Positions 1 to 64,000 of a DNA stretch of 64,000 nt are shown here, piece after piece. Position 1 is the stretch's first letter, and every line of letters begins with the position of its first letter. Source of the DNA: Methylocystis sp. H62 (GTDB taxonomy: Bacteria > Pseudomonadota > Alphaproteobacteria > Rhizobiales > Beijerinckiaceae). Position numbers and translations under genes: made by a program. The stretch is taken from positions 496,001 through 560,000 of the forward strand of contig NZ_JADNQZ010000058.1 in the NCBI RefSeq assembly GCF_015709515.1. Direction: 5' to 3'. The notes below the pieces were generated by a model. It was not told where the DNA came from. It worked only from the letters and a program-made list of their open reading frames with translations, and searched no databases.

Positions 1-531
1 ATGCGAGCCCTTGATGAGGAGCCAGCGGCGCCATTGCTTCCAGATGAGATATTGCGCGAGACCATCAGCGAGCATCGACCGCGTCGGCGCGACATGGATG
101 ACATTGGCGCGGCAGTCCGCCTCGCGAAGCCTGTCATCCGTCGCGGAGATATTAAAAAGCACGGCGCCTTTCGACTTCGCGCGCTCGGAAGCGGCAAGCA
201 GACGTTCGGCCGAAAGATCGGCGATGATGAACAGCGCGCCCTTGTCCAGGAGCGCGTCGAGGGCCGCCACGACGTCATCGCCGTCATCGCCGTCCTCGAG
301 CCTGGCGTCGATCGCCTCGAACGTCTGGTTGGTGAATTTGCCTGTGGTGTTGTTGTCGGCCGCGCCCATCAGCGCCCCCGCGAGCGTATCGTCGGCGGCC
401 GGAATATCGAGAATGGAGAGGGTTTCTCGGGCGTGCGTTTCCCGCAAGACGCCGACTTTGACGTTGACCGTTTCAGCCGCGACCGGCGCGGCGAAAAGCA
501 TGAAACAGAAGGCGGCGACCAAGCTTTTCAT
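1..531 (-). CDS. lutA: LutA-like periplasmic binding protein of a PQQ-alcohol dehydrogenase-linked ABC system (3' end outside window)
   Basis: Only the first 177 residues are in the window; the gene runs off the left edge. It starts with a signal peptide (MKSLVAAFCFMLFAAPVAA) followed by a periplasmic-binding-protein type I fold (VKVGVLRE start, later FIIADLSAERLLAASERAKS and VLFNISATDDRLRE, typical of the PQQ-dependent alcohol dehydrogenase-associated substrate-binding family, TIGR03863). In Methylorubrum the member of this family is LutA, needed for lanthanide handling with XoxF. It lies 65 bases downstream of lanM and in the same direction, so a lutH-lanM-lutA transcript is likely. Assignment to the family is from recognisable sequence; the ligand (lanthanide chelate or other) is inference. 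Confidence 0.75.
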   Translation of the reverse strand, partial: MKSLVAAFCFMLFAAPVAAETVNVKVGVLRETHARETLSILDIPAADDTLAGALMGAADNNTTGKFTNQTFEAIDARLEDGDDGDDVVAALDALLDKGALFIIADLSAERLLAASERAKSKGAVLFNISATDDRLREADCRANVIHVAPTRSMLADGLAQYLIWKQWRRWLLIKGSH

Positions 532-596
532 ATTGCCTAGATGGCCGCTTTGGCGCGCAGGATCAAGTTCTTCAGAGCCCGCGCGCCTTCCTCGAT

Positions 597-998
597 TCAC
601 CGTGTCACGCGCAGCAGCGCCTTACCCTTCTTGGATGCGAGCTCCTTGGCGTCGAGCGTGCCGTCATTGTCGGGATCCGCATCCTTGAACATGACGGACA
701 CCATCGTCAGAAATTCGTCCTTGGACAGTGTGCCGTCATTGTCAGGATCGGCCGTCTTGAAAGCTTTCTTCGAGACGCGTCCCTTCATCTCTTTGAGGTC
801 GACCGTTCCGTCAGCGTCCTTCTCGAGACTCGCAAAGAGATCAGTCGCAGACTTATTGATTTCCTTGAGATCGACAGTTCCGTCATCGTCGGTGTCGAGC
901 GCGGCGACGGGGGCGGTCGCCTTGGCGAGCGCGGGCGTCGCCGGCTGCGCTGTGACGCCAGCAAGCGCGAGCGCGCCAAATATCAATGCTTTCTTCAT
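597..998 (-). CDS. lanM: Lanmodulin-like periplasmic lanthanide-binding EF-hand protein
   Basis: 133 residues, the same length as Methylorubrum lanmodulin. A signal peptide ends near ALA (residues 23-25). Four 12-residue EF loops occupy about 35-46, 59-70, 84-95 and 108-119, separated by only 12, 13 and 12 residues, the tight spacing that marks lanmodulin rather than calmodulin. Loops 3 and 4 are DPDNDGTLSKDE and DPDNDGTLDAKE with the diagnostic Pro at position 2; loop 1 has Thr there (DTDDDGTVDLKE) and loop 2 starts Glu-Lys (EKDADGTVDLKE). The linker MKGRVS and C-terminal ELAS also match the family. A strong ribosome site (aaggag) precedes the ATG. It sits between LutH-like and LutA-like genes. 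Role: selective periplasmic lanthanide binding; affinity may differ because loops 1-3 depart from the model. Confidence 0.85.
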   Translation of the reverse strand: MKKALIFGALALAGVTAQPATPALAKATAPVAALDTDDDGTVDLKEINKSATDLFASLEKDADGTVDLKEMKGRVSKKAFKTADPDNDGTLSKDEFLTMVSVMFKDADPDNDGTLDAKELASKKGKALLRVTR

Positions 999-1090
999 GT
1001 GCGACTCCTTTTGGGTAAGGCCATCGCACGCAATATAGCGCGGGCGCCGCCGAGCCGGCTAGCGGCCCGCGACATTCCTGCTCTCTGGCG

Positions 1091-3490
1091 TCAGTAGGTG
1101 ATCTTCACGCCCCCATAGACGCCGAGCGGCGGCCCGATCGAGACCATGCGCGGATTGTTGAAGGCGAGGAAGGAGATGTCATTCGTGTCGAAAAACGTGC
1201 CGAAGCTGCGCGCGCGGGTGTTGGTGGCATTTTCGAGCAGGCCGTAGACCTGGATGTTCGGGCCAAGCTGATAGGATGTGCGAAAATTGAGAATGCCGTA
1301 TGACGGCAGCCTTCCGGCGAGGTTGATTTCGTCGCCGCGAATATACGGACCGGACGAATATTGAAAGTCGGCGCCGACTTTCCACAGCGGGGTCACGGCG
1401 AAATCAATCCCGGTCTTGAAGCGGTGACGCGGCACTGATGTCAGATTTGCGCCAGGCGTCACCAGGATGGAGCCGCCGGTTCCATAAATCCCGGTCAGCG
1501 GATTATCGGGCGCGCCGAGCACGATCGTCGAGCGGAACGTCGCATCCGTGTGCGTGTAGTTCAAAAAGGCGTTCACCCTTTCGGTCGTGTAGCGGAACGA
1601 CGATTCGACGCCTTGGCGTAGAGTCGTGCCGGCATTGGTGAAATAGCCGCGGCCGTTGATCGAACTCGGCACGCTCAGAATGTCATTGAAGCTATAGGTG
1701 CGGAAGACGCCAAGGCTCCAGTTGAGATTGCCGGGCAGCGCATCGGCATAGGCGGGCAGGACCGTCGGAACGGCAATATCCCCCCGAAAGCCCGCTTCGA
1801 TCGTTTGCGCCTCCACCTGCTTCAGCGGCGGATCAGCGACGAGGAAGTTGTCGATCAGACAGGGTCGGTTGGGATCGGCGCAGCCGAGTTCGAGCGGCGT
1901 TGGCGCGCGGTTCGCCTCGGAGTAGCTGGCGTAGGCGGAGACGTTCGGCAGTATTTTGTAGGTCAGGCCCGCGACGGGATTGATGCGGGTGAAGACGCCA
2001 TTGCCGTTCAGCGTCGTTCCTCTCATGTCGTAGAGCGCGATGTTGGCGCGGTTGAAGCGCGCGCCCGCTGTGACCTTTAGATCGTCGGTAACATCCAGCG
2101 AGTCGAGCGCATAGACGCCGAGATAATCGTTCGCCGCGCGCACAGAGACGCTGGAGATGCCGGTCGCCTGCTCTTCGACAATGTAGCCGAACCCCCCGAC
2201 GACGAGATTGGGCTGAATGATGCCCAGTTCCTCATTGGCGGAGAAGGCGGTCCAGCCATGATCGTAGCTGACGCCAAAGGTGATCTTGTTGTGGAAGCCG
2301 AAATAGACATCGTCGTTCGTGGCCTGCACCGTGCCGCCGATGGTGCGCGAGCGCGTCCAAGTTCTATCGATCGCCCCCAGAGCGACCTGCCCGTTGAAAA
2401 AATTGGGGATGTTTGTGTCGCCGGCGTCGCTCTCGCAGAGCGACTCGTCGGCTTCACATTCGAACTCCGTCGTATTGCCGTCGACCCTCGCCTGATCGAA
2501 GGCGCGGTAATGCATGTCGCCAAAGAGCTTCCAGGTCGGCGTCGCCTGAAACACGCCATTGATGTCGAACATCGAGAGCGTGTTCTTGATCGTCTGCGGC
2601 GTCGTGAAGACCGCGCTTTCGTCGAGGTTGGTGAGATCGACCGGCGCCGGCCCTGAAACGCCGAACTTATTATTGGCGAGCGTCACATTGGCGTGGATCT
2701 CGCCGCTCTCGCCGCGGTAGCCGACATCGCCATAGAAGCGCTTGATGTGCGCGCCGGAAAACTGGCGGTAGCCGTCGTCGCCTAAGGCCTCCATCGCCAT
2801 GTAGGTGGCGAACGGCCCAGAGATGAGGCCGTGCTGCATCGATGCTTGGCGACGGCCGCGGCTGCCGAAACGACCGTCGAGCTCGAACCCCTGCCAAGTG
2901 AAGCCGTTTTTCATGTCGAGCGTAACGGCGCCGCCGATGGCGTTGAGGCCGAACAGCGGGTTGCCGGTGACGAGCGTGAAGCGATCGATCGCCACGCTCG
3001 GGATCATGTCCCAATAGACGTTGTCGCCCCAGGCTTCGTTGATGCGAATGCCGTTCTGATAGACGGCGAGGCCTTGCGGCGTTCCCGCGATGGGCGAGGC
3101 GACGAAACCGCGGAAATCGACTTCGGGCAGGAAGGGGCCGCCCGCCACGTCGTTGACGGTGACGCCGGGCGCCTGACGAAGCAGGTTGTCCGTGAGGCTA
3201 AACGCGCGCGTATTCTGCAGCTCGTTGCCGGTGATCGTGTAGGTCGCGGCTGGAACAGCGTAACGCACGATGGGAGACGCCGGCGGTGCGGGCGTCGCTG
3301 GCGCTGACGTCACCGACGCTCTCCCTGACGGCGCGCGTTGGGTCGAGGGCGTCGTCTGAACTGGCGGACGCGCGGTCGAACGCAGCGGCGCGCCTCCTAC
3401 CTCGATCGTCGGCAGCGCCTGCTGCGCGCGGGCCGTTGTGGCGATGGAGGCGCAAAGCGCGATCAGCGAAACCTGTTTGACGTAGCGCAT
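1091..3490 (-). CDS. lutH: LutH-like TonB-dependent outer-membrane receptor
   Basis: 799 residues from an ATG at 3490 (a longer frame exists upstream, but this ATG opens a clean signal peptide, MRYVKQVSLIALCASIATTARA). Next come a TonB-box-like segment ALPTIEVGG (residues 25-33), a Pro/Ala/Arg-rich linker, a plug domain (LTDNLLRQAPGVTVND, then the DFRGF and GLAVYQNGIRINEAWGD region), and a 22-stranded-type beta barrel ending in an aromatic residue (GGVKITY). The neighbour lanM and the LutA-like gene downstream make a lanthanide-chelate receptor the best guess, as for LutH in Methylorubrum. The substrate is inferred from context only; a siderophore receptor would look similar. Confidence 0.75.
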   Translation of the reverse strand: MRYVKQVSLIALCASIATTARAQQALPTIEVGGAPLRSTARPPVQTTPSTQRAPSGRASVTSAPATPAPPASPIVRYAVPAATYTITGNELQNTRAFSLTDNLLRQAPGVTVNDVAGGPFLPEVDFRGFVASPIAGTPQGLAVYQNGIRINEAWGDNVYWDMIPSVAIDRFTLVTGNPLFGLNAIGGAVTLDMKNGFTWQGFELDGRFGSRGRRQASMQHGLISGPFATYMAMEALGDDGYRQFSGAHIKRFYGDVGYRGESGEIHANVTLANNKFGVSGPAPVDLTNLDESAVFTTPQTIKNTLSMFDINGVFQATPTWKLFGDMHYRAFDQARVDGNTTEFECEADESLCESDAGDTNIPNFFNGQVALGAIDRTWTRSRTIGGTVQATNDDVYFGFHNKITFGVSYDHGWTAFSANEELGIIQPNLVVGGFGYIVEEQATGISSVSVRAANDYLGVYALDSLDVTDDLKVTAGARFNRANIALYDMRGTTLNGNGVFTRINPVAGLTYKILPNVSAYASYSEANRAPTPLELGCADPNRPCLIDNFLVADPPLKQVEAQTIEAGFRGDIAVPTVLPAYADALPGNLNWSLGVFRTYSFNDILSVPSSINGRGYFTNAGTTLRQGVESSFRYTTERVNAFLNYTHTDATFRSTIVLGAPDNPLTGIYGTGGSILVTPGANLTSVPRHRFKTGIDFAVTPLWKVGADFQYSSGPYIRGDEINLAGRLPSYGILNFRTSYQLGPNIQVYGLLENATNTRARSFGTFFDTNDISFLAFNNPRMVSIGPPLGVYGGVKITY

Positions 3491-3637
3491 GAGAGACCCG
3501 GAATTCGAACCGTGTTTGAACGAGTTATATCGACGCGGCGCGCGGCCGGTAGGGGCCAGAGACGACAAACCGGCAATATTTCCCGTCTGTTGCACGACGG
3601 CTACACTTCTGAAAAATAACGGAAATCTGCGGATACA

Positions 3638-3656
3638 TTCCCGTATAATTCGGGAA
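3638..3656. promoter_or_regulatory. Inverted repeat around a TATAAT sequence, possible operator upstream of lutH
   Basis: The arms TTCCCG (3638-3643) and CGGGAA (3651-3656) flank tataatt. It lies in the 320-base gap (3491-3810) between the lutH start and the DUF1614 gene, which otherwise shows no gene. A regulator site for lutH is possible, but no matching -35 element was found on either strand. Confidence 0.3.
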
Positions 3657-3810
3657 GATATCCCGACACGCGCGACGAGGGCGAATGGCCGTGCGCTCCA
3701 GCGTCAACAGCCGAATGCGGGCGGGATAAATGTGTGTGTCCGCCGCAAAATTGCCGTCGAGCGCGTCGAACACGTTGGCTCGCAGGCCCCTATCGGCTCG
3801 CGCAGATCGG

Positions 3811-4581
3811 TTAAGTCGTCGCCGAAACGCCAGTGGTTTTCCGCCGCAAGGGCAGGCTCGCGATCAGCACCGCAAGAATTCCCGTGATGAAAATGCCGTC
3901 GAACGTTCCTGCGCCGCCAAAGGAGACGATCGGCGTCCCGATGCCCTCTATCTTATCAAGATTGAGCAAATCGGCGCCGATGAGCGTGCCGAGACTGCCG
4001 CTGACATAGGCGACCGGCGCGGCGCAATCGCGCGACAACAGAATCGCGAGCGCCGCAGACAGTAACGGCGGCGCCAGGATCGGCACGCTAATGCCGGCGC
4101 CGGGCACAATCCGCGCAAAGTAATGGACGACCACGGCGACGATCGCTGTCGCTAACGCCGCCACGATCCAGATGCGATTGCGGGCGAGCAGATAGATCGA
4201 AAGCAACAGTGGAATAACGGCGCCGCCGACATTGACGGCCAATATCATTCCTGGCCAGTCGACGACTTCTGGAACGACATAGCGCCCGCCAAAATCGTCG
4301 ATCATTTCTTGAGGAACGAGGCGTTCTTGCGTGAAATGCGCAACCGGAATGTTCACGTAACTTCCCAGAAGCGATGCGAATAGGAGGAGCGTCGCATATT
4401 TGGAGCTCAGGCCGATGCGGCCGAACGCATAGCGAAGCACGCCAAACTGGATCAGCAGGAACAGCGCGATGAGCGCGCCCGTGAAGATCGCGTAGAGGAT
4501 GGGCGGCAGAGGGAGGTAATCGACATGCTGGGAGTACACGCGCGACCCCATGGATGCGGTGCGTCGACCGTTAAGGCTCAT
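3811..4581 (-). CDS. DUF1614 family integral membrane protein
   Basis: Up to 256 residues. The protein has about six to seven hydrophobic segments (for example ILYAIFTGALIALFLLIQFG, then ATLLLFASLLGSYVNIPVA) and the family signature near the C-terminus, SFGGAGTFDGIFITGILAVL, plus a conserved LIGADLLNL. Members of DUF1614 are predicted inner-membrane proteins of unknown function. No good ribosome site precedes the first ATG; an internal ATG at 4551 or a GTG shortly after is possible because most family members begin close to the HVDYLPLPP segment. It is separated from lutH by 320 bases, so a link to lanthanide uptake is not shown. Confidence 0.7.
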   Translation of the reverse strand: MSLNGRRTASMGSRVYSQHVDYLPLPPILYAIFTGALIALFLLIQFGVLRYAFGRIGLSSKYATLLLFASLLGSYVNIPVAHFTQERLVPQEMIDDFGGRYVVPEVVDWPGMILAVNVGGAVIPLLLSIYLLARNRIWIVAALATAIVAVVVHYFARIVPGAGISVPILAPPLLSAALAILLSRDCAAPVAYVSGSLGTLIGADLLNLDKIEGIGTPIVSFGGAGTFDGIFITGILAVLIASLPLRRKTTGVSATT

Positions 4582-4852
4582 ATAGGGGCGACGCGACGCC
4601 GGTCGAGTTGAGTCTCAGTTAGGCGAAGGGCCAGGCCGAAGCGAGACGGCGCGCGCCCTTAGCTTGACCCTCACGGGAGCCCGGCGGCGTTTGGCCGAAG
4701 CGGATGATCGCCCGATCTAAATTTTGGCGATTGTCTTCAAATTCATGGTGGACAGCACAATTACGCGATTGTCGGGCGTTCGCGATACGGCCCAAAAGCA
4801 GAGTCCTGCGCGAAGCCGCATCTTGCGCGGCGAAGATTTGAGGAGAATGCCG

Positions 4853-5218
4853 GTGAGCGAGCAGCTCTCGAACTTTCCCGCGCACGTCGTTGCGATCGTC
4901 TGCAAGGGACGCGTGACGAAAGCCGATTATGACGCCGTTCTGGTTCCGGCGGTTCGAGATGCGCTCGAGAAACATGACAAGGTCAGGATCTATTACGAAA
5001 TCGCGCCTGACTTTTCGGGCTTTGATCCGGGCGCGATGTGGGAGGACTTTAAGGTTGGCATGGAGCATCTGACGCGCTGGGAACGGGTCGCGCTCGTCAC
5101 GGACGTTGAGTGGATCAAGCACACGATGCAGTTTTTCAGCTTCATGATGCCCGGCGACATGAAGGCGTTTCCGACCTCGCACGCCGATCAGGCGCGCGAT
5201 TGGATTGTCGCTCAGTGA
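4853..5218 (+). CDS. SpoIIAA-like (STAS fold) protein
   Basis: 121 residues from a GTG at 4853 (VSEQLSNFPAH), which has AGGAG at a 7-base spacing; an ATG at 4847 is only one base from that ribosome site and is less likely. The sequence matches the SpoIIAA-like/DUF3478 family: a predicted beta strand HVVAIVCKGRV, the helix YDAVLVPAVRDALEKH, KVRIYYEI, then a conserved FDPGAMWEDFKVGMEHLTRWERVALVTD and a C-terminal helix. Such proteins are cytoplasmic and of unclear role; they lack the phosphorylated Ser context of true anti-anti-sigma factors. It ends 7 bases inside the 3' end of the opposing histidine kinase gene. Confidence 0.75.
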   Translation: MSEQLSNFPAHVVAIVCKGRVTKADYDAVLVPAVRDALEKHDKVRIYYEIAPDFSGFDPGAMWEDFKVGMEHLTRWERVALVTDVEWIKHTMQFFSFMMPGDMKAFPTSHADQARDWIVAQ

Positions 5219-6543
5219 CGCGCCGCTCCGCCCTCGCGCATCGGCAGCGACGCGGTTAGCCGCGCGCCGCCCTTTGCGTCGTTCGCAAGCGTGAGTGCGC
5301 CGCCGAGCGCGCCGACTCGTTCGCTCATACCGCGCAAGCCGAGACCGCTCGAAGACGGGGAGCGCGCTGCGTCGAGGCCGGCCCCATTATCCCGCACGAC
5401 GACATGCAATGCGCCCTTCGACCGTTTGACGGCGACCTCGACCCGATTGGCCCCCGAATGCTTTAGCGCATTGGCGAGCGCTTCCTGCACGATGCGATAG
5501 GCGGTGAGCGCGGTCGCCTCTTCGATGTCCCCGGAGGCGCCGTCCAGCGACAGCGCGATGGCGACCTTCGGATTGGCGTCACGCCAGCCTTGCGCCAGAG
5601 CCTGTAAGGCGTCGCCTAGCCCCATCTCCTCGAGGGCGGCGGGACGCAGCCGGCCCAGAATGCGCCTGTTGACCTGTTGCAGAGCGGCGATCTGCGCGTC
5701 GATGCGAGCGCAATCTTCGCCCAGACGCGCCGGCTCGACCCCAGGGGCGGCTGCCCGGCGCGCCAATGCGCCGACGCCGGCGCGCACGGTGAACAGAAAA
5801 GGGCCGATCTCGTCATGCAGGTCGCGCGCGATGTCTTTGCGCTCTTCGTCCTGCACATGGATCATGCGCCGCACGAGCCTGCGATTTTCTTCGTCGAGCC
5901 GTTGCAGCGTCGCCGCCAGCGCGTTGATCCGTTCGGCGATGATGACGAACTCCGGAGAGCCATCGGCGGGAACGCGCATCGAATGTTCGCCGTGCTCGAG
6001 ACGCTGCAATCCTTCCGCGAGCGTCGCGACCGGTCGCAGCGTTCGCGACACGGCAAGCGAGACGAGCGCAAAGGCGGCGACGGCGATTCCCGCGCCGCCG
6101 ATCGCGAGCCAAACGATCTCCTGCCAGATTTCAGCGATCTCATCCGCGGGATTGGGCGCGATGATGATCGCGGACCCCCGGCCGGTTTCGATTCGGCTCA
6201 CAGCGGCGTTCGGCAGCACGAGCCGGGTGAACCACTGCGGCGCGCGGTCGACGTCCTCCCGAGCAGGCGTCTCCTCTCCAGCGAGCGTGACGCGAACATG
6301 GCGCAGCCGCCGCGCGTCGGCGAGAAGTCGCGCGATCTCCGCCTGCGGGTCTGGCGCCGCGTCAAGTCGCGTTAGCGTCGCTTCTACGAGTTCGCGCGCA
6401 AGGCGCGTCGCGCCGTCGGCTTCGGCGCGAACGCGCGCGCCCGCATGCAATACGAGCAGGCCGACGCCGAGCGCCAGTCCCAGCGCGAGCACGACGCCGA
6501 GCAGCAGCGACAGGCGAAGGCGCAGGGAGAGCCTTCGAAGCAT
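5212..6543 (-). CDS. Membrane sensor histidine kinase (NarX/UhpB type, HisKA_3)
   Basis: 443 residues from the ATG at 6543, chosen because it opens a basic start followed by a transmembrane helix (LSLLLGVVLALGLALGVGLL). A periplasmic sensing region of about 130 residues, a second helix (IVWLAIGGAGIAVAAFALVS) and a HAMP segment follow. The phosphoacceptor box is DIARDLHDEIGPFLFTVRAG and the ATPase box is DNGAGLDAAR...SGLGLRGMSERV, both of the HisKA_3 class that pairs with LuxR-type regulators. The gene is divergent from such a regulator (107 bases apart). Similar pairs (MxaY/MxaX, FlhS/FlhR in Paracoccus; MxaB partners in Methylorubrum) control methanol or formaldehyde oxidation genes; that role here is inferred from neighbours. 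Confidence 0.82.
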   Translation of the reverse strand: MLRRLSLRLRLSLLLGVVLALGLALGVGLLVLHAGARVRAEADGATRLARELVEATLTRLDAAPDPQAEIARLLADARRLRHVRVTLAGEETPAREDVDRAPQWFTRLVLPNAAVSRIETGRGSAIIIAPNPADEIAEIWQEIVWLAIGGAGIAVAAFALVSLAVSRTLRPVATLAEGLQRLEHGEHSMRVPADGSPEFVIIAERINALAATLQRLDEENRRLVRRMIHVQDEERKDIARDLHDEIGPFLFTVRAGVGALARRAAAPGVEPARLGEDCARIDAQIAALQQVNRRILGRLRPAALEEMGLGDALQALAQGWRDANPKVAIALSLDGASGDIEEATALTAYRIVQEALANALKHSGANRVEVAVKRSKGALHVVVRDNGAGLDAARSPSSSGLGLRGMSERVGALGGALTLANDAKGGARLTASLPMREGGAARH

Positions 6544-6650
6544 GGGCCAATTCTCTAGAGAAGCGTGCGACTTTACGATAGGCCCCAATGCCTGCAATGT
6601 TTTGCCGCCTGCCGTTGGCAGGCCCGGGATACTTGGAGCCATGACCGATT

Positions 6651-7271
6651 ATGCGCGTTCTTATCGTCGACGACCATCCGATCATCGTTTCCGGCTGCGC
6701 GGCGATGCTCGCCGGTGAGGGCGACATCGACGTCGTCGACGCGCGAGACGCGGAGACGGGTCTTGCCGTGTTCGTGGCGCAAAAGCCCGACGTGACAGTC
6801 GTCGACATCGGCCTGCCGGGGGTTTCGGGATTCGAGTTGACGCGGCGGATTCTCGAGACGGATCCGCAGGCCCGCATCGTCGTCTTCAGCATGAACGACG
6901 ACCCGATTTTTGCCGCGCGCGCGATTCAGATGGGCGCAAAGGGCTATGTGACGAAGAACGACGATCCCTATCTCTTGCTCACCGCCGTGCGCGAGGTCGC
7001 TTCCGGCGGCGTTTTTCTGATGCCTAAAATCGCCAATCAGCTTGCCTTCGAGAAAAGCGGCGCCGCGGCCAGCCCGCTTTCGGCGCTGAACGCGCGGGAA
7101 TTGGAGATCTTGCGGATGCTCGGACGCGGGCTCGGCATGGCGGAAATCGCCGACGCGACTCAAGTCTCCTACAAGACCATCGCCAACAGCTGCTCGATCA
7201 TGAAACGAAAGCTCGGCGCCCGCACGCCGATGGAGCTGATGCGCATCGCGCTCGAACACAAGCTGACGTGA
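6651..7271 (+). CDS. LuxR/NarL-type response regulator, MxaB/MxaX-like
   Basis: 206 residues. The receiver domain has the acidic pair DDH (residues 7-9), the phosphorylatable Asp in VTVVDIGLPGVSG (about residue 53), the Ser of VVFSMND and the Lys of GYVTKND. A C-terminal LuxR helix-turn-helix follows (LNARELEILRMLGRGLGMAE... SYKTIANSCSIMKRKLG). Some residues that are usually strongly conserved in LuxR proteins are changed (KTIANSCSIMKRKLG), as in the methylotroph regulator MxaB. It is divergently paired with the kinase at 5212-6543 and sits near pqqA and fhc, so control of methanol oxidation genes is a reasonable inference. Confidence 0.8.
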   Translation: MRVLIVDDHPIIVSGCAAMLAGEGDIDVVDARDAETGLAVFVAQKPDVTVVDIGLPGVSGFELTRRILETDPQARIVVFSMNDDPIFAARAIQMGAKGYVTKNDDPYLLLTAVREVASGGVFLMPKIANQLAFEKSGAAASPLSALNARELEILRMLGRGLGMAEIADATQVSYKTIANSCSIMKRKLGARTPMELMRIALEHKLT

Positions 7272-7283
7272 GAGGCGTATCCC

Positions 7284-7381
7284 TTCTCCCGCATGCGGGA
7301 GTGTCGCGAAGCGACGACGGATGAGGGCCCTCACCCGGCCCTTGCTTTGCAGGGCCACCCTCTCCCGCGAGCGGGAGAGGG
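7284..7381. repeat. Intergenic palindromic repeat (ccctctcccgc type)
   Basis: Between the converging regulator and cytochrome c peroxidase genes there is a run of nested palindromes: ttctcccgcatgcgggag (about 7290-7307), tcgcgaagcga, ggccctcacccggcc and ccctctcccgcgagcgggag (about 7360-7379). This pattern is a common dispersed repeat in Rhizobiales genomes. It may also act as a bidirectional terminator for the two converging genes. Confidence 0.6.
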
Positions 7382-7391
7382 GACGCGCGGC

Positions 7392-8429
7392 CTATTTCGT
7401 CTCGGCGTCCGGATAGGGCTCCGGCGCAGAATAACTCGCCGGAACCGGACCGGTGAGCGCGCCGAGAAAAACAACAATGTCGGCCGCGTCTTTGTCCGAA
7501 AGATCCTGTCCGAGCTGCGTCTTGCCCATGATTTTCACAGCTTTGGTCAGATCGTCGACCGACCCGTCGTGAAAATAGGGCGCCGTCCGCGCGACGTTGC
7601 GAAGGCTCGCAACCTTGAACAGATAAAGGTCCGCGTCATTCTTGGTGACGTCCGCGCGGCCCTTATCGAGATTGGCGACCCCGGTTTCCTTCCAGTAGTC
7701 AGTTGCAACTCCAAATTTTTGGAAGGAATTGCCGCCGACGCCAGCGCCATCGTGGCAAGAGGCGCAGCCCAAATCGATGAATTTGCGCAGCCCCGCCGCC
7801 TCTTGCTTCGTCAGCGCCGAAGCGTCGCCCCCAAGGAAGGCGTCGAACTTCGAGGGCGTCAGCAAGGTGCGCTCGAAGGCGCCGACCGCGACGCCCCAAT
7901 TCTTCGAGTTGATGGGGTCCTTGTCGCCGGGGAACGCCTTGGCGAAGGCGCCGGCGTAGGCGGGAACCGCCTTGAGCTTGCTCATCGCCGTCGCCTGATC
8001 GGGATTGCCGAAGCTCGCCGGGCCGAGCAGCGATTTTTCCGCCTGGTCTTCGAGCGACTCGCGATCGCCGCGCCAATGCTGTTTGAAATTCAGCGCGGCG
8101 TTGAAGATCGACGGCGCGTTGCGCGGATTTTCCTTTCCGAACACGCCGATCGCCTTCGGCAGCCCGTCGCTCGCCTGCTTGTCGGGCAAATGGCAATGCG
8201 CGCAACTGACGTTGCCGTCCATCGACACGCGGTTTTCGAAAAACAATCGGCGACCAAGCTCGATTCGCGCCGCCGTTACCGAATCATTGCCAGGGGAGGG
8301 AACGACGATCGGCTGGAAATTCTGTTTCGCGTCCTCAAGAAGCGTCTTCGCGTTCGGAGGTTCCGCCTGGGCGGTCGCAGCGATGAATAGGAGAGAGACG
8401 AGGGCGATGAAAAAAGAAGGCGCGCGCAA
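7392..8429 (-). CDS. Periplasmic di-haem cytochrome c peroxidase (CCP/MauG family)
   Basis: 345 residues with a signal peptide (MRAPSFFIALVSLLFIAATAQA). Two haem c sites are visible: CAHCH at residues 76-80 and CASCH at 222-226. The pattern between them (GKENPRNAPSIFNAAL, then LTPSKFDAFLGG) and after (VASLRNVARTAPYFHDGS, DIVVFLGAL) is typical of bacterial peroxidases that reduce hydrogen peroxide with electrons from cytochrome c. The gene follows pqqA on the same strand after a 162-base gap with a large hairpin. In methylotrophs, a periplasmic peroxidase beside methanol oxidation genes would use the c-type cytochrome pool; MauG-type oxidation of a partner protein is the alternative. Confidence 0.88.
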   Translation of the reverse strand: MRAPSFFIALVSLLFIAATAQAEPPNAKTLLEDAKQNFQPIVVPSPGNDSVTAARIELGRRLFFENRVSMDGNVSCAHCHLPDKQASDGLPKAIGVFGKENPRNAPSIFNAALNFKQHWRGDRESLEDQAEKSLLGPASFGNPDQATAMSKLKAVPAYAGAFAKAFPGDKDPINSKNWGVAVGAFERTLLTPSKFDAFLGGDASALTKQEAAGLRKFIDLGCASCHDGAGVGGNSFQKFGVATDYWKETGVANLDKGRADVTKNDADLYLFKVASLRNVARTAPYFHDGSVDDLTKAVKIMGKTQLGQDLSDKDAADIVVFLGALTGPVPASYSAPEPYPDAETK

Positions 8430-8484
8430 AATCGACGCTCCTGTTTGCGGCCAGTCGTGTCGCCGACGCGGGCCGAAATGATTC

Positions 8485-8539
8485 GAGCCGGCGATACGAA
8501 AAGCGCAGCCGCTTTGCGCAGCGCTCTTCTTGCCGGCTC
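8485..8539 (-). terminator. Long hairpin between pqqA and the peroxidase gene
   Basis: GAGCCGGC (8485-8492) and GCCGGCTC (8532-8539) form a perfect 8-base stem, extended inside by paired aaaagcgc/gcgctctt blocks. Read on the minus strand it lies just after pqqA. It could end most pqqA transcripts or protect their 3' end, giving more PqqA than peroxidase. There is no clean T run on the minus strand, so a classical terminator is uncertain. Confidence 0.45.
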
Positions 8540-8591
8540 GATTTTTGGAATTCGTTGGCGCCTTCGACGAAGCGAAAGGCCGCGCCGAGAT

Positions 8592-8669
8592 TTAGATCTC
8601 GGCGGACTCGTAGCTGGTGATTTCCATGCCGACGCAGACTTCGACAATCACGGGAGTCGTCCAGGCCAT
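8592..8669 (-). CDS. pqqA: PQQ precursor peptide PqqA
   Basis: 25 residues, MAWTTPVIVEVCVGMEITSY then ESAEI. It carries the two residues that are cross-linked to make pyrroloquinoline quinone, Glu16 and Tyr20, in the conserved context V-C-V-G-M-E-I-T-S-Y. A perfect ribosome site (ggagg, 6 bases before the ATG) precedes it. PqqE (radical SAM) with PqqD links the Glu and Tyr; later steps use PqqB and PqqC. Here pqqA is alone, about 33 kb from pqqBC(DE), next to the fhc operon, and no second pqqA is seen upstream of pqqB. Confidence 0.93.
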   Translation of the reverse strand: MAWTTPVIVEVCVGMEITSYESAEI

Positions 8670-8973
8670 TTTTTCCTCCGTATTAGGACTCTTTCCGGCT
8701 CTGCCTGCTTATGTGGCGCGTCGCGCCCGCAGGTTTAAGCTCGGCGCAGCATTTAACATGATCGCCGCCGCTTCGCAAATGGGATGCGGCGCACAAAATC
8801 GGCCGCTTGCGACAACAGCTGAGCGCTTCTGTGGGGCCTCGAATGCAAATGACGCAGGCGAACGTCTCGACAGTCGCCGTGACGGCTGATAGGCATAAGC
8901 AAAACACGGAAGGGAGCCGCCCGGCTCGGCGAGTAGGCGCTAAAAAACAAATGGATAGCGTTCACTTCGCCGT

Positions 8974-8989
8974 CAAGCTTTCAAGCTTG
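8974..8989. promoter_or_regulatory. 16-base palindrome upstream of fhcB, possible operator
   Basis: CAAGCTT (8974-8980) and AAGCTTG (8983-8989) form an inverted repeat with a two-base spacer, 29 bases before the fhcB start. The whole 349-base gap between the divergent pqqA and fhcB genes contains no other recognisable gene, so both promoters must lie in it. The regulator, if any, is unknown. Confidence 0.3.
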
Positions 8990-9018
8990 GCCAGGGCAGG
9001 TCGCAAATCGGGGTAGGA

Positions 9019-10119
9019 ATGGAGACAGCAACGCTCGACGGCAAGGCGATTGCGCTTGGCGACGCCTATCGACATGCCGGCAAAATTCTCAAGGAAGCGG
9101 CCTTTCCGCTCGTCGCCGGCCTTGGCGCCGACGTCGCCGGCGCGCGCGCCGCGATCCTTTTGGCCGAGCGGCTGAAGGGCGCCTTCGACCATCTCGCGTC
9201 GCGCGAAACGCTCGCCGATATCGACGTCAAGCGTTCCTTCGGCATGTTCACGACGACGGCGAATGAGGCGCGGCTTCGCGGCGACTGCGTCGTGCTGATC
9301 GGCCCGGGGCTGACTCAAGCCTGGCCTGGAATGCTGGAGCGCCTTGCGCTTGCCGAGCCGCCGCGCCGCGGGGCGCAAGCGCAGCAGCCGCGCAAGGTGA
9401 TCTGGGTCGGGCCGGAAGGCGACGAAGCGAACGCCATCCCTGGCGCAAAGGTCATTCCGGCCTCCGTGCAGGAGCTTTCCGGCGTGCTGGCGGCGTGGCG
9501 CGCCCGCTTCGGCGGACGGCCGGTGGCGCTGGGCGCCGAAAAAGTCGCGCTCATCGACGGCCTCGTGGAGACGCTGCGAAGCGCGCGCTTTGGCGTCTTC
9601 GTCTGGTCGGCGTCGACGCTCGATCCGCTGGCGATCGAAATGATGCAGGCTTTGGTGATCGAGCTTAACGCGACGACCAGATTCACCGGGGTCCATATCG
9701 GTGGCCGCAGCGGCGCTTCGGGCGTGACCCAGGCCGCCGGCTGGATGACGGGCTTTCCGCCGCGCACGGGCTTTGGCCGTGGTTATCCGGAGCACGACCC
9801 CTGGCGTTTTGAGAGTTCGCGGCTTGTCGACAGCGGCGAGGCCGATGCGGCGCTGTGGATTTCCGCCTTCGACGGCGAAAAACCCGCCTGGTCCCGCGCC
9901 GACATCCCGCTCATCACGCTTGCGCCGGCGCAGGCGGCGCCGCCTCGCGGGCTGTTCATTAAAGTCGGTCAGCCCGGCGTCACGCATGACGCGGTGCTGA
10001 TGAGTCAGGAAACCGGCGGCATGACGCTGCGCAGGGCAAGCGCGCCGACGGACGCGCCGAGCGTGGCGCAGGCGATCGGCGCCATCATGGCGGAAGTTTC
10101 GGAGGGCGCATGGCGCTGA
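9019..10119 (+). CDS. fhcB: Formyltransferase/hydrolase complex subunit B (FwdB/FmdB homologue)
   Basis: 366 residues, matching bacterial FhcB in length and content (FPLVAGLGADVAGARAAILLAERL, then CVVLIGPGLTQAW, FVWSASTLDPLAIEMMQALV). It is the shortened relative of archaeal formylmethanofuran dehydrogenase subunit B. Bacterial forms do not act as a molybdenum or tungsten dehydrogenase; in the Fhc complex the formyl group is moved from tetrahydromethanopterin to a methanofuran analogue and then hydrolysed to formate. First gene of fhcBADC; the fhcA start lies inside its 3' end (10-base overlap), showing translational coupling. Ribosome site gtagga just before the ATG. Confidence 0.93.
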   Translation: METATLDGKAIALGDAYRHAGKILKEAAFPLVAGLGADVAGARAAILLAERLKGAFDHLASRETLADIDVKRSFGMFTTTANEARLRGDCVVLIGPGLTQAWPGMLERLALAEPPRRGAQAQQPRKVIWVGPEGDEANAIPGAKVIPASVQELSGVLAAWRARFGGRPVALGAEKVALIDGLVETLRSARFGVFVWSASTLDPLAIEMMQALVIELNATTRFTGVHIGGRSGASGVTQAAGWMTGFPPRTGFGRGYPEHDPWRFESSRLVDSGEADAALWISAFDGEKPAWSRADIPLITLAPAQAAPPRGLFIKVGQPGVTHDAVLMSQETGGMTLRRASAPTDAPSVAQAIGAIMAEVSEGAWR

Positions 10120-11747
10120 CAGTTTTGCGCGGCGGCCATATCGTCGATCCGGCGACCGGCCAGGACGCGATCGGCGACGTGTGGTTCGAGGACGGCCGCA
10201 TCGTCGAACGGCCCGAAGGGCGCAGCGCCGACAAGGAGATCGACGTCTCCGGCCATATCGTCATGGCCGGCGCAATCGACATCCATTCGCACATCGCCGG
10301 CGGCAATGTGAACACGGCGCGACTGCTGCTGCCGGAACTGCATCGCGCGATTCGCGCGCGGCTCGCCGACACGCCGCTGTCGACGGCCAAATGGTCGAGC
10401 TACGAGACCGGCCGTCTCTACGCGCAGATGGGCTTCACCACGGTCGTCGAGCCGGCGATGGCGCCGCATCACGCGCTGCAGACCCATCTCGAATTCAACG
10501 ACGTGCCGATCATCGACAAGGGCGCGCTCACCGTGCTCGGCAATGATGATTTTCTGCTCGGCATGTTGCGCGACGGCGAGAAGGATGGCGCGATCAACGA
10601 TTATGTCGCGCAGACCGTCGAGAACACCCGCTCGCTTGGCTTGAAGTGCATCAATCCCGGCGGGGTCGAAGCCTTCAAGGAGAACATGCGCGTCTTCGGG
10701 CTTGACGACGTCGTGCCCTTTTACGGGCTGACGTCGCGCCAGATTTTCCAGGCGCTGCAGAAGTCGACTCAGGCGCTGGGCATCGCCCATCCGCTGCATC
10801 TGCACATGAACAATCTCGGCCTTGCCGGCAATATCGACACGGCGCTCGCCACGATCGACGCGGCGCAGGGGCTGCCGCTCCATCTCGCCCATGTGCAGTT
10901 CTATGCCTATGGCAAGGAAGGCAAGAACGGCTTCTCGTCGGCCGGCGCGCTCTTCGCCGAGAAGATCAACGCCAATAAGAATGTGAGCGTCGACGTCGGC
11001 CAGGTGATGTTCTCGGACACGGTGACGATCTCGTCCGACGTTCTGAAACAGTTCAACAGCCTGCCCGGCGCGATCCCGAAGAAGGGCGCGATCTTCGATG
11101 GCGACGCCAATGGCGGCGGCATCGTGCCCTACGTCTACAAGATTTCGAACTACTACAACGCCATCCAATGGGCGGCGGGCCTGGAGCTGTTCCTGCTCAT
11201 TGAAAATCCCGAGCAGGTGTTCTTCACCACCGACCATCCGAACGGCGGCCCCTTCACAACCTATCCGGAGCTCTTCGCGCTGCTGATGAGCGCTGATCTT
11301 CGCGCGCAGCATCTTGCGCGGCTTCCGGCGGAGGTGCTGGAGCACACCACGCTGCCGTCGATTTCGCGCGAATACACGCTTTACGAAATCGCCCAGATGA
11401 GCCGCTCCGGCGCCGCCAAGCTCTTTGGTTTTGTCGATCGCGGCCGGCTCAGTCCCGGCGCCGTCGCCGACATCGCCGTTTATAAGCCCGGACGCGACGT
11501 CGCCGGCATGTTCCGGCGCGCGGCCCTCGTGTTCAAGGATGGCGCTCTCGTCGTGCGCGATGGCCAAGTCTCGCATTACACGCGCGGCAAGACGCTGCAT
11601 ATTCGCCCGCGCTACGATGGGCAGATCACGAAGCGCCTCGATTCCTATTACGACGAGCTTTACGGCCTGCCGCGCAGCATTTTCGACGTGCCCGACGCGG
11701 CGCTGCCGCACAAGGACGCCTTTGCGGAGGTTCCATGCCGGATATAA
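10110..11747 (+). CDS. fhcA: Formyltransferase/hydrolase complex subunit A (FwdA/FmdA homologue)
   Basis: 545 residues of the amidohydrolase superfamily. The N-terminal metal site is visible as AIDIHSHIAGG; other metal or active-site segments are HPLHLHMNNLGLAG, LPLHLAHVQFYAYG and VFFTTDHPNGGPFTT. This subunit hydrolyses the formyl-methanofuran analogue to formate in the cytoplasm. It starts within fhcB (good ribosome site ggaggg) and overlaps fhcD by 13 bases. The sequence is full length compared with Methylorubrum FhcA. The long reading frame on the opposite strand is a codon-bias shadow. Confidence 0.95.
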   Translation: MALTVLRGGHIVDPATGQDAIGDVWFEDGRIVERPEGRSADKEIDVSGHIVMAGAIDIHSHIAGGNVNTARLLLPELHRAIRARLADTPLSTAKWSSYETGRLYAQMGFTTVVEPAMAPHHALQTHLEFNDVPIIDKGALTVLGNDDFLLGMLRDGEKDGAINDYVAQTVENTRSLGLKCINPGGVEAFKENMRVFGLDDVVPFYGLTSRQIFQALQKSTQALGIAHPLHLHMNNLGLAGNIDTALATIDAAQGLPLHLAHVQFYAYGKEGKNGFSSAGALFAEKINANKNVSVDVGQVMFSDTVTISSDVLKQFNSLPGAIPKKGAIFDGDANGGGIVPYVYKISNYYNAIQWAAGLELFLLIENPEQVFFTTDHPNGGPFTTYPELFALLMSADLRAQHLARLPAEVLEHTTLPSISREYTLYEIAQMSRSGAAKLFGFVDRGRLSPGAVADIAVYKPGRDVAGMFRRAALVFKDGALVVRDGQVSHYTRGKTLHIRPRYDGQITKRLDSYYDELYGLPRSIFDVPDAALPHKDAFAEVPCRI

Positions 11748-12643
11748 TTCGCAACGGCGTGACGATAGACGACAATTTCGCCGAAGCCTTCCCGATGAGC
11801 GGGACGGGCATTCTGATCACCGCGCCGAACGCCAAATGGGCGCGGCAGGCGGCGTTGACGATGACGGGCTTCGCCACGTCGGTCATCGGCTGCGGCTGCG
11901 AGGCCGGAATCGATCGCGAGGCGCCACCCGAAGAAACGCCGGACGGACGTCCGGGCGTTCGCGTGCTGCTGTTCGCCATGTCGTCGAAAGACGCGGAGAA
12001 GCAGCTCGTCAACCGGCTCGGCCAATGCGTGCTGACCTGCCCGGGCTCCGCGGTCTATTCGACGGTCGCCGGCGAATTCGAGATCAAGGTCGGCGACGCG
12101 CTGCGCCAGTTCGGCGACAAGTGGCAGATGTCCAAGGTCGTCGACGATCGTCGCTACTGGCGCGTGCCGGTCATGGACGGCGAGTTTTTCTGCGAAGGCA
12201 AGGTCGGCCTGACCAAAAAATCCGTGGGCGGCGGCAATCTTTTGATCATGGGCGCGGACTGGGACAAGACCATGCGCGCGACAGAGGCCGCCGTCTCGGC
12301 GATCGAATGCGTCGCCGACGCGATTGCGCCGTTCCCCGGCGGCATCGTGCGCTCGGGTTCAAAGGTCGGTTCGAAATACAAGGGCATGAGCGCGTCGACC
12401 AATGACGCCTATTGCCCGACATTGCGCGGCGTCACCAAAAGCGAGCTCGACGCGGATATCGGCTGCGTGCTCGAAATCGTCATCGACGGCTTGACCGACA
12501 ACGCGGTGCGCGAGGCGATGCGCGCCGGGCTTCACGCCATTATCGAGATGGGGCCGGAGCAGGGCGCCACGCGCGTCGGCGCCGGCAATTACGGCGGCAA
12601 GCTCGGACCGTTTCATTATCACCTGAAGGAATTGCTGCCGTGA
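11735..12643 (+). CDS. fhcD: Formylmethanofuran:tetrahydromethanopterin formyltransferase
   Basis: 302 residues, the Ftr homologue FhcD. Recognisable stretches include NGVTIDDNFAEAFPM at the start, the CPGSAVYSTVAG region, VGGGNLLIMGADWDKTMRA, FPGGIVRSGSKVGSKYKG and the C-terminal GAGNYGGKLGPFHYHLKELL. It transfers the formyl group from N5-formyl-tetrahydromethanopterin to the methanofuran-type carrier. Strong ribosome site GGAGG sits 5 bases before the ATG, inside fhcA. It overlaps fhcC by 4 bases. Confidence 0.95.
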   Translation: MPDIIRNGVTIDDNFAEAFPMSGTGILITAPNAKWARQAALTMTGFATSVIGCGCEAGIDREAPPEETPDGRPGVRVLLFAMSSKDAEKQLVNRLGQCVLTCPGSAVYSTVAGEFEIKVGDALRQFGDKWQMSKVVDDRRYWRVPVMDGEFFCEGKVGLTKKSVGGGNLLIMGADWDKTMRATEAAVSAIECVADAIAPFPGGIVRSGSKVGSKYKGMSASTNDAYCPTLRGVTKSELDADIGCVLEIVIDGLTDNAVREAMRAGLHAIIEMGPEQGATRVGAGNYGGKLGPFHYHLKELLP

Positions 12644-13449
12644 AGCCCTTTATCTTCACGCTTCGCCAGGAGCCGCCGCAGCGCGTCGATCTCTCGGCGC
12701 TGACGCCCGACCGCCTTGCGGGAAAATCTGTCGCGCAGATCGAAGCGATCGAGCTCGGCGTGACGCGGATTTCGACGAAAGTCGGCGACCTCTTCAAAGT
12801 CTCGGAAGGCGATCTGAAGACTGTTCGCTATGAGGGCGGCTCTTCCCGCTTCGATCTTCTCGGCGCGAAGCTTCTGCCTGGCTTTGCGATTCATGTCGAA
12901 GGCGACGTCGGGGCGCAGTGCGGCCGTCTGGCCAAGGGCGGCAGGATCACCGTCGCCGGGAACGCCGGCCCGCATGCGGCGTCCGGCAACCTTGGCGCCG
13001 AGATGGAGATCAAGGGCGACGTCGGCGATTTCCTCGCCGGTCCGCTCGCGGGCGAACTCGCTGGCATGGCTGGCGGGCGCGTCATCGTGCGCGGCAAGGC
13101 GGGCGAACGCGTCGGCGACCGGCTGCGCCGCGGCATTCTCATCATCGAAGGCGACGCCGGCGAAGATCTCGGCGCGCGCGTCATCGCCGGCACGATCCTG
13201 GTTTTGGGCGTGGCCAAGGGGCGCGTTGGCTATCTCAACAAGCGCGGCTCGATTGTGCTCGCCCGCGGCGGCTGCTTCGGTTCGACCTATGTCGACTGCG
13301 GCGCGCATGAGCTGACGTTCGCACGGCTTTTCGCACGCTCTCTCAGGGATCATAGCGCCTCGGCCGCCGATCTCCTGTCGCGCAAGCTGCGCCGCTATGG
13401 CGGCGACACGGCGGTCTATGGCAAGGGCGAGATATTGACCCCCGACTGA
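12640..13449 (+). CDS. fhcC: Formyltransferase/hydrolase complex subunit C (FwdC homologue)
   Basis: 269 residues from a GTG at 12640 that overlaps the fhcD stop (gtga). An ATG-started frame further upstream would run through fhcD and is rejected. The protein has an N-terminal segment (FIFTLRQEPPQRVDLSALTP) and then a long series of Gly-rich repeats (AGNAGPHAASG, KGDVGDFLAG, RGKAGERVGDRLRRG, EGDAGEDLGARVIAG, LGVAKGRVGYLNKRG), the right-handed beta-helix shared with FwdC and the glutamate synthase alpha C-domain. It is the structural subunit of the Fhc complex and last in the operon. Confidence 0.94.
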   Translation: MKPFIFTLRQEPPQRVDLSALTPDRLAGKSVAQIEAIELGVTRISTKVGDLFKVSEGDLKTVRYEGGSSRFDLLGAKLLPGFAIHVEGDVGAQCGRLAKGGRITVAGNAGPHAASGNLGAEMEIKGDVGDFLAGPLAGELAGMAGGRVIVRGKAGERVGDRLRRGILIIEGDAGEDLGARVIAGTILVLGVAKGRVGYLNKRGSIVLARGGCFGSTYVDCGAHELTFARLFARSLRDHSASAADLLSRKLRRYGGDTAVYGKGEILTPD

Positions 13450-13459
13450 CGGGCATTAC

Positions 13460-13503
13460 CCTTGCTAAGAAGCGAAACGCCCTTGAGCGGGCGCTTAGCA
13501 AGG
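13460..13503 (+). promoter_or_regulatory. Hairpin after fhcC that covers the ribosome site of the next gene
   Basis: CCTTGCTAAG (13460-13469) pairs perfectly with CTTAGCAAGG (13494-13503); inside it cgccc (13478-13482) pairs with gggcg (13489-13493). The 3' arm contains the aagg of the aaggag ribosome site (13500-13505) for the small gene at 13512. It may end fhc transcription, hide that ribosome site, or both. There is no T run after it, which argues for a translational role over a simple terminator. Confidence 0.5.
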
Positions 13504-13511
13504 AGATTGCG

Positions 13512-13727
13512 ATGAATTTCGTCGAACTCATCCTTACTGTCTGCACGTTGGCGCAGCCCGCCGCCTGCGACGAGCGCAAGCTCGTCTTCGAATCGACCAC
13601 GGGCTCGACCAGCAATTGCATGATGCAGGCGATGCCATATATCGCTCAATGGTGCGGCGAACACCCGCAACTGACGGTTACCAAGTGGCGTTGCGCGCGG
13701 CCGGGAGCGGAAGGCGACAAGATCTGA
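13512..13727 (+). CDS. Small Cys-containing exported protein, conserved in Rhizobiales
   Basis: 71 residues with a short hydrophobic start (MNFVELILTVCTLAQPAAC) and four or more cysteines (CTLAQPAAC, SNCMMQAMPYIAQWCGEHP, WRCARPG). Small proteins with this pattern (LxLTVC, CMMxAxPYIAQWxGEHP, WxC) are common in Rhizobiales and have no known function; disulphide-bonded periplasmic location is likely. The ribosome site aaggag is inside a hairpin (see 13460-13503). It lies between fhcC and putA. Confidence 0.65.
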   Translation: MNFVELILTVCTLAQPAACDERKLVFESTTGSTSNCMMQAMPYIAQWCGEHPQLTVTKWRCARPGAEGDKI

Positions 13728-13761
13728 TCGAGCCCTGCGGGCGCGGTCGGTTCCATGGCGA

Positions 13762-16700
13762 ATGAATCGAAAACACGATCGGCCTGCGCCCTTTGCGGCG
13801 CCATACGCGCCTCCCGACGAGCGCTTCGCTGAAGCCTTTCTCGGGTCGCGTCCGGATGCTGCGACGCAACGGGTCGTAGAAGAAGTTGCGCTGAAGCTCG
13901 TGCGCGGCATTCGCGCTCAACGTGATCCGCTTGGCGGCGTCGAAGATTTCCTTCACGAATTCTCCCTCTCCTCGCGGGAGGGGCTGGCGGTGATGGCGCT
14001 CGCCGAAGCGCTGCTGCGCGTGCCGGACGACGCGACGGCCGATCAACTCCTCGCGGATAAGCTCGCCGAGGGGGATTTCTCCCATCACGAGACATCGAGC
14101 GACGCGCTGCTCATTCAGGCCTGCGCCTTCGCGCTGGGACTTTCGGCGCGTATCGTCGACGTCGCGGAGCCGCGCGGGCTCATTGCCGACCTCGCCCGGC
14201 GTCTCGGCCTGCCGGCGCTGCGCGCCGCCGCGCGTCAGGCGATGCGGCTGATGGGCGCTCATTTCGTCTTTGGCGAAACCATCGAAGCGGCGATCAGACG
14301 GGAGCAGGGACGGCGCGAGCGCTTCTCTTATGACATGCTTGGCGAAGGGGCGCGGACGGCGGAAGACGCCGAGCGCTATTTTGAGGCCTACGCCCACGCC
14401 ATTCGCGCCATCGGCGACTCGGCCGGAAGCTCCGGCCTCCCTGTGCGCCCTGGAATTTCGATCAAACTTTCGGCGCTGCATCCGCGCTATGAGGCGATTT
14501 CGCGCGAACGCGTCTTGCGGGAGTTGCCGCCGCGGTTGCTCGACCTGGCGCGCCTTGCCAAGGATCGCGATCTCGTTTTCACCATCGATGCGGAGGAGGC
14601 GGATCGACTCGAACTTTCGCTGGACGTGTTCGTACGCGTCGTCGAAGACCCGTCGCTTTCCGGCTGGGGCGGATTCGGGCTCGCGGTGCAGGCCTATCTG
14701 AAGCGCGCGATGGCTGCGATCGACTATGTCGCCTCGCTCGCGGAAGCGAACCATCGGCGCTTCATGGTGCGTCTCGTCAAGGGCGCCTATTGGGACACCG
14801 AAATCAAACGCGCGCAGGAGCGCGGTCTCGCCGATTATCCCGTGTTCACCCGCAAGGCGATGACCGATCTCAATTTTGACGCCTGCGCGGCGCGGCTCTT
14901 CGATCAACCGCGTCTCTTCCCGCAAATCGCCACGCATAACGCTCGGAGCGTCGCCGCCGTTCTGACGATGGCGGGCGCGCGGCGCGACTTCGAGTTTCAG
15001 CGCCTGCACGGCATGGGCGAGTCGCTCTACGAGTCGCTGGCGGAAATGAGCGACGCCGCCGTTCGAATCTATGCGCCGGTCGGTCCGCACCGCGATCTTC
15101 TCGCCTATCTCGTGCGGCGCTTGATCGAGAACGGCGCCAACTCCTCTTTCGTCGCGCGCGCCGCCGATCCCGAGACGCCGGAGAGCGCGCTCGTCGCGGA
15201 CCCTTATGACGCGCTCGGCGCGCCAAATCGCGCGCGTCATCGGCGTCTTCCGCTGCCGAGCGAAATTTATTTGCCGCAACGCGCCAATTCAAAGGGCGTG
15301 GAGTTTGGCGATCGGACCGCGCTTGCGGCGCTGATCGACGAGACGCGCGCGCCAGCTCCGCCGCCTGACGCGCGACCGAGCGTCGAGTCGCGGGCTGCGG
15401 CGCGCCCGGTCCTGTCGCCGATCGACGGCGCAGTTGTCGGTCATGTCGTCGAAGCGGATGAAGCTGCCGCGCATGCTGCGATCGCGACGGCGGCGCGCGC
15501 CTTCCCGGAATGGTCCAGGACTCCATTCGAGACGCGGGCGCGGATGATCGAACGCGCGGCCGATCTCATTGAGGCGCGGCGCGGGCCGTTGATCGCCTTG
15601 TTGCAAAGCGAAGGCGGCAAGACTCTCGACGATGCGCTCGCCGAGGTGCGAGAGGCGGCCGACCTTTGCCGCTACTACGCCGGTCAGGCGCGAATTCTCT
15701 GCGCCGACATGCCGCTGCCTGGACCGACCGGCGAAGCCAACATCCTGCGCCGGCATGGGCGCGGCGTTTTTATCTGCATTTCGCCCTGGAATTTCCCGCT
15801 CGCGATTTTCATCGGTCAGGTCGCAGCGGCGCTGGTCGCGGGAAACAGCGTCGTCGCCAAGCCCGCCGAGCAGACGCCGCTCGTCGCCGCCATGGCGATC
15901 GAACTCCTGCGCGATTCCGGCGTTCCGAAGGATGTGCTGCAATTTACGCCGGGCGATGGCGCGATTGGCGCCGCGCTTATCGCCGATCCGCTGACCGCCG
16001 GCGTCGTTTTCACGGGCTCGGTCGAAGTTGCGCAGCGGATCAATCGCGCGCTCGCCGAGCGAGATGGCGCGATTGCGCCGCTCATCGCCGAAACCGGCGG
16101 CATCAATGCGATGATCGTCGATTCGACGGCGCTGATCGAACAGGTCGTCGACGATGTCATGACGTCTGCGTTCCGATCGGCGGGCCAGCGGTGCTCGGCC
16201 TTGCGGCTCTTGTGTGTGCAAGAGGAGATTGCGCCTGCCTGTCTGGAGACGTTGATTGGCGCTGCGCGCGAGTTGCGCGTGGGCGATCCGCGCGAGATCG
16301 GCGCGCATGTCGGGCCGGCGATCGACGCCGAGGCGAAGGCCAAACTCGACGCCTATCTTTTGCGTCAGCGCGCAGCCGGGCGAATTCTCTACGCTGGCGT
16401 TGCGCCTTCGACGGGAACTTTCGTCGCGCCGCACATCGTCAGGCTTGATCGCGTCGATGAGTTGCAGGAAGAGATCTTTGGGCCCGTCTTGCACGTCGCG
16501 ACGTGGCGTTCGGATCGCCTGCCGCAACTTCTCACGGACATCGAGGCGGTCGGATACGGGCTCACGATCGGCATGCATACGCGCATCGAGCAGCGCATTC
16601 GCGCGTTGTCGCGCAAAGCGTCAGCCGGCAACATTTACGTCAATCGCAACATGATCGGCGCGGTCGTCGGCAGCCAGCCCTTCGGCGGGTTCGGCTTGAG

Positions 16701-16830
16701 CGGCACCGGCCCAAAGGCGGGCGGGCCGGATTATCTCCTGCGATTCCTTCACGAGACGACGCTGACGATCAACACCGCATCCTCTGGGGGCGACGCAGGA
16801 CTGCTGTCGCTCGGAGAATCCGACGAGTGA
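13762..16830 (+). CDS. putA: Bifunctional proline dehydrogenase / delta-1-pyrroline-5-carboxylate dehydrogenase PutA
   Basis: 1022 residues, the compact type of PutA without an N-terminal ribbon-helix-helix DNA-binding domain. Residues about 60-470 are the FAD proline dehydrogenase barrel (SIKLSALHPRYEA, FMVRLVKGAYWDTEIKRAQE, FEFQRLHGMGESLY). Residues about 540-1000 are the aldehyde dehydrogenase (ISPWNFPLAIF, PAEQTPLVA, VFTGSVEVAQ, catalytic Glu in LIAETGGINAMIVD, catalytic Cys in SAGQRCSALRLL, IFGPVLHV). It oxidises proline to glutamate, passing electrons to quinone and NAD+. It starts 34 bases after the small gene before it. Without the DNA-binding domain it cannot repress its own gene as in enteric bacteria. 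Confidence 0.95.
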   Translation: MNRKHDRPAPFAAPYAPPDERFAEAFLGSRPDAATQRVVEEVALKLVRGIRAQRDPLGGVEDFLHEFSLSSREGLAVMALAEALLRVPDDATADQLLADKLAEGDFSHHETSSDALLIQACAFALGLSARIVDVAEPRGLIADLARRLGLPALRAAARQAMRLMGAHFVFGETIEAAIRREQGRRERFSYDMLGEGARTAEDAERYFEAYAHAIRAIGDSAGSSGLPVRPGISIKLSALHPRYEAISRERVLRELPPRLLDLARLAKDRDLVFTIDAEEADRLELSLDVFVRVVEDPSLSGWGGFGLAVQAYLKRAMAAIDYVASLAEANHRRFMVRLVKGAYWDTEIKRAQERGLADYPVFTRKAMTDLNFDACAARLFDQPRLFPQIATHNARSVAAVLTMAGARRDFEFQRLHGMGESLYESLAEMSDAAVRIYAPVGPHRDLLAYLVRRLIENGANSSFVARAADPETPESALVADPYDALGAPNRARHRRLPLPSEIYLPQRANSKGVEFGDRTALAALIDETRAPAPPPDARPSVESRAAARPVLSPIDGAVVGHVVEADEAAAHAAIATAARAFPEWSRTPFETRARMIERAADLIEARRGPLIALLQSEGGKTLDDALAEVREAADLCRYYAGQARILCADMPLPGPTGEANILRRHGRGVFICISPWNFPLAIFIGQVAAALVAGNSVVAKPAEQTPLVAAMAIELLRDSGVPKDVLQFTPGDGAIGAALIADPLTAGVVFTGSVEVAQRINRALAERDGAIAPLIAETGGINAMIVDSTALIEQVVDDVMTSAFRSAGQRCSALRLLCVQEEIAPACLETLIGAARELRVGDPREIGAHVGPAIDAEAKAKLDAYLLRQRAAGRILYAGVAPSTGTFVAPHIVRLDRVDELQEEIFGPVLHVATWRSDRLPQLLTDIEAVGYGLTIGMHTRIEQRIRALSRKASAGNIYVNRNMIGAVVGSQPFGGFGLSGTGPKAGGPDYLLRFLHETTLTINTASSGGDAGLLSLGESDE

Positions 16831-16972
16831 TCGCGACAAATTGGCGCAAAATCGCTGCTTGAAGTCACGCCTCTGACGCTCCACGTCCCTAACGTTTCCA
16901 CGTCGATCGTCAGCGCCATTGCTGCTGAATTTTCGGTTGCTTGGCGATCGTCCGTTCATGAGGGAGATCAGC

Positions 16973-17479
16973 ATGGCCGAACAAAGCAAGCTGCCGGCGT
17001 CAAGAGAGTCCGCGCAGGCCGGCGTTTTCGATTGGCATCCAATCGAATCATTCCGGCGTCAATTCGATCGCCTGTTCGACGAATTTCCGTCGCGCCGAAG
17101 CCTCGCCGACTTTCAGCCGTTCGACCGGATGATGTCGCAATGGTCAGCGAGCCCCCCTGTCGATTTTGTTGAAAAGGACGGTGGATACGAGATCACCGCC
17201 GAACTGCCGGGGCTCGATGAAAAGAGCGTCGATGTGAAGCTTGCGAACGGCGTCTTGTCGATCTCGGGCGAAAAGAGCGAAGAAAAGGAAGAGAAAAAGG
17301 AAGGCTATTTCTGTTCAGAGCGCCGATATGGCTCCTTCCGCCGCGCCTTTCGGGTTCCCGAGGGAGTCGATGTGGACAAGATCACGGCGGATTTCGAAAA
17401 GGGCGTGCTGAGAATCCAGCTGCCAAAAATGCCCGAGTCCAAGAAGGAAGAAAAGAAGATCGAGATTGCAGCGAAGTAG
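16973..17479 (+). CDS. Hsp20 / alpha-crystallin family small heat shock protein
   Basis: 168 residues from the ATG at 16973 (ribosome site agggag). An N-terminal arm of about 55 residues (FDWHPIESFRRQFDRLFDEF) is followed by the alpha-crystallin domain: PPVDFVEKDGGYEITAELPGL, VDVKLANGVLSISGEK, RRYGSFRRAFRVPEGVDVDKI, and the hallmark FEKGVLRIQLPK (A-x-x-n-G-v-L type). It ends with a Lys/Glu-rich tail. It is a cytoplasmic holdase chaperone. A CTTGAA at 16858-16863 might be part of a heat-shock sigma promoter, but no good -10 partner was found. Confidence 0.93.
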   Translation: MAEQSKLPASRESAQAGVFDWHPIESFRRQFDRLFDEFPSRRSLADFQPFDRMMSQWSASPPVDFVEKDGGYEITAELPGLDEKSVDVKLANGVLSISGEKSEEKEEKKEGYFCSERRYGSFRRAFRVPEGVDVDKITADFEKGVLRIQLPKMPESKKEEKKIEIAAK

Positions 17480-17512
17480 CGTTCCACTAGCCGCGCTGTT
17501 TAAGCGCAGCCT

Positions 17513-18790
17513 CTAAGATCGCAGGCCGGCGCGTCCGTGCGGAGCGCCGGCGACTTCGGGCTTGTGCGCCGGCCGGCGCATCAGGCGCGGCAGAACGAGA
17601 TGCGGCAACACGCCCTCGCGAATCACCGCGCGCCGCAGCGGCCCGAGCGCCGCCATCGCGATGAAGCTCGCGCCGCGCAGCAAATCCACCGGCAGATAGG
17701 GAATGATGAGCGACCGGTTGAGCAGGTCGACGCCATGCGTTCTGAAGCCGATGTCAGCGCGCCGGTGACGATCGTAGCGCGCAAGCGCCCGCGACAATTC
17801 GCGCGGGTTCTTGAGATCGACGCTGGCGAGACAATCCTCGAGATCGGCGACGTCGCGCAGACTAAGGTTCAGCCCTTGCGCGCCGATCGGCGGAAAAATG
17901 TGACATGTCTCGCCGACAAGCGCGAGGCGGCCCGTGGCATGTTTCGACACCTGCATGCCGCCCATGCGGAACTGCCCGATGTCGCCTTCGATGCGCATCG
18001 CGCCTAGTTCCGACTTGGCGTAATCCTCGATTTCATATTCGAGCTCTTCGCGGGGCTTTGCGAGACGTCGCCGTGCGTCGGCGACGCTCATCAGCCAGAC
18101 GAGACTCGAACGATTCGGCGCGTCCTCGCGCGCGGGCAGCGGCACCAGCGTGAAAGGACCCGAGCGCGTGTGATATTCCGTCGAGACATTTTCGTGCGGG
18201 AACTCGTGGCGCAGCATCATGGTGAGCGCGATCTGCGGATAGGTCCATTCCTTCACGTCGATGCCGGCGACCGCGCGGGCGCGGCTGTTGCGCCCATCCG
18301 CCGCAACGATAAAGTCCGACTGGAGCCGGCGTCCGTCCGCAAGAACGGCGACGGCGCCGTCGCTGTTGAATTCGTAATCCGCGATATCGGCGTCGACGAA
18401 CGCGATTTCAGAACGGCCGCGGCAGAGATCCAGCAGGATCGCGACGAGGTCATCGTTCGACACATTGACGCCGAGCGCCGGCAGACCGATTTCGCGCGCC
18501 CGCAGGCTGAGTTCCGGCACCGGCAGAAACTGATCGGTGTCGTCGATCATGTGGATCGCTTCGACGGCGCAGCCGCGCGCTCTGACGCGCTCCAATGCGC
18601 CGAGCGCATCGAGAAATCGGACGGACGATTCGAACAAGGCGACGGTGCGGCCCGGCAGCGGGGGCGGAATGCGCCCGGCGAGCGTCGTTTTGAATCCCCC
18701 GCGCGCGAAGGCCAAAGCCGCCGCGAGCCCGGTCGCCCCGGCGCCGGCGACAAGAATGTCCGATCTGGTGTTTTCGTGCGCCGCTGTCAT
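17513..18790 (-). CDS. FAD-dependent ubiquinone biosynthesis hydroxylase, UbiH/UbiF/COQ6 family
   Basis: 425 residues. The N-terminal FAD-binding motif is DILVAGAGATGLAAALAFARGG (GxGxxG). The second conserved region is VAADGRNSRARAVAGI (DG motif) and the third, normally GDAAH, is LVGETCHIFPPIGAQGLNLSLRDVADL, as in UbiH-family proteins. It should hydroxylate a ring carbon of the ubiquinone precursor at the inner face of the cytoplasmic membrane. It stands alone, convergent with hsp20 and divergent from pcs. Which ring position (UbiH, UbiF, UbiL) cannot be told from sequence alone. Confidence 0.85.
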   Translation of the reverse strand: MTAAHENTRSDILVAGAGATGLAAALAFARGGFKTTLAGRIPPPLPGRTVALFESSVRFLDALGALERVRARGCAVEAIHMIDDTDQFLPVPELSLRAREIGLPALGVNVSNDDLVAILLDLCRGRSEIAFVDADIADYEFNSDGAVAVLADGRRLQSDFIVAADGRNSRARAVAGIDVKEWTYPQIALTMMLRHEFPHENVSTEYHTRSGPFTLVPLPAREDAPNRSSLVWLMSVADARRRLAKPREELEYEIEDYAKSELGAMRIEGDIGQFRMGGMQVSKHATGRLALVGETCHIFPPIGAQGLNLSLRDVADLEDCLASVDLKNPRELSRALARYDRHRRADIGFRTHGVDLLNRSLIIPYLPVDLLRGASFIAMAALGPLRRAVIREGVLPHLVLPRLMRRPAHKPEVAGAPHGRAGLRS

Positions 18791-18909
18791 CTCATTCGTC
18801 TCCTGCGCCTGTTATAGCGGGAGAGTCTTCGGAGTGCGAGCAGGATGGCTTTGGCTGGGCGCGAGGGCGGTGGTAGGCTGACGTCCCGCTTCTCCGGTCG
18901 CCGCGCCTC

Positions 18910-19623
18910 GTGACGTCTTCTCGCCTCATTGGCCTATCTGTTCACCTGTTCACGGCGAGCGGCGCTGCGCTCGGCCTGATCGCGCTGTTCCTTGCGGCGG
19001 ACGGCCGCTTTGCGGCGATGTTCGCCTGGCTTGGCGCGGCGCTCGTCGTCGACGCCGTTGACGGAACGCTGGCGCGGCATTTCAGAGTGACGGAAACGGC
19101 GCCCTTCATTGACGGCGTCGCGCTCGACCTCGTCGTCGACTTTCTCAACTATGTGGTCACGCCGCTCGTGGCGCTATGGCGCTCCGGTCTTTTGGATCCG
19201 GCGCTCGTCGGCCCCGTTTGCGCCGCGGTCTGCGCCGGTTCGGCGCTCTATTTCGCGGATCGGCGAATGAAGACGGCGGACTACTGGTTTCGTGGATTTC
19301 CGTCGCTTTGGAACATCGTGGTCTTCTATCTTCTCGTGCTGCGGCCGCCGGCGGGCGCAAGCCTCGCGGTCGTTCTCATGACGGCGGCTGGCATGTTCGC
19401 CCCGGTGGTCTTTGTTCATCCGCTGCGCGTGAAGCGGCTGCGGCTTGTGACGCTCGTCGTCACTGGCGTCTGGGGCGCGGCGGCGATCGCGGCGGTCGCG
19501 CAGGATCTTGCGGCGGCCTCCGTGCTGGTAAAGGCGGCTCTGGTCGTGACGGGGTGCTATTTTCTGGCTTTGCCGCTTTTTCGTGAGGGCGGCGCGATCG
19601 CGAAAGGAGAGGTCGATGGTTAA
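18910..19623 (+). CDS. pcs: Phosphatidylcholine synthase
   Basis: 237 residues from a GTG at 18910. The CDP-alcohol phosphotransferase signature is present in the Pcs form: DAVDGTLARHFRVTETAPF then IDGVALDLVVDFLNYVVTPL. About eight hydrophobic segments fit an inner-membrane enzyme. Pcs joins CDP-diacylglycerol and choline to make phosphatidylcholine in one step. Its stop overlaps the start of the quinone oxidoreductase gene by 8 bases, so they are co-translated. Together with pssA and psd further on, this shows routes to both phosphatidylcholine and phosphatidylethanolamine. Confidence 0.88.
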   Translation: MTSSRLIGLSVHLFTASGAALGLIALFLAADGRFAAMFAWLGAALVVDAVDGTLARHFRVTETAPFIDGVALDLVVDFLNYVVTPLVALWRSGLLDPALVGPVCAAVCAGSALYFADRRMKTADYWFRGFPSLWNIVVFYLLVLRPPAGASLAVVLMTAAGMFAPVVFVHPLRVKRLRLVTLVVTGVWGAAAIAAVAQDLAAASVLVKAALVVTGCYFLALPLFREGGAIAKGEVDG

Positions 19624-20587
19624 GGCGATTCGCGTGCATCAGCCCGGCGGGCCGGATGCGCTCGTTATGGAAGACGTCGATCTGCCGGCTCCGACCGCCG
19701 ACGACGTGCAAATCCGCCACGCCGCCATTGGCGTCAATTTCATCGACGTCTATCGCCGTACCGGCGCTTATCCGGCGGAATATCCGTTTATCCCCGGACA
19801 TGAAGGCGCCGGCGAGGTGATCGCCGTCGGCGAGAATGTGAAGAACTTCAAGGTCGGGGATCGGGTCGCTTACGTCGGCGCGCTTGGCGGCTATTCGGAG
19901 GCGCGCAACATCGCCGCCGGCTCAGTGGTCCATCTGCCGAAATCCTTCAGCTATGAGCAGGGCGCGGTGATGATGCTGAAAGGGCTGACGGCGCAATATC
20001 TGCTGCGCAGGACGTTCAAGGTTGAGAAAGGCCATCGCGTTCTCGTCCATGCCGGCGCCGGCGGCGTGGGGCAGATCCTCTGCCAATGGGCGAACGCGCT
20101 GGGCGCCAAGGTGATCGCCACCGTCGGCTCGCCTGAAAAGGCGAAGATCGCGGAGCAAGCCGGCGCCAAGCATACGATTCTTTATCGCGAGGAGAACTTC
20201 GTCGAGCGCGTGCGCGACATCACCAAGGGCAAGCTCTGCGATGTCGTTTATGATGGCGTCGGGCGCGCGACCTTTCCGGCATCGCTCGATTGCCTGAAGC
20301 CGTTCGGCATGTTCGTCAGCTTCGGCTCAGCTTCCGGTCCAATCGCAGCGTTCGACCTCGGTCTTCTGGCGCTGAAAGGATCGCTTTATGCGACCCGCCC
20401 CTCGCTTTTCACCCATATCGCGCGCCGGCGCGACTATGAGGAGATGATGGACGATCTCGTCCATGCGGCGAAGCGAGGCTTCGTGACGATCGCCGAGCCG
20501 GCGCGTTTTCCGCTCGCCGACGCCGCCAAGGTGCACGAAGCGCTCGAATCGCGCGCCACCAGCGGGTCGATGGTCCTTATTCCCTGA
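19616..20587 (+). CDS. NADPH:quinone oxidoreductase (zinc-independent MDR, QOR/zeta-crystallin type)
   Basis: 323 residues from the ATG at 19616 (ribosome site aaggag). The pattern is that of QOR: MVKAIRVHQPGGPDALVMED, NFIDVYRRTGAYP, PFIPGHEGAGEV, and the NADPH-binding AGAGGVGQILCQWANALGAKVIATVGSPEKA. There are no zinc ligands. Quinone oxidoreductases reduce quinones with NADPH in the cytoplasm. The start lies inside the 3' end of pcs, an unusual partner whose meaning is not clear. Confidence 0.88.
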   Translation: MVKAIRVHQPGGPDALVMEDVDLPAPTADDVQIRHAAIGVNFIDVYRRTGAYPAEYPFIPGHEGAGEVIAVGENVKNFKVGDRVAYVGALGGYSEARNIAAGSVVHLPKSFSYEQGAVMMLKGLTAQYLLRRTFKVEKGHRVLVHAGAGGVGQILCQWANALGAKVIATVGSPEKAKIAEQAGAKHTILYREENFVERVRDITKGKLCDVVYDGVGRATFPASLDCLKPFGMFVSFGSASGPIAAFDLGLLALKGSLYATRPSLFTHIARRRDYEEMMDDLVHAAKRGFVTIAEPARFPLADAAKVHEALESRATSGSMVLIP

Positions 20588-20889
20588 TTTCGCCATAAAG
20601 CGACCGGCGAAAGCAGGGCTCAACAGGCCCTCCGGCGACAAACTTGACATGTGTTGCAATTTGAGCACTGGCCCATTGATGCGCTTCGCAACGCTCTGTT
20701 AACTTTGCCGAATCAGCCGCCGTCCGAGCGCTTCTCGAGGCTCGGTCCGGCAGGTTTTCCCCGCTTTTTGCGCCGCTTCACGGCGCGTCGCTCATTTCGT
20801 CCTACGCTTTCGGCGCAAATCGATTATGCTTTCCTTGTTCCGGCTTTGAGGTTCCTCCCGCCTCTCGATTAGCCCGAACCGCCTTCCAA
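20588..20889. other. Gene-free stretch between qor and rsfS
   Basis: About 300 bases with no credible protein gene. One 73-residue frame (20651-20872) has odd composition and no family resemblance. A TTGACA occurs at 20644-20649 but lacks a good -10 partner. Because a strong plus-strand terminator follows directly (20890-20917), some transcript, perhaps the tail of the qor message or a small RNA, must run through here. Confidence 0.4.
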
Positions 20890-20917
20890 AGCCCGGCGTT
20901 TGAGCCGGGCTTTTTTC
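20890..20917 (+). terminator. Rho-independent terminator
   Basis: AAGCCCGGC (20890-20898) and GCCGGGCTT (20905-20913) form a perfect 9-base stem with a 6-base loop, followed by TTTTTT. It ends plus-strand transcription before rsfS. Confidence 0.85.
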
Positions 20918-21020
20918 TTTGCCTCGCTCGGCAACCCCGCAGTTTCTATTGCAATTTTTCAGCAAGAGCCCCATCCTTGTGTGGCGGCCGGCTCTTCTAC
21001 GGGCGTTGGGGCCGCGAAGC

Positions 21021-21449
21021 ATGAGGGTTGCAACGCTGTCGACAGGTGTTCATCCGGGTGCGGCTCCTGGTCCGCTCCGACCGGAAATTGGCGCAAGCGC
21101 CCAATTGACCGGCTCAATCGTGCAAAAGGTTCTCGCCAGCCTGGACGAAACCAAGGCCGAGGACATCGTCTCCATCGATCTGCGTGGAAAGACGGCGCTC
21201 GCCGATGACATGATCATCGCGACAGGCCGTTCGACCGTGCATGTCGGCGCCATAGCCGACAGAGCGATCAAGGCGCTCAAAGCGGCGGGCGTCGTCGCCC
21301 CGCGCGTCGAGGGCCTGTCCCAGTGCGACTGGGTGCTGATCGACGCCGGCGACGTCATCGTCCACATCTTCCGGCCCGAGGTGCGCCAGTTCTACAATCT
21401 TGAAAAGATGTGGGGCGGCGACCGACCGCTGGAGATTCGCCTGGTCTGA
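21021..21449 (+). CDS. rsfS: Ribosome silencing factor RsfS
   Basis: 142 residues from the ATG at 21021; the conserved domain begins near residue 38. The RsfS/Iojap domain is clear: KAEDIVSIDLRGKTALADDMI, ATGRSTVHVGAIADRAIKAL, EGLSQCDWVLIDAGDVIVHIF and RQFYNLEKMWG. It binds ribosomal protein uL14 and blocks subunit joining in starvation. The N-terminal extension (about 35 residues) is of low complexity, so a later start is possible. It is followed by rlmH, the usual neighbour. Confidence 0.9.
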   Translation: MRVATLSTGVHPGAAPGPLRPEIGASAQLTGSIVQKVLASLDETKAEDIVSIDLRGKTALADDMIIATGRSTVHVGAIADRAIKALKAAGVVAPRVEGLSQCDWVLIDAGDVIVHIFRPEVRQFYNLEKMWGGDRPLEIRLV

Positions 21450-21513
21450 TGGGGACGGACGCAAGCGCGAGCCCTTGGGATCGCTTGTACCTTCTCGTCT
21501 CGCCTGGCGTCGG

Positions 21514-21990
21514 ATGAAACTGGGACTGATCTGCGTCGGCCGCCTGAAGGCGGGTCCCGAGCGGGAGCTTTTCGCGCGCTACGCCGAGCGCATCCGCGCT
21601 TTGCGGCGGCTGGGCCTCGAAGGTCTCGAACTCAAGGAGATCGACGAGAGCAAGGCCGCCGGAGCCGAGCGGTCATCGCGCGAAGCGATGGACCTGCTGG
21701 CGGCGCTGCCCGCCGAATCACGACTTGCGGCGTTTGATGAACGGGGCAGGGCGGAGACGAGCGCGGCCTTCGCGAAATTCATCGCCGCAGAACGCGACAG
21801 CGGCCGCAAGTCGCTGTGGTTTGCGATTGGCGGCGCCGAGGGCCTCGACGAGAGCGTGCGCGCGCGCGCGACCGCTGTTTTCTCCTTCGGCGCGATGACG
21901 CTGCCGCATCAGCTGGCGCGCATCCTCGCGGCGGAGCAGATTTACCGGGCGATGACGATCCTCTCGGGGCACCCGTATCATCGGGAGTGA
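21514..21990 (+). CDS. rlmH: 23S rRNA pseudouridine-1915 N3-methyltransferase RlmH
   Basis: 158 residues, the standard length. Motifs: MKLGLICVGRLKAGPERELF at the start, then the SPOUT-fold SAM site SLWFAIGGAEGLDESVRARA and the C-terminal SFGAMTLPHQLARILAAEQIYRA plus GHPYHRE. It methylates the pseudouridine in helix 69 of 23S rRNA. It follows rsfS by 64 bases. The start was set at 21514 because upstream in-frame sequence overlaps rsfS and is not conserved. Confidence 0.95.
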   Translation: MKLGLICVGRLKAGPERELFARYAERIRALRRLGLEGLELKEIDESKAAGAERSSREAMDLLAALPAESRLAAFDERGRAETSAAFAKFIAAERDSGRKSLWFAIGGAEGLDESVRARATAVFSFGAMTLPHQLARILAAEQIYRAMTILSGHPYHRE

Positions 21991-22017
21991 GGGAAGCGCG
22001 CGGGTTGCGACGCGCGA

Positions 22018-22449
22018 TTATTCGATGGGTTCCTCGATGACGGGCAGGCCCGACACATCCTGCGTTTGCTGCGACAGGTCATAAGTCACGGTTGTGATTT
22101 CGGGGCACCTTTTGCAAGCTGCTTCGCCCTCCTGGAAATGCCAGCGGCACTCCTTCCGGATCGCGCATGGCGGCAAACTGGCGACCGCCGCAGGAAGCAT
22201 TTTCACGACTCGCGACGCCAATTGGCAATCGGCGCCGTCGAAGTGCGGACATTTATGCTCAGCGCAGGTCGCCGCGAGCCGAAACACTTCGGTCGGCTTT
22301 AACGGGGCGGATAGGGCAAGGACCTCGGGCGTCGCAGGAAAACGTTCGTTCAAATATTCGACGACGGGACTCGGCCCGCTTTGTTGAACGACGCCCAAGA
22401 CCATCGCTCGATCCATGCCCGGCTGCGCGCTCGGACAAAGTTTCGACAT
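22018..22449 (-). CDS. Cys-rich protein of unknown function
   Basis: 143 residues. The N-terminal 50 residues contain an ordinary helical region (GPSPVVEYLNERFPATPEVL). The rest is Cys-rich: CAEHKCPHFDGADCQLASRV, then LPPCAIRKECRWHFQEGEAACKRCPEITT, eight cysteines with His and Asp, which suggests bound metal or an Fe-S cluster. Similar Cys-rich domains (PCAIRxxCRWxxQEGxAACxRCP) occur in cyanobacteria and other proteobacteria with no known function. It lies 17 bases after the 111-residue gene at 22467 on the same strand, making a two-gene unit. Confidence 0.65.
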   Translation of the reverse strand: MSKLCPSAQPGMDRAMVLGVVQQSGPSPVVEYLNERFPATPEVLALSAPLKPTEVFRLAATCAEHKCPHFDGADCQLASRVVKMLPAAVASLPPCAIRKECRWHFQEGEAACKRCPEITTVTYDLSQQTQDVSGLPVIEEPIE

Positions 22450-22466
22450 GGTCTTTGATCCACCAG

Positions 22467-22802
22467 CTACTTCTGTTCGAGATGAATAATTTCCGGAAGG
22501 ACGGGGATGCCGACAATAATGTGGCGACCAATGGAATAGACCGCGCCGCCACGTTCGCCGCCATGTTCGCCCGCGAATGCTCCCAGATGGCCTGCGATGT
22601 CGTTGGCGAGCGCCTGAGTCTCGGCAAGCGTGACCTGTGAAGCGATCGCCTCCGGAACGGGAATGCCGCGAATTAAATACGACACCGAAATGGCGTTAGG
22701 CGCCTCCAGTTTGAATTTTGAATGTTTCTCGCTCGCGGCCTTCACGGCGGCCTGAACGGATTCGGTGAACTTGCTTAAGGAAATGGAAACGGGCTTTTTC
22801 AT
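22467..22802 (-). CDS. Conserved hypothetical protein, partner of the Cys-rich gene
   Basis: 111 residues, no Cys. The first 30 residues (SISLSKFTESVQAAVKAASE) predict an amphipathic helix; the middle has LEAPNAISVSYLIRGIPVPE; the end is Gly-rich (GAFAGEHGGERGGAVYSIGR) followed by hydrophobic IIVGIPVLPEII. I do not recognise a family with known function. It is first in the two-gene unit with the Cys-rich gene. The helical leader plus Gly-rich C-terminal region resembles the layout of some modified-peptide precursors, but there is no modification enzyme nearby, so this is only a remark. Confidence 0.55.
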   Translation of the reverse strand: MKKPVSISLSKFTESVQAAVKAASEKHSKFKLEAPNAISVSYLIRGIPVPEAIASQVTLAETQALANDIAGHLGAFAGEHGGERGGAVYSIGRHIIVGIPVLPEIIHLEQK

Positions 22803-23016
22803 TCCGAAACCTCTGCGTAATGAAACTTACGGGCAAATCCGACAAGGCAAAAAGATCGTCGTAGACAGCCGAGCCATCAGCAACGCCAAGCTAAATTGGA
22901 CGCACGCAAAATTGAATGTACCTTTGGATACATGCGCGCGCTTTTTACACGCGTCGCTTTCATCCGCGGTTTCGTTCACATCGAGTCGGCGCGAATTCTT
23001 ATCGCGCCGCGCGCTT

Positions 23017-23490
23017 CTAATGCACCGTTCGCCCGTGCATCTCGCAACCGAGCCCGGCCGCGCGCGCCGCCTCCTGCACCTTGTCGTGGGCCTTTTTCAC
23101 CTTGTCGAAATCGCCGCGTAGCGCCTTGAGCGCGTTGCGCTCCTGACTGATTTCCTCGGCGGTTCGGAACGCCAGTCGACGCAGGAGCGGCAAGGGCGGG
23201 CACCAGCCCTGCAGCGCGTGCTGGAGAAGGAAGCCGCTCACCAGAACCGGCAGCGCCAGCCAGCGGCGATCCGACGTCAAGCCGAGCGCAAGTCCAGCGA
23301 GCGCCACGGAGGCGGCGTTGGCTTCGAGCGCCCGCTCGATATCCCACTCCCGGTCGAGCTCCTCCAGACGGTCGTCGATCTTCTCCGGGTGTTTGGCGAA
23401 GTGAGACAGCCGCGCCTGCGTTTCCTTACGAATGGCGCGATTGATGTCCTCATCGGTGTTTTGTGCAACGCGAGCGACCGTGGTCGGCAT
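23017..23490 (-). CDS. DUF2892-like membrane-associated protein
   Basis: 157 residues. Layout: an N-terminal soluble helix rich in charged residues ([36 protein letters not shown]), two hydrophobic segments ([36 protein letters not shown]), then the family motif [20 protein letters not shown] and a coiled-coil tail. DUF2892 proteins are small inner-membrane proteins, sometimes linked to rhodanese or stress genes; the role is unknown. The adjacent purA is transcribed away from it. Confidence 0.7.
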
Positions 23491-23600
23491 GCATTCTACC
23501 TCCCCTTATTTGTTTCCAACCGAAAAGGCGGCTCGAAGTTCCTGCTCGCGGGCCGGCTGGCCGGGCCTTTACCGCCCCGGCGGCATGCGCTAAACCCCGG

Positions 23601-23637
23601 CGGTAACGAGCCCCGGCGTTACCGCGCGGGGCTTTTT
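23601..23637 (+). promoter_or_regulatory. Possible attenuator in the purA leader: two overlapping hairpins
   Basis: Hairpin A pairs CGGTAACG (23601-23608) with CGTTACCG (23617-23624). Hairpin B pairs AGCCCCG (23609-23615) with CGGGGCT (23627-23633) and is followed by TTTTT, a typical terminator. The left arm of B is the loop of A, and the right arm of A is the loop of B, so the two cannot form together except as a pseudoknot. It ends 24 bases before the purA start; the only upstream gene points the other way, so this structure must belong to the purA transcript. Confidence 0.6.
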
Positions 23638-23661
23638 CTATTTGGAGATCGAGATACGGCC

Positions 23662-24957
<1,296 letters not shown>

Positions 24958-25034
24958 GCGCACACCCTCCTTTCGCAAACCGGGTGTTCCCAGTTTGCGC
25001 ATATAGAATGGCCAAAGTCGGCAACAGCCGACTT

Positions 25035-25197
25035 TGGCAGGGGGAGCGTCGGCGCGAAGCGCCGGGGTGGGGTGGAGCCGCGTCGTAAAAGATTGTCGTT
25101 AGATGCGCGGTTCGGTGCGCGCTTCTGACCGACTCATTCGGGGTGTCCCCACCCCGCATTGCTTCGCAATGCGACCCTCCCCCTTCAGGGGAGGGTG
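25035..25197. repeat. Intergenic inverted repeat element
   Basis: gcagggggagcgtcggcgcg...ccggggtgggg (about 25038-25075) is matched in inverse orientation by ccccaccccgcattgcttcg...gaccctccccc (about 25148-25184), followed by ttcaggggagggtgag. This is a dispersed Rhizobiales-type palindromic element filling most of the 343-base gap between purA and the DUF2948 gene. No gene is seen in it. Confidence 0.6.
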
Positions 25198-25300
25198 AGT
25201 TACGCGCTACGCGGCCGCATGGGTTGCCTGAACGGCCATGTGCGGCGCGGGCTTGCGTCCCCCCGGGCCCTTCGCCATATCGGGCGAAGGAGGAGAGGAT

Positions 25301-25789
25301 ATGGAACCACCCAATCGACCTTGTGAGTTCGCCTTGCGCCTGCATGCGCTCGACAGTGAAGATCTTTCGCTCCTCTCGGCGCATCTGCAGGACGCGCTGG
25401 TGCGCGTCGGCGACATCGCCTTTCTTGCCGACAAGCGCCGGTTCGCCATGGTCGGGTCGCGGTTCGACTGGGCCGCTGAACTTGACGGCCGGCTGGAGCG
25501 CTGCCGCTGCGGCCTCCATTTCGAGGGCGTGCAGCGCGTGCGCTGCCAGCGTATCTGCCGCGACCAGCCCGACGCGATCCTCGAACTTCTGGCGGTCACC
25601 TTCGAGCCCGACCCCGAGCCGCCGTCGGGCGTCATCCGGCTGTTTTTCGCCGGGGGCGCGTCGATCGCGCTCGACGTCGAATGCGTCGAGGCGCAACTTT
25701 GCGACGTCGGTCCGCGCTGGAAGGTCGCCGCCCGGCCGAGCCATGATTTCAGCGGCGAACTTGACGAGCACGCTCCCCGAGGGCCATGA
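25301..25789 (+). CDS. DUF2948 family protein
   Basis: 162 residues from the ATG at 25301, which has a strong ribosome site (aggagga). The sequence (LRLHALDSEDLSLLSAHLQDA, VGDIAFLADKRRFAMVGSRF, CRCGLHFEGVQRVRCQRI, VIRLFFAGGASIALDVECVE and ARPSHDFSG) matches the DUF2948 family, which in Rhizobiales lies just upstream of hisD. Function unknown; a cytoplasmic protein. It is 28 bases before hisD, so the two are probably co-transcribed. Confidence 0.85.
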   Translation: MEPPNRPCEFALRLHALDSEDLSLLSAHLQDALVRVGDIAFLADKRRFAMVGSRFDWAAELDGRLERCRCGLHFEGVQRVRCQRICRDQPDAILELLAVTFEPDPEPPSGVIRLFFAGGASIALDVECVEAQLCDVGPRWKVAARPSHDFSGELDEHAPRGP

Positions 25790-25817
25790 CAGCCGGACTT
25801 CCCGGCTGGAGAGGATC

Positions 25818-27119
25818 ATGACCCTGCGTTTGGACGCTGCGGCGCCCGATTTCGAACAGCGTTTCGCGTCGCTGCTCGCTATGAAGCGCGAGGCGTCGCA
25901 GGATGTCGACGACACAGTGCGCGGCATCATCGAGGACGTCGTCGCCCGCGGCGACGCGGCGCTTGTCGACTATTCCAAGCGCTTCGACCGCATCGACCTT
26001 GAGGCGACCGGCATCGCCGTCTCCCGCGAGGAGGTCGCCGCGGCGGAAGCCAAATGCTCCGCCGAGCAGCTCGCGGCCCTCGATCTCGCGCTCGATCGCA
26101 TCACCACCTTCCACGAGCGGCAGAAGCCGCAGGATCTGCGGTTTCGGGACGCCGCCGGCGTCGAACTCGGCTGGCGCTGGACTCCGCTCGACTCGGTGGG
26201 CCTCTACGTGCCCGGCGGCACCGCCGCCTATCCGTCTTCCGTGCTGATGAACGTCGTGCCGGCGAAGGTCGCCGGCGTGAAGCGCATCGTCATGGTGGTT
26301 CCGACGCCCGGCGGCCATGTGGAGCCGCTGGTGCTCGCCGCCGCCAAGCGCTCCGGCATCGACGAGATCTATCGCGTCGGCGGCGCGCAAGCGGTGGCGG
26401 CGCTGGCCTATGGCACGAAGACGATTGCGCCCGTCGTCAAGATCGTCGGCCCGGGCAACGCCTGGGTGGCGGCGGCGAAACGCCGCGTCTTTGGTCAGGT
26501 CGGCATCGACATGATCGCCGGCCCTTCTGAAGTCCTGATCCTCGCCGACGCGACCGCCAATCCCGACTGGATCGCGGCCGATTTGCTTGCACAGGCCGAG
26601 CATGACGAATCCGCGCAGTCGATTCTGATCACCGACGACGCGGCGCTGGCCGACGCGGTCGTCGCCGCCGTCGAACGGCATCTCTCGACGCTTTCACGCA
26701 AGGAGATCGCCGGCGCCTCCTGGCGCGACTATGGCGCGACGATCGTCGTGAAGACGCTCGCCGACGCGCTTCCGCTCGCCGACCGCATCGCCGCCGAACA
26801 TCTCGAAATCATCAGCGAAGACGCCGAGGACCTCGCCGCGCGCGTTTCCAACGCCGGCGCCATCTTCATCGGCGCCTATACGCCGGAAGCCGTCGGCGAT
26901 TATGTCGGCGGCTCGAACCATGTGCTGCCGACGGCGCGCTCGGCGCGCTTTTCGTCGGGTCTGAGCGTGCTCGACTTCGTCAAGCGCACGTCGATCCTGA
27001 AATGCGACGCTGACTCGCTGCGCGCCATCGGCGCCGCCGCCGTCACCCTCGGCGAAGCCGAAGGCTTGCAAGCCCATGCGCGTTCGGTGTCGATCCGCCT
27101 CAATCAGCTCGAGGCGTGA
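25818..27119 (+). CDS. hisD: Histidinol dehydrogenase
   Basis: 433 residues from the ATG at 25818 (ribosome site gagagga). Hallmarks: [99 protein letters not shown] (zinc ligands Gln and His) and the catalytic Glu-His in [11 protein letters not shown]. It oxidises histidinol to histidine in two steps with NAD+. It is the second gene of a DUF2948-hisD-UPF0262 group and overlaps UPF0262 by 4 bases. Confidence 0.97.
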
Positions 27120-27601
27120 GGGTGGACTCAAGCGAGTCGAAGCGGCTGATCTCCGTCACGCTCGACGAAAACTCGATCGGCCGCGGCTCGGCGGATCAGG
27201 AGCATGAGCGCGCCATCGCGATCTATGATCTCATCGAGGAAAACAGTTTCGCGCTGATTGGCCATCACGGCGGACCTTATGACCTGCTGATCTCGCTCGT
27301 TGACGCCAAACTGGTTTTTAAGATTTGCGACGCGGACGGCGTCTGTCTCGTCACGCACATTCTCTCGCTGACGCCCTTCAGGCGCATTCTCAAAGATTAT
27401 TTCATGATCTGCGAAAGCTATTACGCGGCGATCCGCCATGCGACCCCGAGCAGGATCGAGGCGATCGACATGGGGCGTCGCGGCCTCCATAACGAAGGCG
27501 CGCAGCTGCTCCTTGAACGCTTGAAAGGCAAGATCGACACCGATCAGGATACGGCGCGCCGCATCTTCACGCTGATTACGGCGCTGCACTGGAAGGGCTG
27601 A
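27116..27601 (+). CDS. UPF0262 family protein
   Basis: 161 residues from a GTG at 27116 that overlaps the hisD stop (gtga); a second GTG at 27122 is also possible. The family pattern is visible: [73 protein letters not shown] and [18 protein letters not shown]. Function is unknown. Found after hisD across Rhizobiales, normally followed directly by a low-molecular-weight phosphatase; here a GNAT fusion gene lies between. Confidence 0.88.
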
Positions 27602-27684
27602 GCGCCGCGCTCGGTCGCCAAGGATGAGAGCGCTGCGCGGCGCAGCGCTCGGCGCTGTCACATTGTCATCATGGAATCATCCGC

Positions 27685-29112
27685 ATGGGCAAAAGTAATT
27701 CGGATCATTTCGCCGAGCTGCGGCTGTCGATGGAAGCGGACGGGGGCGAACTGCTCCGCGCCTTCGTTCGCGAAGCGTCGCTGGTCGAAGGGGTTCCGCC
27801 GATGACCGCGAGCCTGATCGCCGCCGACGCCGCGCAAACATGGCAGATTCTATGCGGGTCGCGCACGAGCGCCGAGCGCGCCGCGGTTCTTCTGTCCTCT
27901 TCCAAGGGCGAGGCGCGCGCACGGATTCTGCTCAACGGCCATTCCCGGTTTTCCGCCGTCGTTGGTTCGCTCAGCGCGCAGCTGCGGCGAGATGCGGGAT
28001 TATCCTACCGGGAACGCGGCGTCGACGGATGGGAGATCACGATCTATCGCGGTTTCGACCCCTCTCGTGAAGCGGCGGAACATAACGAAGAGCCGATTTC
28101 CGAAGCCGCGGAGACCACGGAAACGGTGCGGATCGACGTGCCGCAGCAGAGCGATTCGGCGGCGATCGCCCGCTGCTTTCTGGCGGTCTACGGACACAAT
28201 TACGTTCACCGGGAAGTCTTTTCTCCGCATCGCTATTGGCGGAAGGTCGAAAGCGGAGAGCTCATTCCGGTCGTGACCCGCGATGCGCGCGGCGAGGTCA
28301 TCGGCCATGTCGCGCTCGAGCGCGAGCCCGGCGCGGCGATCGCCGAACGCGGCGAAGCGGTCGTGCTTCCGTCGTACAGGGGACGTCATCTCCTGGAGCG
28401 CATGACGGAGCGGCTGACCGACGAGGCCGCCAAGCTCGGGCTCGTCGGGATCTACGCCGAGCCGGTGACGACGCATACATTCTCGCAGCGCAATGACGAG
28501 CGGGCTGGCATGCCGACATGCGCGATCCTGCTCGGGGCGGCGTCCGAGTCGCTGCATTCCAAAGACTTGCCTGTGCCGACGGCCGGACAGCGCCAGAGTT
28601 TTCTGCTGACGTTCCGCTTCCTGGCGACGGCGCGGGCATGCGAGATCGTCGCCCCTCCGGCGTATCGCGACGTCATGACGACGACATACGGCCGTCTCGG
28701 CGTTGGCGTTTCGCTACGCGAGAGCGGAACGCCAACAGAGACTCGGTCGATGACGAGCGTCATGGTCAACCCATGGGGCTATGGCAGGATTCGCTTCGAG
28801 ACGATTGGATCGAACGCCAGCATTGAATTGAGCCAGGCGGTGAGCGACGTCAGCGGCCTCGGCGCGCGCGCCGTGCAGCTTTCCGCGCATGTCGACGACC
28901 CGGGCTTGCCGCTCCTGGTTGAGAGCGCGCGCCGCCAGGGATTTTTCTATTGCGGGCTGGCGCCAGCCTTCTCCGAAGGCCGAGATCTGCTGCTGATGCA
29001 GCATGTGAGCGAGCCGCTCGACATCAATGAGCTGCAATTGTTCACGGACCAGACGAAGGAGCTTGCGGCGTTCATCGAACGAGACCGTCAGTCAGCGCAA
29101 AGCCAGCGATGA
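27685..29112 (+). CDS. GNAT-family acetyltransferase with an extra N-terminal domain
   Basis: 475 residues. Residues 1 to about 120 resemble the ATP-binding regulatory (anti-sigma kinase-like) fold in layout (ELRLSMEADGGELLRAFVRE, AADAAQTWQILCGSRTSAER, FSAVVGSLSAQLRRDAGL), though no clear ATP motif is seen. Residues about 128-265 are a GNAT domain (VRIDVPQQSDSAAIARCFLA, VIGHVALE, acetyl-CoA loop PSYRGRHLLERMTERLTDEA). The last 200 residues contain a second, weaker GNAT-like half (ALDVSGLGARAVQLSAHVDD is not exact; the read is GLGARAVQLSAHVDD, then LLVESARRQGFFYCGLAPAF). Substrate unknown. It sits 6 bases before the phosphatase gene, so it shares the hisD operon. Confidence 0.65.
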   Translation: MGKSNSDHFAELRLSMEADGGELLRAFVREASLVEGVPPMTASLIAADAAQTWQILCGSRTSAERAAVLLSSSKGEARARILLNGHSRFSAVVGSLSAQLRRDAGLSYRERGVDGWEITIYRGFDPSREAAEHNEEPISEAAETTETVRIDVPQQSDSAAIARCFLAVYGHNYVHREVFSPHRYWRKVESGELIPVVTRDARGEVIGHVALEREPGAAIAERGEAVVLPSYRGRHLLERMTERLTDEAAKLGLVGIYAEPVTTHTFSQRNDERAGMPTCAILLGAASESLHSKDLPVPTAGQRQSFLLTFRFLATARACEIVAPPAYRDVMTTTYGRLGVGVSLRESGTPTETRSMTSVMVNPWGYGRIRFETIGSNASIELSQAVSDVSGLGARAVQLSAHVDDPGLPLLVESARRQGFFYCGLAPAFSEGRDLLLMQHVSEPLDINELQLFTDQTKELAAFIERDRQSAQSQR

Positions 29113-29118
29113 GAATGC

Positions 29119-29568
29119 GTGAGCAACGTGGCGCGCCCCCAATCCATTCTTTTCGCCTGCACGCTGAACACGGTGCGATCGCCCATGGCGGAGGCGATCG
29201 CGCGGTATTATTTCGGCCGCGAAACCTATTTCGCTTCCGCTGGCTTGAAGCGCGGCGCCCCTGACCCCTTCGCCATCGCGGCGATGGACGAGATCGGCGT
29301 CGACATTTCAGCACATAAGCCGCACACGTTCGAAGATCTCGAAGATTCCAATTTCGATCTGATCGTGACGCTGTCGCCCGAGGCGCATCACAAGGCGCTG
29401 GAGTTTACGCGCACGATGGCCGTCGACGTCGTCTACTGGCCGACGCCCGACGCGACCGCCGCGCAGGGCTCGCGCGAGGCCATTCTCGACGCCTATCGCG
29501 ACGTGCGCGAGCGGCTGACAGCGCGGATCAAGGATCTGCTCGGACACGGTCCGCCGCTGAGCGGATGA
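29119..29568 (+). CDS. Low-molecular-weight protein tyrosine phosphatase family protein
   Basis: 149 residues from a GTG at 29119. The P-loop is FACTLNTVRSPMAEAIARYY (C-x5-R-S), followed by a family-type GLKRGAPDPFAIAAMDEIGV and AHKPHTFEDL, LIVTLSPEAHHKALEF, and a distal acidic site near YWPTPDATAAQG. Members include tyrosine phosphatases and arsenate reductases; in Rhizobiales this version lies near hisD and is not part of an ars operon. It is probably a cytoplasmic phosphatase. Last gene of this group. Confidence 0.85.
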   Translation: MSNVARPQSILFACTLNTVRSPMAEAIARYYFGRETYFASAGLKRGAPDPFAIAAMDEIGVDISAHKPHTFEDLEDSNFDLIVTLSPEAHHKALEFTRTMAVDVVYWPTPDATAAQGSREAILDAYRDVRERLTARIKDLLGHGPPLSG

Positions 29569-29594
29569 TTACGTGTCTGGTGTCTTCCGCTACG

Positions 29595-29695
29595 TCATTC
29601 CCGACGCGCGAAGCGCGATCGGGAATCCACAGTTGCGACGCAGAGAGGATTTGCTCTGGATTCCCGGTCAGGCCTTCGGCCTGCCGGGAAGGACA
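29595..29695. repeat. Intergenic palindromic repeat (attcccg type)
   Basis: cattcccgacgcgcgaagcg...cgggaatcca (about 29597-29630) and ggattcccggtcaggccttc...gcctgccgggaagg (about 29657-29693) form two hairpins of the dispersed type seen in many Rhizobiales. It fills the 149-base gap between the converging phosphatase and amidase genes. Confidence 0.6.
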
Positions 29696-29717
29696 ACCGG
29701 TTGCGTTTAGAGAAAAC

Positions 29718-30893
29718 TCAAAGAGACTGCTTCATCTGCGCGCAGAAGCGCTGCGCAAGGGCGATCAGCGCGCGGTCCGAGCCGCGTCGGCCGATGAAAG
29801 AGAGCGCAACGGGCGCATCGCTCGTCGGAAGGGGAATGCTGATTTGCGGCAGGCCAAAGAAGCTCGCGATCAGAAACAGACGCATCATCTGATAGCGCTT
29901 GGCGTCGAGCGTCTCCTCGCTTTCGGTGAGCAGCGGCGCGCGAAACGGCGCCGTCGGCGACACGAGAAAGCCTTGCGAATCGAGGAGCGCGTCGATTTTC
30001 TTGCGCGCCTCCTCGCGGAAGCTTTCAGCGGCTTTCTTTTGGTCGGCCGTGACTTTCGCCGCATAGGCGAAACGCTGCTCGACGCCCTTGCCGAACGTCG
30101 GGCTGTTCGCCGAAATCCACGCGCCATGCGAGGCCCAAGCCTCGAAGGCCTGCATGTTGCGGAAATGTCCGAGCGCCGTCTTAAAGAAGTCGTCGCCGAG
30201 CGTCGCTTCGCGCCAGGAGCCGAACGCCTTCAGAGCGTCGACGGGATCCGCCGCCGCCGAAGCGAAATCCATTCCGACTCCCGAGAAGGCGTCGGTGAGC
30301 AGCACGGCTTCTTTGAGCTCGGCGTTCTCCGCGTTTTCCGGCAACAACGCCTCGCCGACAGAGGCCATGACGCCGATGTCGCGGGCGAACCAGCCGATGG
30401 CGTCGAAGGACGGCGCAAGCGGAATGATTCCATCCATCGGCGCTGCGCCGTGCGATGTGCGGAAGCCAAAAACCCCGCAGAACGCCGCCGGCGCGCGGCA
30501 GGAGCCGGCGGTGTCGGTGCCGATGGCGAAATTGACGAGCCCGGCGGCGACCGCGACCGCAGAGCCTGAAGACGAGCCGCCGGGGTGCCGATTTTGCGCG
30601 GCCGGATTGATCGGCGTGCCGTAATGCGGATTGGCGCCGAGCAGGCTATAGGCCATCTCGTCCATTTGCGTCTTGCCGACGAGCCGCGCGCCCGCATCGA
30701 GCAATCGGGCGACGACAGGGGCGTCGCGCTCGGCAGGGGCGTGGGTCGCCGCCCACTTCGGATGGCCGTTGGCCGAGACGTTTCCCGCGACGTCGATGTT
30801 CTCCTTGACGACGAAGCTCGCGCCGGAGAGGCGTCCCGGGCTTTCCGTGCTCCGGTTGAGAACGACGGACAGCGCGCCGAGATCGTCCTTCAT
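29718..30893 (-). CDS. Amidase (amidase signature family)
   Basis: 391 residues. The catalytic triad of the family is visible: Lys30 (SFVVKENIDVAG), the Ser of HPGGSSSGSAVAVAAGL (about 107) and the nucleophile Ser131 in IGTDTAGSCRAPAAFCGVFG. This is a short member (the family is often 450-550 residues) resembling amidases that hydrolyse small amides or act near GatA. No signal peptide, so cytoplasmic. The substrate cannot be inferred; there is no gatBC next to it. It is convergent with the phosphatase gene. Confidence 0.87.
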   Translation of the reverse strand: MKDDLGALSVVLNRSTESPGRLSGASFVVKENIDVAGNVSANGHPKWAATHAPAERDAPVVARLLDAGARLVGKTQMDEMAYSLLGANPHYGTPINPAAQNRHPGGSSSGSAVAVAAGLVNFAIGTDTAGSCRAPAAFCGVFGFRTSHGAAPMDGIIPLAPSFDAIGWFARDIGVMASVGEALLPENAENAELKEAVLLTDAFSGVGMDFASAAADPVDALKAFGSWREATLGDDFFKTALGHFRNMQAFEAWASHGAWISANSPTFGKGVEQRFAYAAKVTADQKKAAESFREEARKKIDALLDSQGFLVSPTAPFRAPLLTESEETLDAKRYQMMRLFLIASFFGLPQISIPLPTSDAPVALSFIGRRGSDRALIALAQRFCAQMKQSL

Positions 30894-31080
30894 CGCGGCA
30901 TCCTTCCTTCCGGCGGGTCTATAGGCGGGCGCGGCGGGACTCCAAATAGCGCCTGATGGGCGCGACTATACTGAAGAATGTGGCGAGACAAAATGCAGAC
31001 GCCGCGGGGAGACTGCTGTTGCGCCATTCGCAGGCTTACGCCAGATTGTCCGCGCGGCGTGCGACCATTGGAGACGCAAC

Positions 31081-31176
31081 ATGGATGAGTTCGGCGGGGG
31101 CTTTATACGCAGCGTCATGATTGGCTTTGCGCTGGCTTTGGCCTTTTCCATCATCTACGTCTGGTACACGCGATAG
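31081..31176 (+). CDS. Possible 31-residue single-pass membrane protein
   Basis: The frame reads MDEFGGGFIRSVMIGFALAL then AFSIIYVWYTR and stops. One transmembrane helix fills residues 12-28. A ggag lies 8 bases before the ATG. It sits in the 318-base gap between the amidase and DUF2269 genes with no other candidate. Such small membrane proteins are easily missed; there is no family evidence. Confidence 0.4.
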   Translation: MDEFGGGFIRSVMIGFALALAFSIIYVWYTR

Positions 31177-31211
31177 GAGACTGTCGCGCGTCTGGGGACG
31201 GTCGCGCGGCG

Positions 31212-31682
31212 TCAGAAGATCAGCGGCTTGGCGATCATCAGCCATATGATCGTCATAACGGCGCCGAACGCCGGAAAGCCGAAAGCGAACCACCACCAAA
31301 AAAATTGATGGTAGATCGGCGGTAGCGGCTGGTTCGCCGCTACCGCGGCTTGTGCGATATCGCGGATACGCATCTGCATCCACACGACAGGCAACCAAAA
31401 GGCGCCGGTCAAAAGATACAGCGCGATTGACAGCGCGACCCAGCCTTCCGTGAGCGAATAGCCGGCCAGCCAGGTGAGCGCGACGCCGGTGATGGGCTGA
31501 ACCACCACGGCCGAAGTGGTAAAGACGAAGTCCGCGATCACAACGATGCGCGCCACCCCGGCGATGACCGGCACGGAGCGGGAGAAATGCGCCATCAGCA
31601 TGAAGAACGCGATTCCGGCGCCGGTGCCAAGCAGAACTGCGGCGCCGATGATGTGAATGTATTTGAGGAGGAGATAAATCAC
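31212..31682 (-). CDS. DUF2269 family integral membrane protein
   Basis: 156 residues from a GTG at 31682 overlapping the upstream stop (gtga); a ribosome site aggaggag precedes nothing on this strand, so coupling to the upstream gene sets the start. Four hydrophobic segments (LLLKYIHIIGAAVLLGTGAG, IVVIADFVFTTSAVVVQPIT, WVALSIALYLLTGAFWLPVV, FGFPAFGAVMTIIWLMIA) with conserved KYIHIIGA and WxxxVxMQ patterns fit DUF2269. Function is unknown; it forms an operon with the SDR-DoxX gene. Confidence 0.85.
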   Translation of the reverse strand: MIYLLLKYIHIIGAAVLLGTGAGIAFFMLMAHFSRSVPVIAGVARIVVIADFVFTTSAVVVQPITGVALTWLAGYSLTEGWVALSIALYLLTGAFWLPVVWMQMRIRDIAQAAVAANQPLPPIYHQFFWWWFAFGFPAFGAVMTIIWLMIAKPLIF

Positions 31683-32974
31683 CGGTCGTCGACGATCGCC
31701 AGAGAAACGACGTTGAGCACCATCACCGACCAGATCTTCAACATCGGACCCAGCGGCTCCCTCCAGAGTCGCGGCACGAGGATGGTGCCGAGGATGAGGT
31801 AAACGAAGGATAGGACGAGCGCGGCGAGGAGCGCAATCTTCGATGTGCGGCGAAAGGCGATGGCGACGCCGATAATAAGATCGGACGTGGCGCCCGCGAT
31901 CACGGCCAGCGGCACGATCGGGCCCGACAGTCCGCCCTCGTACAAAAGCCCGAGCCCAATGTCCCATCCCGGTCCGTAAGAGACCAGTGCTGTCGAAATC
32001 CAGAACAGCGCCGTAACGGCGAAAATGAGCGGCTTGAGCGCATAGATCCGCGCAAACCATTTTTCGCGCACGTCGGCGGGCTCGGCCATAAGCGCCGTTT
32101 CAAGCGACTGCGGCTTGATGCCCGTCATGTCTGTCCATTGCGTGGGATCGCCGATGGCGCCGCGCACCATTTCCTGTTTGGCGATGCTGCGTATCGGCGT
32201 GCGCCATCCGAGCCAGGCGAAGAAATCTCCGAGGCGATACATCCAGTCGATCAGCCGGTCGGGGACGTCGACGAGCTGGGCGGGACGCGATCCGAGCCAT
32301 TTGCGATAGATCGCGACGACCTCATTGAAGGTCAGGCGCTGCGGTCCGACGAGTTCGAGCTCCACACGCGCGGGCGCTGAGGGCGCGAGAAAAAAAAGCA
32401 CCGTCGCCACGACGTCGTCGAGCTGGACGATCTGCAATTCCCCCGCGTCCCGGAAGCGGGGGAGGACCGGCAACGCCGCCAGGCCCCGAAACAGTGCGCC
32501 ACCGCCGTAAGCTCTGCGCCCCAGGACCACGGAAGGCCGCAAGATGACCCAGTCGAGTCCCGTCGCCTTTAGGGCGGCGTCGCCTTCCGCCTTGCTCTTT
32601 GAGAATTCGCTCGGCGTCTCGCGGTCGACGCCGACGGCGGAGAAATGAACGACGCGTTTGACGCCTGCCTGTTCGCAAGCCGCGAACAAGGTGGCTGGGC
32701 CGTGGCTATGCGCGGCGTCAGTGGAATCGGAGCCGCTTCCGCCAAGCACCCCCGCGCAATTGACGACGGCGTCGACGCCAACGAGATGGGGCGTCCATTT
32801 CTGCGCGGAGTCGACGCTTCTCAGATCGATCGACACCCATTGCGCCTGAGGAAATTGTCGCCGGACATTGGCGCGTCCGCGCGACACGGCGATCACTGCA
32901 TGGCCGGCCGAGAGAAGTTTTGCGAGGATGCTTGAGCCGATGAGGCCGGTCGCACCAATCAGAAGGACTTTCAT
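31679..32974 (-). CDS. SDR-family NAD(P)-binding protein fused to a DoxX-like membrane domain
   Basis: 431 residues. Residues 1 to about 290 are an atypical short-chain dehydrogenase/NmrA-type domain (LLIGATGLIGSSILAKLLSA, VVNCAGVLGG, HFSAVGVDRETPSEFSKSKA, VILRPSVVLGRRAYGGGALF). The C-terminal 130 residues form four transmembrane helices (LKPLIFAVTALFWISTALVS, SGPIVPLAVIAGATSDLIIG, IALLAALVLSFVYLILGTIL, MLKIWSVMVLNVVSLAIV) of the DoxX-like type. Such fusions are found with DUF2269 genes, as here (4-base overlap). The substrate and the electron partner are unknown; a membrane-attached NAD(P)-dependent reductase is plausible. Confidence 0.82.
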   Translation of the reverse strand: MKVLLIGATGLIGSSILAKLLSAGHAVIAVSRGRANVRRQFPQAQWVSIDLRSVDSAQKWTPHLVGVDAVVNCAGVLGGSGSDSTDAAHSHGPATLFAACEQAGVKRVVHFSAVGVDRETPSEFSKSKAEGDAALKATGLDWVILRPSVVLGRRAYGGGALFRGLAALPVLPRFRDAGELQIVQLDDVVATVLFFLAPSAPARVELELVGPQRLTFNEVVAIYRKWLGSRPAQLVDVPDRLIDWMYRLGDFFAWLGWRTPIRSIAKQEMVRGAIGDPTQWTDMTGIKPQSLETALMAEPADVREKWFARIYALKPLIFAVTALFWISTALVSYGPGWDIGLGLLYEGGLSGPIVPLAVIAGATSDLIIGVAIAFRRTSKIALLAALVLSFVYLILGTILVPRLWREPLGPMLKIWSVMVLNVVSLAIVDDR

Positions 32975-33176
32975 TGGCCCGCCTTGGCTGGTCTAACAGA
33001 ACATTGATCATGCGATGCGCGCGAGACGAAACGGTCGTCACTGCCGCAAGCTATGGTAGAGTTTTATATAGAGCGTCTCCCGAACAAGGCGTCTGCGTAA
33101 AACGCGCCGAGTTCAAACCGCCGCTAGCAATCCGTGTCGGCAAAAGTAGCGCATAAGCCGACGCCGACCACGCCGC

Positions 33177-33269
33177 CTAGCGCAGCATTTTATAGATGAT
33201 GCCGAACAGGCTGGCGTTGACCGTCGCCAATAGGAACAGGATCAGTGCCGTCTCCGCGAGCCGAGGCAT
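33177..33269 (-). CDS. Possible 30-residue membrane protein
   Basis: The frame reads MPRLAETALILFLLATVNAS then LFGIIYKMLR and stops. A single hydrophobic helix spans residues 7-26 with a basic C-terminus. A gagg lies 7 bases before the ATG. No family is recognised; support is composition and ribosome site only. Confidence 0.38.
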   Translation of the reverse strand: MPRLAETALILFLLATVNASLFGIIYKMLR

Positions 33270-33733
33270 GGCGCGCCTCACATATTCAGGTTGCGAACCG
33301 CAAGCTACCTAACGCGGCTGCGCGCAGCGACAATGCGCATGCGGACGATCTCGCGCAGGAATTTTGAACGACGCGCCGTCCTGATGCGCGTTCTCGAGAG
33401 GGTGGCCAGCGTAGAGCTGCGTCGTGGCGTTCCGTGCGGGGCTTGCGTCGAGCCGCGCCGCCGGGGCGCCAGTTTCCACTTGAGATGACGTGAGCGAGCG
33501 GCGCATCTCGCAAGGCGCGCACGCCCTCGAGACGAGCCGTGATGTTTCTGCATCACTGCTGAGAAAAAAATGCATGAGAGAATGGCGCGCCATTTCATCG
33601 GCTTGCCGACACGCAATTTGACGCGTACTCTTGGAGAAGTTCTCGCAGGGCGCGGTCAAGCCGGCTGATGGCGCTCGCGCCCGCTCGGCATGACCCTTCG
33701 CAGTGATAGCCCGAGTTTGCTGCGGAGTCGGCG
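33270..33733. other. Gene-free region before the second TonB receptor
   Basis: 464 bases with no convincing gene; frames seen on both strands are Arg-, Cys- and His-rich shadows. It should contain the receptor promoter. I looked for a cobalamin riboswitch or Fur-like palindrome and saw neither with confidence. Confidence 0.4.
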
Positions 33734-36178
33734 ATGTCATTTCGCTTACCCTTGGTCTGCTTTCTTAGTGCAATCTTTGCGGCGCCGCCTTCGTTCACCG
33801 CACTGGCGCAAACCGCGCTCCCCACAATCCAAGTCGGCGGACGTCGGGCTGCTCCAGCCGCCCGTTCTCACGCGCCCGCGCCAGGACCCGTAGCGCGCGC
33901 TCGTACGACTCCGCAGCCGCCGCGCGCTTCGCCGGTCGTCGCTGCGGTCAGTCGACCACCGGCGGAGCCTTCTGGACCCCAGCCGCCGCCGATCACAGCC
34001 TCAAGCGAAAAGTTCTTCACCGGCAAGGAGGTCAACGCGCTGCCTTTCGCGCGTCCCGGCGACGCGCTGGAGATCGTGCCCGGACTCGTCGTCACGCAGC
34101 ACAGCGGGGAGGGCAAGGCGAACCAGTATTTTCTGCGCGGCTTCAATCTCGACCACGGCACCGATCTGGCGCTCTATCTCGACGGCATGCCGCTCAATAT
34201 GCGCACCCATGGCCATGCCCAGGGTTACGCCGACAGCAATTTCCTGATTCCCGAACTCTTGTCTTACGTGCTGGCGCGCAAGGGCCCCTATGACGCTCAA
34301 GACGGCGACTTTTCGTCGGCCGGCTCGATTTACATGCAGTACAAAGACACGATCGACAAAGGCTTCTTTCAGGTCATTGGCGGCAGCTTCGGTTACGCTA
34401 GAGCTCTCGCCGTCGCCCCTTACCGAGATTTCGCCGGCGGCTCCGCCTATGGCGCGGTCGAAGCGCAATATTACAACGGTCCCTGGGAGCGCGGCGACAA
34501 TATGCGACGCCTCAACAGCGTGTTGCGCTGGTCGCGCGGCACGCAGGAAGACGGCGCCTCCGTCACCTTCATGGGCTACGCCAACAAATGGTATGGAACG
34601 GACCAAATTCCGAGTCGCGCGGTCAGCGCCGGGCTGTTGTCATTATGGGGCACGATGGACCCAACCGCCGGCGGCGCGACGTCGCGGTTTTCGCTCTCGT
34701 CGCGCTGGAGTCAGGTCGAGGGCGATCAGGCCACGCGCGTCGAAGCCTATGTCGTCCATTCGACCTTGGATCTCTACAGCACTTACACCTATTTCCTGGC
34801 GCATCAGAATTTTGGCGACCAGATCCGTCAGTTCGACGATCGCACGCTCGTCGGGGTCAACGCGCAACATGCGATCAGATGGGCCGACGTGAATGGCGCG
34901 CCAGTCGAGACCCGCGTCGGCTTTCAGGGCCGCTACGACGACATTCGGCTTGGCCTGCAGGAGAGCGTGCGTCGACAGCTCTATGACACGCTCAGCAACA
35001 ATGCGGTCGGCGAAGGCAGCATCGGCCTGTGGACCGATACGGCGGTGCGCTGGACGCCCTGGCTGAAGACCGTCGCCGGCGCGCGCTTCGACTATTACAA
35101 CGCCGCCGTCAGCTCCCGGCAGACGCTATTGGACGCGCCCAAACTCGCGGCGAGCACAGGTCTGCCGGCGTTCCTTCTCACCGGACCGTTCAATCAGGGC
35201 GTCAAGAATGCGGCGCTGTTCAGCCCGAAGCTCTCGATCATCGTCGGCCCCTTCTACAAGACGGAATTCTACGCCAATTACGGCGAAGGCTTCCACTCGA
35301 CCGACGCGCGGGGCGCGGTGCTGCGATTCTCAACATCCGAACTTGCGGACAATGAGGGCTTCGTTCAGGCCGCTTCAATTCCGCTGCTGGTGAAATCACG
35401 CGGCGGCGAGATCGGCGCCCGCACCAAATTCATCGAGGGACTCGATTCCAGCATCAGCCTGTTCTGGCTCAATCTCGAATCGGAGAACCAGTTTGTCGGC
35501 GATAGCGGCACGACGATCTTCGGTCGCCCCAGTCGCAGATATGGCCTCGAACTCGCCAATAAATACGCCCCGAACAGCTGGATCAGATTTGATGGCGATG
35601 TCGCGCTCGTCCAGGCGCGCTATCGCGGCGTCGACGTTGCCCAGACCTTGGCGTGGCTCGATTTGCTCGCGCCGGACGCCGTGCCCTACGGAACATTTCT
35701 TGGCAATGCGCCGGGTAATTATTTGCCGAATGCAATAGCGGTGACGGCGATGGGCGGATTGGAGCTCGGCGAGGCGACCGGATGGTTCGGGGCGCTGAAA
35801 TATCGCTACTTCGGGTCCAGGGCCTTAACCGAAGACGGCTATTTCAACTCTCCTGCGACCGGCACGTTGAACGCGCGACTTGGCTATCGATGGGCTGACG
35901 GCTGGCGGCTGCAGGTCGACGCCTTCAATGTTTTCGATTCGCGCTCCGACCAGATCACATTTGCATATGGCTCGCTCCTGCCGAGCGACCCTCTTTACGC
36001 GCAATGCGTCGCAGGCGTCGCTCCCGCCCAGGTTTGCGGCGTCGGCGTCATGGACCGCCATCTCAAGCCGCTCGAGCCCGCCGCTGTGCGCGTGACGCTG
36101 GGCGGCCCGCTCAACTTCGACGCTTCACTCGCCGGTTTGCCCGATCGCGCGGAGCTTTTCTCTCAGCTGCCGAACTGA
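33734..36178 (+). CDS. TonB-dependent outer-membrane receptor
   Basis: 814 residues with a signal peptide ending near ALAQ. Then comes ALPTIQVGG (residues 28-36), almost the same TonB-box-like segment as in the LutH-like receptor, and a 60-residue Pro/Ala linker. The plug has FFTGKEVNALPFARPGDALEI, VTQHSGEGKANQYFLRGFNL, LALYLDGMPLNMRTHGHAQG; the barrel ends with GGPLNFDASLAGLPDRAELF plus a tail of some 15 residues. The plug signature HGxGKANQYFLRGFNLDHGTD is that of a receptor group often present in alphaproteobacteria with no assigned ligand. No transporter genes adjoin it. Metal or siderophore uptake is a guess. Confidence 0.85.
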   Translation: MSFRLPLVCFLSAIFAAPPSFTALAQTALPTIQVGGRRAAPAARSHAPAPGPVARARTTPQPPRASPVVAAVSRPPAEPSGPQPPPITASSEKFFTGKEVNALPFARPGDALEIVPGLVVTQHSGEGKANQYFLRGFNLDHGTDLALYLDGMPLNMRTHGHAQGYADSNFLIPELLSYVLARKGPYDAQDGDFSSAGSIYMQYKDTIDKGFFQVIGGSFGYARALAVAPYRDFAGGSAYGAVEAQYYNGPWERGDNMRRLNSVLRWSRGTQEDGASVTFMGYANKWYGTDQIPSRAVSAGLLSLWGTMDPTAGGATSRFSLSSRWSQVEGDQATRVEAYVVHSTLDLYSTYTYFLAHQNFGDQIRQFDDRTLVGVNAQHAIRWADVNGAPVETRVGFQGRYDDIRLGLQESVRRQLYDTLSNNAVGEGSIGLWTDTAVRWTPWLKTVAGARFDYYNAAVSSRQTLLDAPKLAASTGLPAFLLTGPFNQGVKNAALFSPKLSIIVGPFYKTEFYANYGEGFHSTDARGAVLRFSTSELADNEGFVQAASIPLLVKSRGGEIGARTKFIEGLDSSISLFWLNLESENQFVGDSGTTIFGRPSRRYGLELANKYAPNSWIRFDGDVALVQARYRGVDVAQTLAWLDLLAPDAVPYGTFLGNAPGNYLPNAIAVTAMGGLELGEATGWFGALKYRYFGSRALTEDGYFNSPATGTLNARLGYRWADGWRLQVDAFNVFDSRSDQITFAYGSLLPSDPLYAQCVAGVAPAQVCGVGVMDRHLKPLEPAAVRVTLGGPLNFDASLAGLPDRAELFSQLPN

Positions 36179-36190
36179 TCGCCGCCCGAA

Positions 36191-36268
36191 TGGTCGGAGT
36201 GGCGGGATTCGAACCCACGACCCCTTGTCCCCCAGACAAGTGCGCTAACCGGGCTGCGCTACACTCCG
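36191..36268 (-). tRNA. tRNA-Pro (GGG anticodon)
   Basis: Read on the minus strand: acceptor stem CGGAGTG pairs with CACTCCG, followed by A and an encoded CCA; anticodon stem CTTGT/ACAAG with loop CTGGGGG gives anticodon GGG; T-loop GGGTTCGAATCC. All stems are intact. It lies just downstream of a MerR-family gene, the usual Rhizobiales order. Confidence 0.95.
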
Positions 36269-36317
36269 ACTCGCGCCGTTATAGTGAGGCGGCGCGGCGC
36301 TGGCAACGCCTGGGTCG

Positions 36318-36911
36318 CTATCGCTTGGTCAGTCTGAGCAGGCGTTTGCATTCTTCGATCTCGGCCAGCGCCTCGCGCAGGATTCGCGTATGCGGCGCGG
36401 CAAGGGGACGCGGTTCGTTAGGAGCCGAAGGCGGCGCCCGTGGCTCGTCAAGTTCGACGGCGGGAGCTGCGTCCTGGGCGTCGATTCCGGAAAGATCGGG
36501 GTCTAGCGCGCGAAGAGCGGCGCGTTCGTCGGTCGAGAGGGCGGCGTCCGTCTCGTCTTCGTCTCGCGCTGACCCGATTCGTCCCTCGCTCACGCCCGGA
36601 CGGGAAGGGGAGGGAGTCCCGGACACATCCCCTTGGCGGCGTCCGGCGCCCGCCAGGACCGCCTCGACGCCAGCCTCCTTGAGGATGCGCTGCACGCCCC
36701 TGATCGTATAGCCTTCGTCGTAGAGCAGACGGCGGATCGCGATCACGAGTTCAATGTCGCGCTCCCGGTAGAAGCGCCGCCCGCCGGCGCGCTTAAGAGG
36801 ATTGATCTGCTTGAAACGGGTTTCCCAGAAGCGCAGCACATGCGCGGGAAGGTCGAGGCTCGCCGCGACCTCGCCGATCGTGCGCATCGTTTCATCGCTC
36901 TTGCGCGACAC
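36318..36911 (-). CDS. MerR-family transcriptional regulator
   Basis: 197 residues from a GTG at 36911 ([20 protein letters not shown]), chosen because homologues start about 8 residues before RTIGEVA and a gaggg site precedes it. The DNA-binding domain is residues about 9-80: [60 protein letters not shown]. The rest is a low-complexity acidic/proline region with a C-terminal helix ([15 protein letters not shown]). This MerR type sits between ihfA and tRNA-Pro in most Rhizobiales; ihfA is not next to it here. Its target is unknown. Confidence 0.87.
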
Positions 36912-37069
36912 CTGATCCCTCGACTCAAGCCGCGCTACTCTAACATCCGCAGCGGCGCAGTTTTCAGCCAAATTGACCCGACTCGCCGGAGACGGCCGCG
37001 GGGTGTGGACAAGCGAGGGCCGCATCCCTTAACTGGCCGCGTCATCCGCCTCCCAACCCTCGGCGTCTC

Positions 37070-38182
37070 ATGGAAGATTGGCTGCACTTTCCCCAACCGG
37101 TCCCGGCGATCAGGCACCATGCGACCGAGGCGAACGCCCGGGCGGTGCGCAACTGGCTGTGGCTCGTCGCGGGGCTGGTCTTTTTGATGGTCATCGTCGG
37201 CGGCGCGACCCGGTTGACCGAATCGGGCCTATCGATCGTACAGTGGAAGCCCGTCACGGGCGTGCTGCCGCCGCTGTCCCAGCAGGAGTGGCAGGAGGCG
37301 TTCGATGCCTACAAGCAGATTCCGCAATACAGGGAACTGTTCCCGGACATGGATGTCGCCGGGTTCAAATATATTTACGCCTGGGAATGGGCGCATCGTC
37401 TTCTCGGACGCTTGATCGGCGTCGTTTTCGCTGTCCCGCTCATATGGTTTTGGGCGACCGGCCGCCTGCCGCGTTCGGCCAAGCCGAAGCTCGTCGGCAT
37501 TCTCGCGCTCGGGGCCCTACAGGGCGGCGTCGGCTGGTGGATGGTCGCATCCGGCCTCGTCAATCGCATCGAGGTGGCGCAGGAGCGCCTTGCGATCCAT
37601 TTGCTGCTCGCCGCGCTGATCTTCTCAGCCTGTTTATGGGTGGCCGGCGGCCTCGGACCGCGCGCCGCCTCTCTCGTGCATGGGGGCGCAGGTCGGCTCA
37701 AAGGGACCGCGCTGACGATCCTGGCTTTTGTGTTTCTGCAGATTTTCGTCGGCGGCCTTGTCGCGGGACTGCGGGCGGGACTCGTCAATAACACTTGGCC
37801 GCTGATGGACGGCGTCTTCATTCCTTCGGCCGACGTCTTGTGGCGATTGGAGCCGGTCTGGACCAATCTCGTCGACAACCCGGTCACCGTCCAATTCTTC
37901 CACCGCATGATCGCCTATCTGATCTTCGCTCTGGCGCTCGGGCATCTTCTGGATGCGTGGATGAATGCGGAAGGACGCGCGCGCCGCGGCGCCGTGATCC
38001 TGTTCGGCCATGTGCTCATGCAGATCGCGCTTGGCGTTGCGACATTGGTGCTGGTCCAGCCCCCCTTCGCCGGCGACCCGCATCTGGCGCTGGCGCTCGC
38101 GCATCAGGCGATCGGCATGGCGGTGTTGGGCGTCGCGACGCTGCAGGCGCGACGTCTTGTGCAAGACGTGATCACGAACTGA
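37070..38182 (+). CDS. ctaA: Haem A synthase (CtaA/COX15)
   Basis: 370 residues with eight hydrophobic segments. Four conserved histidines that bind or orient haem are visible in WEWAHRLLGRLIGV, RLAIHLLLAALIFS, VQFFHRMIAYLIF and ALAHQAIGMAVLG. Also typical: VGGATRLTESGLSIVQWKPV and NTWPLMDGVFIP. It oxidises the C8 methyl of haem O to make haem A for aa3 cytochrome oxidase in the inner membrane. It is 10 bases before the TIGR04222-like gene, so the three-gene cassette downstream may be co-transcribed with it. Confidence 0.95.
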   Translation: MEDWLHFPQPVPAIRHHATEANARAVRNWLWLVAGLVFLMVIVGGATRLTESGLSIVQWKPVTGVLPPLSQQEWQEAFDAYKQIPQYRELFPDMDVAGFKYIYAWEWAHRLLGRLIGVVFAVPLIWFWATGRLPRSAKPKLVGILALGALQGGVGWWMVASGLVNRIEVAQERLAIHLLLAALIFSACLWVAGGLGPRAASLVHGGAGRLKGTALTILAFVFLQIFVGGLVAGLRAGLVNNTWPLMDGVFIPSADVLWRLEPVWTNLVDNPVTVQFFHRMIAYLIFALALGHLLDAWMNAEGRARRGAVILFGHVLMQIALGVATLVLVQPPFAGDPHLALALAHQAIGMAVLGVATLQARRLVQDVITN

Positions 38183-38192
38183 GGCGGCTGGC

Positions 38193-39116
38193 GTGCAGAA
38201 CATTGCGATCCTTAATCTTCCCGGGCCTGAATTTCTCAACGTCTTCGGCCTCGTCGTCATCCTCGTGCTGGCGGCCACTTACCTTTGCATTCGGCTCGCG
38301 GATCGCACCGATCGCCGCGCGCCGCCGCCCGTGCCGCAGAACCCCGACGCGATGGAGGTCGCCTTCCTGCAGGGCGGCGTCAATCAGGTCATCCGAACGC
38401 TGATCTATGATCTTGCGCAGCGCGGCTTCGTCGTCCTCGCCGCGGAGGATCACGTGATTCCTGCAGACAAGCAGCCGGAGCCGGGCGAACTCAACGCCAT
38501 GGAGACGCGGCTGCTCGAAGCCGTGCAGGCCAAGCCGAAGGCGCATGCGCTGTTCGAAGATCGCGGCTTGCGGCGCTGGCTGCTGGAACAGCTCGCGCCG
38601 CTGCGCGCCAAACTCGCCGCGGAGGAGCTGATCAAGCCCAAGTCCGTGAAGGTTTGGCGCCGGCGCGCGCAGATCGGTGGAACGCTGATCATCGTCGGTC
38701 TGGCGCTTGCCAAGATCTATGTCGAATGGACGGCGGGCGCCGTGAATGTCGCCTATCTGGTCTTTCTCGCAGCTGCGTCGGTCGCGTCGCTTTTCGCGCT
38801 CGCCTATGTGCTGACCAGAACCCACGCGAGCCGTCGCGGCCACGCCTATCTTGACGCAATGCGGCTTGCCTATGGCGGCCGTCTGAAAGAGGCCGTCGGT
38901 CACATCGGATCGCCCGGACCCGAAGCGCGCGCGTTCCACGGCGCCGCGCTGTTTCTCATCGGCCTTTATGGATTCGCGCCGCTCAAGGGCACGACGGAGG
39001 CGATGTTCGCCGAAGCCTTCAGTCGCGGTTCCGGAAGCGATGGCTCCGATTGCGGAACAAGCTGCGGCGGCAGTTGCGGCGACGGCGGAGCGAGCGATGG
39101 TGGCGTCCGCGATTGA
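38193..39116 (+). CDS. TIGR04222-like membrane protein with C-terminal CxxxCxxxC tail, likely MNIO substrate
   Basis: 307 residues from a GTG at 38193 (gagg upstream). An N-terminal helix (FLNVFGLVVILVLAATYLCI), a soluble region (AFLQGGVNQVIRTLIYDLAQ, then VVLAAEDHVIPADKQPEPGE), two more helices (GGTLIIVGLALAKIYVEWTA, AYLVFLAAASVASLFALAYV), a helical part LAYGGRLKEAVGHIG, then a hydrophobic AALFLIGLYGF and a Gly/Ser/Cys tail with C287, C291, C295 (DCGTSCGGSCGDGG). TIGR04222 proteins have this plan with a Gly/Cys-rich end. The next gene, a DUF692 enzyme, overlaps it by 20 bases, so the Cys tail is a candidate modification site. The reaction is inferred. Confidence 0.75.
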   Translation: MQNIAILNLPGPEFLNVFGLVVILVLAATYLCIRLADRTDRRAPPPVPQNPDAMEVAFLQGGVNQVIRTLIYDLAQRGFVVLAAEDHVIPADKQPEPGELNAMETRLLEAVQAKPKAHALFEDRGLRRWLLEQLAPLRAKLAAEELIKPKSVKVWRRRAQIGGTLIIVGLALAKIYVEWTAGAVNVAYLVFLAAASVASLFALAYVLTRTHASRRGHAYLDAMRLAYGGRLKEAVGHIGSPGPEARAFHGAALFLIGLYGFAPLKGTTEAMFAEAFSRGSGSDGSDCGTSCGGSCGDGGASDGGVRD

Positions 39117-39939
39117 GGCGCCGCCCCTTGGGTCCGGACTCGGCTATCGTCCGCAGTTTCGCGCCGATCTCTTCGCCCGACGGGAGGATGTCGATTTTAT
39201 CGAGATCATCGCCGATCATTATCTCGACGCATCGAAAGAAAAGCTCGCTGAACTTGAGCTTTTAAGAGCGCATTTTCCGCTCGTCGCGCATGGTCTCGAT
39301 CTCTCGATCGGAAGCGCGGACGGCGTCGACTCATGCTATCTCGATAAAGTCGCCGCGCTGATCGAACGCATCGATCCGCCCTGGTGGAGCGAACATCTTT
39401 GCTTCACGCGCGCGGGCGGAATCAGCATCGGCCATCTTGCGTCCCTGCCCTTTACGCAGGAAGCGATCGACGTCGTCGCGCGCAATGTCGAAATTGTGCG
39501 CAGGCGCATCAAGACGCCGCTGATTTTGGAAAACATCACTTGCGTGGTGCGCATTCCAGGCGGCGAAATGGACGAGCCTGAATTTTTGTCGCGCACGCTC
39601 GACACGACCGGATGCGGTTGGCTGTGCGACGTCGCCAACATGCATGTGAATGCGACGAATTTCGGCGCCGATCTCGAACGCGACTTCGAGCGCTGGCCAT
39701 GGGACAGGCTCGTGCAAATCCACTACGCCGGCGGACGCGAGCGCGACGGCCTATTGATCGACAGCCATGACGCCGCGACGAGCGATGCGGTTTGGCGGCT
39801 CTATGAGCGCGTCATCGCCCGCGCGCCGGTCAAGGCGGTCATTCTCGAGCGTGACGAAAAAATGCCGCCGTTTGGCGAGCTCATCGATGAAGTGGCGCGC
39901 GCGCGACGCGCGCTCGTGGAGAACGGGCGATGGGGTTAG
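39097..39939 (+). CDS. DUF692 / multinuclear non-haem iron oxidase (MNIO) family enzyme
   Basis: 280 residues from the ATG at 39097 (ggag at 6 bases); earlier in-frame ATGs are deeper inside the previous gene. The TIM-barrel metal ligands of MNIO enzymes can be placed: His65 (VAHGLDLSIGS), Glu99 and His100 (WWSEHLCF), Glu145-Asn146 (LILENITC), Asp178/Asn181/His183 (LCDVANMHVNATNFG), His209 (VQIHYAGG), Asp222 and His224 (LLIDSHDA) and Glu251 (ILERDEKMPP). Members such as MbnB and TglH oxidise Cys residues of a peptide substrate with iron and O2. There is no methanobactin-type precursor here; the Cys-tailed protein just before is the likely substrate. Confidence 0.85.
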   Translation: MVASAIEAPPLGSGLGYRPQFRADLFARREDVDFIEIIADHYLDASKEKLAELELLRAHFPLVAHGLDLSIGSADGVDSCYLDKVAALIERIDPPWWSEHLCFTRAGGISIGHLASLPFTQEAIDVVARNVEIVRRRIKTPLILENITCVVRIPGGEMDEPEFLSRTLDTTGCGWLCDVANMHVNATNFGADLERDFERWPWDRLVQIHYAGGRERDGLLIDSHDAATSDAVWRLYERVIARAPVKAVILERDEKMPPFGELIDEVARARRALVENGRWG

Positions 39940-40508
39940 CCCAGACGCAGGCGCTGCTCGCGCGCCTGTTCACCGACGATGATCTGCGGCGGGAATTCTT
40001 CGAAGCGCCGATCGCCGTGGCGATGCGTTTCGGCTTGAGCATGCATGACACCGAGCGCCTCGCCGGAATCGACAGGCGCGAAACGGAAGTCTTTGCTCAG
40101 AGCCTGATCGGCAAACGCGCGCTTTATGCGCGCAGGGCGTTGCCGCTCACAGCGCGCGCATTGGGCGATCGATTCGATGCGCTTTTCCGGCAGGCGATCC
40201 GCGGCGCTGCGCGAGAGGCGACAAGTCGCTCGGACGCTGCGGCGCTCACTGCATTTCTCGAAACCCGTGTCGCAAAGTGCGAATTGGAGCCGCGCTGGGT
40301 CGCCGACCTCGCGCGTTTCGAATTGGCCTTCATCGATGTCGGGGGTTCCGGCGCGACGTTTTTTTTTCGAGCGTTTGATTTCGATGTCGCAACGGTCGCC
40401 CACGCTCTCGCCAGGGGCGAAGAGATCAGCGCCGTTCGCCGAAAAACATTTGGCGTTTGGGTGCGCGCGCCTGGAGGCAGGCTGCGCTGGCGGCTATTTC
40501 AGCCCTAG
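39930..40508 (+). CDS. MNIO partner protein (DUF2063 / SCO6045-like)
   Basis: 192 residues. It starts inside the MNIO gene (10-base overlap, ggag at 8 bases). The helical N-terminal part (TQALLARLFTDDDLRREFFE, then AMRFGLSMHDTERLAGIDRR, SLIGKRALYARRALPLTARA, LGDRFDALFRQAIRGAA) follows the pattern of partner proteins that accompany DUF692 enzymes and help recognise the substrate. The C-terminal part (ARFELAFIDVGGSGATFFFR, AFDFDVATVAHALARGEE) is a small beta domain. The role in substrate recognition is known for other MNIO partners and inferred here. It converges with fliJ (4-base overlap). Confidence 0.75.
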   Translation: MGLAQTQALLARLFTDDDLRREFFEAPIAVAMRFGLSMHDTERLAGIDRRETEVFAQSLIGKRALYARRALPLTARALGDRFDALFRQAIRGAAREATSRSDAAALTAFLETRVAKCELEPRWVADLARFELAFIDVGGSGATFFFRAFDFDVATVAHALARGEEISAVRRKTFGVWVRAPGGRLRWRLFQP

Positions 40509-40909
40509 ACCCTGCGCAAAACTTCCGGCATTTCGGCGTGGCGCCGCTCGGCGACGACATCGACCATGCGCTCGGCTCCGCGATCCCGCGCTTCTTGGCT
40601 TTGCGCCTTGGCGAAGTCTTCGCTGGCCTCTTTGAACTGCGCTTCGGCTTCTTCGAGTTGGCCGCGCAGTTCCGCGATCGACGCAAGGATGTTGTCGCGT
40701 CGCGTGCGCGCCGCCCGCGCATAAGTCGGATAGGCGAAATGATTGGGATCGTCGATGTTGGCGCGCCGCTCTTCCTGACCGATTTCACGGTCGAGCTCAT
40801 TGGCCATGCGCGTGAATTCGCCGATCATTGCATTCAATTGAACGACGCGCCGGCGTTTTTCCTCGGCCTGGAACCGTTTGAGACGGACAAGCGTATCCCG
40901 CGACTTCAT
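40505..40909 (-). CDS. fliJ: Flagellar export chaperone FliJ
   Basis: 134 residues from the ATG at 40909 (MKSRDTLVRLKRFQAEEKRR; ggag upstream). An ATG at 40930 is possible. The protein is almost wholly alpha-helical coiled coil, with the Rhizobiales FliJ pattern NAMIGEFTRMANELDREIGQ, ANIDDPNHFAYPTYARAART and RRDNILASIAELRGQLEEAE. FliJ works with the ATPase FliI in the flagellar type III export apparatus. fliI, normally its partner, is not next to it, and no other flagellar gene is in the window. Confidence 0.85.
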   Translation of the reverse strand: MKSRDTLVRLKRFQAEEKRRRVVQLNAMIGEFTRMANELDREIGQEERRANIDDPNHFAYPTYARAARTRRDNILASIAELRGQLEEAEAQFKEASEDFAKAQSQEARDRGAERMVDVVAERRHAEMPEVLRRV

Positions 40910-41084
40910 GCGACAAGCTCCATTACGCAACTTATGCGAAACAAATCCTTAACTCCGCGAGACAAGGCTCAATATGCCCTGTGGAAGTTGCTCGTTTGTT
41001 ACCGAAATCGAATTTTTGAATTCTTCGTCCCTGTGTGTCTTCGGCGCACTATCTCAAGCAAGGGGCGCTTTGGAGGCTCAAGCT

Positions 41085-41558
41085 ATGCGAAATCTTGCTG
41101 CAATTCTTGTGGGCGCGGCCATAAGCCTCGCAGCTCCCATCGCCGTAATGGCGGAAGCTCCAGGCTCCGTCTTTTCGCAGGACAAACTCGAATGGAAGGC
41201 GGGTCTGGCGGAACTGCCGAGGGGCGCGGAAGTCGCGATGCTGTTCGGCGATCCGACGCAGGGCGGACCTTACATCCTGCGCATGCGCGCGCCGAAGGGA
41301 TATAAAATCGGGCCGCATAAGCACAGCGGCATGGAGACGATGACGGTGCTGTCGGGGACCGTTCGTTACGGTCAGGGCGCTAAGCTCGATCCAAACGCCG
41401 AGAAGACGCTTGTCGCCGGCGGTTTTGCGGCGACTCCCGCGGAAGCGGGCCATTGGGTCAATTTCGAAGACGACACGGTGATACAAGTGACCGGCGTCGG
41501 CCCTTGGAACATCACCTATCTTGATCCGCGCGACGACCCTCGCGCAGCTCAGCGGTAG
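41085..41558 (+). CDS. Exported cupin-domain protein
   Basis: 157 residues from the ATG at 41085 (ggagg, 8 bases upstream). Signal peptide MRNLAAILVGAAISLAAPIA with VMAEA cleavage. The cupin barrel has GGPYILRMRAPKGYKIGPHK and HSGMETMTVLSGTVRYGQG (metal-binding His, His and Glu) and the second motif FAATPAEAGHWVNFEDDT (His). Likely periplasmic metal-binding cupin; substrate unknown. It converges with pqqDE (stop codons 1 base apart). Confidence 0.85.
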   Translation: MRNLAAILVGAAISLAAPIAVMAEAPGSVFSQDKLEWKAGLAELPRGAEVAMLFGDPTQGGPYILRMRAPKGYKIGPHKHSGMETMTVLSGTVRYGQGAKLDPNAEKTLVAGGFAATPAEAGHWVNFEDDTVIQVTGVGPWNITYLDPRDDPRAAQR

Positions 41559-41559
41559 A

Positions 41560-43032
41560 TCACGCCGGCTCCTTGGCGCGCGCCGTCGACGCCGCGGCGC
41601 CGCCATAGCGGCGGTAGATAAATTCCGGCGCCGTGACGTGCGACTCGACTTCGGCGTAAGCGGCGAAGCGCGCATGGTCGGGCGAGAGATGGCAGGCGGG
41701 GTCTGTCGCCGCGGCGTCGCCGGCGATCGCGAACGCCTGACAGCGGCAGCCGCCGAAATCGATTTCACGGCGCTCGCAAGAACGACAGGGCTCCTTCATC
41801 CAGTCCGTGCCGCGGAAGGCGTTGAAGGCCGCGCCGTTCCGCCAGATGTCGCCGAGCGGCCGCTCGCGCACATTGTCGAAGGCCAATCCCGGCAAGGTCT
41901 GCGCGGCGTGGCAGGGCAGGGCCTTGCCGGATGGCGTCACAGCGATGATCGATCGGCCCCAGCCGCCGGTGCAAGCTTTCGGCCGCGTCGCGTAATGATC
42001 GTGGATGACAAAATCGAAATTGAGAACGCCAGCGAGACGCTTCTTCGCCTCGTCGACGATGCCGACCGTCTCCATAAAAGCTTCGCGCGTCGGGATGAGC
42101 GCGGCGCGGTTCATCTGCGCCCAGGCGTAATATTGAATATGCGCAATCTCGATGCGCTGCGCATCGACCTCGACGGCGAAATCGATGATCTGCGGCAGAT
42201 GCGCAATGTTCTGCCGGTGCATCGGCGCATTGATCGTCAACCCCATGCCGAATTCGCGCGTCCATCGCGCGACGTCGCGCTTCTTGGCGACGCCGCCCTG
42301 ATAGCCCGAGATTTTGTCGGCGCTCTCAGGAACGACATCCTGGATGGAGACCTGCACATGATCGAGGCCGATCTCGGCGAGACGCTGCAACCGCTCGCGC
42401 GTCAGTAGAACGGCGGAGGTAACGAGATTGGTGTAGAGCCCCGCGTCGACCGCCTGTGCGAGGATCTCTTCAAGATCGCGTCGAACGGTGGGTTCGCCGC
42501 CGGAAAGATGCAGCTGCAGCGCGCCGATCGACGCCGCCTGACGGAAGGTCTCGCCCCATTCATCGGCGGTGAGTTCCATATTCGAGCGCTCGAGCTCAAG
42601 CGGATTGGAGCAGTAGGGACACTGCAGCGGGCAGCGATGCGTAAGCTCGGCGAGCAGCCCCGCGGGTCCGCCCGTGAATGGCGCGATCGAAGAGGAGAAG
42701 GCGGACGGCGACGGCGCTGCGAATTCGTCGGTTCCGTCGCGCAGCAGCCGCTTGTCGGCGAGGCCTTGCAGCAGCGCGGTAACGTCGCGCGTGATGATGT
42801 CGAGCGGCGCGGAATATTGCTGCGCGAGCCGCGCGCAAAGATCGGCGAGGCGTGTTGCGCCGTCGATCGCGCGCAGAACGATCAGCCCAATCGGATCGAG
42901 TTCATAGGCGCGCTCGGGCGCCAGAATAACCGTTCGGGATCGCGCGCGGTCTTCATGCAGCCGCGCGCAGCGCGTGAAGGCCGGACGCGCGTCCGGGCCG
43001 ATCACGAACCGCGCGGCATGCGCCTCAGACAT
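41560..43032 (-). CDS. pqqE: PqqD-PqqE fusion: peptide chaperone plus radical SAM PqqA cross-linking enzyme
   Basis: 490 residues from the ATG at 43032; the gene overlaps pqqC by 8 bases. Residues about 15-98 are PqqD (RLHEDRARSRTVILAPERAY, LDPIGLIVLRAIDGATRLAD, ITRDVTALLQGLADKRLLRD), which binds PqqA. A linker of about 25 residues leads to PqqE: radical SAM cluster C134-x3-C138-x2-C141 (THRCPLQCPYCS), LHLSGGEPTVRRDL (GGEP SAM motif), and C-terminal cysteines for auxiliary clusters (LPCHAAQTLPG; CRSCERREIDFGGCRCQAFA). It joins Glu16 and Tyr20 of PqqA. Fusion of D to E differs from the C-D fusion of Methylorubrum. Confidence 0.95.
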   Translation of the reverse strand: MSEAHAARFVIGPDARPAFTRCARLHEDRARSRTVILAPERAYELDPIGLIVLRAIDGATRLADLCARLAQQYSAPLDIITRDVTALLQGLADKRLLRDGTDEFAAPSPSAFSSSIAPFTGGPAGLLAELTHRCPLQCPYCSNPLELERSNMELTADEWGETFRQAASIGALQLHLSGGEPTVRRDLEEILAQAVDAGLYTNLVTSAVLLTRERLQRLAEIGLDHVQVSIQDVVPESADKISGYQGGVAKKRDVARWTREFGMGLTINAPMHRQNIAHLPQIIDFAVEVDAQRIEIAHIQYYAWAQMNRAALIPTREAFMETVGIVDEAKKRLAGVLNFDFVIHDHYATRPKACTGGWGRSIIAVTPSGKALPCHAAQTLPGLAFDNVRERPLGDIWRNGAAFNAFRGTDWMKEPCRSCERREIDFGGCRCQAFAIAGDAAATDPACHLSPDHARFAAYAEVESHVTAPEFIYRRYGGAAASTARAKEPA

Positions 43033-43795
43033 TTGCTTCTCCTGGCCGCCATGCGCCAGGCGGGATCGGCCCGGGCGTGACGTAGGCGTGATGTAATGCG
43101 TCAAGCTGCGCCCACAAGACGTCGCATTTGAACCGTACGGCGCCGACGCAGGCTTCCTGTTCGGCGCGGGTTTTGGCGTTATCGAGCACATAGCCGAGCG
43201 CGAACTCGGAATCGCGCGGCGCCTGGGTCAGTCGGCGCTTGAAATAGGCCATCACCTGGTCGTCGACGAAGTCGTAGCTTTCAAGCATTCCGACGATGCG
43301 TTCGCGATGGATCGACGGCGCGAAGAGTTCGGTCAGCGAAGACGCGACCGCAACGACGAGCGGCTGCTCGACGACAAAGCGCACATAGGCTTCGACGGCG
43401 AATTTTGTCGCGGGGAGGGCGCCGCGCCGAGAGGTCACGTAATCGCGCGAGAAGCCGAGAGCGTCCGTCAGCACGAGCCAGCGCTCGATGCCGCCGCCTT
43501 CTTCGCCGAGGCCGTCATGATCATGAATGCGATGGATCCACTCGCGGCGCAGCTCGCGATCATGGACGCGGCTCATAAAGGCGGCGTCCTTGCGCGGCAC
43601 CGCCTCCTGGTAGCAGTAGCGGTTCAGCGCCCAGGCGGCGACCTGCTCCTTCTGGAGCTTGCCGCCGTGCAGCAGCTTATGAAACTCGTGCTTGTCGTGA
43701 TAGCGCCCGGCGCCGACGGCGCGGATCGAGGCTTCGAATTCGTCGCGGGCGAGCGGCGCGGCGCCCCGCCAATCAATGGCTACGATCTCGTTCAC
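43025..43795 (-). CDS. pqqC: Pyrroloquinoline-quinone synthase PqqC
   Basis: 256 residues. This is a stand-alone PqqC (in Methylorubrum it is fused to PqqD). Conserved stretches: RYHDKHEFHKLLHGGKLQKE, QVAAWALNRYCYQEAVPRKD, IHRIHDHDGLGEEGGGIERW, VVASSLTELFAPSIHRERI is close to VAVASSLTELFAPSIHRERI in the sequence, and FALGYVLDNAKTRAEQEACV. It is a cofactor-free oxidase that carries out ring closure and eight-electron oxidation, the last step of PQQ synthesis. It overlaps pqqB by 4 bases. Confidence 0.95.
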   Translation of the reverse strand: MNEIVAIDWRGAAPLARDEFEASIRAVGAGRYHDKHEFHKLLHGGKLQKEQVAAWALNRYCYQEAVPRKDAAFMSRVHDRELRREWIHRIHDHDGLGEEGGGIERWLVLTDALGFSRDYVTSRRGALPATKFAVEAYVRFVVEQPLVVAVASSLTELFAPSIHRERIVGMLESYDFVDDQVMAYFKRRLTQAPRDSEFALGYVLDNAKTRAEQEACVGAVRFKCDVLWAQLDALHHAYVTPGPIPPGAWRPGEANV

Positions 43796-44721
43796 AGGTT
43801 GACCTCCATGCCATCCTCGCCGATTTCCCAGCCGGCGGCCTGGGCGATCGCATATTCGTCCGAGAATTCGTTGAGCAGAGGATTGGAATTATTGATGTGC
43901 ACGTAGATTTTGCGCTTCACGTCGAGCGGCTCGAACGCGGCGATGGAGCCATCGGCGCCGCTGACGTTGATATGGCCCATGCGCGAGCCGGTTTTGCCGA
44001 GCAGACCTTGCTCGATCATCTCGCTTTCGTGGAAAAGCGTGCCGTCGAAGAACACCAGCTTGGCGCCGCGAAGCCGGTCGGCGAGGTCCGCGTCAACCTT
44101 GGCGCATCCTGGAATGTAAAAGAACGAGTCGCCAGTTTCGGCTTCGATGATTTCCAGCCCCAACGTGTCGCCGGCGCTTGTTCCGAAATTCGGCGCATTC
44201 GCGTTTTCGAGATAGAGCGCGATCTTGCCCGGAACGGGAAAGGCGCGGATCGCGAGACCTAGATCAATGCCCGCTCCGGTGACAGGCACGGCTTCTTCTA
44301 TGCGCAGCTCGATGCGGGGCACGAGTTGCGTCTGCAGGATCGTAAAGATCGGATTGGCGCCGAGCGCATCGAGAACGCGGCCTGCAGCGTAGAGGCTGAA
44401 CGGCTGCGCTTCTCGCATGTTGAGAAGACCCGCGACGTGATCCACGTCGCCATTTGTCAGCGCCACCGCCTTGATCGGGCTCGCGCGCAGACCGTCATCA
44501 GGCGCGGGAGCAAGCTCGGGCGCGGCGGCGATTTGCTCGCGCAGATCGGGCGAGGCGTTGAGCAGCAGCCAGTCGGCGCCATTGACGCTCACCGCCAATG
44601 AGGACTGTGTGCGCGGCAAAAAGCCGGGCGCTCCGGCGCGGACAGCCCGGCAATTCGCGCAGTTGCAATTCCATTGCGGGAAGCCGCCGCCGGCGCCCGA
44701 CCCCAAGATTTTGATCCGCAT
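43792..44721 (-). CDS. pqqB: PQQ biosynthesis protein PqqB
   Basis: 309 residues, metallo-beta-lactamase fold. The N-terminus MRIKILGSGAGGGFPQWNCN is diagnostic, followed by CRTVR-type spacing (NCRAVRAGAPGFLPRTQSSL), VALTNGDVDHVAGLLNMREA (metal site) and HINNSNPLLNEFSDEYAIA. PqqB hydroxylates the tyrosine part of the cross-linked intermediate. It is the first gene of pqqBC(DE); no pqqA lies upstream in the 44722-44990 gap, where one would be expected. Confidence 0.95.
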   Translation of the reverse strand: MRIKILGSGAGGGFPQWNCNCANCRAVRAGAPGFLPRTQSSLAVSVNGADWLLLNASPDLREQIAAAPELAPAPDDGLRASPIKAVALTNGDVDHVAGLLNMREAQPFSLYAAGRVLDALGANPIFTILQTQLVPRIELRIEEAVPVTGAGIDLGLAIRAFPVPGKIALYLENANAPNFGTSAGDTLGLEIIEAETGDSFFYIPGCAKVDADLADRLRGAKLVFFDGTLFHESEMIEQGLLGKTGSRMGHINVSGADGSIAAFEPLDVKRKIYVHINNSNPLLNEFSDEYAIAQAAGWEIGEDGMEVNL

Positions 44722-44994
44722 TGGCTTTTCGACATAGCGGGCGCGCCGCCACGTCGGATCTCCCTGAATGTTATTTTCTTGGCACTATGCGCAGGCGACC
44801 CTCATTCGCGCAAGTGCGACCGATTTGCGCGGGCTACATGAAATGTCGAGACTTTTTCCCTATCGCGACGGGCGTGTCGCCCCGCTTTGGTCGCTTTCTT
44901 TTGTCAGAAACGATGGTGGAGAGGCGAAGCGCCTCAGTCGAAGCGCGCCGCTCAGGATTCAGTTCCGAGCAGGCGCTGGATCGAGCCAATCAAT

Positions 44995-46155
44995 TTGCGC
45001 ACTCATGGAAAAAAGCTGACGCGCTTAAGCGCGCTCTTGATCGCGGCGTCGCTTGCCGGCTGCGTGTCGGACGGCATGCGTATGGTCGACGGCCACGTCG
45101 GCAACGCCGTTTCTCTTGTCGCCGGAGCCCAGGGCGAGCCGTCGGATGTCGCCATTTTCGTCGCTTCGACGCGGCGTTCCGAAGGCGCGACAGACGACGG
45201 CCGCGCGCATTTTTCGCTAACGTCGATTGGCGTCCCGCTCAACCATCGTGCTGGAAGCCTCGAGCGTCCCAGCTTTGGCGGCGCCGATCTGCGGCGGCAT
45301 TTCACCGTGCTGTCGAAGCGCAATATGGATGAGCGGGAGTTCTACGGCGAAGTCGCCTCGCATGTCTCGGGGCGCATCGGCAATTCGCGCGACGTGCTGC
45401 TTTACGTGCACGGCTTCAACACGGGAGTCGAAGAGGCGCGCTTTCGTCTGGCGCAGATTGTCGCCGACGGACGCTTCTCCGGCGTTCCCGCGCTCTTTAC
45501 CTGGAATTCCCGAGGCGGTCTGTTCAACTACGAGTCCGACAAGGAAGCGGCGACAGTCTCACGCGACGCGCTTGAGAAGTTCGTCGTCGAACTGTCGCGC
45601 ACGCCCGGCGTCGGCCGCATTCATGTGCTCGCGCATTCGATGGGCGCGTGGCTGACGATGGAGACGCTGCGCGGCGTCGCGCAGTCCGGCCATCCGGATC
45701 TCGACGGCAAACTTGGCGAGGTCATGCTGGCGGCGCCCGACATCGATCTCAATGTTTTCCGCCAACAGGTCGCGCGCGTCGATCCTCGGCATGTGTCGAT
45801 TTTCGTCGCCAATAATGATCGCGCGCTGTCGCTCGCGTCGCGCATCGCCGGCGACCGGCCGCGCCTCGGCGCGATGAATCCCACCAATCCTGAAGACAAG
45901 TCGGAGCTCGACCGACTGGGGGTCGCCGTGCACGATATTTCGTCGTTTTCGACCGACTTCGTCGGGCATGGCGCATTCGCCGAAGCGCCCGACGTGGTGC
46001 GAAAGATCGGCGCGCAGCTGACAGCCCCGCGGCCGGGGGAGGCCGACACCCAGGCCGTCATCGACGCAAGCGGCGGAACCGCCGCCGCCGGGCCGCCGCC
46101 ACTCAATCAGAAGGTCGAGAGCCAGCCGCTGGCGCCGCTTGCCGCCGCTCGGTGA
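44995..46155 (+). CDS. DUF900 alpha/beta hydrolase lipoprotein
   Basis: 386 residues if the TTG at 44995 is the start (MRTHGKKLTRLSALLIAASL then AGC). This choice leaves a classic lipoprotein signal with the lipid-bearing Cys at residue 23 (45061); earlier in-frame starts give an odd 36-residue extension. The DUF900 hydrolase domain shows DVLLYVHGFNTGVEEARFRL, PALFTWNSRGGLFNYESDKE, the Ser nucleophile in HVLAHSMGAWLTMETLRG, VMLAAPDIDLNVFRQQV and the catalytic His near FVGHGAFAE. Likely anchored on the periplasmic side. Substrate unknown. It is divergent from pqqB. Confidence 0.8.
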   Translation: MRTHGKKLTRLSALLIAASLAGCVSDGMRMVDGHVGNAVSLVAGAQGEPSDVAIFVASTRRSEGATDDGRAHFSLTSIGVPLNHRAGSLERPSFGGADLRRHFTVLSKRNMDEREFYGEVASHVSGRIGNSRDVLLYVHGFNTGVEEARFRLAQIVADGRFSGVPALFTWNSRGGLFNYESDKEAATVSRDALEKFVVELSRTPGVGRIHVLAHSMGAWLTMETLRGVAQSGHPDLDGKLGEVMLAAPDIDLNVFRQQVARVDPRHVSIFVANNDRALSLASRIAGDRPRLGAMNPTNPEDKSELDRLGVAVHDISSFSTDFVGHGAFAEAPDVVRKIGAQLTAPRPGEADTQAVIDASGGTAAAGPPPLNQKVESQPLAPLAAAR

Positions 46156-46215
46156 GCTTGATTTCGAACGGTCTATGTCAATTTCTGACTTGATGACGAT
46201 TGACGATGGTTACGT

Positions 46216-46434
46216 ATGAAAAACTTCGACGCCGTCACTCTCTCCGCCAGATTTGAGATCTCGATCCCAAAAGCGGTTTGCGAGGCGCACAAATGGCAGC
46301 CCGGCCAGGAGTTCGCTTTCATCCCCAAAGGATCTGGCGTGCTGCTCGTTCCCGTGCCTGAGCGCGATCAACTGGCAGAAATCGCGAAGGGGGCAAAGGC
46401 GGAAAATTATCGTGATCGCAAAGATCGCTTTTGA
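46216..46434 (+). CDS. AbrB/MazE-type antitoxin-like DNA-binding protein (solitary)
   Basis: 72 residues. The SpoVT/AbrB swapped-hairpin domain is seen in AVTLSARFEISIPKAVCEAH, KWQPGQEFAFIPKGSGVLLV. The C-terminal helix (RDQLAEIAKGAKAENYRDRK) is where such antitoxins bind their toxin. A VapC-type toxin normally follows directly; here only a 16-codon frame (46409-46456, IAKIAFDASAYCLR) remains before pssA on the other strand. It is therefore an orphan antitoxin or transcription regulator. Confidence 0.75.
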   Translation: MKNFDAVTLSARFEISIPKAVCEAHKWQPGQEFAFIPKGSGVLLVPVPERDQLAEIAKGAKAENYRDRKDRF

Positions 46435-46450
46435 CGCCAGCGCTTATTGC

Positions 46451-47296
46451 TTACGGTGACGCCTCTTTCGGAGCGGTCTTCTCCGCCTCCGCTTTCGCGA
46501 GCTTGTTATAGCGCCTCACGCTCAGCGGAATGGCAGCCAGAAACGCGACGCTGAGCACGGCGAGCAGCTCCATCGGGTAGATCGCCAGCAGCAGCGCCGT
46601 CACGCCCACGCCGAAAAGCACCGGAATCACGAGATCGCGTGGTATGCGCCCGATGCGCTTTCCGGAGAAATGCGGAATGCGGCTCGCCATCAGGAAGGCG
46701 ATGCCGAGCACATAGACGATGTAAAACGGCGTCATCGCCTTGGACGCCGGCAGCTCCAAAACGGAGAAATGCAGATAGAGCGGCAGCAACACCGTCACGG
46801 CGCCGGCGGGCGCCGGCATGCCGACAAAGAATTCGGCGTGCCAGGCGGGCTTCGTCGGATCGTCCATCGTCACATTGAAGCGGGCAAGCCGTAGTGCGCC
46901 GGCGATGGCGAAGACGAGCACGGCGAACCAGCCGAGGCCTTTGATCTCGTGCAGCGTCCACAGATACAGCAGCAGGCCGGGCGCGACGCCGAAATCGACG
47001 AAATCCGAAAGCGAGTCGAGTTCGGCCCCGAAGCGCGACGTGCCCTTGATGGCGCGCGCCAAGCGGCCGTCCAGCCCGTCGAGCACCGCCGCGGCCATCA
47101 CCGCCGTCACGGCCGTTTCAAATCGTCCTTCGATTCCATAGCGGATCGCCGTCAGCCCCATACACAGGGCGAGCAGCGTCACGAGATTGGGAAGAACGAT
47201 GCGCAACGGAATGTTGCGAAATCGCAGCCGACGCTGTTCGGAGGGCGTCAGGGTTCCTTCTTGTGAATCGCGCCCGGAGAAGAAGGGATCGGCCAT
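46451..47296 (-). CDS. pssA: CDP-diacylglycerol-serine O-phosphatidyltransferase
   Basis: 281 residues. The CDP-alcohol phosphotransferase motif is intact: LDGLDGRLARAIKGTSRFGA then ELDSLSDFVDFGVAPG. Membrane helices follow (ALRLARFNV segment, VLLPLYLHFSVLELP, FYIVYVLGIAFLMASR, LFGVGVTALLLAIYPMELLA). PssA makes phosphatidylserine from CDP-diacylglycerol and serine at the inner membrane. It follows psd by 7 bases on the same strand, so psd-pssA is an operon producing phosphatidylethanolamine. Confidence 0.95.
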   Translation of the reverse strand: MADPFFSGRDSQEGTLTPSEQRRLRFRNIPLRIVLPNLVTLLALCMGLTAIRYGIEGRFETAVTAVMAAAVLDGLDGRLARAIKGTSRFGAELDSLSDFVDFGVAPGLLLYLWTLHEIKGLGWFAVLVFAIAGALRLARFNVTMDDPTKPAWHAEFFVGMPAPAGAVTVLLPLYLHFSVLELPASKAMTPFYIVYVLGIAFLMASRIPHFSGKRIGRIPRDLVIPVLFGVGVTALLLAIYPMELLAVLSVAFLAAIPLSVRRYNKLAKAEAEKTAPKEASP

Positions 47297-47303
47297 GGCG
47301 TGT

Positions 47304-48002
47304 TCAACCCGCCTTGAATGTCAGCGCGGCGACGCCGGCGGTCATGTCGGCGAGGATCGTCTCGCCGGCGATGGCGCGAGATCCAATAGCCACCATGGGC
47401 CGGGCCGATGACGGCATGTAGACATCGACGCGTGAGCCGAAACGAATGAGGCCAAAACGGTCGCCGACGCCGATCTGCTCGCCTTCCTTGACGAATCCGA
47501 CGATGCGCCGCGCGACGAGTCCTGCGATCTGCACCACTCCAAAGCGCCCCGACGGCGCTTCGATGACCATGCCGCTGCGTTCATTGTCGTCGCTGGCCTT
47601 GTCGAGGTCGGCGTTGAGGAACAGGCCCGGCTTATAAGCGATTCTCGAGATGCGGCCGGTGATCGGCGCACGGTTCACATGCACATCAAAGACGCTCATG
47701 AACACGGAGATGCGCTGCATCGGCTCGGCTCCCAGGCCGAGTTCGGCCGGCGGCAGAAAAAAGCCGACCGCGCTGACGACGCCGTCCGCGGGCGAGATGA
47801 CGAGCCCTTCGCGCAGCGGCGTCACCCGCGGCGGATTGCGGAAGAAATAAGCGCACCAGGCGGTGGCGATGAAGCCCATCCAGCCGAGCGTCGGCGACAG
47901 CCAGTCAAGCAGGAAGGAGACGGCGGCGAAACCAGCGATGAAGACGTAGCCTTCCGGATGGATCGGAACGAGCGATTTACGGACGGAATCGATGATCGAC
48001 AT
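47304..48002 (-). CDS. psd: Phosphatidylserine decarboxylase proenzyme
   Basis: 232 residues from the ATG at 48002 ([20 protein letters not shown]); a start at 48053 is in frame but not supported by family. A hydrophobic N-terminal region precedes [32 protein letters not shown] and the self-cleavage site [16 protein letters not shown] (Gly-Ser), whose Ser becomes the pyruvoyl group. It makes phosphatidylethanolamine from phosphatidylserine. It is a short, alphaproteobacterial-type Psd. First gene of psd-pssA. Confidence 0.95.
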
Positions 48003-48089
48003 GCGGGCCTGCTTTCGTGGCGGGCTGATCAGCGCGCGCGTTTCCTTTGCCATGTTGCGGCGCCAAAGTCACGGATGCGCGGCCTCGGA

Positions 48090-49292
48090 TCATGGCAGCC
48101 GAAGGATGCGGCAGGTGTCGCCCTTCGCCAGGGGCGGCGCGCCCGGCTCGCGGATCAGCAGCGCTTGCGATTGCGCCAGCTCGGTGAGCAGCGACGAGTC
48201 CTGCAGCGGCTGCGGCGTTGCGACGAGGCGGCCATTTTCGTCCAGGGCGAGCCGCGCGCGCATATAGTCGCGCCGCCCCTTGTTGGCGGGGAGATAGGCG
48301 CCGGCGATCGCCGTCTCGGTTCGGTCGGAACCGGCGTCTGGATCGCCCTGCAGCGCGCGCAGGAGCGGCGCGAGAAAGACCAGCGCGCAGACGAAGGACG
48401 CGACCGGATTGCCGGGCAGGCCGAGGATGCGCGCGTCGCCCAGCGCGCCATGGATCAGGGGCTTGCCCGGCCGCATCGCGATTTTCCAGAAGTCGAGCGA
48501 CATCCCTTGGCGCGCCAGCGCCGGACGCAGCAGATCATGGTCGCCGACCGACGCGCCGCCCAGCGTCACCAGAACGTCGGCGCGCGCGTCGCGGGCGAGG
48601 CCGATGCCGCGTTCGAGTTCCGCGAGATCATCGCGGAAGACGCCAAGATCGATCACTTCAGCGCCAGCGTCTTCGGCGATGGCGGCGACCGCCAGATTGT
48701 TGCAGGAGATGATCTGCGACGGGCCGGGCTCGGCGCCCGGCGGCACGAGTTCGTCGCCCGAAGCGATGATCGCGACGCGCGGGCGCCGCGCGACAGGAAC
48801 TGCAGCGTGATTCATCGCCGCGGCGAGCGCGAGTTCAGCCGGGCCGAGGCGCACGCCGGCGAAGAGCGCGACCGCGCCTTCGCGAAAGTCGAGGCCAGCG
48901 CCGCGAATATGCGGGCCGGGCGTCGCGCCTGCCGCCAGCACGCCGTCGGCGACCCGGGCGTCTTCCTGCAGCAATATGGCGTCGGCGCCCTGCGGCACTG
49001 GCGCGCCGGTGAAGATGCGTACCGCTTCTCCCGGCTTGAGGGCTGCGTCATAGCCGTGGCCTGCGGCGCTTTCCCCGACGATCCGCAGCGGCCCGGCGGC
49101 AAGGTCGGCGGCGCGCAGCGCAAAGCCGTCCATGGCCGAGACGGCGACGGGCGGCTGGCTGCGGCGGGCGACAAGGTCGGCGGCCAGCGTGCGGCCGCGC
49201 GCCCGCGCCAGCGGCGTCAGTTCTTCGCCAAGCCGTGAAGCCCCAGCGAGCACCCGCGCAAGTGCGTCGGGAACGGAAAGAAGCTTATCCAC
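48090..49292 (-). CDS. moeA: Molybdopterin molybdenumtransferase MoeA
   Basis: 400 residues from a GTG at 49292 (normal family length); longer frames upstream are unsupported. Motifs: SAMDGFALRAADLA, GEAVRIFTGAPVPQGADAIL, PRVAIIASGDELVPPG, LVTLGGASVGDHDLLRPAL, IAMRPGKPLIHG and ILGLPGNPVASFVCALVFL. It inserts molybdate into adenylated molybdopterin to give Mo cofactor. moaC lies about 1.2 kb upstream on the same strand, with two unknown genes between. Confidence 0.95.
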   Translation of the reverse strand: MDKLLSVPDALARVLAGASRLGEELTPLARARGRTLAADLVARRSQPPVAVSAMDGFALRAADLAAGPLRIVGESAAGHGYDAALKPGEAVRIFTGAPVPQGADAILLQEDARVADGVLAAGATPGPHIRGAGLDFREGAVALFAGVRLGPAELALAAAMNHAAVPVARRPRVAIIASGDELVPPGAEPGPSQIISCNNLAVAAIAEDAGAEVIDLGVFRDDLAELERGIGLARDARADVLVTLGGASVGDHDLLRPALARQGMSLDFWKIAMRPGKPLIHGALGDARILGLPGNPVASFVCALVFLAPLLRALQGDPDAGSDRTETAIAGAYLPANKGRRDYMRARLALDENGRLVATPQPLQDSSLLTELAQSQALLIREPGAPPLAKGDTCRILRLP

Positions 49293-49299
49293 GCGAAAC

Positions 49300-49485
49300 T
49301 TAATCCCGGTTCGCGACGCGGCGATAGATGAGCGCTGCGAGGCTTTCGACTGCGAGCGCGACGAGCACGATGACTGTCGCGAGCGCCGCGTCAATGTCGA
49401 CGCTGGGATAAGCGAAGGAGAACGCTGCGCCAAGAGCGATCGCCAGCAGAAAAACGGCGACGATCCGAGGAAGGGACAATTTCAT
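49300..49485 (-). CDS. Small two-helix membrane protein
   Basis: 61 residues, MKLSLPRIVAVFLLAIALGA then AFSFAYPSVDIDAALATVIV and LVALAVESLAALIYRRVANR D. Two transmembrane helices connected by a short acidic loop. The start overlaps the stop of the upstream 309-residue gene by 4 bases (atga), good evidence that it is translated. No family recognised. It lies 7 bases before the moeA start. Confidence 0.65.
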   Translation of the reverse strand: MKLSLPRIVAVFLLAIALGAAFSFAYPSVDIDAALATVIVLVALAVESLAALIYRRVANRD

Positions 49486-50411
49486 TTCGGCGCCGCCTCA
49501 TCGCTCTTTTTCGCCTCGGCGAAGTGCGCGATGTCCGCGACCGCGGCGCTCACAGGTTGCACCCAGTCCGCGGCGGTCAGAAGAATATTTGCGACCTGCA
49601 GATTGAAATCGGCGAGTCGCGCGCCGTCCGCGAACTCGGGCCTTTTCACCTGGGCGGCGTAGGCGGCGACGAACAGCGGAAAGGCGCGGGCGCGCACATT
49701 GGTCAGATCAACGAACAGAAAAGGCGGGGGCAAGGGCGAAAGATCGCTGATCTTGCTCGCGTAGGTGAGGATATAGGGACCGCCCGAAAGATCATTCTCG
49801 CAAAGCTGCGCGACCGCCGGCGCCGGCTTGTCGCACAAATGGAACAGCAGGCGCTGCGCCATGGCGAAATCATAGTTCTTGCTGAGGAAGGTCTTAAGGA
49901 CCGCGGGATCGACATCGGCGGGGAAGGCGGCTTGGCCGCCAGAACCCCGCTTGGTCGGTATGTAGAGGATGTTGATCCGCTCCTTTGGCGCCGCGACATC
50001 GGATGCCGCCGGGAAGCGCCCCACGAGCTCGCGGAGGAAGGCGACGGCGCGGTCGTTGGGCCGGGGCAGGATCACATAGGAATAGAGGCCATAGCCCGCC
50101 GTTTCCACGCCGGGGGCATAAAGATAGTCGTAGGCCGTGCCCAGAATGCTCGGCCTTGCGACAGGGCCTGCGCCGCCTCTCGGCTCCGAAGGTCCTTCAG
50201 CCCTTGGCGCATCGAACGAAGATGGGGCGCGACGGTAGGCGCGCGGCCTATTGGGGCCACTCCAGGCAGAGTGAGGTTGATAAGAATAGCCCATGCAGCG
50301 CCGGTAGCAGGCCGCGTCCTCGCCGCATTGGCTCCGGCATTCGGTCGCCCGGTCGGCGAAGGCTGGCGCGCTCATCAACAGCAGCGCAACGGCGAGAATA
50401 AAATGCCGCAT
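49482..50411 (-). CDS. Exported protein of unknown function
   Basis: 309 residues with a signal peptide (MRHFILAVALLLMSAPAFA). A short Cys-motif comes first (CRSQCGEDAACYRRCMGYS, four cysteines likely forming two disulphides), then a Pro/Arg-rich linker, and a domain of about 220 residues (AYDYLYAPGVETAGYGLYSY, VILPRPNDRAVAFLRELVGR, LCENDLSGGPYILTYASKIS, FLFVDLTNVRARAFPLFVAA). I do not recognise a known family. It is between moaC and moeA and is co-translated with the small membrane protein after it. Confidence 0.65.
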   Translation of the reverse strand: MRHFILAVALLLMSAPAFADRATECRSQCGEDAACYRRCMGYSYQPHSAWSGPNRPRAYRRAPSSFDAPRAEGPSEPRGGAGPVARPSILGTAYDYLYAPGVETAGYGLYSYVILPRPNDRAVAFLRELVGRFPAASDVAAPKERINILYIPTKRGSGGQAAFPADVDPAVLKTFLSKNYDFAMAQRLLFHLCDKPAPAVAQLCENDLSGGPYILTYASKISDLSPLPPPFLFVDLTNVRARAFPLFVAAYAAQVKRPEFADGARLADFNLQVANILLTAADWVQPVSAAVADIAHFAEAKKSDEAAPK

Positions 50412-50477
50412 GACGGCGCCTCCACAATCATCAAAATGTCAATCGTTACGATATAGAGCCTTGCGGCCGCCGTCGAA

Positions 50478-50957
50478 CTATTCGGCGCGTCGCCAGACGC
50501 CGGACTTGCCGCCCCGCTTTTCGACGAGTTCAACGCCTTCGATGCGCATGCCGCGATCGACGGCCTTCAGCATGTCATAAATCGTCAGACAGGCGATTGA
50601 GACGGCCGTCAGCGCCTCCATCTCGACGCCGGTCCTGCCAGTGACAGACGCTTCGGCCAGGACGCGCAGGCCCGGCAACGTCTCGTCGGCCGTGATCTCG
50701 ACAGAGATGCTCGACAAGGGAAGAGGATGGCAAAGCGGGATAAGGTCGCTCGTCTTCTTGGCCGCCATGATGCCCGCAATGCGGGCGACGCCGAAAACGT
50801 CGCCTTTCTTGGCCTGACCTTCGATGGCGAGCCGCAGAGTTTCACGCGCCATCACCACATGGCCGCGGGCGCGTGCGACGCGAGACGTCTCGGCCTTCGC
50901 CGATACGTCGACCATATGCGCTTCTCCGGCGGCGGAGAGGTGGGTGAGTTTGGTCAT
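50478..50957 (-). CDS. moaC: Cyclic pyranopterin monophosphate synthase MoaC
   Basis: 159 residues from the ATG at 50957, the family's usual length. Motifs: [77 protein letters not shown] (active-site Lys, Asp and His nearby) and [20 protein letters not shown]. It converts the 3',8-cyclo-GTP product of MoaA to cyclic pyranopterin, the first Mo cofactor intermediate. It is followed by two genes of unknown function and moeA. Confidence 0.96.
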
Positions 50958-51005
50958 CGCTCGCGTTTTGCGCTTTTGGCGGGTTCGAGGCAAGGTCAGA
51001 TCACA

Positions 51006-51033
51006 TTGAGAATCGATCAATCGTGTGTATAAT
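51006..51033 (+). promoter_or_regulatory. Sigma-70-type promoter of hicAB
   Basis: TTGAGA (51006-51011) and TATAAT (51028-51033) are separated by 16 bases, 22 bases before the hicA ATG. The spacer contains gaatcgatcaatcg, a partly palindromic run that may be bound by the HicB repressor. An aggg ribosome site lies at 51046-51049. Confidence 0.6.
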
Positions 51034-51055
51034 AGTGCGCATTGCAGGGTGATTT

Positions 51056-51262
51056 ATGGCAAAGGTCGAAACCAATGCCCGTAAAATCGTCGCGCGACTG
51101 GAAAAGGACGGCTGGAGAAACATCGGTGGCGGAAGCCATGACCGTTTCGTCAACGATAAGCGGCCCGGCGCCATGATCACTGTGCCACGCCATCGGCAAT
51201 TGACGCCCGGAACCGCGCGGTCCATCGCCAAGGCCGCCGGATGGATGGAACAATTGGAATGA
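51056..51262 (+). CDS. hicA: HicA-type mRNA interferase toxin
   Basis: 68 residues, ordinary HicA size. The double-stranded RNA-binding-like fold appears as NARKIVARLEKDGWRNIGGG, SHDRFVNDKRPGAMITVPRH, with the catalytic His in GSHDRF. C-terminal LTPGTARSIAKAAGWM is typical. HicA cleaves mRNA; HicB blocks it. It overlaps hicB by 4 bases (atga). Confidence 0.92.
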   Translation: MAKVETNARKIVARLEKDGWRNIGGGSHDRFVNDKRPGAMITVPRHRQLTPGTARSIAKAAGWMEQLE

Positions 51263-51657
51263 CGCATTTCGTTGGAGTGATCGACGGCGCCGGAAAGAAT
51301 TGGGGTGTGCGCTTTCCGGACGTGGACGGTTGCGTCGGCGTCGGCGCGACGCCGGAAGAGGCAATCGTCAGCGCGACGGAGGCGCTGCGCGAAGTGATGA
51401 GCTACAAGCGCGGTGGCGGGTTCAAGATCAATAAGGCGCGAACGCTCACGCAAATTCTTGCATCCGGCGAAGTCGCGCCGGGAGAGACGACTGTGCTCAT
51501 TCCGCTGCTGCTCGATTCCGGCCGCGTCGTGCGCGCCAATCTGACCTTCGACGCGGGGCTACTTGAATCGATCGATGCGGCGGCGAACAATCGTGGCCTC
51601 ACGCGCTCGGCCTTCCTTGCGAGCGCAGCGCGGGAAAAGATTGAGTCGGGGAAGTAA
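51259..51657 (+). CDS. hicB: HicB-type antitoxin
   Basis: 132 residues. The partly degraded RNase H-like HicB domain is FVGVIDGAGKNWGVRFPDVD, GCVGVGATPEEAIVSATEAL, followed by a C-terminal DNA-binding segment (NLTFDAGLLESIDAAANNRG then LTRSAFLASAAREKI) of the ribbon-helix-helix type. It neutralises HicA and represses the pair. The start codon at 51259 overlaps the hicA stop. Confidence 0.92.
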   Translation: MTHFVGVIDGAGKNWGVRFPDVDGCVGVGATPEEAIVSATEALREVMSYKRGGGFKINKARTLTQILASGEVAPGETTVLIPLLLDSGRVVRANLTFDAGLLESIDAAANNRGLTRSAFLASAAREKIESGK

Positions 51658-51692
51658 CTCAATTCACCACTTACGTTGGCGGCGCGCACACC

Positions 51693-52532
51693 TTACGCGC
51701 CTGCCGGTGACCTTGCTGGGTCAGACTTGGGATTTCCTGCCGAGCCTTGCAGGAGTTCGCGCGTAGCCGCTTCGACGTCATGCTTGCGCATCAGGCTTTC
51801 GCCGACGAGAAAGGTGAAGATGTGCGATTTTTCCAGGCGCACGCAGTCGTCATGCGCCGTGATTCCGCTTTCGGCGACGATGATCTTGTCGCGCGGAATC
51901 TTCTCGGCGAGCCTCTCGCTGACTTCGAGCGACACTTTGAAGTCGCGCAGATCGCGATTATTCACGCCGATCAGACGCGTCTCCAGCGCCAGCGCGCGAT
52001 CAAGCTCGCTCTCGTCATGCACTTCGACGAGCACGTCCATGCGCAGATCATGCGCGGCCGTGTTCAGCGCCTTCGCTTCGTCGTCGTCGACGGCGGCCAT
52101 GATGATGAGAATGCAATCCGCGCCGTAAGCCCGCGCCTCGTAGACCTGATAGGGATCGAACATGAAATCCTTGCGGAGCGCAGGCAAATGCGTCGCCTTT
52201 CGCGCGGCTTCAAGATCTTCGAGCCTGCCTTTGAACGAGGGCGTGTCGGTCAGCACCGAAAGACAGGCCGCGCCGCCGGCTTCATAGGCGCGCGCCAATT
52301 TCGGCGGATCGAAGTCTGGGCGAATGATTCCCTTGGATGGGCTCGCCTTCTTGATCTCGGCGATGAGCGCGACGCGACGCTCGTTCAGTTTCTGCTCGAT
52401 CGCATGGACAAAGCCGCGCGGCGGATCATGATCGTGCACGTTGCGCTCGAGCGTCGCGAACGGCATGCGCACCTTGGCCTCGGAAATCTCGGTGCGCTTA
52501 TAAGCTTCAATTTTTTTGAGGATGTCGGTCAT
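51693..52532 (-). CDS. trpC: Indole-3-glycerol phosphate synthase
   Basis: 279 residues. TIM-barrel motifs: [20 protein letters not shown] (catalytic Glu and Lys), [64 protein letters not shown] and [12 protein letters not shown], all intact. It closes the indole ring of 1-(o-carboxyphenylamino)-1-deoxyribulose phosphate. It follows trpD by 121 bases; trpG-trpD-trpC reads as one group on this strand. The C-terminal 20 residues beyond the domain are Pro/Ser-rich. Confidence 0.96.
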
Positions 52533-52653
52533 CTTCTCGCCTACGGCGGGCGGGCCGCGACCGCCATCGCTCGAATTGTTCCGCCGACTGCCGGCTCCTT
52601 ATGAATAGCCGATAAACGGGCGCAATCCTATCCCGATCGAAGGGGAGGGCGGA

Positions 52654-53676
52654 TCAGGCGTCGCGATGGGAGCAGCGGATCAGCGCGTCGAGCTTATTCC
52701 GCGCCGCGCCGGAATCGATCGCCGCCTCAGCCAGCGCCGCGCCTTCGCGCACATTTGCGGCGCGTCCGGCGACGACCAGCGCAACGCCGGCGTTGAGGAC
52801 TGCGACGTCGCGGTAGGCGTTCTTCGCGCCCTCCAGAACGGCGCGCAGGGCTCTGGCGTTATGCGCCGCGTCGCCGCCGACAAGCGCTTGAATCGTCGCG
52901 CGGGGCAATCCCGCGTCCTCCGGCGAGAGATCAAAGCTGCGGATCTCGCCGTCTTCGAGCGCAACCACATGGGTCATGCCCGTCGTCGTCGCCTCATCCA
53001 GTCCGTCGTCGCCATGCAGCAACCAGACGCGCTTTGCGCCGAGTTCGCGAAGCACGCGGGCCAAGGGTTCGAGCCAGTCGCGGGAGAAGACTCCGATCAT
53101 CTGCCGTTCGACCCGCGCGGGGTTGCACAGCGGACCAAGCAAATTGAAGATCGTGCGCACGCCCAGCTCGCTTCTCACCGGCGCGGCGTGGCGCATGGCC
53201 GGGTGGTGCGTCGTCGCGGCCATGAAGCAGATTCCGGCCTCCTGGAGCGATGCGGCGGCGGCGTCCGGCGAAACGCCGACCTTGACGCCGAGTTCGCCGA
53301 GCACGTCAGAGGAACCCGACAGCGACGAAGCCGCCTTGCCGCCATGTTTGGCGACGATCGCGCCGGCGGCTGCGGCGATGATCGCGGCCAAAGTGGAAAT
53401 ATTATATGTGCCGGCGCCGTCGCCGCCGGTCCCGACGATATCGATTGCGCCGGCCGGCGCATCAACCGGCGTCATCGCGGCGCGCATCGCCTCAGCGGCT
53501 CCGATGATTTCGTCGATCGTCTCGCCGCGCAGTCGCAGGCCCATGAGAAACGCCCCAAGCTGCGCTGGTGTGGCGTCGCCACGAAAAATCAGAGAAAACG
53601 CCGCTCTCGCCTCGTCGCGGGCAAGGGGCGCGCCGGAGACCAGCGCGGCGATGTAGGATTTGAAATCCTCGCTCAC
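52654..53676 (-). CDS. trpD: Anthranilate phosphoribosyltransferase
   Basis: 340 residues, usual size. Motifs: DIVGTGGDGAGTYNISTLAA (phosphoribosyl pyrophosphate binding), VAKHGGKAASSLSGSSDVLG, FNLLGPLCNPARVERQMIGV and AKRVWLLHGDDGLDEATTTG. The enzyme links anthranilate to phosphoribosyl pyrophosphate. It is downstream of trpG by 70 bases. Confidence 0.96.
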   Translation of the reverse strand: MSEDFKSYIAALVSGAPLARDEARAAFSLIFRGDATPAQLGAFLMGLRLRGETIDEIIGAAEAMRAAMTPVDAPAGAIDIVGTGGDGAGTYNISTLAAIIAAAAGAIVAKHGGKAASSLSGSSDVLGELGVKVGVSPDAAAASLQEAGICFMAATTHHPAMRHAAPVRSELGVRTIFNLLGPLCNPARVERQMIGVFSRDWLEPLARVLRELGAKRVWLLHGDDGLDEATTTGMTHVVALEDGEIRSFDLSPEDAGLPRATIQALVGGDAAHNARALRAVLEGAKNAYRDVAVLNAGVALVVAGRAANVREGAALAEAAIDSGAARNKLDALIRCSHRDA

Positions 53677-53746
53677 TGGAACTCAGCGCGGATCGCCGAG
53701 GGCCGGTCCGACGCCGACGACAAGCGGGCGATCTTCGCGACAGCGG

Positions 53747-54361
53747 TCACGCCGCCTTCTCGCGCCGGCGGGGGCCCTCGTTCCACTCCCGAGCGAGATC
53801 GAGGAAATTTTGTAAAATCTTGTGGCCGTGCTGCGAGGTGATGCTCTCGGGATGGAACTGCACGCCATGCGTCGGCAGCGTCTTATGCGACAGCGCCATG
53901 ATGAGGCCGTCCGGCGTCTCGGCGGTCACCCGTAGGCAGTCGGGAAGGGTGTCGCGGCTGACGATCAGCGAATGATAGCGCGTCGCCTGGAATGGCCCCT
54001 CGATGCCGCGGAACACGGCGTCGCCGTGGTGGAGGATGGTGGCCATCTTGCCGTGAATCGGCAGTGGCGCCCGAATGACGTCGCCGCCAAACACCTCGCC
54101 GATCGACTGATGGCCGAGGCAGACGCCGAAAATCGGCACGGTCTCGGCGGCCGCTGAGATCAGCTCCATGCAGATGCCGGCTTCATGCGGCGTGCAGGGG
54201 CCGGGCGACAGCACGATCGCGTCGGGTCCGCCGGCCAGCACTTCGGCGACCGAAACGGCGTCGTTGCGGTGAACCGTGACGTTCGCGCCCAGCTGGCCGA
54301 AATAATGAACCAGGTTGAAAGTGAAGCTGTCGTAGTTGTCGATGAGCGTGACGTTGGACAT
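53747..54361 (-). CDS. trpG: Anthranilate synthase glutamine amidotransferase component
   Basis: 204 residues from the ATG at 54361. Class I glutamine amidotransferase: LIDNYDSFTFNLVHYFGQLG, LSPGPCTPHEAGICMELI, nucleophile Cys in IFGVCLGHQSIGEVFGG, and the His-Glu pair in THGVQFHPESITSQHGHKIL. It supplies ammonia to TrpE. trpE is not adjacent: four genes separate them. Confidence 0.96.
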   Translation of the reverse strand: MSNVTLIDNYDSFTFNLVHYFGQLGANVTVHRNDAVSVAEVLAGGPDAIVLSPGPCTPHEAGICMELISAAAETVPIFGVCLGHQSIGEVFGGDVIRAPLPIHGKMATILHHGDAVFRGIEGPFQATRYHSLIVSRDTLPDCLRVTAETPDGLIMALSHKTLPTHGVQFHPESITSQHGHKILQNFLDLAREWNEGPRRREKAA

Positions 54362-54420
54362 TGGGCTTCTGTCCAGCCTCCTGGCGCGGGTTTGACAGTG
54401 CAATAGGCCGGGCGGCGGGC

Positions 54421-55533
54421 TTAAGCAACCGTCGGACGGCGATCGTCTCGCGGCGAGAAGCGCCAGTCCGGCCGAACTTCTTTGATCATCATGATCTCAG
54501 CCAGCGACTGACGGGTCAGAAGACCCAAGAACCGCCCCTCCTCGTCGGTTACGCCGACCGCCTCTCCGCTCGTGAGCATAGGCAGGGCGGCGTCGATGTT
54601 CTCGCGACCATCGATCGTCGCGGGCTCCTGGCGAACGAAAGGCGCGATCGGCGCGCCGGGTTCGGCAGCCCGCAACGCTTCGATGATGTTGGCGCGGGAC
54701 AGGAAGCCGCTGAGCCGGCGCGAGGCGTCCACGACTGGGAATTCGTCCTGAGACGTAGCCAGAAGGATATCCACCGCTTCGCGCACGCTTGCGCTGCGCT
54801 CGATCACGCCGATGCGCGTCTCCATGGCGTCGGCGGCTTTCAGGCCACGCGCCGCCTCGGACATCGAGGTCATCTGCGCTTCGCCCGCCGCGGCGATATA
54901 GACGAAGATCGCAATGAACAGCAGCAGCGGATTTCCGAACAGCCCCAGAAAACCCAGCAGGAAAGCGAAACCCTGACCGATCTGCGCGGCGATGCGAGTC
55001 GCACGGCCCTTGCCGATCCAGATCGACAGCGCCGCCCGCAGCACGCGGCCGCCGTCCATCGGAAAGGCCGGGATCAAGTTGAACGCCGCAAGAAAGATAT
55101 TCACCGCCGCCAGACGTTTTAAAAGATTGACGGACGGGTCGCTGATCTGGATCCCGTCGGACACGTCGACAGCGCCAAGAAACAGGATCAGCAAAGCCGC
55201 AATGACGAGATTGACCGCCGGACCCGCCAGCGCGATCAGCAACTCCTGCCGGGGCTTATCGGGCATCTTTTCCATGTCGGCCACGCCGCCGATCGGCAGC
55301 AGCGTGATCACCGGCGAGACGATGCCATAGCGCCGCGCCGTCAAGATGTGGCCGAACTCGTGCAACACGACGCAGACAAAGATCGCGACGATGAACAGCA
55401 CGCTGTCGCGCGCTGCGACGGCGCCGCCGCGCTGGTAGGCCGCAAAGCCGATCCAGCCCAAGAGCAGCAGGAACGTGACGTGAATGCGCACGGCGGTTCC
55501 CATGAAGGAGCCGATCGTGAGGGACCAACGCAT
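54421..55533 (-). CDS. Site-2 protease family zinc metalloprotease with CBS pair
   Basis: 370 residues. N-terminal half is a membrane protease: HEFGH zinc motif in VCVVLHEFGHILTARRYGIV and the second motif NLIPAFPMDGGRVLRAALSI. About six transmembrane segments. The C-terminal 140 residues carry two CBS domains (METRIGVIERSASVREAVDI, LLATSQDEFPVVDASRRLSG; then MLTSGEAVGVTDEEGRFLGL), which sense nucleotides. Such S2P-CBS proteins cleave membrane proteins, often SpoIVFB-like; the substrate here is unknown. Confidence 0.88.
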   Translation of the reverse strand: MRWSLTIGSFMGTAVRIHVTFLLLLGWIGFAAYQRGGAVAARDSVLFIVAIFVCVVLHEFGHILTARRYGIVSPVITLLPIGGVADMEKMPDKPRQELLIALAGPAVNLVIAALLILFLGAVDVSDGIQISDPSVNLLKRLAAVNIFLAAFNLIPAFPMDGGRVLRAALSIWIGKGRATRIAAQIGQGFAFLLGFLGLFGNPLLLFIAIFVYIAAAGEAQMTSMSEAARGLKAADAMETRIGVIERSASVREAVDILLATSQDEFPVVDASRRLSGFLSRANIIEALRAAEPGAPIAPFVRQEPATIDGRENIDAALPMLTSGEAVGVTDEEGRFLGLLTRQSLAEIMMIKEVRPDWRFSPRDDRRPTVA

Positions 55534-55590
55534 TTGAGCTCCTGCGGTCGTGGTTAACAGCGGTAAGATAGGACTGAGCGGCGGTTTGCG

Positions 55591-55717
55591 CTAGAGCGCT
55601 TCCCGCTCACATGGATTGCTCTCATGGATCATGTGATCGATAGGGAAGCGCTCAAAATCAAAATGTTGGAGCAGGTTCTCATCGAAAGTCCGTCAACTTT
55701 TTCGGAACCGGCTCTAA
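55591..55717. repeat. Dispersed Rhizobiales intergenic repeat
   Basis: Arms agagcgcttccc (55593-55604) and gggaagcgctc (55643-55653) are inverted, followed by tggagcaggttctcatcgaa (about 55668-55687) and a tail caactttttcggaaccggct (to about 55713). This arrangement matches a dispersed family common in methanotrophs and Bradyrhizobium-like genomes. It lies in the gap between the LdtR-like gene and the S2P gene. Confidence 0.65.
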
Positions 55718-55816
55718 GCGCAGGGACGCACGAAAAACGCCGGCGAAGCGGCCCTGGGGCGATTGCCGGCGAGAGACGAGACAACAGGCGAGAGACGAGA
55801 AGAAAGCGAAATCGCC

Positions 55817-56323
55817 TCAGAGGCGATAGCGGACCTGATCGGTCCAGAAGCGCTCCAGTCGCGAAAGCGACGTATTGAGGGTGCGAAATTCGTCGCAGGT
55901 GACGCCGCCGATCTGCTCGACCGTCTGCGCGTGCTTCTCATAAAGCTGCGCAACGATATCGTGAATTTGCTTGCCCTTCGGGGTCAGGCTGATGCGCACC
56001 GAACGGCGGTCAAGGCGCGAGCGCGCATGATGCATATAGCCCATGTCGACGAGCTTCTTGACGTTGTATGAAACATTGGAGCCGAGGTAGTAGCCGCGCG
56101 TGCGCAATTCGCTTGCGGTCAACTCCTTGTCGCCGATGTTGTAAAGCAGCAGCGCCTGCACGGAATTGACGTCGCCAAGATCGCGGCGGTCGAATTCGTC
56201 CTTGATGACGTCGAGCAGACGGCGGTGAAGGCGTTCGACGAGCGTGAGCGCTTCGAGATAAATCGGTCGGATCTCGCTGGCGCGATCCTCGCGGGCAGGG
56301 GCTGTCTTGGTCATGGCGCTCAT
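55817..56323 (-). CDS. MarR-family winged-helix regulator, LdtR-like
   Basis: 168 residues from the ATG at 56323 (ggag at 6 bases); upstream in-frame ATGs exist. Sequence: IRPIYLEALTLVERLHRRLL, VIKDEFDRRDLGDVNSVQAL, LLYNIGDKELTASELRTRGY, YLGSNVSYNVKKLVDMGYMH and HARSRLDRRSVRISLTPKGK. This is the LdtR-type MarR family of Rhizobiales, described in Liberibacter as controlling an L,D-transpeptidase. Paired with DUF6163 as elsewhere in the order. Its target here was not identified. Confidence 0.85.
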   Translation of the reverse strand: MSAMTKTAPAREDRASEIRPIYLEALTLVERLHRRLLDVIKDEFDRRDLGDVNSVQALLLYNIGDKELTASELRTRGYYLGSNVSYNVKKLVDMGYMHHARSRLDRRSVRISLTPKGKQIHDIVAQLYEKHAQTVEQIGGVTCDEFRTLNTSLSRLERFWTDQVRYRL

Positions 56324-56523
56324 CGTCTTCTCCATCAGGGCGGATGCATCGCGCATCTCTTGATCGGCGTTCGATGAGATCAAATTAGATCGGCGCAGGT
56401 GAAAGGCAGTTTAAACAACAGCCTGAATCGCGCGTTTACCCCGAAAGGGGCTGTTTGCGGTGAATGAGAGATGAACTTAAACGTTCGATTTACGCTAACG
56501 ATTCCTCTAACAACCCTTGCGCG

Positions 56524-57030
56524 TTAGGAAGCTTTTGGCGGTTTCCTGTCGAATTTGCGGCGACGGCGGCGTTCGCGCATCTGCTGCGCCTCGATATCGC
56601 GTCCGGCCTCGAAGGTCAGCCCGAAATACATGGCGATCAGCACGGCGTTGACGCCGATCAGCCAATAGCCGCCGGTGAAGAATCCCGGCATGCTGAGCGT
56701 CAGAAAAATCTGCGCGCTGGCGACGAGCAGCCACAATACGCCGCCCCAGGGCGTCGCCAGCCACAGGCCGACGCCGGCGATGAGATCGAGCACGGCGAAG
56801 AAAATAACGGCGGAGGCTGCGCTCTGCGGCATGGTTTCGAAGATCGAGCGTTCCGCAGCGAGAATGATCCGCCACTGCATCAAGCCTTGCACGAGCCAAA
56901 ACAGTGCGACGATGCGCATGAAGCGCGAGAGCAGCACGCCCCACTTTGCGGCGTCGCCGCCATTCGGTTCGCCGACGCGGATTGCGCGGTAGGGATCGTC
57001 GCCGTCGTCGTAGATCGTTGGGCCATCCAT
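56524..57030 (-). CDS. DUF6163-type four-helix membrane protein
   Basis: 168 residues from the ATG at 57030. Soluble start (DDGDDPYRAIRVGEPNGGDA), then four hydrophobic segments (MRIVALFWLVQGLMQWRIIL, SAASAVIFFAVLDLIAGVGL, GGVLWLLVASAQIFLTLSMP, GGYWLIGVNAVLIAMYFGLT) and an Arg-rich tail (RERRRRRKFDRKPPK). Found beside LdtR-like regulators in Rhizobiales. Function unknown. Confidence 0.8.
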   Translation of the reverse strand: MDGPTIYDDGDDPYRAIRVGEPNGGDAAKWGVLLSRFMRIVALFWLVQGLMQWRIILAAERSIFETMPQSAASAVIFFAVLDLIAGVGLWLATPWGGVLWLLVASAQIFLTLSMPGFFTGGYWLIGVNAVLIAMYFGLTFEAGRDIEAQQMRERRRRRKFDRKPPKAS

Positions 57031-57079
57031 CAGATGCGCCGCCGCCTGTTTCGCTGTCCGTGCGCTTTGGCGGGAATGG

Positions 57080-58609
57080 CTACTGCCCCCGCCGCGCGCG
57101 CGTTGCGAAGCGAACCGCTTCCTCGGCGGCGCGGAAAAGCGCTTTCGCCTTGTTGACGCATTCGCGGTGTTCATATTCCGGTTCGCTGTCGTAGACGACG
57201 CCCGCGCCTGCCTGCACATGCATCTTGCCGTCCTTCACGATCGCCGTGCGCAGCACGATGCAGGTGTCCATTTGGCCGCCGGCGCCGAAATAGCCGATGC
57301 AGCCGCCATAGATGCCGCGCTTGTCGGTCTCAAGCTCGTCAATGATCTCCATGGCGCGCACTTTCGGCGCGCCGGAGACGGTGCCGGCGGGAAAACCCGC
57401 AGCGAGCGCGTCGATGCAATCGTGGCGCGCATCGAGTTCGCCTTCAACATTGGAGACGATGTGCATCACGTGACTGTAGCGCTCGATGGTGAAACTGTCA
57501 GTGACGCGCACCGTGCCCGTCTTTGCGACGCGGCCGACGTCGTTGCGGCCGAGGTCGAGCAGCATGAGATGTTCGGCGCGCTCCTTTTCATCGGCGAGGA
57601 GATCCGCCGCCAGACGCTCGTCCTCCGCCTTCTCCTCGCTGCGCCAGCGCGTGCCGGCGATCGGGCGAATCGTCACCTTGGCGTCGGCTACGCGCACGAG
57701 GATTTCGGGACTCGAGCAGACGATCTGGAATTCGCCGAAATCGAGAAAGCATAAAAAGGGCGCCGGGTTCACGCGACGCAATGCGCGATAGAGCGCGAAG
57801 GCGGGCAAAGCGAAAGGCGCGGTGAACCGCTGCGACAGCACGACCTGGAAGATGTCGCCGGCGCGAATATATTCCTTCGCGCGCTCGACCATCTCGAGAA
57901 AACGCGATGGCGGCGTATTCGAAACCGGCTCCTGAGCGAGAAGCTGCGCGTCGGTCCCGCCGTCGCGATGGTCCAGCGGCGCCTCCAGCGTCGCGACGAC
58001 CTTGTCGAGGCGCGCCAGCGCCGCTTCGTAGGCCGCCTTCGCCGCAACGCCGGCTTTTGGCCGAGCGGGCGTGACAATGGAGATTTCGTCGCGCACCGTG
58101 TCAAAGACGATCATGACCGTCGGACGCATGAAAAGCGCATCAGGCGCGCCGATCCTGTCTTCCTTGGCCGGTCCCAGGCGCTCCATCTGGCGCACCATGT
58201 CATAGCCGAGGTAGCCGAAGACTCCCGCCGCCATCGGCGGCAGCCGCACGGCCTGCGGCACGGCGGATTCGGCGATGAGCTGACGCAAGGCGACAAGCGG
58301 CGCCCCCTCGCAGGGTGTGAAGACGCTCGCGTCGTCGAGCGCAGCGCGATTAATTTCGGCGCGGTCGCCGAGGACGCGAAAAATCACGTCTGGGTCGAGG
58401 CCGATCATCGAATAGCGGCCGCGGGCGGCGCCGCCTTCGACGGATTCGAGCAGAAAAGCCGCGCCGCGCCGACTGTGCGTGAGCTTGAGATAGGCGGAGA
58501 CCGGCGTTTCGAGATCGGCGACCAACCGGGTCACGACCAGCTGCGGCCGATCAGCGTCGTATTCGGCGCCGAAGGCGTCGACGTCGGGCTCGAACAGCGC
58601 GCCGCTCAC
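57080..58609 (-). CDS. trpE: Anthranilate synthase component I
   Basis: 509 residues from a GTG at 58609 overlapping the ppiD stop by 4 bases (gtga). Feedback-site region LESVEGGAARGRYSMIGLDP is present (the S/N-LLES element for tryptophan inhibition appears as FLLES). Catalytic part: QVVLSQRFTAPF, NPAPFLCFLDFGEFQIVCSS, IRPIAGTRWRSEEKAEDERL, LMLLDLGRNDVGRVAKTGTV, FPAGTVSGAPKVRAMEIIDE, YGGCIGYFGAGGQMDTCIVL. It makes anthranilate from chorismate with ammonia from TrpG. Confidence 0.96.
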   Translation of the reverse strand: MSGALFEPDVDAFGAEYDADRPQLVVTRLVADLETPVSAYLKLTHSRRGAAFLLESVEGGAARGRYSMIGLDPDVIFRVLGDRAEINRAALDDASVFTPCEGAPLVALRQLIAESAVPQAVRLPPMAAGVFGYLGYDMVRQMERLGPAKEDRIGAPDALFMRPTVMIVFDTVRDEISIVTPARPKAGVAAKAAYEAALARLDKVVATLEAPLDHRDGGTDAQLLAQEPVSNTPPSRFLEMVERAKEYIRAGDIFQVVLSQRFTAPFALPAFALYRALRRVNPAPFLCFLDFGEFQIVCSSPEILVRVADAKVTIRPIAGTRWRSEEKAEDERLAADLLADEKERAEHLMLLDLGRNDVGRVAKTGTVRVTDSFTIERYSHVMHIVSNVEGELDARHDCIDALAAGFPAGTVSGAPKVRAMEIIDELETDKRGIYGGCIGYFGAGGQMDTCIVLRTAIVKDGKMHVQAGAGVVYDSEPEYEHRECVNKAKALFRAAEEAVRFATRARRGQ

Positions 58610-60513
58610 TTGTCGCGTTCCGCTCCGGTCGCGGCTTCCAGGGCCTTCTGGTTGATGTCGACGCCGAGCGCCTTCTCGAGGCCGCCGACATATTGCTCCA
58701 GCAGGTCGTTGTGAAACGCAGGCTTCAGCTGCTGGGCGATCGTCTTTGCTTCGATCGAACTCGGGTCGAACACGGGAGTCGTCGAGTCACGCACGAAAAA
58801 CACCAGCCGCCCATTGTCGACGACGGCGGAGCCGGCGTTGCGCGGCGCGACATCGAAGAATCGAACGATGACGTTGGTGTTGAAGTCGGGCCGCGCCTCG
58901 CGCTTCACGTCATTGGCGCGTTGGGTCTGAACGCCCACTTCCTTGGCGACGTCTTCGATTGACCGGCCCGCGTTCAGCTTGGCGACGATTTCATCGGCCT
59001 TGGCGGCGAGCGCCTTTTGCGCCGCGTCGCTGCGCATGGCGTCGACGACGGCCGCCTTCACCTCTTCGAATGTCTTCTGCCGGGCGGGCTCGATGCCGTT
59101 GACCTCGTACCAGACATAGCCGCCGTCCCGCGTCGCGACGGTATCGTTATCGACGCCGATGTCCGATGCGAAGGCGGCCTTCACGAGGTCTGGACCGGAA
59201 GGAAGCCCGGCGATCGGCTTGCCGCTGCGGTCATTGCCTGCATCGTCGACGCCGTCATAGACCTGCGTCTCCAGCCCCACGGCCTTTGCAGATTCAGCGA
59301 GAGTTTTGCCGGAGGCGCGCTGATCCTCGATGGCCTCATGGAGCCGGCGCACTTCAGGCATGGCGCCCTGCGCGGCGATTTCCGCGCGCAGTTCCGGCTC
59401 GGCCTGCTCGAAAGTCTTGTTGTAGACCGCCGGGGCGATGCTCCTGACCTGGGAGATGACGGCGCCGAAGGCGGTATGAACCGGCTCGGTCAGCCCCGGC
59501 TGGGGAAGCGCAAAAACCGCCGCTCCAACCTTGGGATCGCCAAAGTCGCGCTGCTCGACGAGGCCGAGGTTGACGTCCTTGGGATTAAGTTTGAGCTCGG
59601 CCGCCATCGCCTCGATGTCGGCGCCGGCTTTGAGTTTGGCGAGCGCGGCTTCGGCTTCCGTGTCCGTCTTGAACACGATCTGCCGCACGTCACGCTTTTC
59701 CGGCATGCCGTAGCGCTTCGATTTGACCTCGTCATAAAGTTTGCGCACCTGCTCGGCAGGCACGCTCTCCGGCTTCCCGAGCGTGGACGGGCTGACGACC
59801 AGCGCCGTCAGCTTGCGGTATTCCTTGGCGCGGAAGGTCTGCTCGCGTTCGTCGAAGTATTTTTTCAGCTCTTCGTCGGATGGCGTCGCTGCGGCGCCGG
59901 CCAGCGACGGCGGCAGAATGACGTAGTCGATCGTTCGCGATTCATTGCGGAAACGATAGATCGCCTCGACCATCAACTTGGGCGGCTCGACTCCGGCGAC
60001 GGCGATGTCGGTAATCATCTTGCGCAGGTAAGCGTTCTTCTGATCCGCGACGAAGCCCCGCTCGGTGAAGCCGGAGTCATTGGCGATCTGCTTGAAGCGC
60101 ATGGCGTCGAATGTGCCGTCGGGCCCCTGAAACACCTTTTCCGACGCGAGCAGACGCTGGGTGGTCTCATCGCTTGCGGCCAGCCCGAGCTGCCGCGCCT
60201 TTTGGTCAAGCGCAACTTCCGTGACGAGGCGCTCGAGGATCTGAAGGTCCAGCCCCGCCTGATGCGCTTCTTCATTGGTGATCGCGCGCCGCATCCGCTG
60301 CTGAATGCGGCGAAGTTCGTTTTGATACGCGCTGCGATAGGTCTCGACCGTGACTTCGCCACTGCCGACGCGGGCGAGCCGCTGGGCCGTCATGCCGCGA
60401 AACACGTCCCCGACGCCCCAGACCGAGAAACTGATGACGATGACGCCCATGACCAGCGCCATGATGGTGCGGCCGATCCAGTTCTGCGAGGCGACGCGCA
60501 GGCCTTCTAGCAT
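58606..60513 (-). CDS. ppiD: PpiD/SurA-type periplasmic peptidyl-prolyl isomerase
   Basis: 635 residues from the ATG at 60513 (ribosome site aaggaag). One N-terminal membrane anchor (WIGRTIMALVMGVIVISFSV) and then a SurA N-like chaperone region (NELRRIQQRMRRAITNEEAH, LQILERLVTEVALDQKARQL). A parvulin-like domain is centred near residue 270-370 (EKRDVRQIVFKTDTEAEAAL, FGDPKVGAAVFALPQPGLTE, FGAVISQVRSI), somewhat diverged. It acts in outer-membrane protein folding at the inner-membrane surface. Linked to trpE as in other Rhizobiales. Confidence 0.9.
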   Translation of the reverse strand: MLEGLRVASQNWIGRTIMALVMGVIVISFSVWGVGDVFRGMTAQRLARVGSGEVTVETYRSAYQNELRRIQQRMRRAITNEEAHQAGLDLQILERLVTEVALDQKARQLGLAASDETTQRLLASEKVFQGPDGTFDAMRFKQIANDSGFTERGFVADQKNAYLRKMITDIAVAGVEPPKLMVEAIYRFRNESRTIDYVILPPSLAGAAATPSDEELKKYFDEREQTFRAKEYRKLTALVVSPSTLGKPESVPAEQVRKLYDEVKSKRYGMPEKRDVRQIVFKTDTEAEAALAKLKAGADIEAMAAELKLNPKDVNLGLVEQRDFGDPKVGAAVFALPQPGLTEPVHTAFGAVISQVRSIAPAVYNKTFEQAEPELRAEIAAQGAMPEVRRLHEAIEDQRASGKTLAESAKAVGLETQVYDGVDDAGNDRSGKPIAGLPSGPDLVKAAFASDIGVDNDTVATRDGGYVWYEVNGIEPARQKTFEEVKAAVVDAMRSDAAQKALAAKADEIVAKLNAGRSIEDVAKEVGVQTQRANDVKREARPDFNTNVIVRFFDVAPRNAGSAVVDNGRLVFFVRDSTTPVFDPSSIEAKTIAQQLKPAFHNDLLEQYVGGLEKALGVDINQKALEAATGAERDK

Positions 60514-60725
60514 GGGTATTGCTTCCTTGGGTGCGTTGGATCCGGCTTCCCGGTTTTGGCGGCGGACTATAGGGAGGGGGCGGGCGCGTGGCAATGCGCT
60601 CGGCACAGAACCGCCGACGCGTCGAAATGCGCTATTGCCCCGTGTTTCGAATGCCTGCAGTCTCCCGACAAGAACCCCGCTGAACAGTTCCAATTCGGAG
60701 CGCGCGCCGGACATGAGAGCCGATA

Positions 60726-61733
60726 ATGGATGAAACCGTTAACGCCGTCGGTGAGACGGGCGTAGAGGCTCTCGTGACCAAAGTCGCGGCTGAGCCCGCG
60801 GACGTCCAAGCGGCCGAGCCCGCGGCGCATCCCCATGCGCCACATCAGGACGTGCGTCGCCTGCGGGCTGATGCCGAGGCGGTCCGGAAGGCGTTCGAGT
60901 CAGGAGAATTTCCCTACAAGACCCGCCTGAGCGAGAAGGTCTATCTGCGGCACATGGAGCTCCTCCAGGTGGAGCTCCTCAAGGCGCAAAACTGGGTGAA
61001 GGAGACCGGTCAACGCATCGTCTTGCTGTTCGAGGGGCGCGACGCCGCCGGCAAGGGCGGCACCATCAAGCGCTTTATGGAACATCTCAATCCGCGCGGC
61101 GCGCGGGTCGTCGCGCTGGAGAAGCCATCCGAGCGCGAGCGCAGCCAGTGGTATTTCCAGCGCTACATCCAGCACCTGCCGGCGGCGGGCGAGATCGTTT
61201 TCTTCGACCGCTCCTGGTACAATCGCGCCGGCGTCGAGCGGGTGATGAATTTCTGCACCCCGAACGAATATCTCGACTTCATGCGCCAATGTCCCGATCT
61301 TGAGCGCATGTTCGTCAATTCCGGCGTTCGCCTCTACAAATACTGGTTCTCGGTGACGCGCGAGGAGCAGCAGCGCCGCTTCCGCTCGCGCATGAATGAT
61401 CCCTTGAAGCAGTGGAAACTCTCGCCGATCGACCGCGCGTCAATGGACAAATGGGACGATTACACCGAGGCGAAGGAGGCGATGTTCTTCTTCTCCGACA
61501 CGGCCGACGCGCCCTGGATCGTCATCAAATCGGACGACAAAAAGCGCGCGCGCCTTAATTGCATGCAGCACTTTTTATCGAGCCTCGATTATCCGAATAG
61601 AGATCATAGCGTCGTCCACGGACCCGATCCGCTCATCGTCGGCGCCAGCGCACACGTCATCGGCCGCGACGAGCACATTCTGGGCAAGTCGCTTGCGATG
61701 GACACCGAGAAGAAGCGCAAGCGCACCCGCTAG
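60726..61733 (+). CDS. ppk2: Polyphosphate kinase 2 (PPK2)
   Basis: 335 residues. The Walker A motif is RIVLLFEGRDAAGKGGTIKR, followed by GARVVALEKPSERERSQWYF, Walker B IVFFDRSWYNRAGVERVMNF and the lid YKYWFSVTREEQQRRFRSRM. A one-domain PPK2 of the usual size that transfers phosphate between polyphosphate and nucleotides, typically GDP or ADP. The first 40 residues are an unconserved Ala/Glu-rich extension. Divergent from ppiD. Confidence 0.94.
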   Translation: MDETVNAVGETGVEALVTKVAAEPADVQAAEPAAHPHAPHQDVRRLRADAEAVRKAFESGEFPYKTRLSEKVYLRHMELLQVELLKAQNWVKETGQRIVLLFEGRDAAGKGGTIKRFMEHLNPRGARVVALEKPSERERSQWYFQRYIQHLPAAGEIVFFDRSWYNRAGVERVMNFCTPNEYLDFMRQCPDLERMFVNSGVRLYKYWFSVTREEQQRRFRSRMNDPLKQWKLSPIDRASMDKWDDYTEAKEAMFFFSDTADAPWIVIKSDDKKRARLNCMQHFLSSLDYPNRDHSVVHGPDPLIVGASAHVIGRDEHILGKSLAMDTEKKRKRTR

Positions 61734-62315
61734 GGCTTTACGTTATGGGCGTGGACATCGCGCCCGGAATGCCGCGCGAAGGAATGCTGCGCGAGAATTT
61801 AGCGGCCAGCGGTTTCGTTGAGTCAACGCCGACAATACAGCGCGAGCCGCGCACGAAGACCGGAACGGCTGGGCCTTCTATGCCGTAATGCTTCCGACTT
61901 TTTTGATAGCGCATCGCTCGATGGCCAGGAAAGATCGTTCGGCGCGTCATTGATCTTGCGCCTCTGTTTCAGAAACTCGGAAAAATAAATAACGACATTG
62001 CTGATGGATTTCGCTGCGTCTGTTAGGCGCCGAATGTCCCCCGCGCCCTGGATCTCAACGTATCGTTGGGCTGAAGGCGGTAGGGCGTATGGCCGTCCCG
62101 ACAAGCGTCATCTTCAAAAATAATTCACCATAAAGTTAAGGCCCTGCTTGCACTGCAGATATCGGTTGTTTAGAAAAGGAACGCTGAAGCTGGAAGAGGC
62201 GCGAGTTGTAGCCCTTCCCCTTCCCGAGGGGCCCGAGACACGCGCTCGGTCGACTGAGCCCTGACAGCTGTGGGTGGCGCGGCCGCCCCTTACGAGCGCC
62301 CCAAAAGGAAATCCT
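61734..62315. other. Region without a convincing gene
   Basis: About 580 bases between ppk2 and the secreted protein. Short frames occur on both strands (for example 61738-61950 and 61823-62104 on the minus strand) but have no recognisable family, ribosome site or consistent codon use. The local base composition is less GC-rich around 61960-62150 (many aata/ttat runs), which may mark a regulatory or acquired segment. Confidence 0.4.
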
Positions 62316-62753
62316 ATGCTGCGATCTCTTGGTCTTGCAGGAACGATGACGCTTGTACTTTTGACTGCGCCCGCGAATGCTTTCGATGTCATGGCCCCCG
62401 ATTATGGCGGACGCGTAGAGCAATATGAAGCCAGGCTTGCGAGGGCGCGGGCTCGTGGCGAGCCAATCCGGATTGGCCCGACTGAATGCGATTCCTCCTG
62501 CACGCTTTATCTGGCGAACCCCCAGTCCTGCGTTTCCGAGGGCGCGGTTTTCGGCTTCCATGCGCCTTGGTTTGGCGGGCCCGAGGGGGGCGTCGTCGAT
62601 CCGCGCATGACCGCGGTCTTCGCCGCCCACTATAAGCCCCGGCTGCGCCAGGCCTTCATGGCTCACGTGCGGCGCCACGGCAATCAAGCTCCGGCGCCCA
62701 TGCTGCGCATCACCGGCCGCCAGCTCGCGGCATATGGCTATCGCCTCTGCTAA
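62316..62753 (+). CDS. Exported protein with ClpP-like remnant fold
   Basis: 145 residues from the ATG at 62316 (aaaaggaa upstream). Signal peptide MLRSLGLAGTMTLVLLTAPA. The mature part reads MAPDYGGRVEQYEARLARAR, GEPIRIGPTECDSSCTLYLA, FGFHAPWFGGPEGGVVDPRM. This pattern (GGxVxxY...IxGxCxSxCTLxL...GFHxA) occurs in many small exported Rhizobiales proteins that resemble Clp-type serine hydrolases; the Ser-Ser-Cys in CDSSCT occupies the nucleophile position. Activity is unproven. The C-terminal residues GRQLAAYGYRLC are followed by the converging arsenite exporter. Confidence 0.7.
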   Translation: MLRSLGLAGTMTLVLLTAPANAFDVMAPDYGGRVEQYEARLARARARGEPIRIGPTECDSSCTLYLANPQSCVSEGAVFGFHAPWFGGPEGGVVDPRMTAVFAAHYKPRLRQAFMAHVRRHGNQAPAPMLRITGRQLAAYGYRLC

Positions 62754-62756
62754 TCG

Positions 62757-63824
62757 TCAGGGTAAATCGACGGGCGCGGGGATTCGATCAGCCGATCGAA
62801 GCGCTCCGCGCTCATACCAACCCTTGCTCCGATTGACGATCCAGACGACGCTCAGCATCACAGGAACTTCGATCAGGACGCCCACAACGGTGGCGAGCGC
62901 AGCGCCAGAGTCAAAGCCGAAGAGGCTGATCGCCGCCGCGACCGCCAGTTCAAAGAAATTGCTCGCCCCGATCAGCGCCGAAGGGCCGGCGACGCAATGG
63001 GCTTCTCCCGCCGCGCGATTGAGCAGATAGGCGAGCCCGGCGTTGAAATAGACCTGGATCAGTATCGGCGCCGCAAGCATGGCGATGATCGCGGGTTGCC
63101 GGATGATCTGTTCCCCCTGAAAGCCAAAGAGCAGAACGAGCGTCGCGAGCAGCGCGATCAGCGACGCCGGGCCGATCTGCGCGAGCGCCTTCGCGAGGCC
63201 TTTTTCACCGCCTGCCGCGAGCAACCGTTTGCGGGCGAGCTGCGCGACGATCACCGGAACGACAATGTAGAGGACCACCGAGAGAAACAGCGTGTCCCAC
63301 GGCACGACGATCGAGGACAGTCCAAGCAGCAACCCGACGATGGGCGCGAAAGCGACGATCATGATTGCGTCGTTGAGCGCGACTTGGCTCAGCGTGAAAT
63401 GCGGCTCGCCCTTAATGAGATTCGACCAGACGAACACCATGGCGGTGCAAGGCGCGGCTGCGAGTAGGATAAGGCCGGCGATGTAGGAGTCGATCTGGTC
63501 CGCCGGCAAATAGGGTCGAAACAGATAGCCGATGAAAATCCATCCGAGCAGCGCCATTGAAAAAGGCTTCACCGCCCAGTTGACCGCGAGCGTGACGCTA
63601 ATTCCGCGCCAGTGACGGCCGACTTCCGCGAGCGCCGCGAAGTCGATCTTCATCAGCATCGGCGTGATCATCAGCCAGATGAGCGCCGCGACAGGCAAGT
63701 TGACCTTTGCGACCTCCATCGCGCCAATTGCGTGAAACACGCCCGGCAAGAAATGGCCCAGCGCGACGCCCAAGACGATGCAGAGCGCCACCCAGAGCGA
63801 GAGATAGCGTTCGAAAATGGTCAT
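62757..63824 (-). CDS. acr3: ACR3-family arsenite efflux permease
   Basis: 355 residues with ten hydrophobic segments. The conserved Cys needed for arsenite transport is in LLAAAPCTAMVFVWSNLIKG, and VALNDAIMIVAFAPIVGLL, ALIGASNFFELAVAAAISLF are typical. It exports arsenite across the inner membrane. It starts 3 bases after the upstream arsC-like gene, so the two form an ars operon that continues beyond the window. Confidence 0.93.
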   Translation of the reverse strand: MTIFERYLSLWVALCIVLGVALGHFLPGVFHAIGAMEVAKVNLPVAALIWLMITPMLMKIDFAALAEVGRHWRGISVTLAVNWAVKPFSMALLGWIFIGYLFRPYLPADQIDSYIAGLILLAAAPCTAMVFVWSNLIKGEPHFTLSQVALNDAIMIVAFAPIVGLLLGLSSIVVPWDTLFLSVVLYIVVPVIVAQLARKRLLAAGGEKGLAKALAQIGPASLIALLATLVLLFGFQGEQIIRQPAIIAMLAAPILIQVYFNAGLAYLLNRAAGEAHCVAGPSALIGASNFFELAVAAAISLFGFDSGAALATVVGVLIEVPVMLSVVWIVNRSKGWYERGALRSADRIPAPVDLP

Positions 63825-63827
63825 GAC

Positions 63828-64000
63828 TTACTCCGCGGTCGCGTTCGGCGATGTTGCGCCTTCCATCTCGCCGATCTCGCGCAGGCGCTGGCTGAGCGCG
63901 AGTTTGTCGAGGCGACGCAGTGGAATCGCGCAGAACTGATCGACGCGGTTGCGCAGATAGCGGAAGGCCGTGGCGAAGGCGCGCTGCTTTTCTATGTCGC
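63828..64000 (-). CDS. C-terminal end of an arsenate reductase-type protein (5' end outside window)
   Basis: Only the last 56 or so residues are in the window: DIEKQRAFATAFRYLRNRVD, then QFCAIPLRRLDKLALSQRLR, EIGEMEGATSPNATAE and stop. The segment is like the C-terminus of phosphatase-type ArsC proteins of Rhizobiales. The position just upstream of acr3 supports it. The catalytic Cys region lies outside the window, so the assignment is partial. Confidence 0.6.
   Translation of the reverse strand, partial: DIEKQRAFATAFRYLRNRVDQFCAIPLRRLDKLALSQRLREIGEMEGATSPNATAE

Follow-up and report, generated by a model that had tools for sequence, protein, structure and literature searches.

The question raised by this locus is whether an enzyme of the MNIO superfamily modifies the cysteine-bearing tail of the membrane protein encoded directly before it. 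The window, i.e. the whole stretch of DNA that was analysed, comprises 64,000 nt from Methylocystis sp. H62, and all positions are counted within it. The cassette occupies 38193-40508 and consists of three forward-strand genes, namely a TIGR04222 inner-membrane protein of 307 aa (38193..39116, start codon GTG), an MNIO of 280 aa (MbnB_TglH_ChrH, former DUF692; 39097..39939) and an MNIO partner of 192 aa (39930..40508). The first two genes overlap by 20 bases and the last two by 10 bases. Upstream, the haem A synthase gene ctaA (37070..38182, forward strand; PF02628 (CtaA) at 332.5 bits) ends 10 bases before the TIGR04222 gene, while a convergent gene without a Pfam match (40505..40930, reverse strand), whose product presumably resembles FliJ, forms the right border. 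Re-reading of the sequence and the profile matches confirmed the gene coordinates, the overlaps and the three tail cysteines given in an earlier note on this DNA. As the genes overlap, a further gene for a peptide would not fit into the cassette.

Gene overlaps are common in GC-rich genomes, and the three genes could in principle be accidental neighbours without a joint function. However, the same order and strand are found in several phyla, and the 10-base overlap between MNIO and partner is repeated in 15 of 28 loci, nine of them outside Methylocystis. Since the gene order recurs both in Methylocystis and in other phyla, the arrangement is not due to chance, and an accidental grouping seems hardly credible.

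The first protein belongs to the TIGR04222 family (79.7 bits against a cut-off of 43 for the NCBIfam profile). Its AlphaFold2 model (pLDDT 80.3) and the hydropathy point to three likely transmembrane helices, within helices 11-36, 150-181 and 187-208, as well as to a fourth hydrophobic helix, which is weak, at residues 243-259; several transmembrane helices with a low-complexity C-terminal tail are what is expected of this family. The model had no significant Foldseek match in the PDB (best E 2.3), and tblastn of the protein against plasmids gave no match. The Gly/Ser/Cys tail, residues 279-307 (39027..39113, forward strand), is predicted to be disordered, with pLDDT below 50 throughout, and contains the motif C287-G-T-S-C291-G-G-S-C295-G (39051-39080, forward strand), its three cysteines being read directly in ...DCGTSCGGSCGDGG... 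of the translated tail. All three cysteines are fixed in 24 intact Methylocystis genes, where pairwise comparison of their codons gave 44 synonymous and 0 nonsynonymous differences. Of the codon differences, a share of 0.32 changed the amino acid in the 10-codon motif, compared with 0.50 for the gene body, 0.73 for the 16 codons before the motif and 0.68 for the 11 codons after it; these differences were counted pairwise and are hence not independent. Excluded from the counts were one gene with a frame break (L020), one duplicate (L003, of L005) and five enzyme-free loci. The Cys motif is thus conserved within a fast-changing tail.

The second protein matches the MNIO profile PF05114 with 278.5 bits (cut-off 25) and aligns to the structure chains of 3bww, TglH and MbnB. 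H65, H100, E145, D178, N181, H209, D222, H224 and E251 are invariant across nine aligned MNIOs, and we take these nine residues to be metal ligands, as in the work on MbnB and TglH. The proposal of an MNIO cassette made in the earlier note is upheld, and iron-dependent oxidation of a peptide residue is the putative reaction. No signal peptide was apparent by eye. The best equivalog match was BufB (NF050167; 239.5 bits, below the cut-off of 310), and the score for MbnB (TIGR04159) was only 53.6 bits against a cut-off of 325. The same genome encodes two MNIOs that score above the BufB cut-off (L001 and L002; 35% identical; 376 and 368.9 bits), along with a clear MbnB (L004, 445 bits).

The third protein has no match in Pfam, hence no DUF2063 signature, and its gene stands directly after that of the MNIO, as expected for a PME-type 2 or TglI-like partner. 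Against NCBIfam it gave two weak matches, the better being Os1348/NHLP with 24.9 bits (cut-off 40). The best Foldseek match of its AlphaFold2 model (pLDDT 91.6) was chain 8hi7_A of TglHI (E 1.7e-4, prob 1.00, TMq 0.62, rmsd 5.6), while NGO1945 (3dee) was absent among the best 50 matches listed. The predicted fold therefore matches that of TglI, the helper of the MNIO TglH.

Further evidence on the substrate comes from the 30 Methylocystis loci. The tail, as C-G-x-S-C-x-x-[SA]-C-G, is present in 24 of the 25 loci that carry the MNIO, the sole exception being L020 with its frame break in the tail, and is absent in all five loci without the MNIO. These five retain the TIGR04222 membrane protein and ctaA, lack the partner as well, and no MNIO of the cassette clade was found in their genomes, two of which are only 73% and 81% complete. 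The correlation rests on a single split in the TIGR04222 tree, and on one or two when the CtaA tree is used. A further set of 17 Methylocystis loci (L068-L084) was not added to these counts, since many of them come from the same genomes as the 30. Tail and MNIO come or go together in Methylocystis, which adds to the published association discussed below. The earlier note had regarded relatives without the tail as evidence against a modified tail; such relatives do occur, at the five loci, but they fit the substrate idea, as the same loci lack both MNIO and partner.

From the position of ctaA, the earlier note had suggested a role with copper or cytochrome oxidase. The close spacing invites the view that cassette and ctaA together serve copper supply or cytochrome oxidase assembly, and CtaA is indeed encoded in 29 of the 30 loci (L031 ends before ctaA) and in 17 of 17 of the further set. 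On the other hand, ctaA still adjoins the TIGR04222 gene where tail, MNIO and partner are missing; it is present in three genomes where TIGR04222 was not found, and in two genomes without TIGR04222 the downstream convergent gene comes straight after it; and none was found in the flanks (1.5 to 4 kb) of the loci examined from outside Methylocystis. Since ctaA was found at this position in Methylocystis alone, and there irrespective of the MNIO, we rejected the copper or oxidase role inferred from ctaA, and consider such a joint role very improbable.

Outside Methylocystis, a partner homologue lies directly downstream of the MNIO in all 15 TIGR04222 loci reached by the MNIO scan, and in 10 of 12 further MNIO loci reached through TIGR04222 alone. 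At one locus (L147) the MNIO is fused in frame to some 57 residues from the helical part of its partner; a 583-aa frame in L097 was considered as another fusion and rejected, being two frames with a short overlap. G798 is probably of the phylum Armatimonadota, because its genomes also yield the tails found at two Chthonomonas loci, L093 and L095.

The cysteine tail is more widespread than the enzyme. At least two tail cysteines were found in 32 of 35 TIGR04222 proteins outside Methylocystis without an MNIO in the flanks examined, which were about 1.3 kb and shorter for some (L059: 104 bases); this count excluded seven incomplete or open-ended matches, Methylocystis loci, loci with TIGR04222 below the cut-off, and proteins identical in the last 60 residues. 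A search of whole genomes, covering 30 of the 32 with such a tail (G483 and G1489 were left out), found no MNIO anywhere in 22 of the 30. In the Pseudomonadota samples, an MNIO was present at none of 11 above-cut-off TIGR04222 loci outside Methylocystis. Because Cys tails are common without an MNIO, a Cys tail alone does not require one, and we rejected the general rule that such a tail implies an MNIO. Hence the tail might work unmodified, in a structural, redox or metal-binding role, with the MNIO modifying another substrate, and one locus (L100) does have MNIO and partner without an adjoining TIGR04222 gene. Three findings speak against this: in Methylocystis, motif and MNIO co-occur or are both missing; the cassette lacks space for another precursor gene; and across phyla the distances of the three proteins correlate with one another (r 0.74-0.87, 22 loci), with 0 of 2000 permutations reaching the observed value for each pair. 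We find an unmodified tail unlikely. The tail of the membrane protein as the likely substrate, as suggested earlier, gains from the joint presence or absence, the motif conservation and the TglI-like partner, and the cassette is a candidate RiPP system, with a precursor modified by a clustered enzyme, judging by tail/MNIO co-occurrence and motif conservation.

On which side of the membrane this would happen was addressed with 67 of 90 TIGR04222 proteins, below 70% identity. The Lys/Arg density per residue favoured a C-in orientation in 61 of the 67, and comparison of the stretch after TM3 with the TM2-TM3 loop did so in 60, while equal 16-residue windows around TM2/TM3 gave 41 for, 15 against and 11 equal. 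For the most part, the charge pattern thus speaks for a tail in the cytosol. This contrasts with Antoine et al. 2025 (PMC12452194), whose predicted topology has the low-complexity tails of these proteins facing the periplasm. In the published placement, modification would come before the protein enters the membrane, or while it does so, and the membrane-anchored tail would then chelate metal in the periplasm in the manner of a bufferin. The weak fourth hydrophobic helix and a charge test that is not unanimous agree with this; the fourth segment reaches KD 1.6 in 14 of the 67 proteins, but stays below it in 53 and is about KD 0.4, with acidic residues, in three cyanobacterial cassettes (L087, L089 and L091). 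Together with the density counts this makes a periplasmic tail possible, though the less likely placement.

We therefore regard the three genes as a probable RiPP-like modification cassette tethered to the membrane, in which the MNIO, bound to its TglI-like partner, would oxidise one or more of C287, C291 and C295 on the cytosolic side. The TIGR04222 protein would serve both as substrate and as anchor; with three transmembrane helices and an N-out/C-in charge pattern its tail would lie in the cytosol, within reach of MNIO and partner without export. The resulting modified Cys ligands would sit at the membrane's inner face and most likely bind a metal. We infer the tail as substrate, its location, the chemistry and the metal binding from these patterns. 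If right, the cytosolic topology changes where the modified product would work.

Among known systems, TglH-TglI of the 3-thiaglutamate pathway (PDB 8hi7, 8hci) likewise pairs an MNIO, to which the cassette MNIO aligns, with a separate partner. The target of TglHI is the Cys at the C-terminus of a small carrier peptide, whereas the putative substrate here is a membrane protein that has three cysteines within its tail. In bufferin cassettes (BufA-BufB-BufC) a Cys-rich substrate gene also precedes the MNIO gene, and BufB is the best equivalog, but here the MNIO falls below the BufB cut-off, the precursor lacks a signal peptide and the partner lacks DUF2063. Methanobactin MbnB/MbnC shares the enzyme superfamily, though the cassette MNIO scores far below the MbnB cut-off.

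The earlier note had called the system little described, yet Antoine et al. 2025 (PMC12452194) have already proposed that TIGR04222 proteins are substrates of MNIOs that have "PME-type 2" partners. Those clusters share with ours the protein families, the Gly/Ser/Cys C-terminal tail, a precursor without a signal peptide and a partner without DUF2063, and differ in that ours has a Methylocystis host, a short CX3CX3C tail, a ctaA neighbour and a C-in charge pattern. That paper predicts PME-type 2 genes for 10% or more of the TIGR04222 clusters, in a set of mostly Actinomycetota, a taxon hardly sampled here, as compared with our 25 of 27 MNIO+TIGR04222 loci outside the genus, 15 of which come from a scan biased to the cassette MNIO.

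At two loci (L057 and L129) the Cys-tailed TIGR04222 gene is followed not by an MNIO gene but by one for a radical SAM/SPASM peptide maturase, of unrelated fold; none was seen at the Methylocystis loci. Tentatively, and with some doubt, we speculate that TIGR04222 proteins may be substrates that are anchored in the membrane and face the cytosol, and that unrelated, interchangeable maturases complete their Cys tail (an MNIO with its TglI-like partner in certain lineages, a radical SAM/SPASM enzyme in others, and no maturase in many) to give a modified thiol or metal-ligand cluster at the inner face. If true, the product would be fixed to the membrane, unlike the exported bufferins and methanobactins. 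Methylocystis offers a natural experiment, in which tail and MNIO are either both there or both missing next to a neighbour that stays the same, as well as a short three-Cys tail and a culturable, non-pathogenic host whose genome also holds methanobactin- and bufferin-type MNIOs, so that the function of TIGR04222-linked MNIOs is directly testable. MNIOs are known for modifying small peptides, and a membrane-protein substrate would widen both their targets and their possible functions.

Direct reading of the window confirmed the coordinates, gene overlaps and cysteines reported in the earlier note for the cassette of TIGR04222 membrane protein (38193-39116), MNIO (39097-39939) and partner (39930-40508). 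In profile searches the membrane protein matched TIGR04222 at 79.7 bits (cut-off 43), the MNIO gave a clear PF05114 match at 278.5 bits and the product of the upstream ctaA (37070-38182) was a clear CtaA (PF02628); the partner matched no Pfam family. The 4.54 Mb Methylocystis genome holds a single TIGR04222 gene and four PF05114 matches, the window MNIO among them. Four MNIO genes thus coexist in one genome, as the window MNIO is accompanied by a clear MbnB (L004, G000:C56:173224-173967) and two MNIOs exceeding the BufB cut-off (L001 and L002).

The cassette had been regarded as a little-described system, but its kind is not new, since Antoine et al. 2025 (PMC12452194) describe TIGR04222-MNIO-PME-type 2 clusters. 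A full-text search for TIGR04222 together with DUF692 gave one paper, and TIGR04222 by itself gave two, the other being PMC5183585. Antoine et al. gathered more than 3,500 TIGR04222 proteins, chiefly from Actinomycetota; they are often, not always, linked to an MNIO, one third of the TIGR04222-bearing genomes are without MNIO, and PME-type 2 partners are present in at least 10% of the TIGR04222 clusters. They propose the Cys-rich C-terminal segments of a TIGR04222 subset as MNIO substrates and predict them to be periplasmic. A literature search for MNIO and Methylocystis found nothing, and one since 2024 on multinuclear non-heme iron, membrane protein and RiPP found nothing beyond PMC12452194. 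By word search, 'ctaA' and 'SPASM' are absent from the main text of PMC12452194, and 'radical SAM' occurs twice in the paper, both times in the reference list. The present work adds the co-occurrence of tail and enzyme, the motif conservation, the partner fold, the recurrence of the cassette and a topology argument.

Among 61 genomes (the window's own and 60 relatives) TIGR04222 was found in 31, comprising 31/37 of the window's genus and 0/24 from other families of the order. A wider sample gave above-cut-off genes in G558 and G634, from another genus of the same family; both genes are long-form and have no MNIO nearby. Loci were read for 30 of the 31 positive genomes; MNIO and partner lie 3' of the TIGR04222 gene in 25, and neither is present in five. 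The tail motif C-G-x-S-C-x-x-[SA]-C-G occurs in 24 of the 25 MNIO-bearing loci. The exception, L020 (1423-3153), lacks the Cys tail because its TIGR04222 end is disturbed and continues into the reading frame of the MNIO, a disturbance that could be genuine or an artefact of MAG assembly; L073 (3110-4840), probably the same MAG, shows the same disturbance. All five MNIO-free loci encode a protein of 284 aa that stops where the tail would start, with zero or one cysteine at its end. Elsewhere in those five genomes (completeness 99, 98, 100, 81 and 73%) no MNIO of the window's clade was found; four have no MNIO match at all and G009 has one at 34% identity. The tail in G027 was unread because of masked bases in the TIGR04222 gene, and this genome gave no MNIO match.

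The convergent gene bordering the cassette (40505-40930, minus strand) stands directly 3' of TIGR04222 in the five MNIO-free loci, and directly 3' of ctaA in G006 and G034. The link to ctaA, earlier taken to suggest a role with copper or cytochrome oxidase, is a genus feature independent of MNIO. The MNIO-free loci form one side of a single branch in the TIGR04222 tree and the CtaA tree leaves their unity undecided; in the genus this was one event, perhaps two.

In 24 intact genus genes, aligned without pattern-based selection, C287, G288, S290, C291, C295 and G296 are fixed, and changes within the motif are confined to positions 289 and 292-294. Pairwise differences, from pairs that are not independent, were 44 synonymous and 0 nonsynonymous for the three Cys codons, 591 and 284 for the ten motif codons, 592 and 1576 for the 16 codons 5' of the motif, 373 and 811 for the 11 codons 3' of it, and 17493 and 17162 for the protein body. 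Hence the motif is held within a tail that elsewhere evolves faster than the body. The few synonymous differences at Cys reflect slight codon variation, TGT being found in 2/24 genes and at C295 only.

A scan with the window's MNIO clade gave 34 loci, 17 Methylocystis-like and 17 other. TIGR04222 is directly upstream of the MNIO in 15 of the others (not in L100 and L101), although in L098 it is in two frames and below cut-off. Going by their record titles, the sources include Hyphomicrobiales, Cyanobacteria, Verrucomicrobia, Pirellula, another Planctomycetota, Uabimicrobium, an 'Actinomycetota' MAG, Chthonomonas, Myxococcales, Cytophagaceae and a doubtfully labelled 'Akkermansia' with a 7.9 Mb genome. 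A partner homologue lies directly 3' of the MNIO in 15/15 of these loci, a sample biased towards the window's MNIO; among 12 further MNIO loci found via TIGR04222 alone, ten have the partner whole or in part, and in L147 a single frame encodes the MNIO plus about 57 residues of the partner. The three proteins have correlated distance matrices, with r 0.76-0.84 (28 loci), or 0.74-0.87 without Methylocystis (22 loci). The window's 10-base overlap between MNIO and partner is seen again in 15 of 28 loci, nine outside the genus. The cyanobacterial cassettes L087 (3136-6002) and L089 carry genes for a YqiJ-like membrane protein and a flotillin-like protein 3' of the partner (Pfam run for L087 alone). 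Both in the Uabimicrobium paralogues L092/L112 and in the tandem pair of L094, the Cys-tailed copy is at the MNIO locus and the tail of the other copy is without cysteines.

The AlphaFold2 model of the partner (28 sequences, pLDDT 91.6) had TglI of the TglHI holoenzyme as its sole PDB match at E 0.001 or better, and this predicted TglI-like fold agrees with the PME-type 2 class, defined in PMC12452194 by kinship to TglI/NGO1945 without the DUF2063 signature.

No simple rule ties a Cys tail to an MNIO: TIGR04222/MNIO pairs recur with such a tail, but it is also common without flanking MNIO. Outside Methylocystis, 63 TIGR04222 proteins were compared; two or more tail cysteines were present in 27 of the 28 from MNIO loci and in 32 of the 35 without MNIO in the examined flanks. 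No MNIO was found at 11 above-cut-off loci of the Pseudomonadota sample outside the genus (L040, L051-L060), or anywhere in 22 of 30 searched genomes with a Cys tail and no flanking MNIO; the tail therefore serves a purpose, or is matured in some other way, without MNIO. A longer open frame precedes the domain in 21 of the 32 Cys-tailed proteins without flanking MNIO. L113-L120 and similar loci show this long form, which has an additional N-terminal stretch besides the Cys-rich tail; their genomes lack any MNIO, and no Pfam domain was found in L113 or L054. Directly 3' of the Cys-tailed TIGR04222 gene, L057 (250-2226) and L129 (1159-3391) have a radical SAM/SPASM gene and no MNIO. The two enzymes resemble each other (blastp E 1e-8 or better); their nearest models (SbtM, ACGX and NirJ-type) are all below cut-off. 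It is possible that they are alternative maturases of the same tail family. Two unrelated maturases accompanying one tail family would point to the tail as the modification target, though two loci are few. A polymerase-beta-like nucleotidyltransferase gene lies just 5' of TIGR04222 at eight distinct loci (L088, L097, L147, L148, L150, L151, L165 and L175), with or without flanking MNIO; among three tested, only L147 matched Pfam Polbeta, below cut-off.

The best supported reading, which we consider probable, is that the MNIO and its TglI-like partner would oxidise Cys in the tail of the membrane protein at the inner face of the membrane. Putative metal binding by the product is more tentative, and we give it somewhat less than an even chance. 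For the topology we compared 67 non-redundant TIGR04222 proteins. Lys+Arg per residue was 0.174 on the inner side of an N-out/C-in arrangement versus 0.081 on the outer (sign holding in 61/67), and 0.253 after TM3 versus 0.143 in the TM2-TM3 loop, extended to include the conserved Lys174 (60/67). Equal 16-residue windows flanking TM2/TM3 gave 41 for C-in, 15 against and 11 equal. The best 19-residue hydropathy of helix 243-259 was below 1.6 in 53/67; three cyanobacterial cassettes gave about 0.4. From charge pattern and hydropathy we lean towards a cytosolic tail, unless helix 243-259 crosses the membrane, which differs from the periplasmic placement predicted by Antoine et al. 2025 (PMC12452194). 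Whether the enzyme can reach its substrate without export depends on which side of the membrane the tail occupies.
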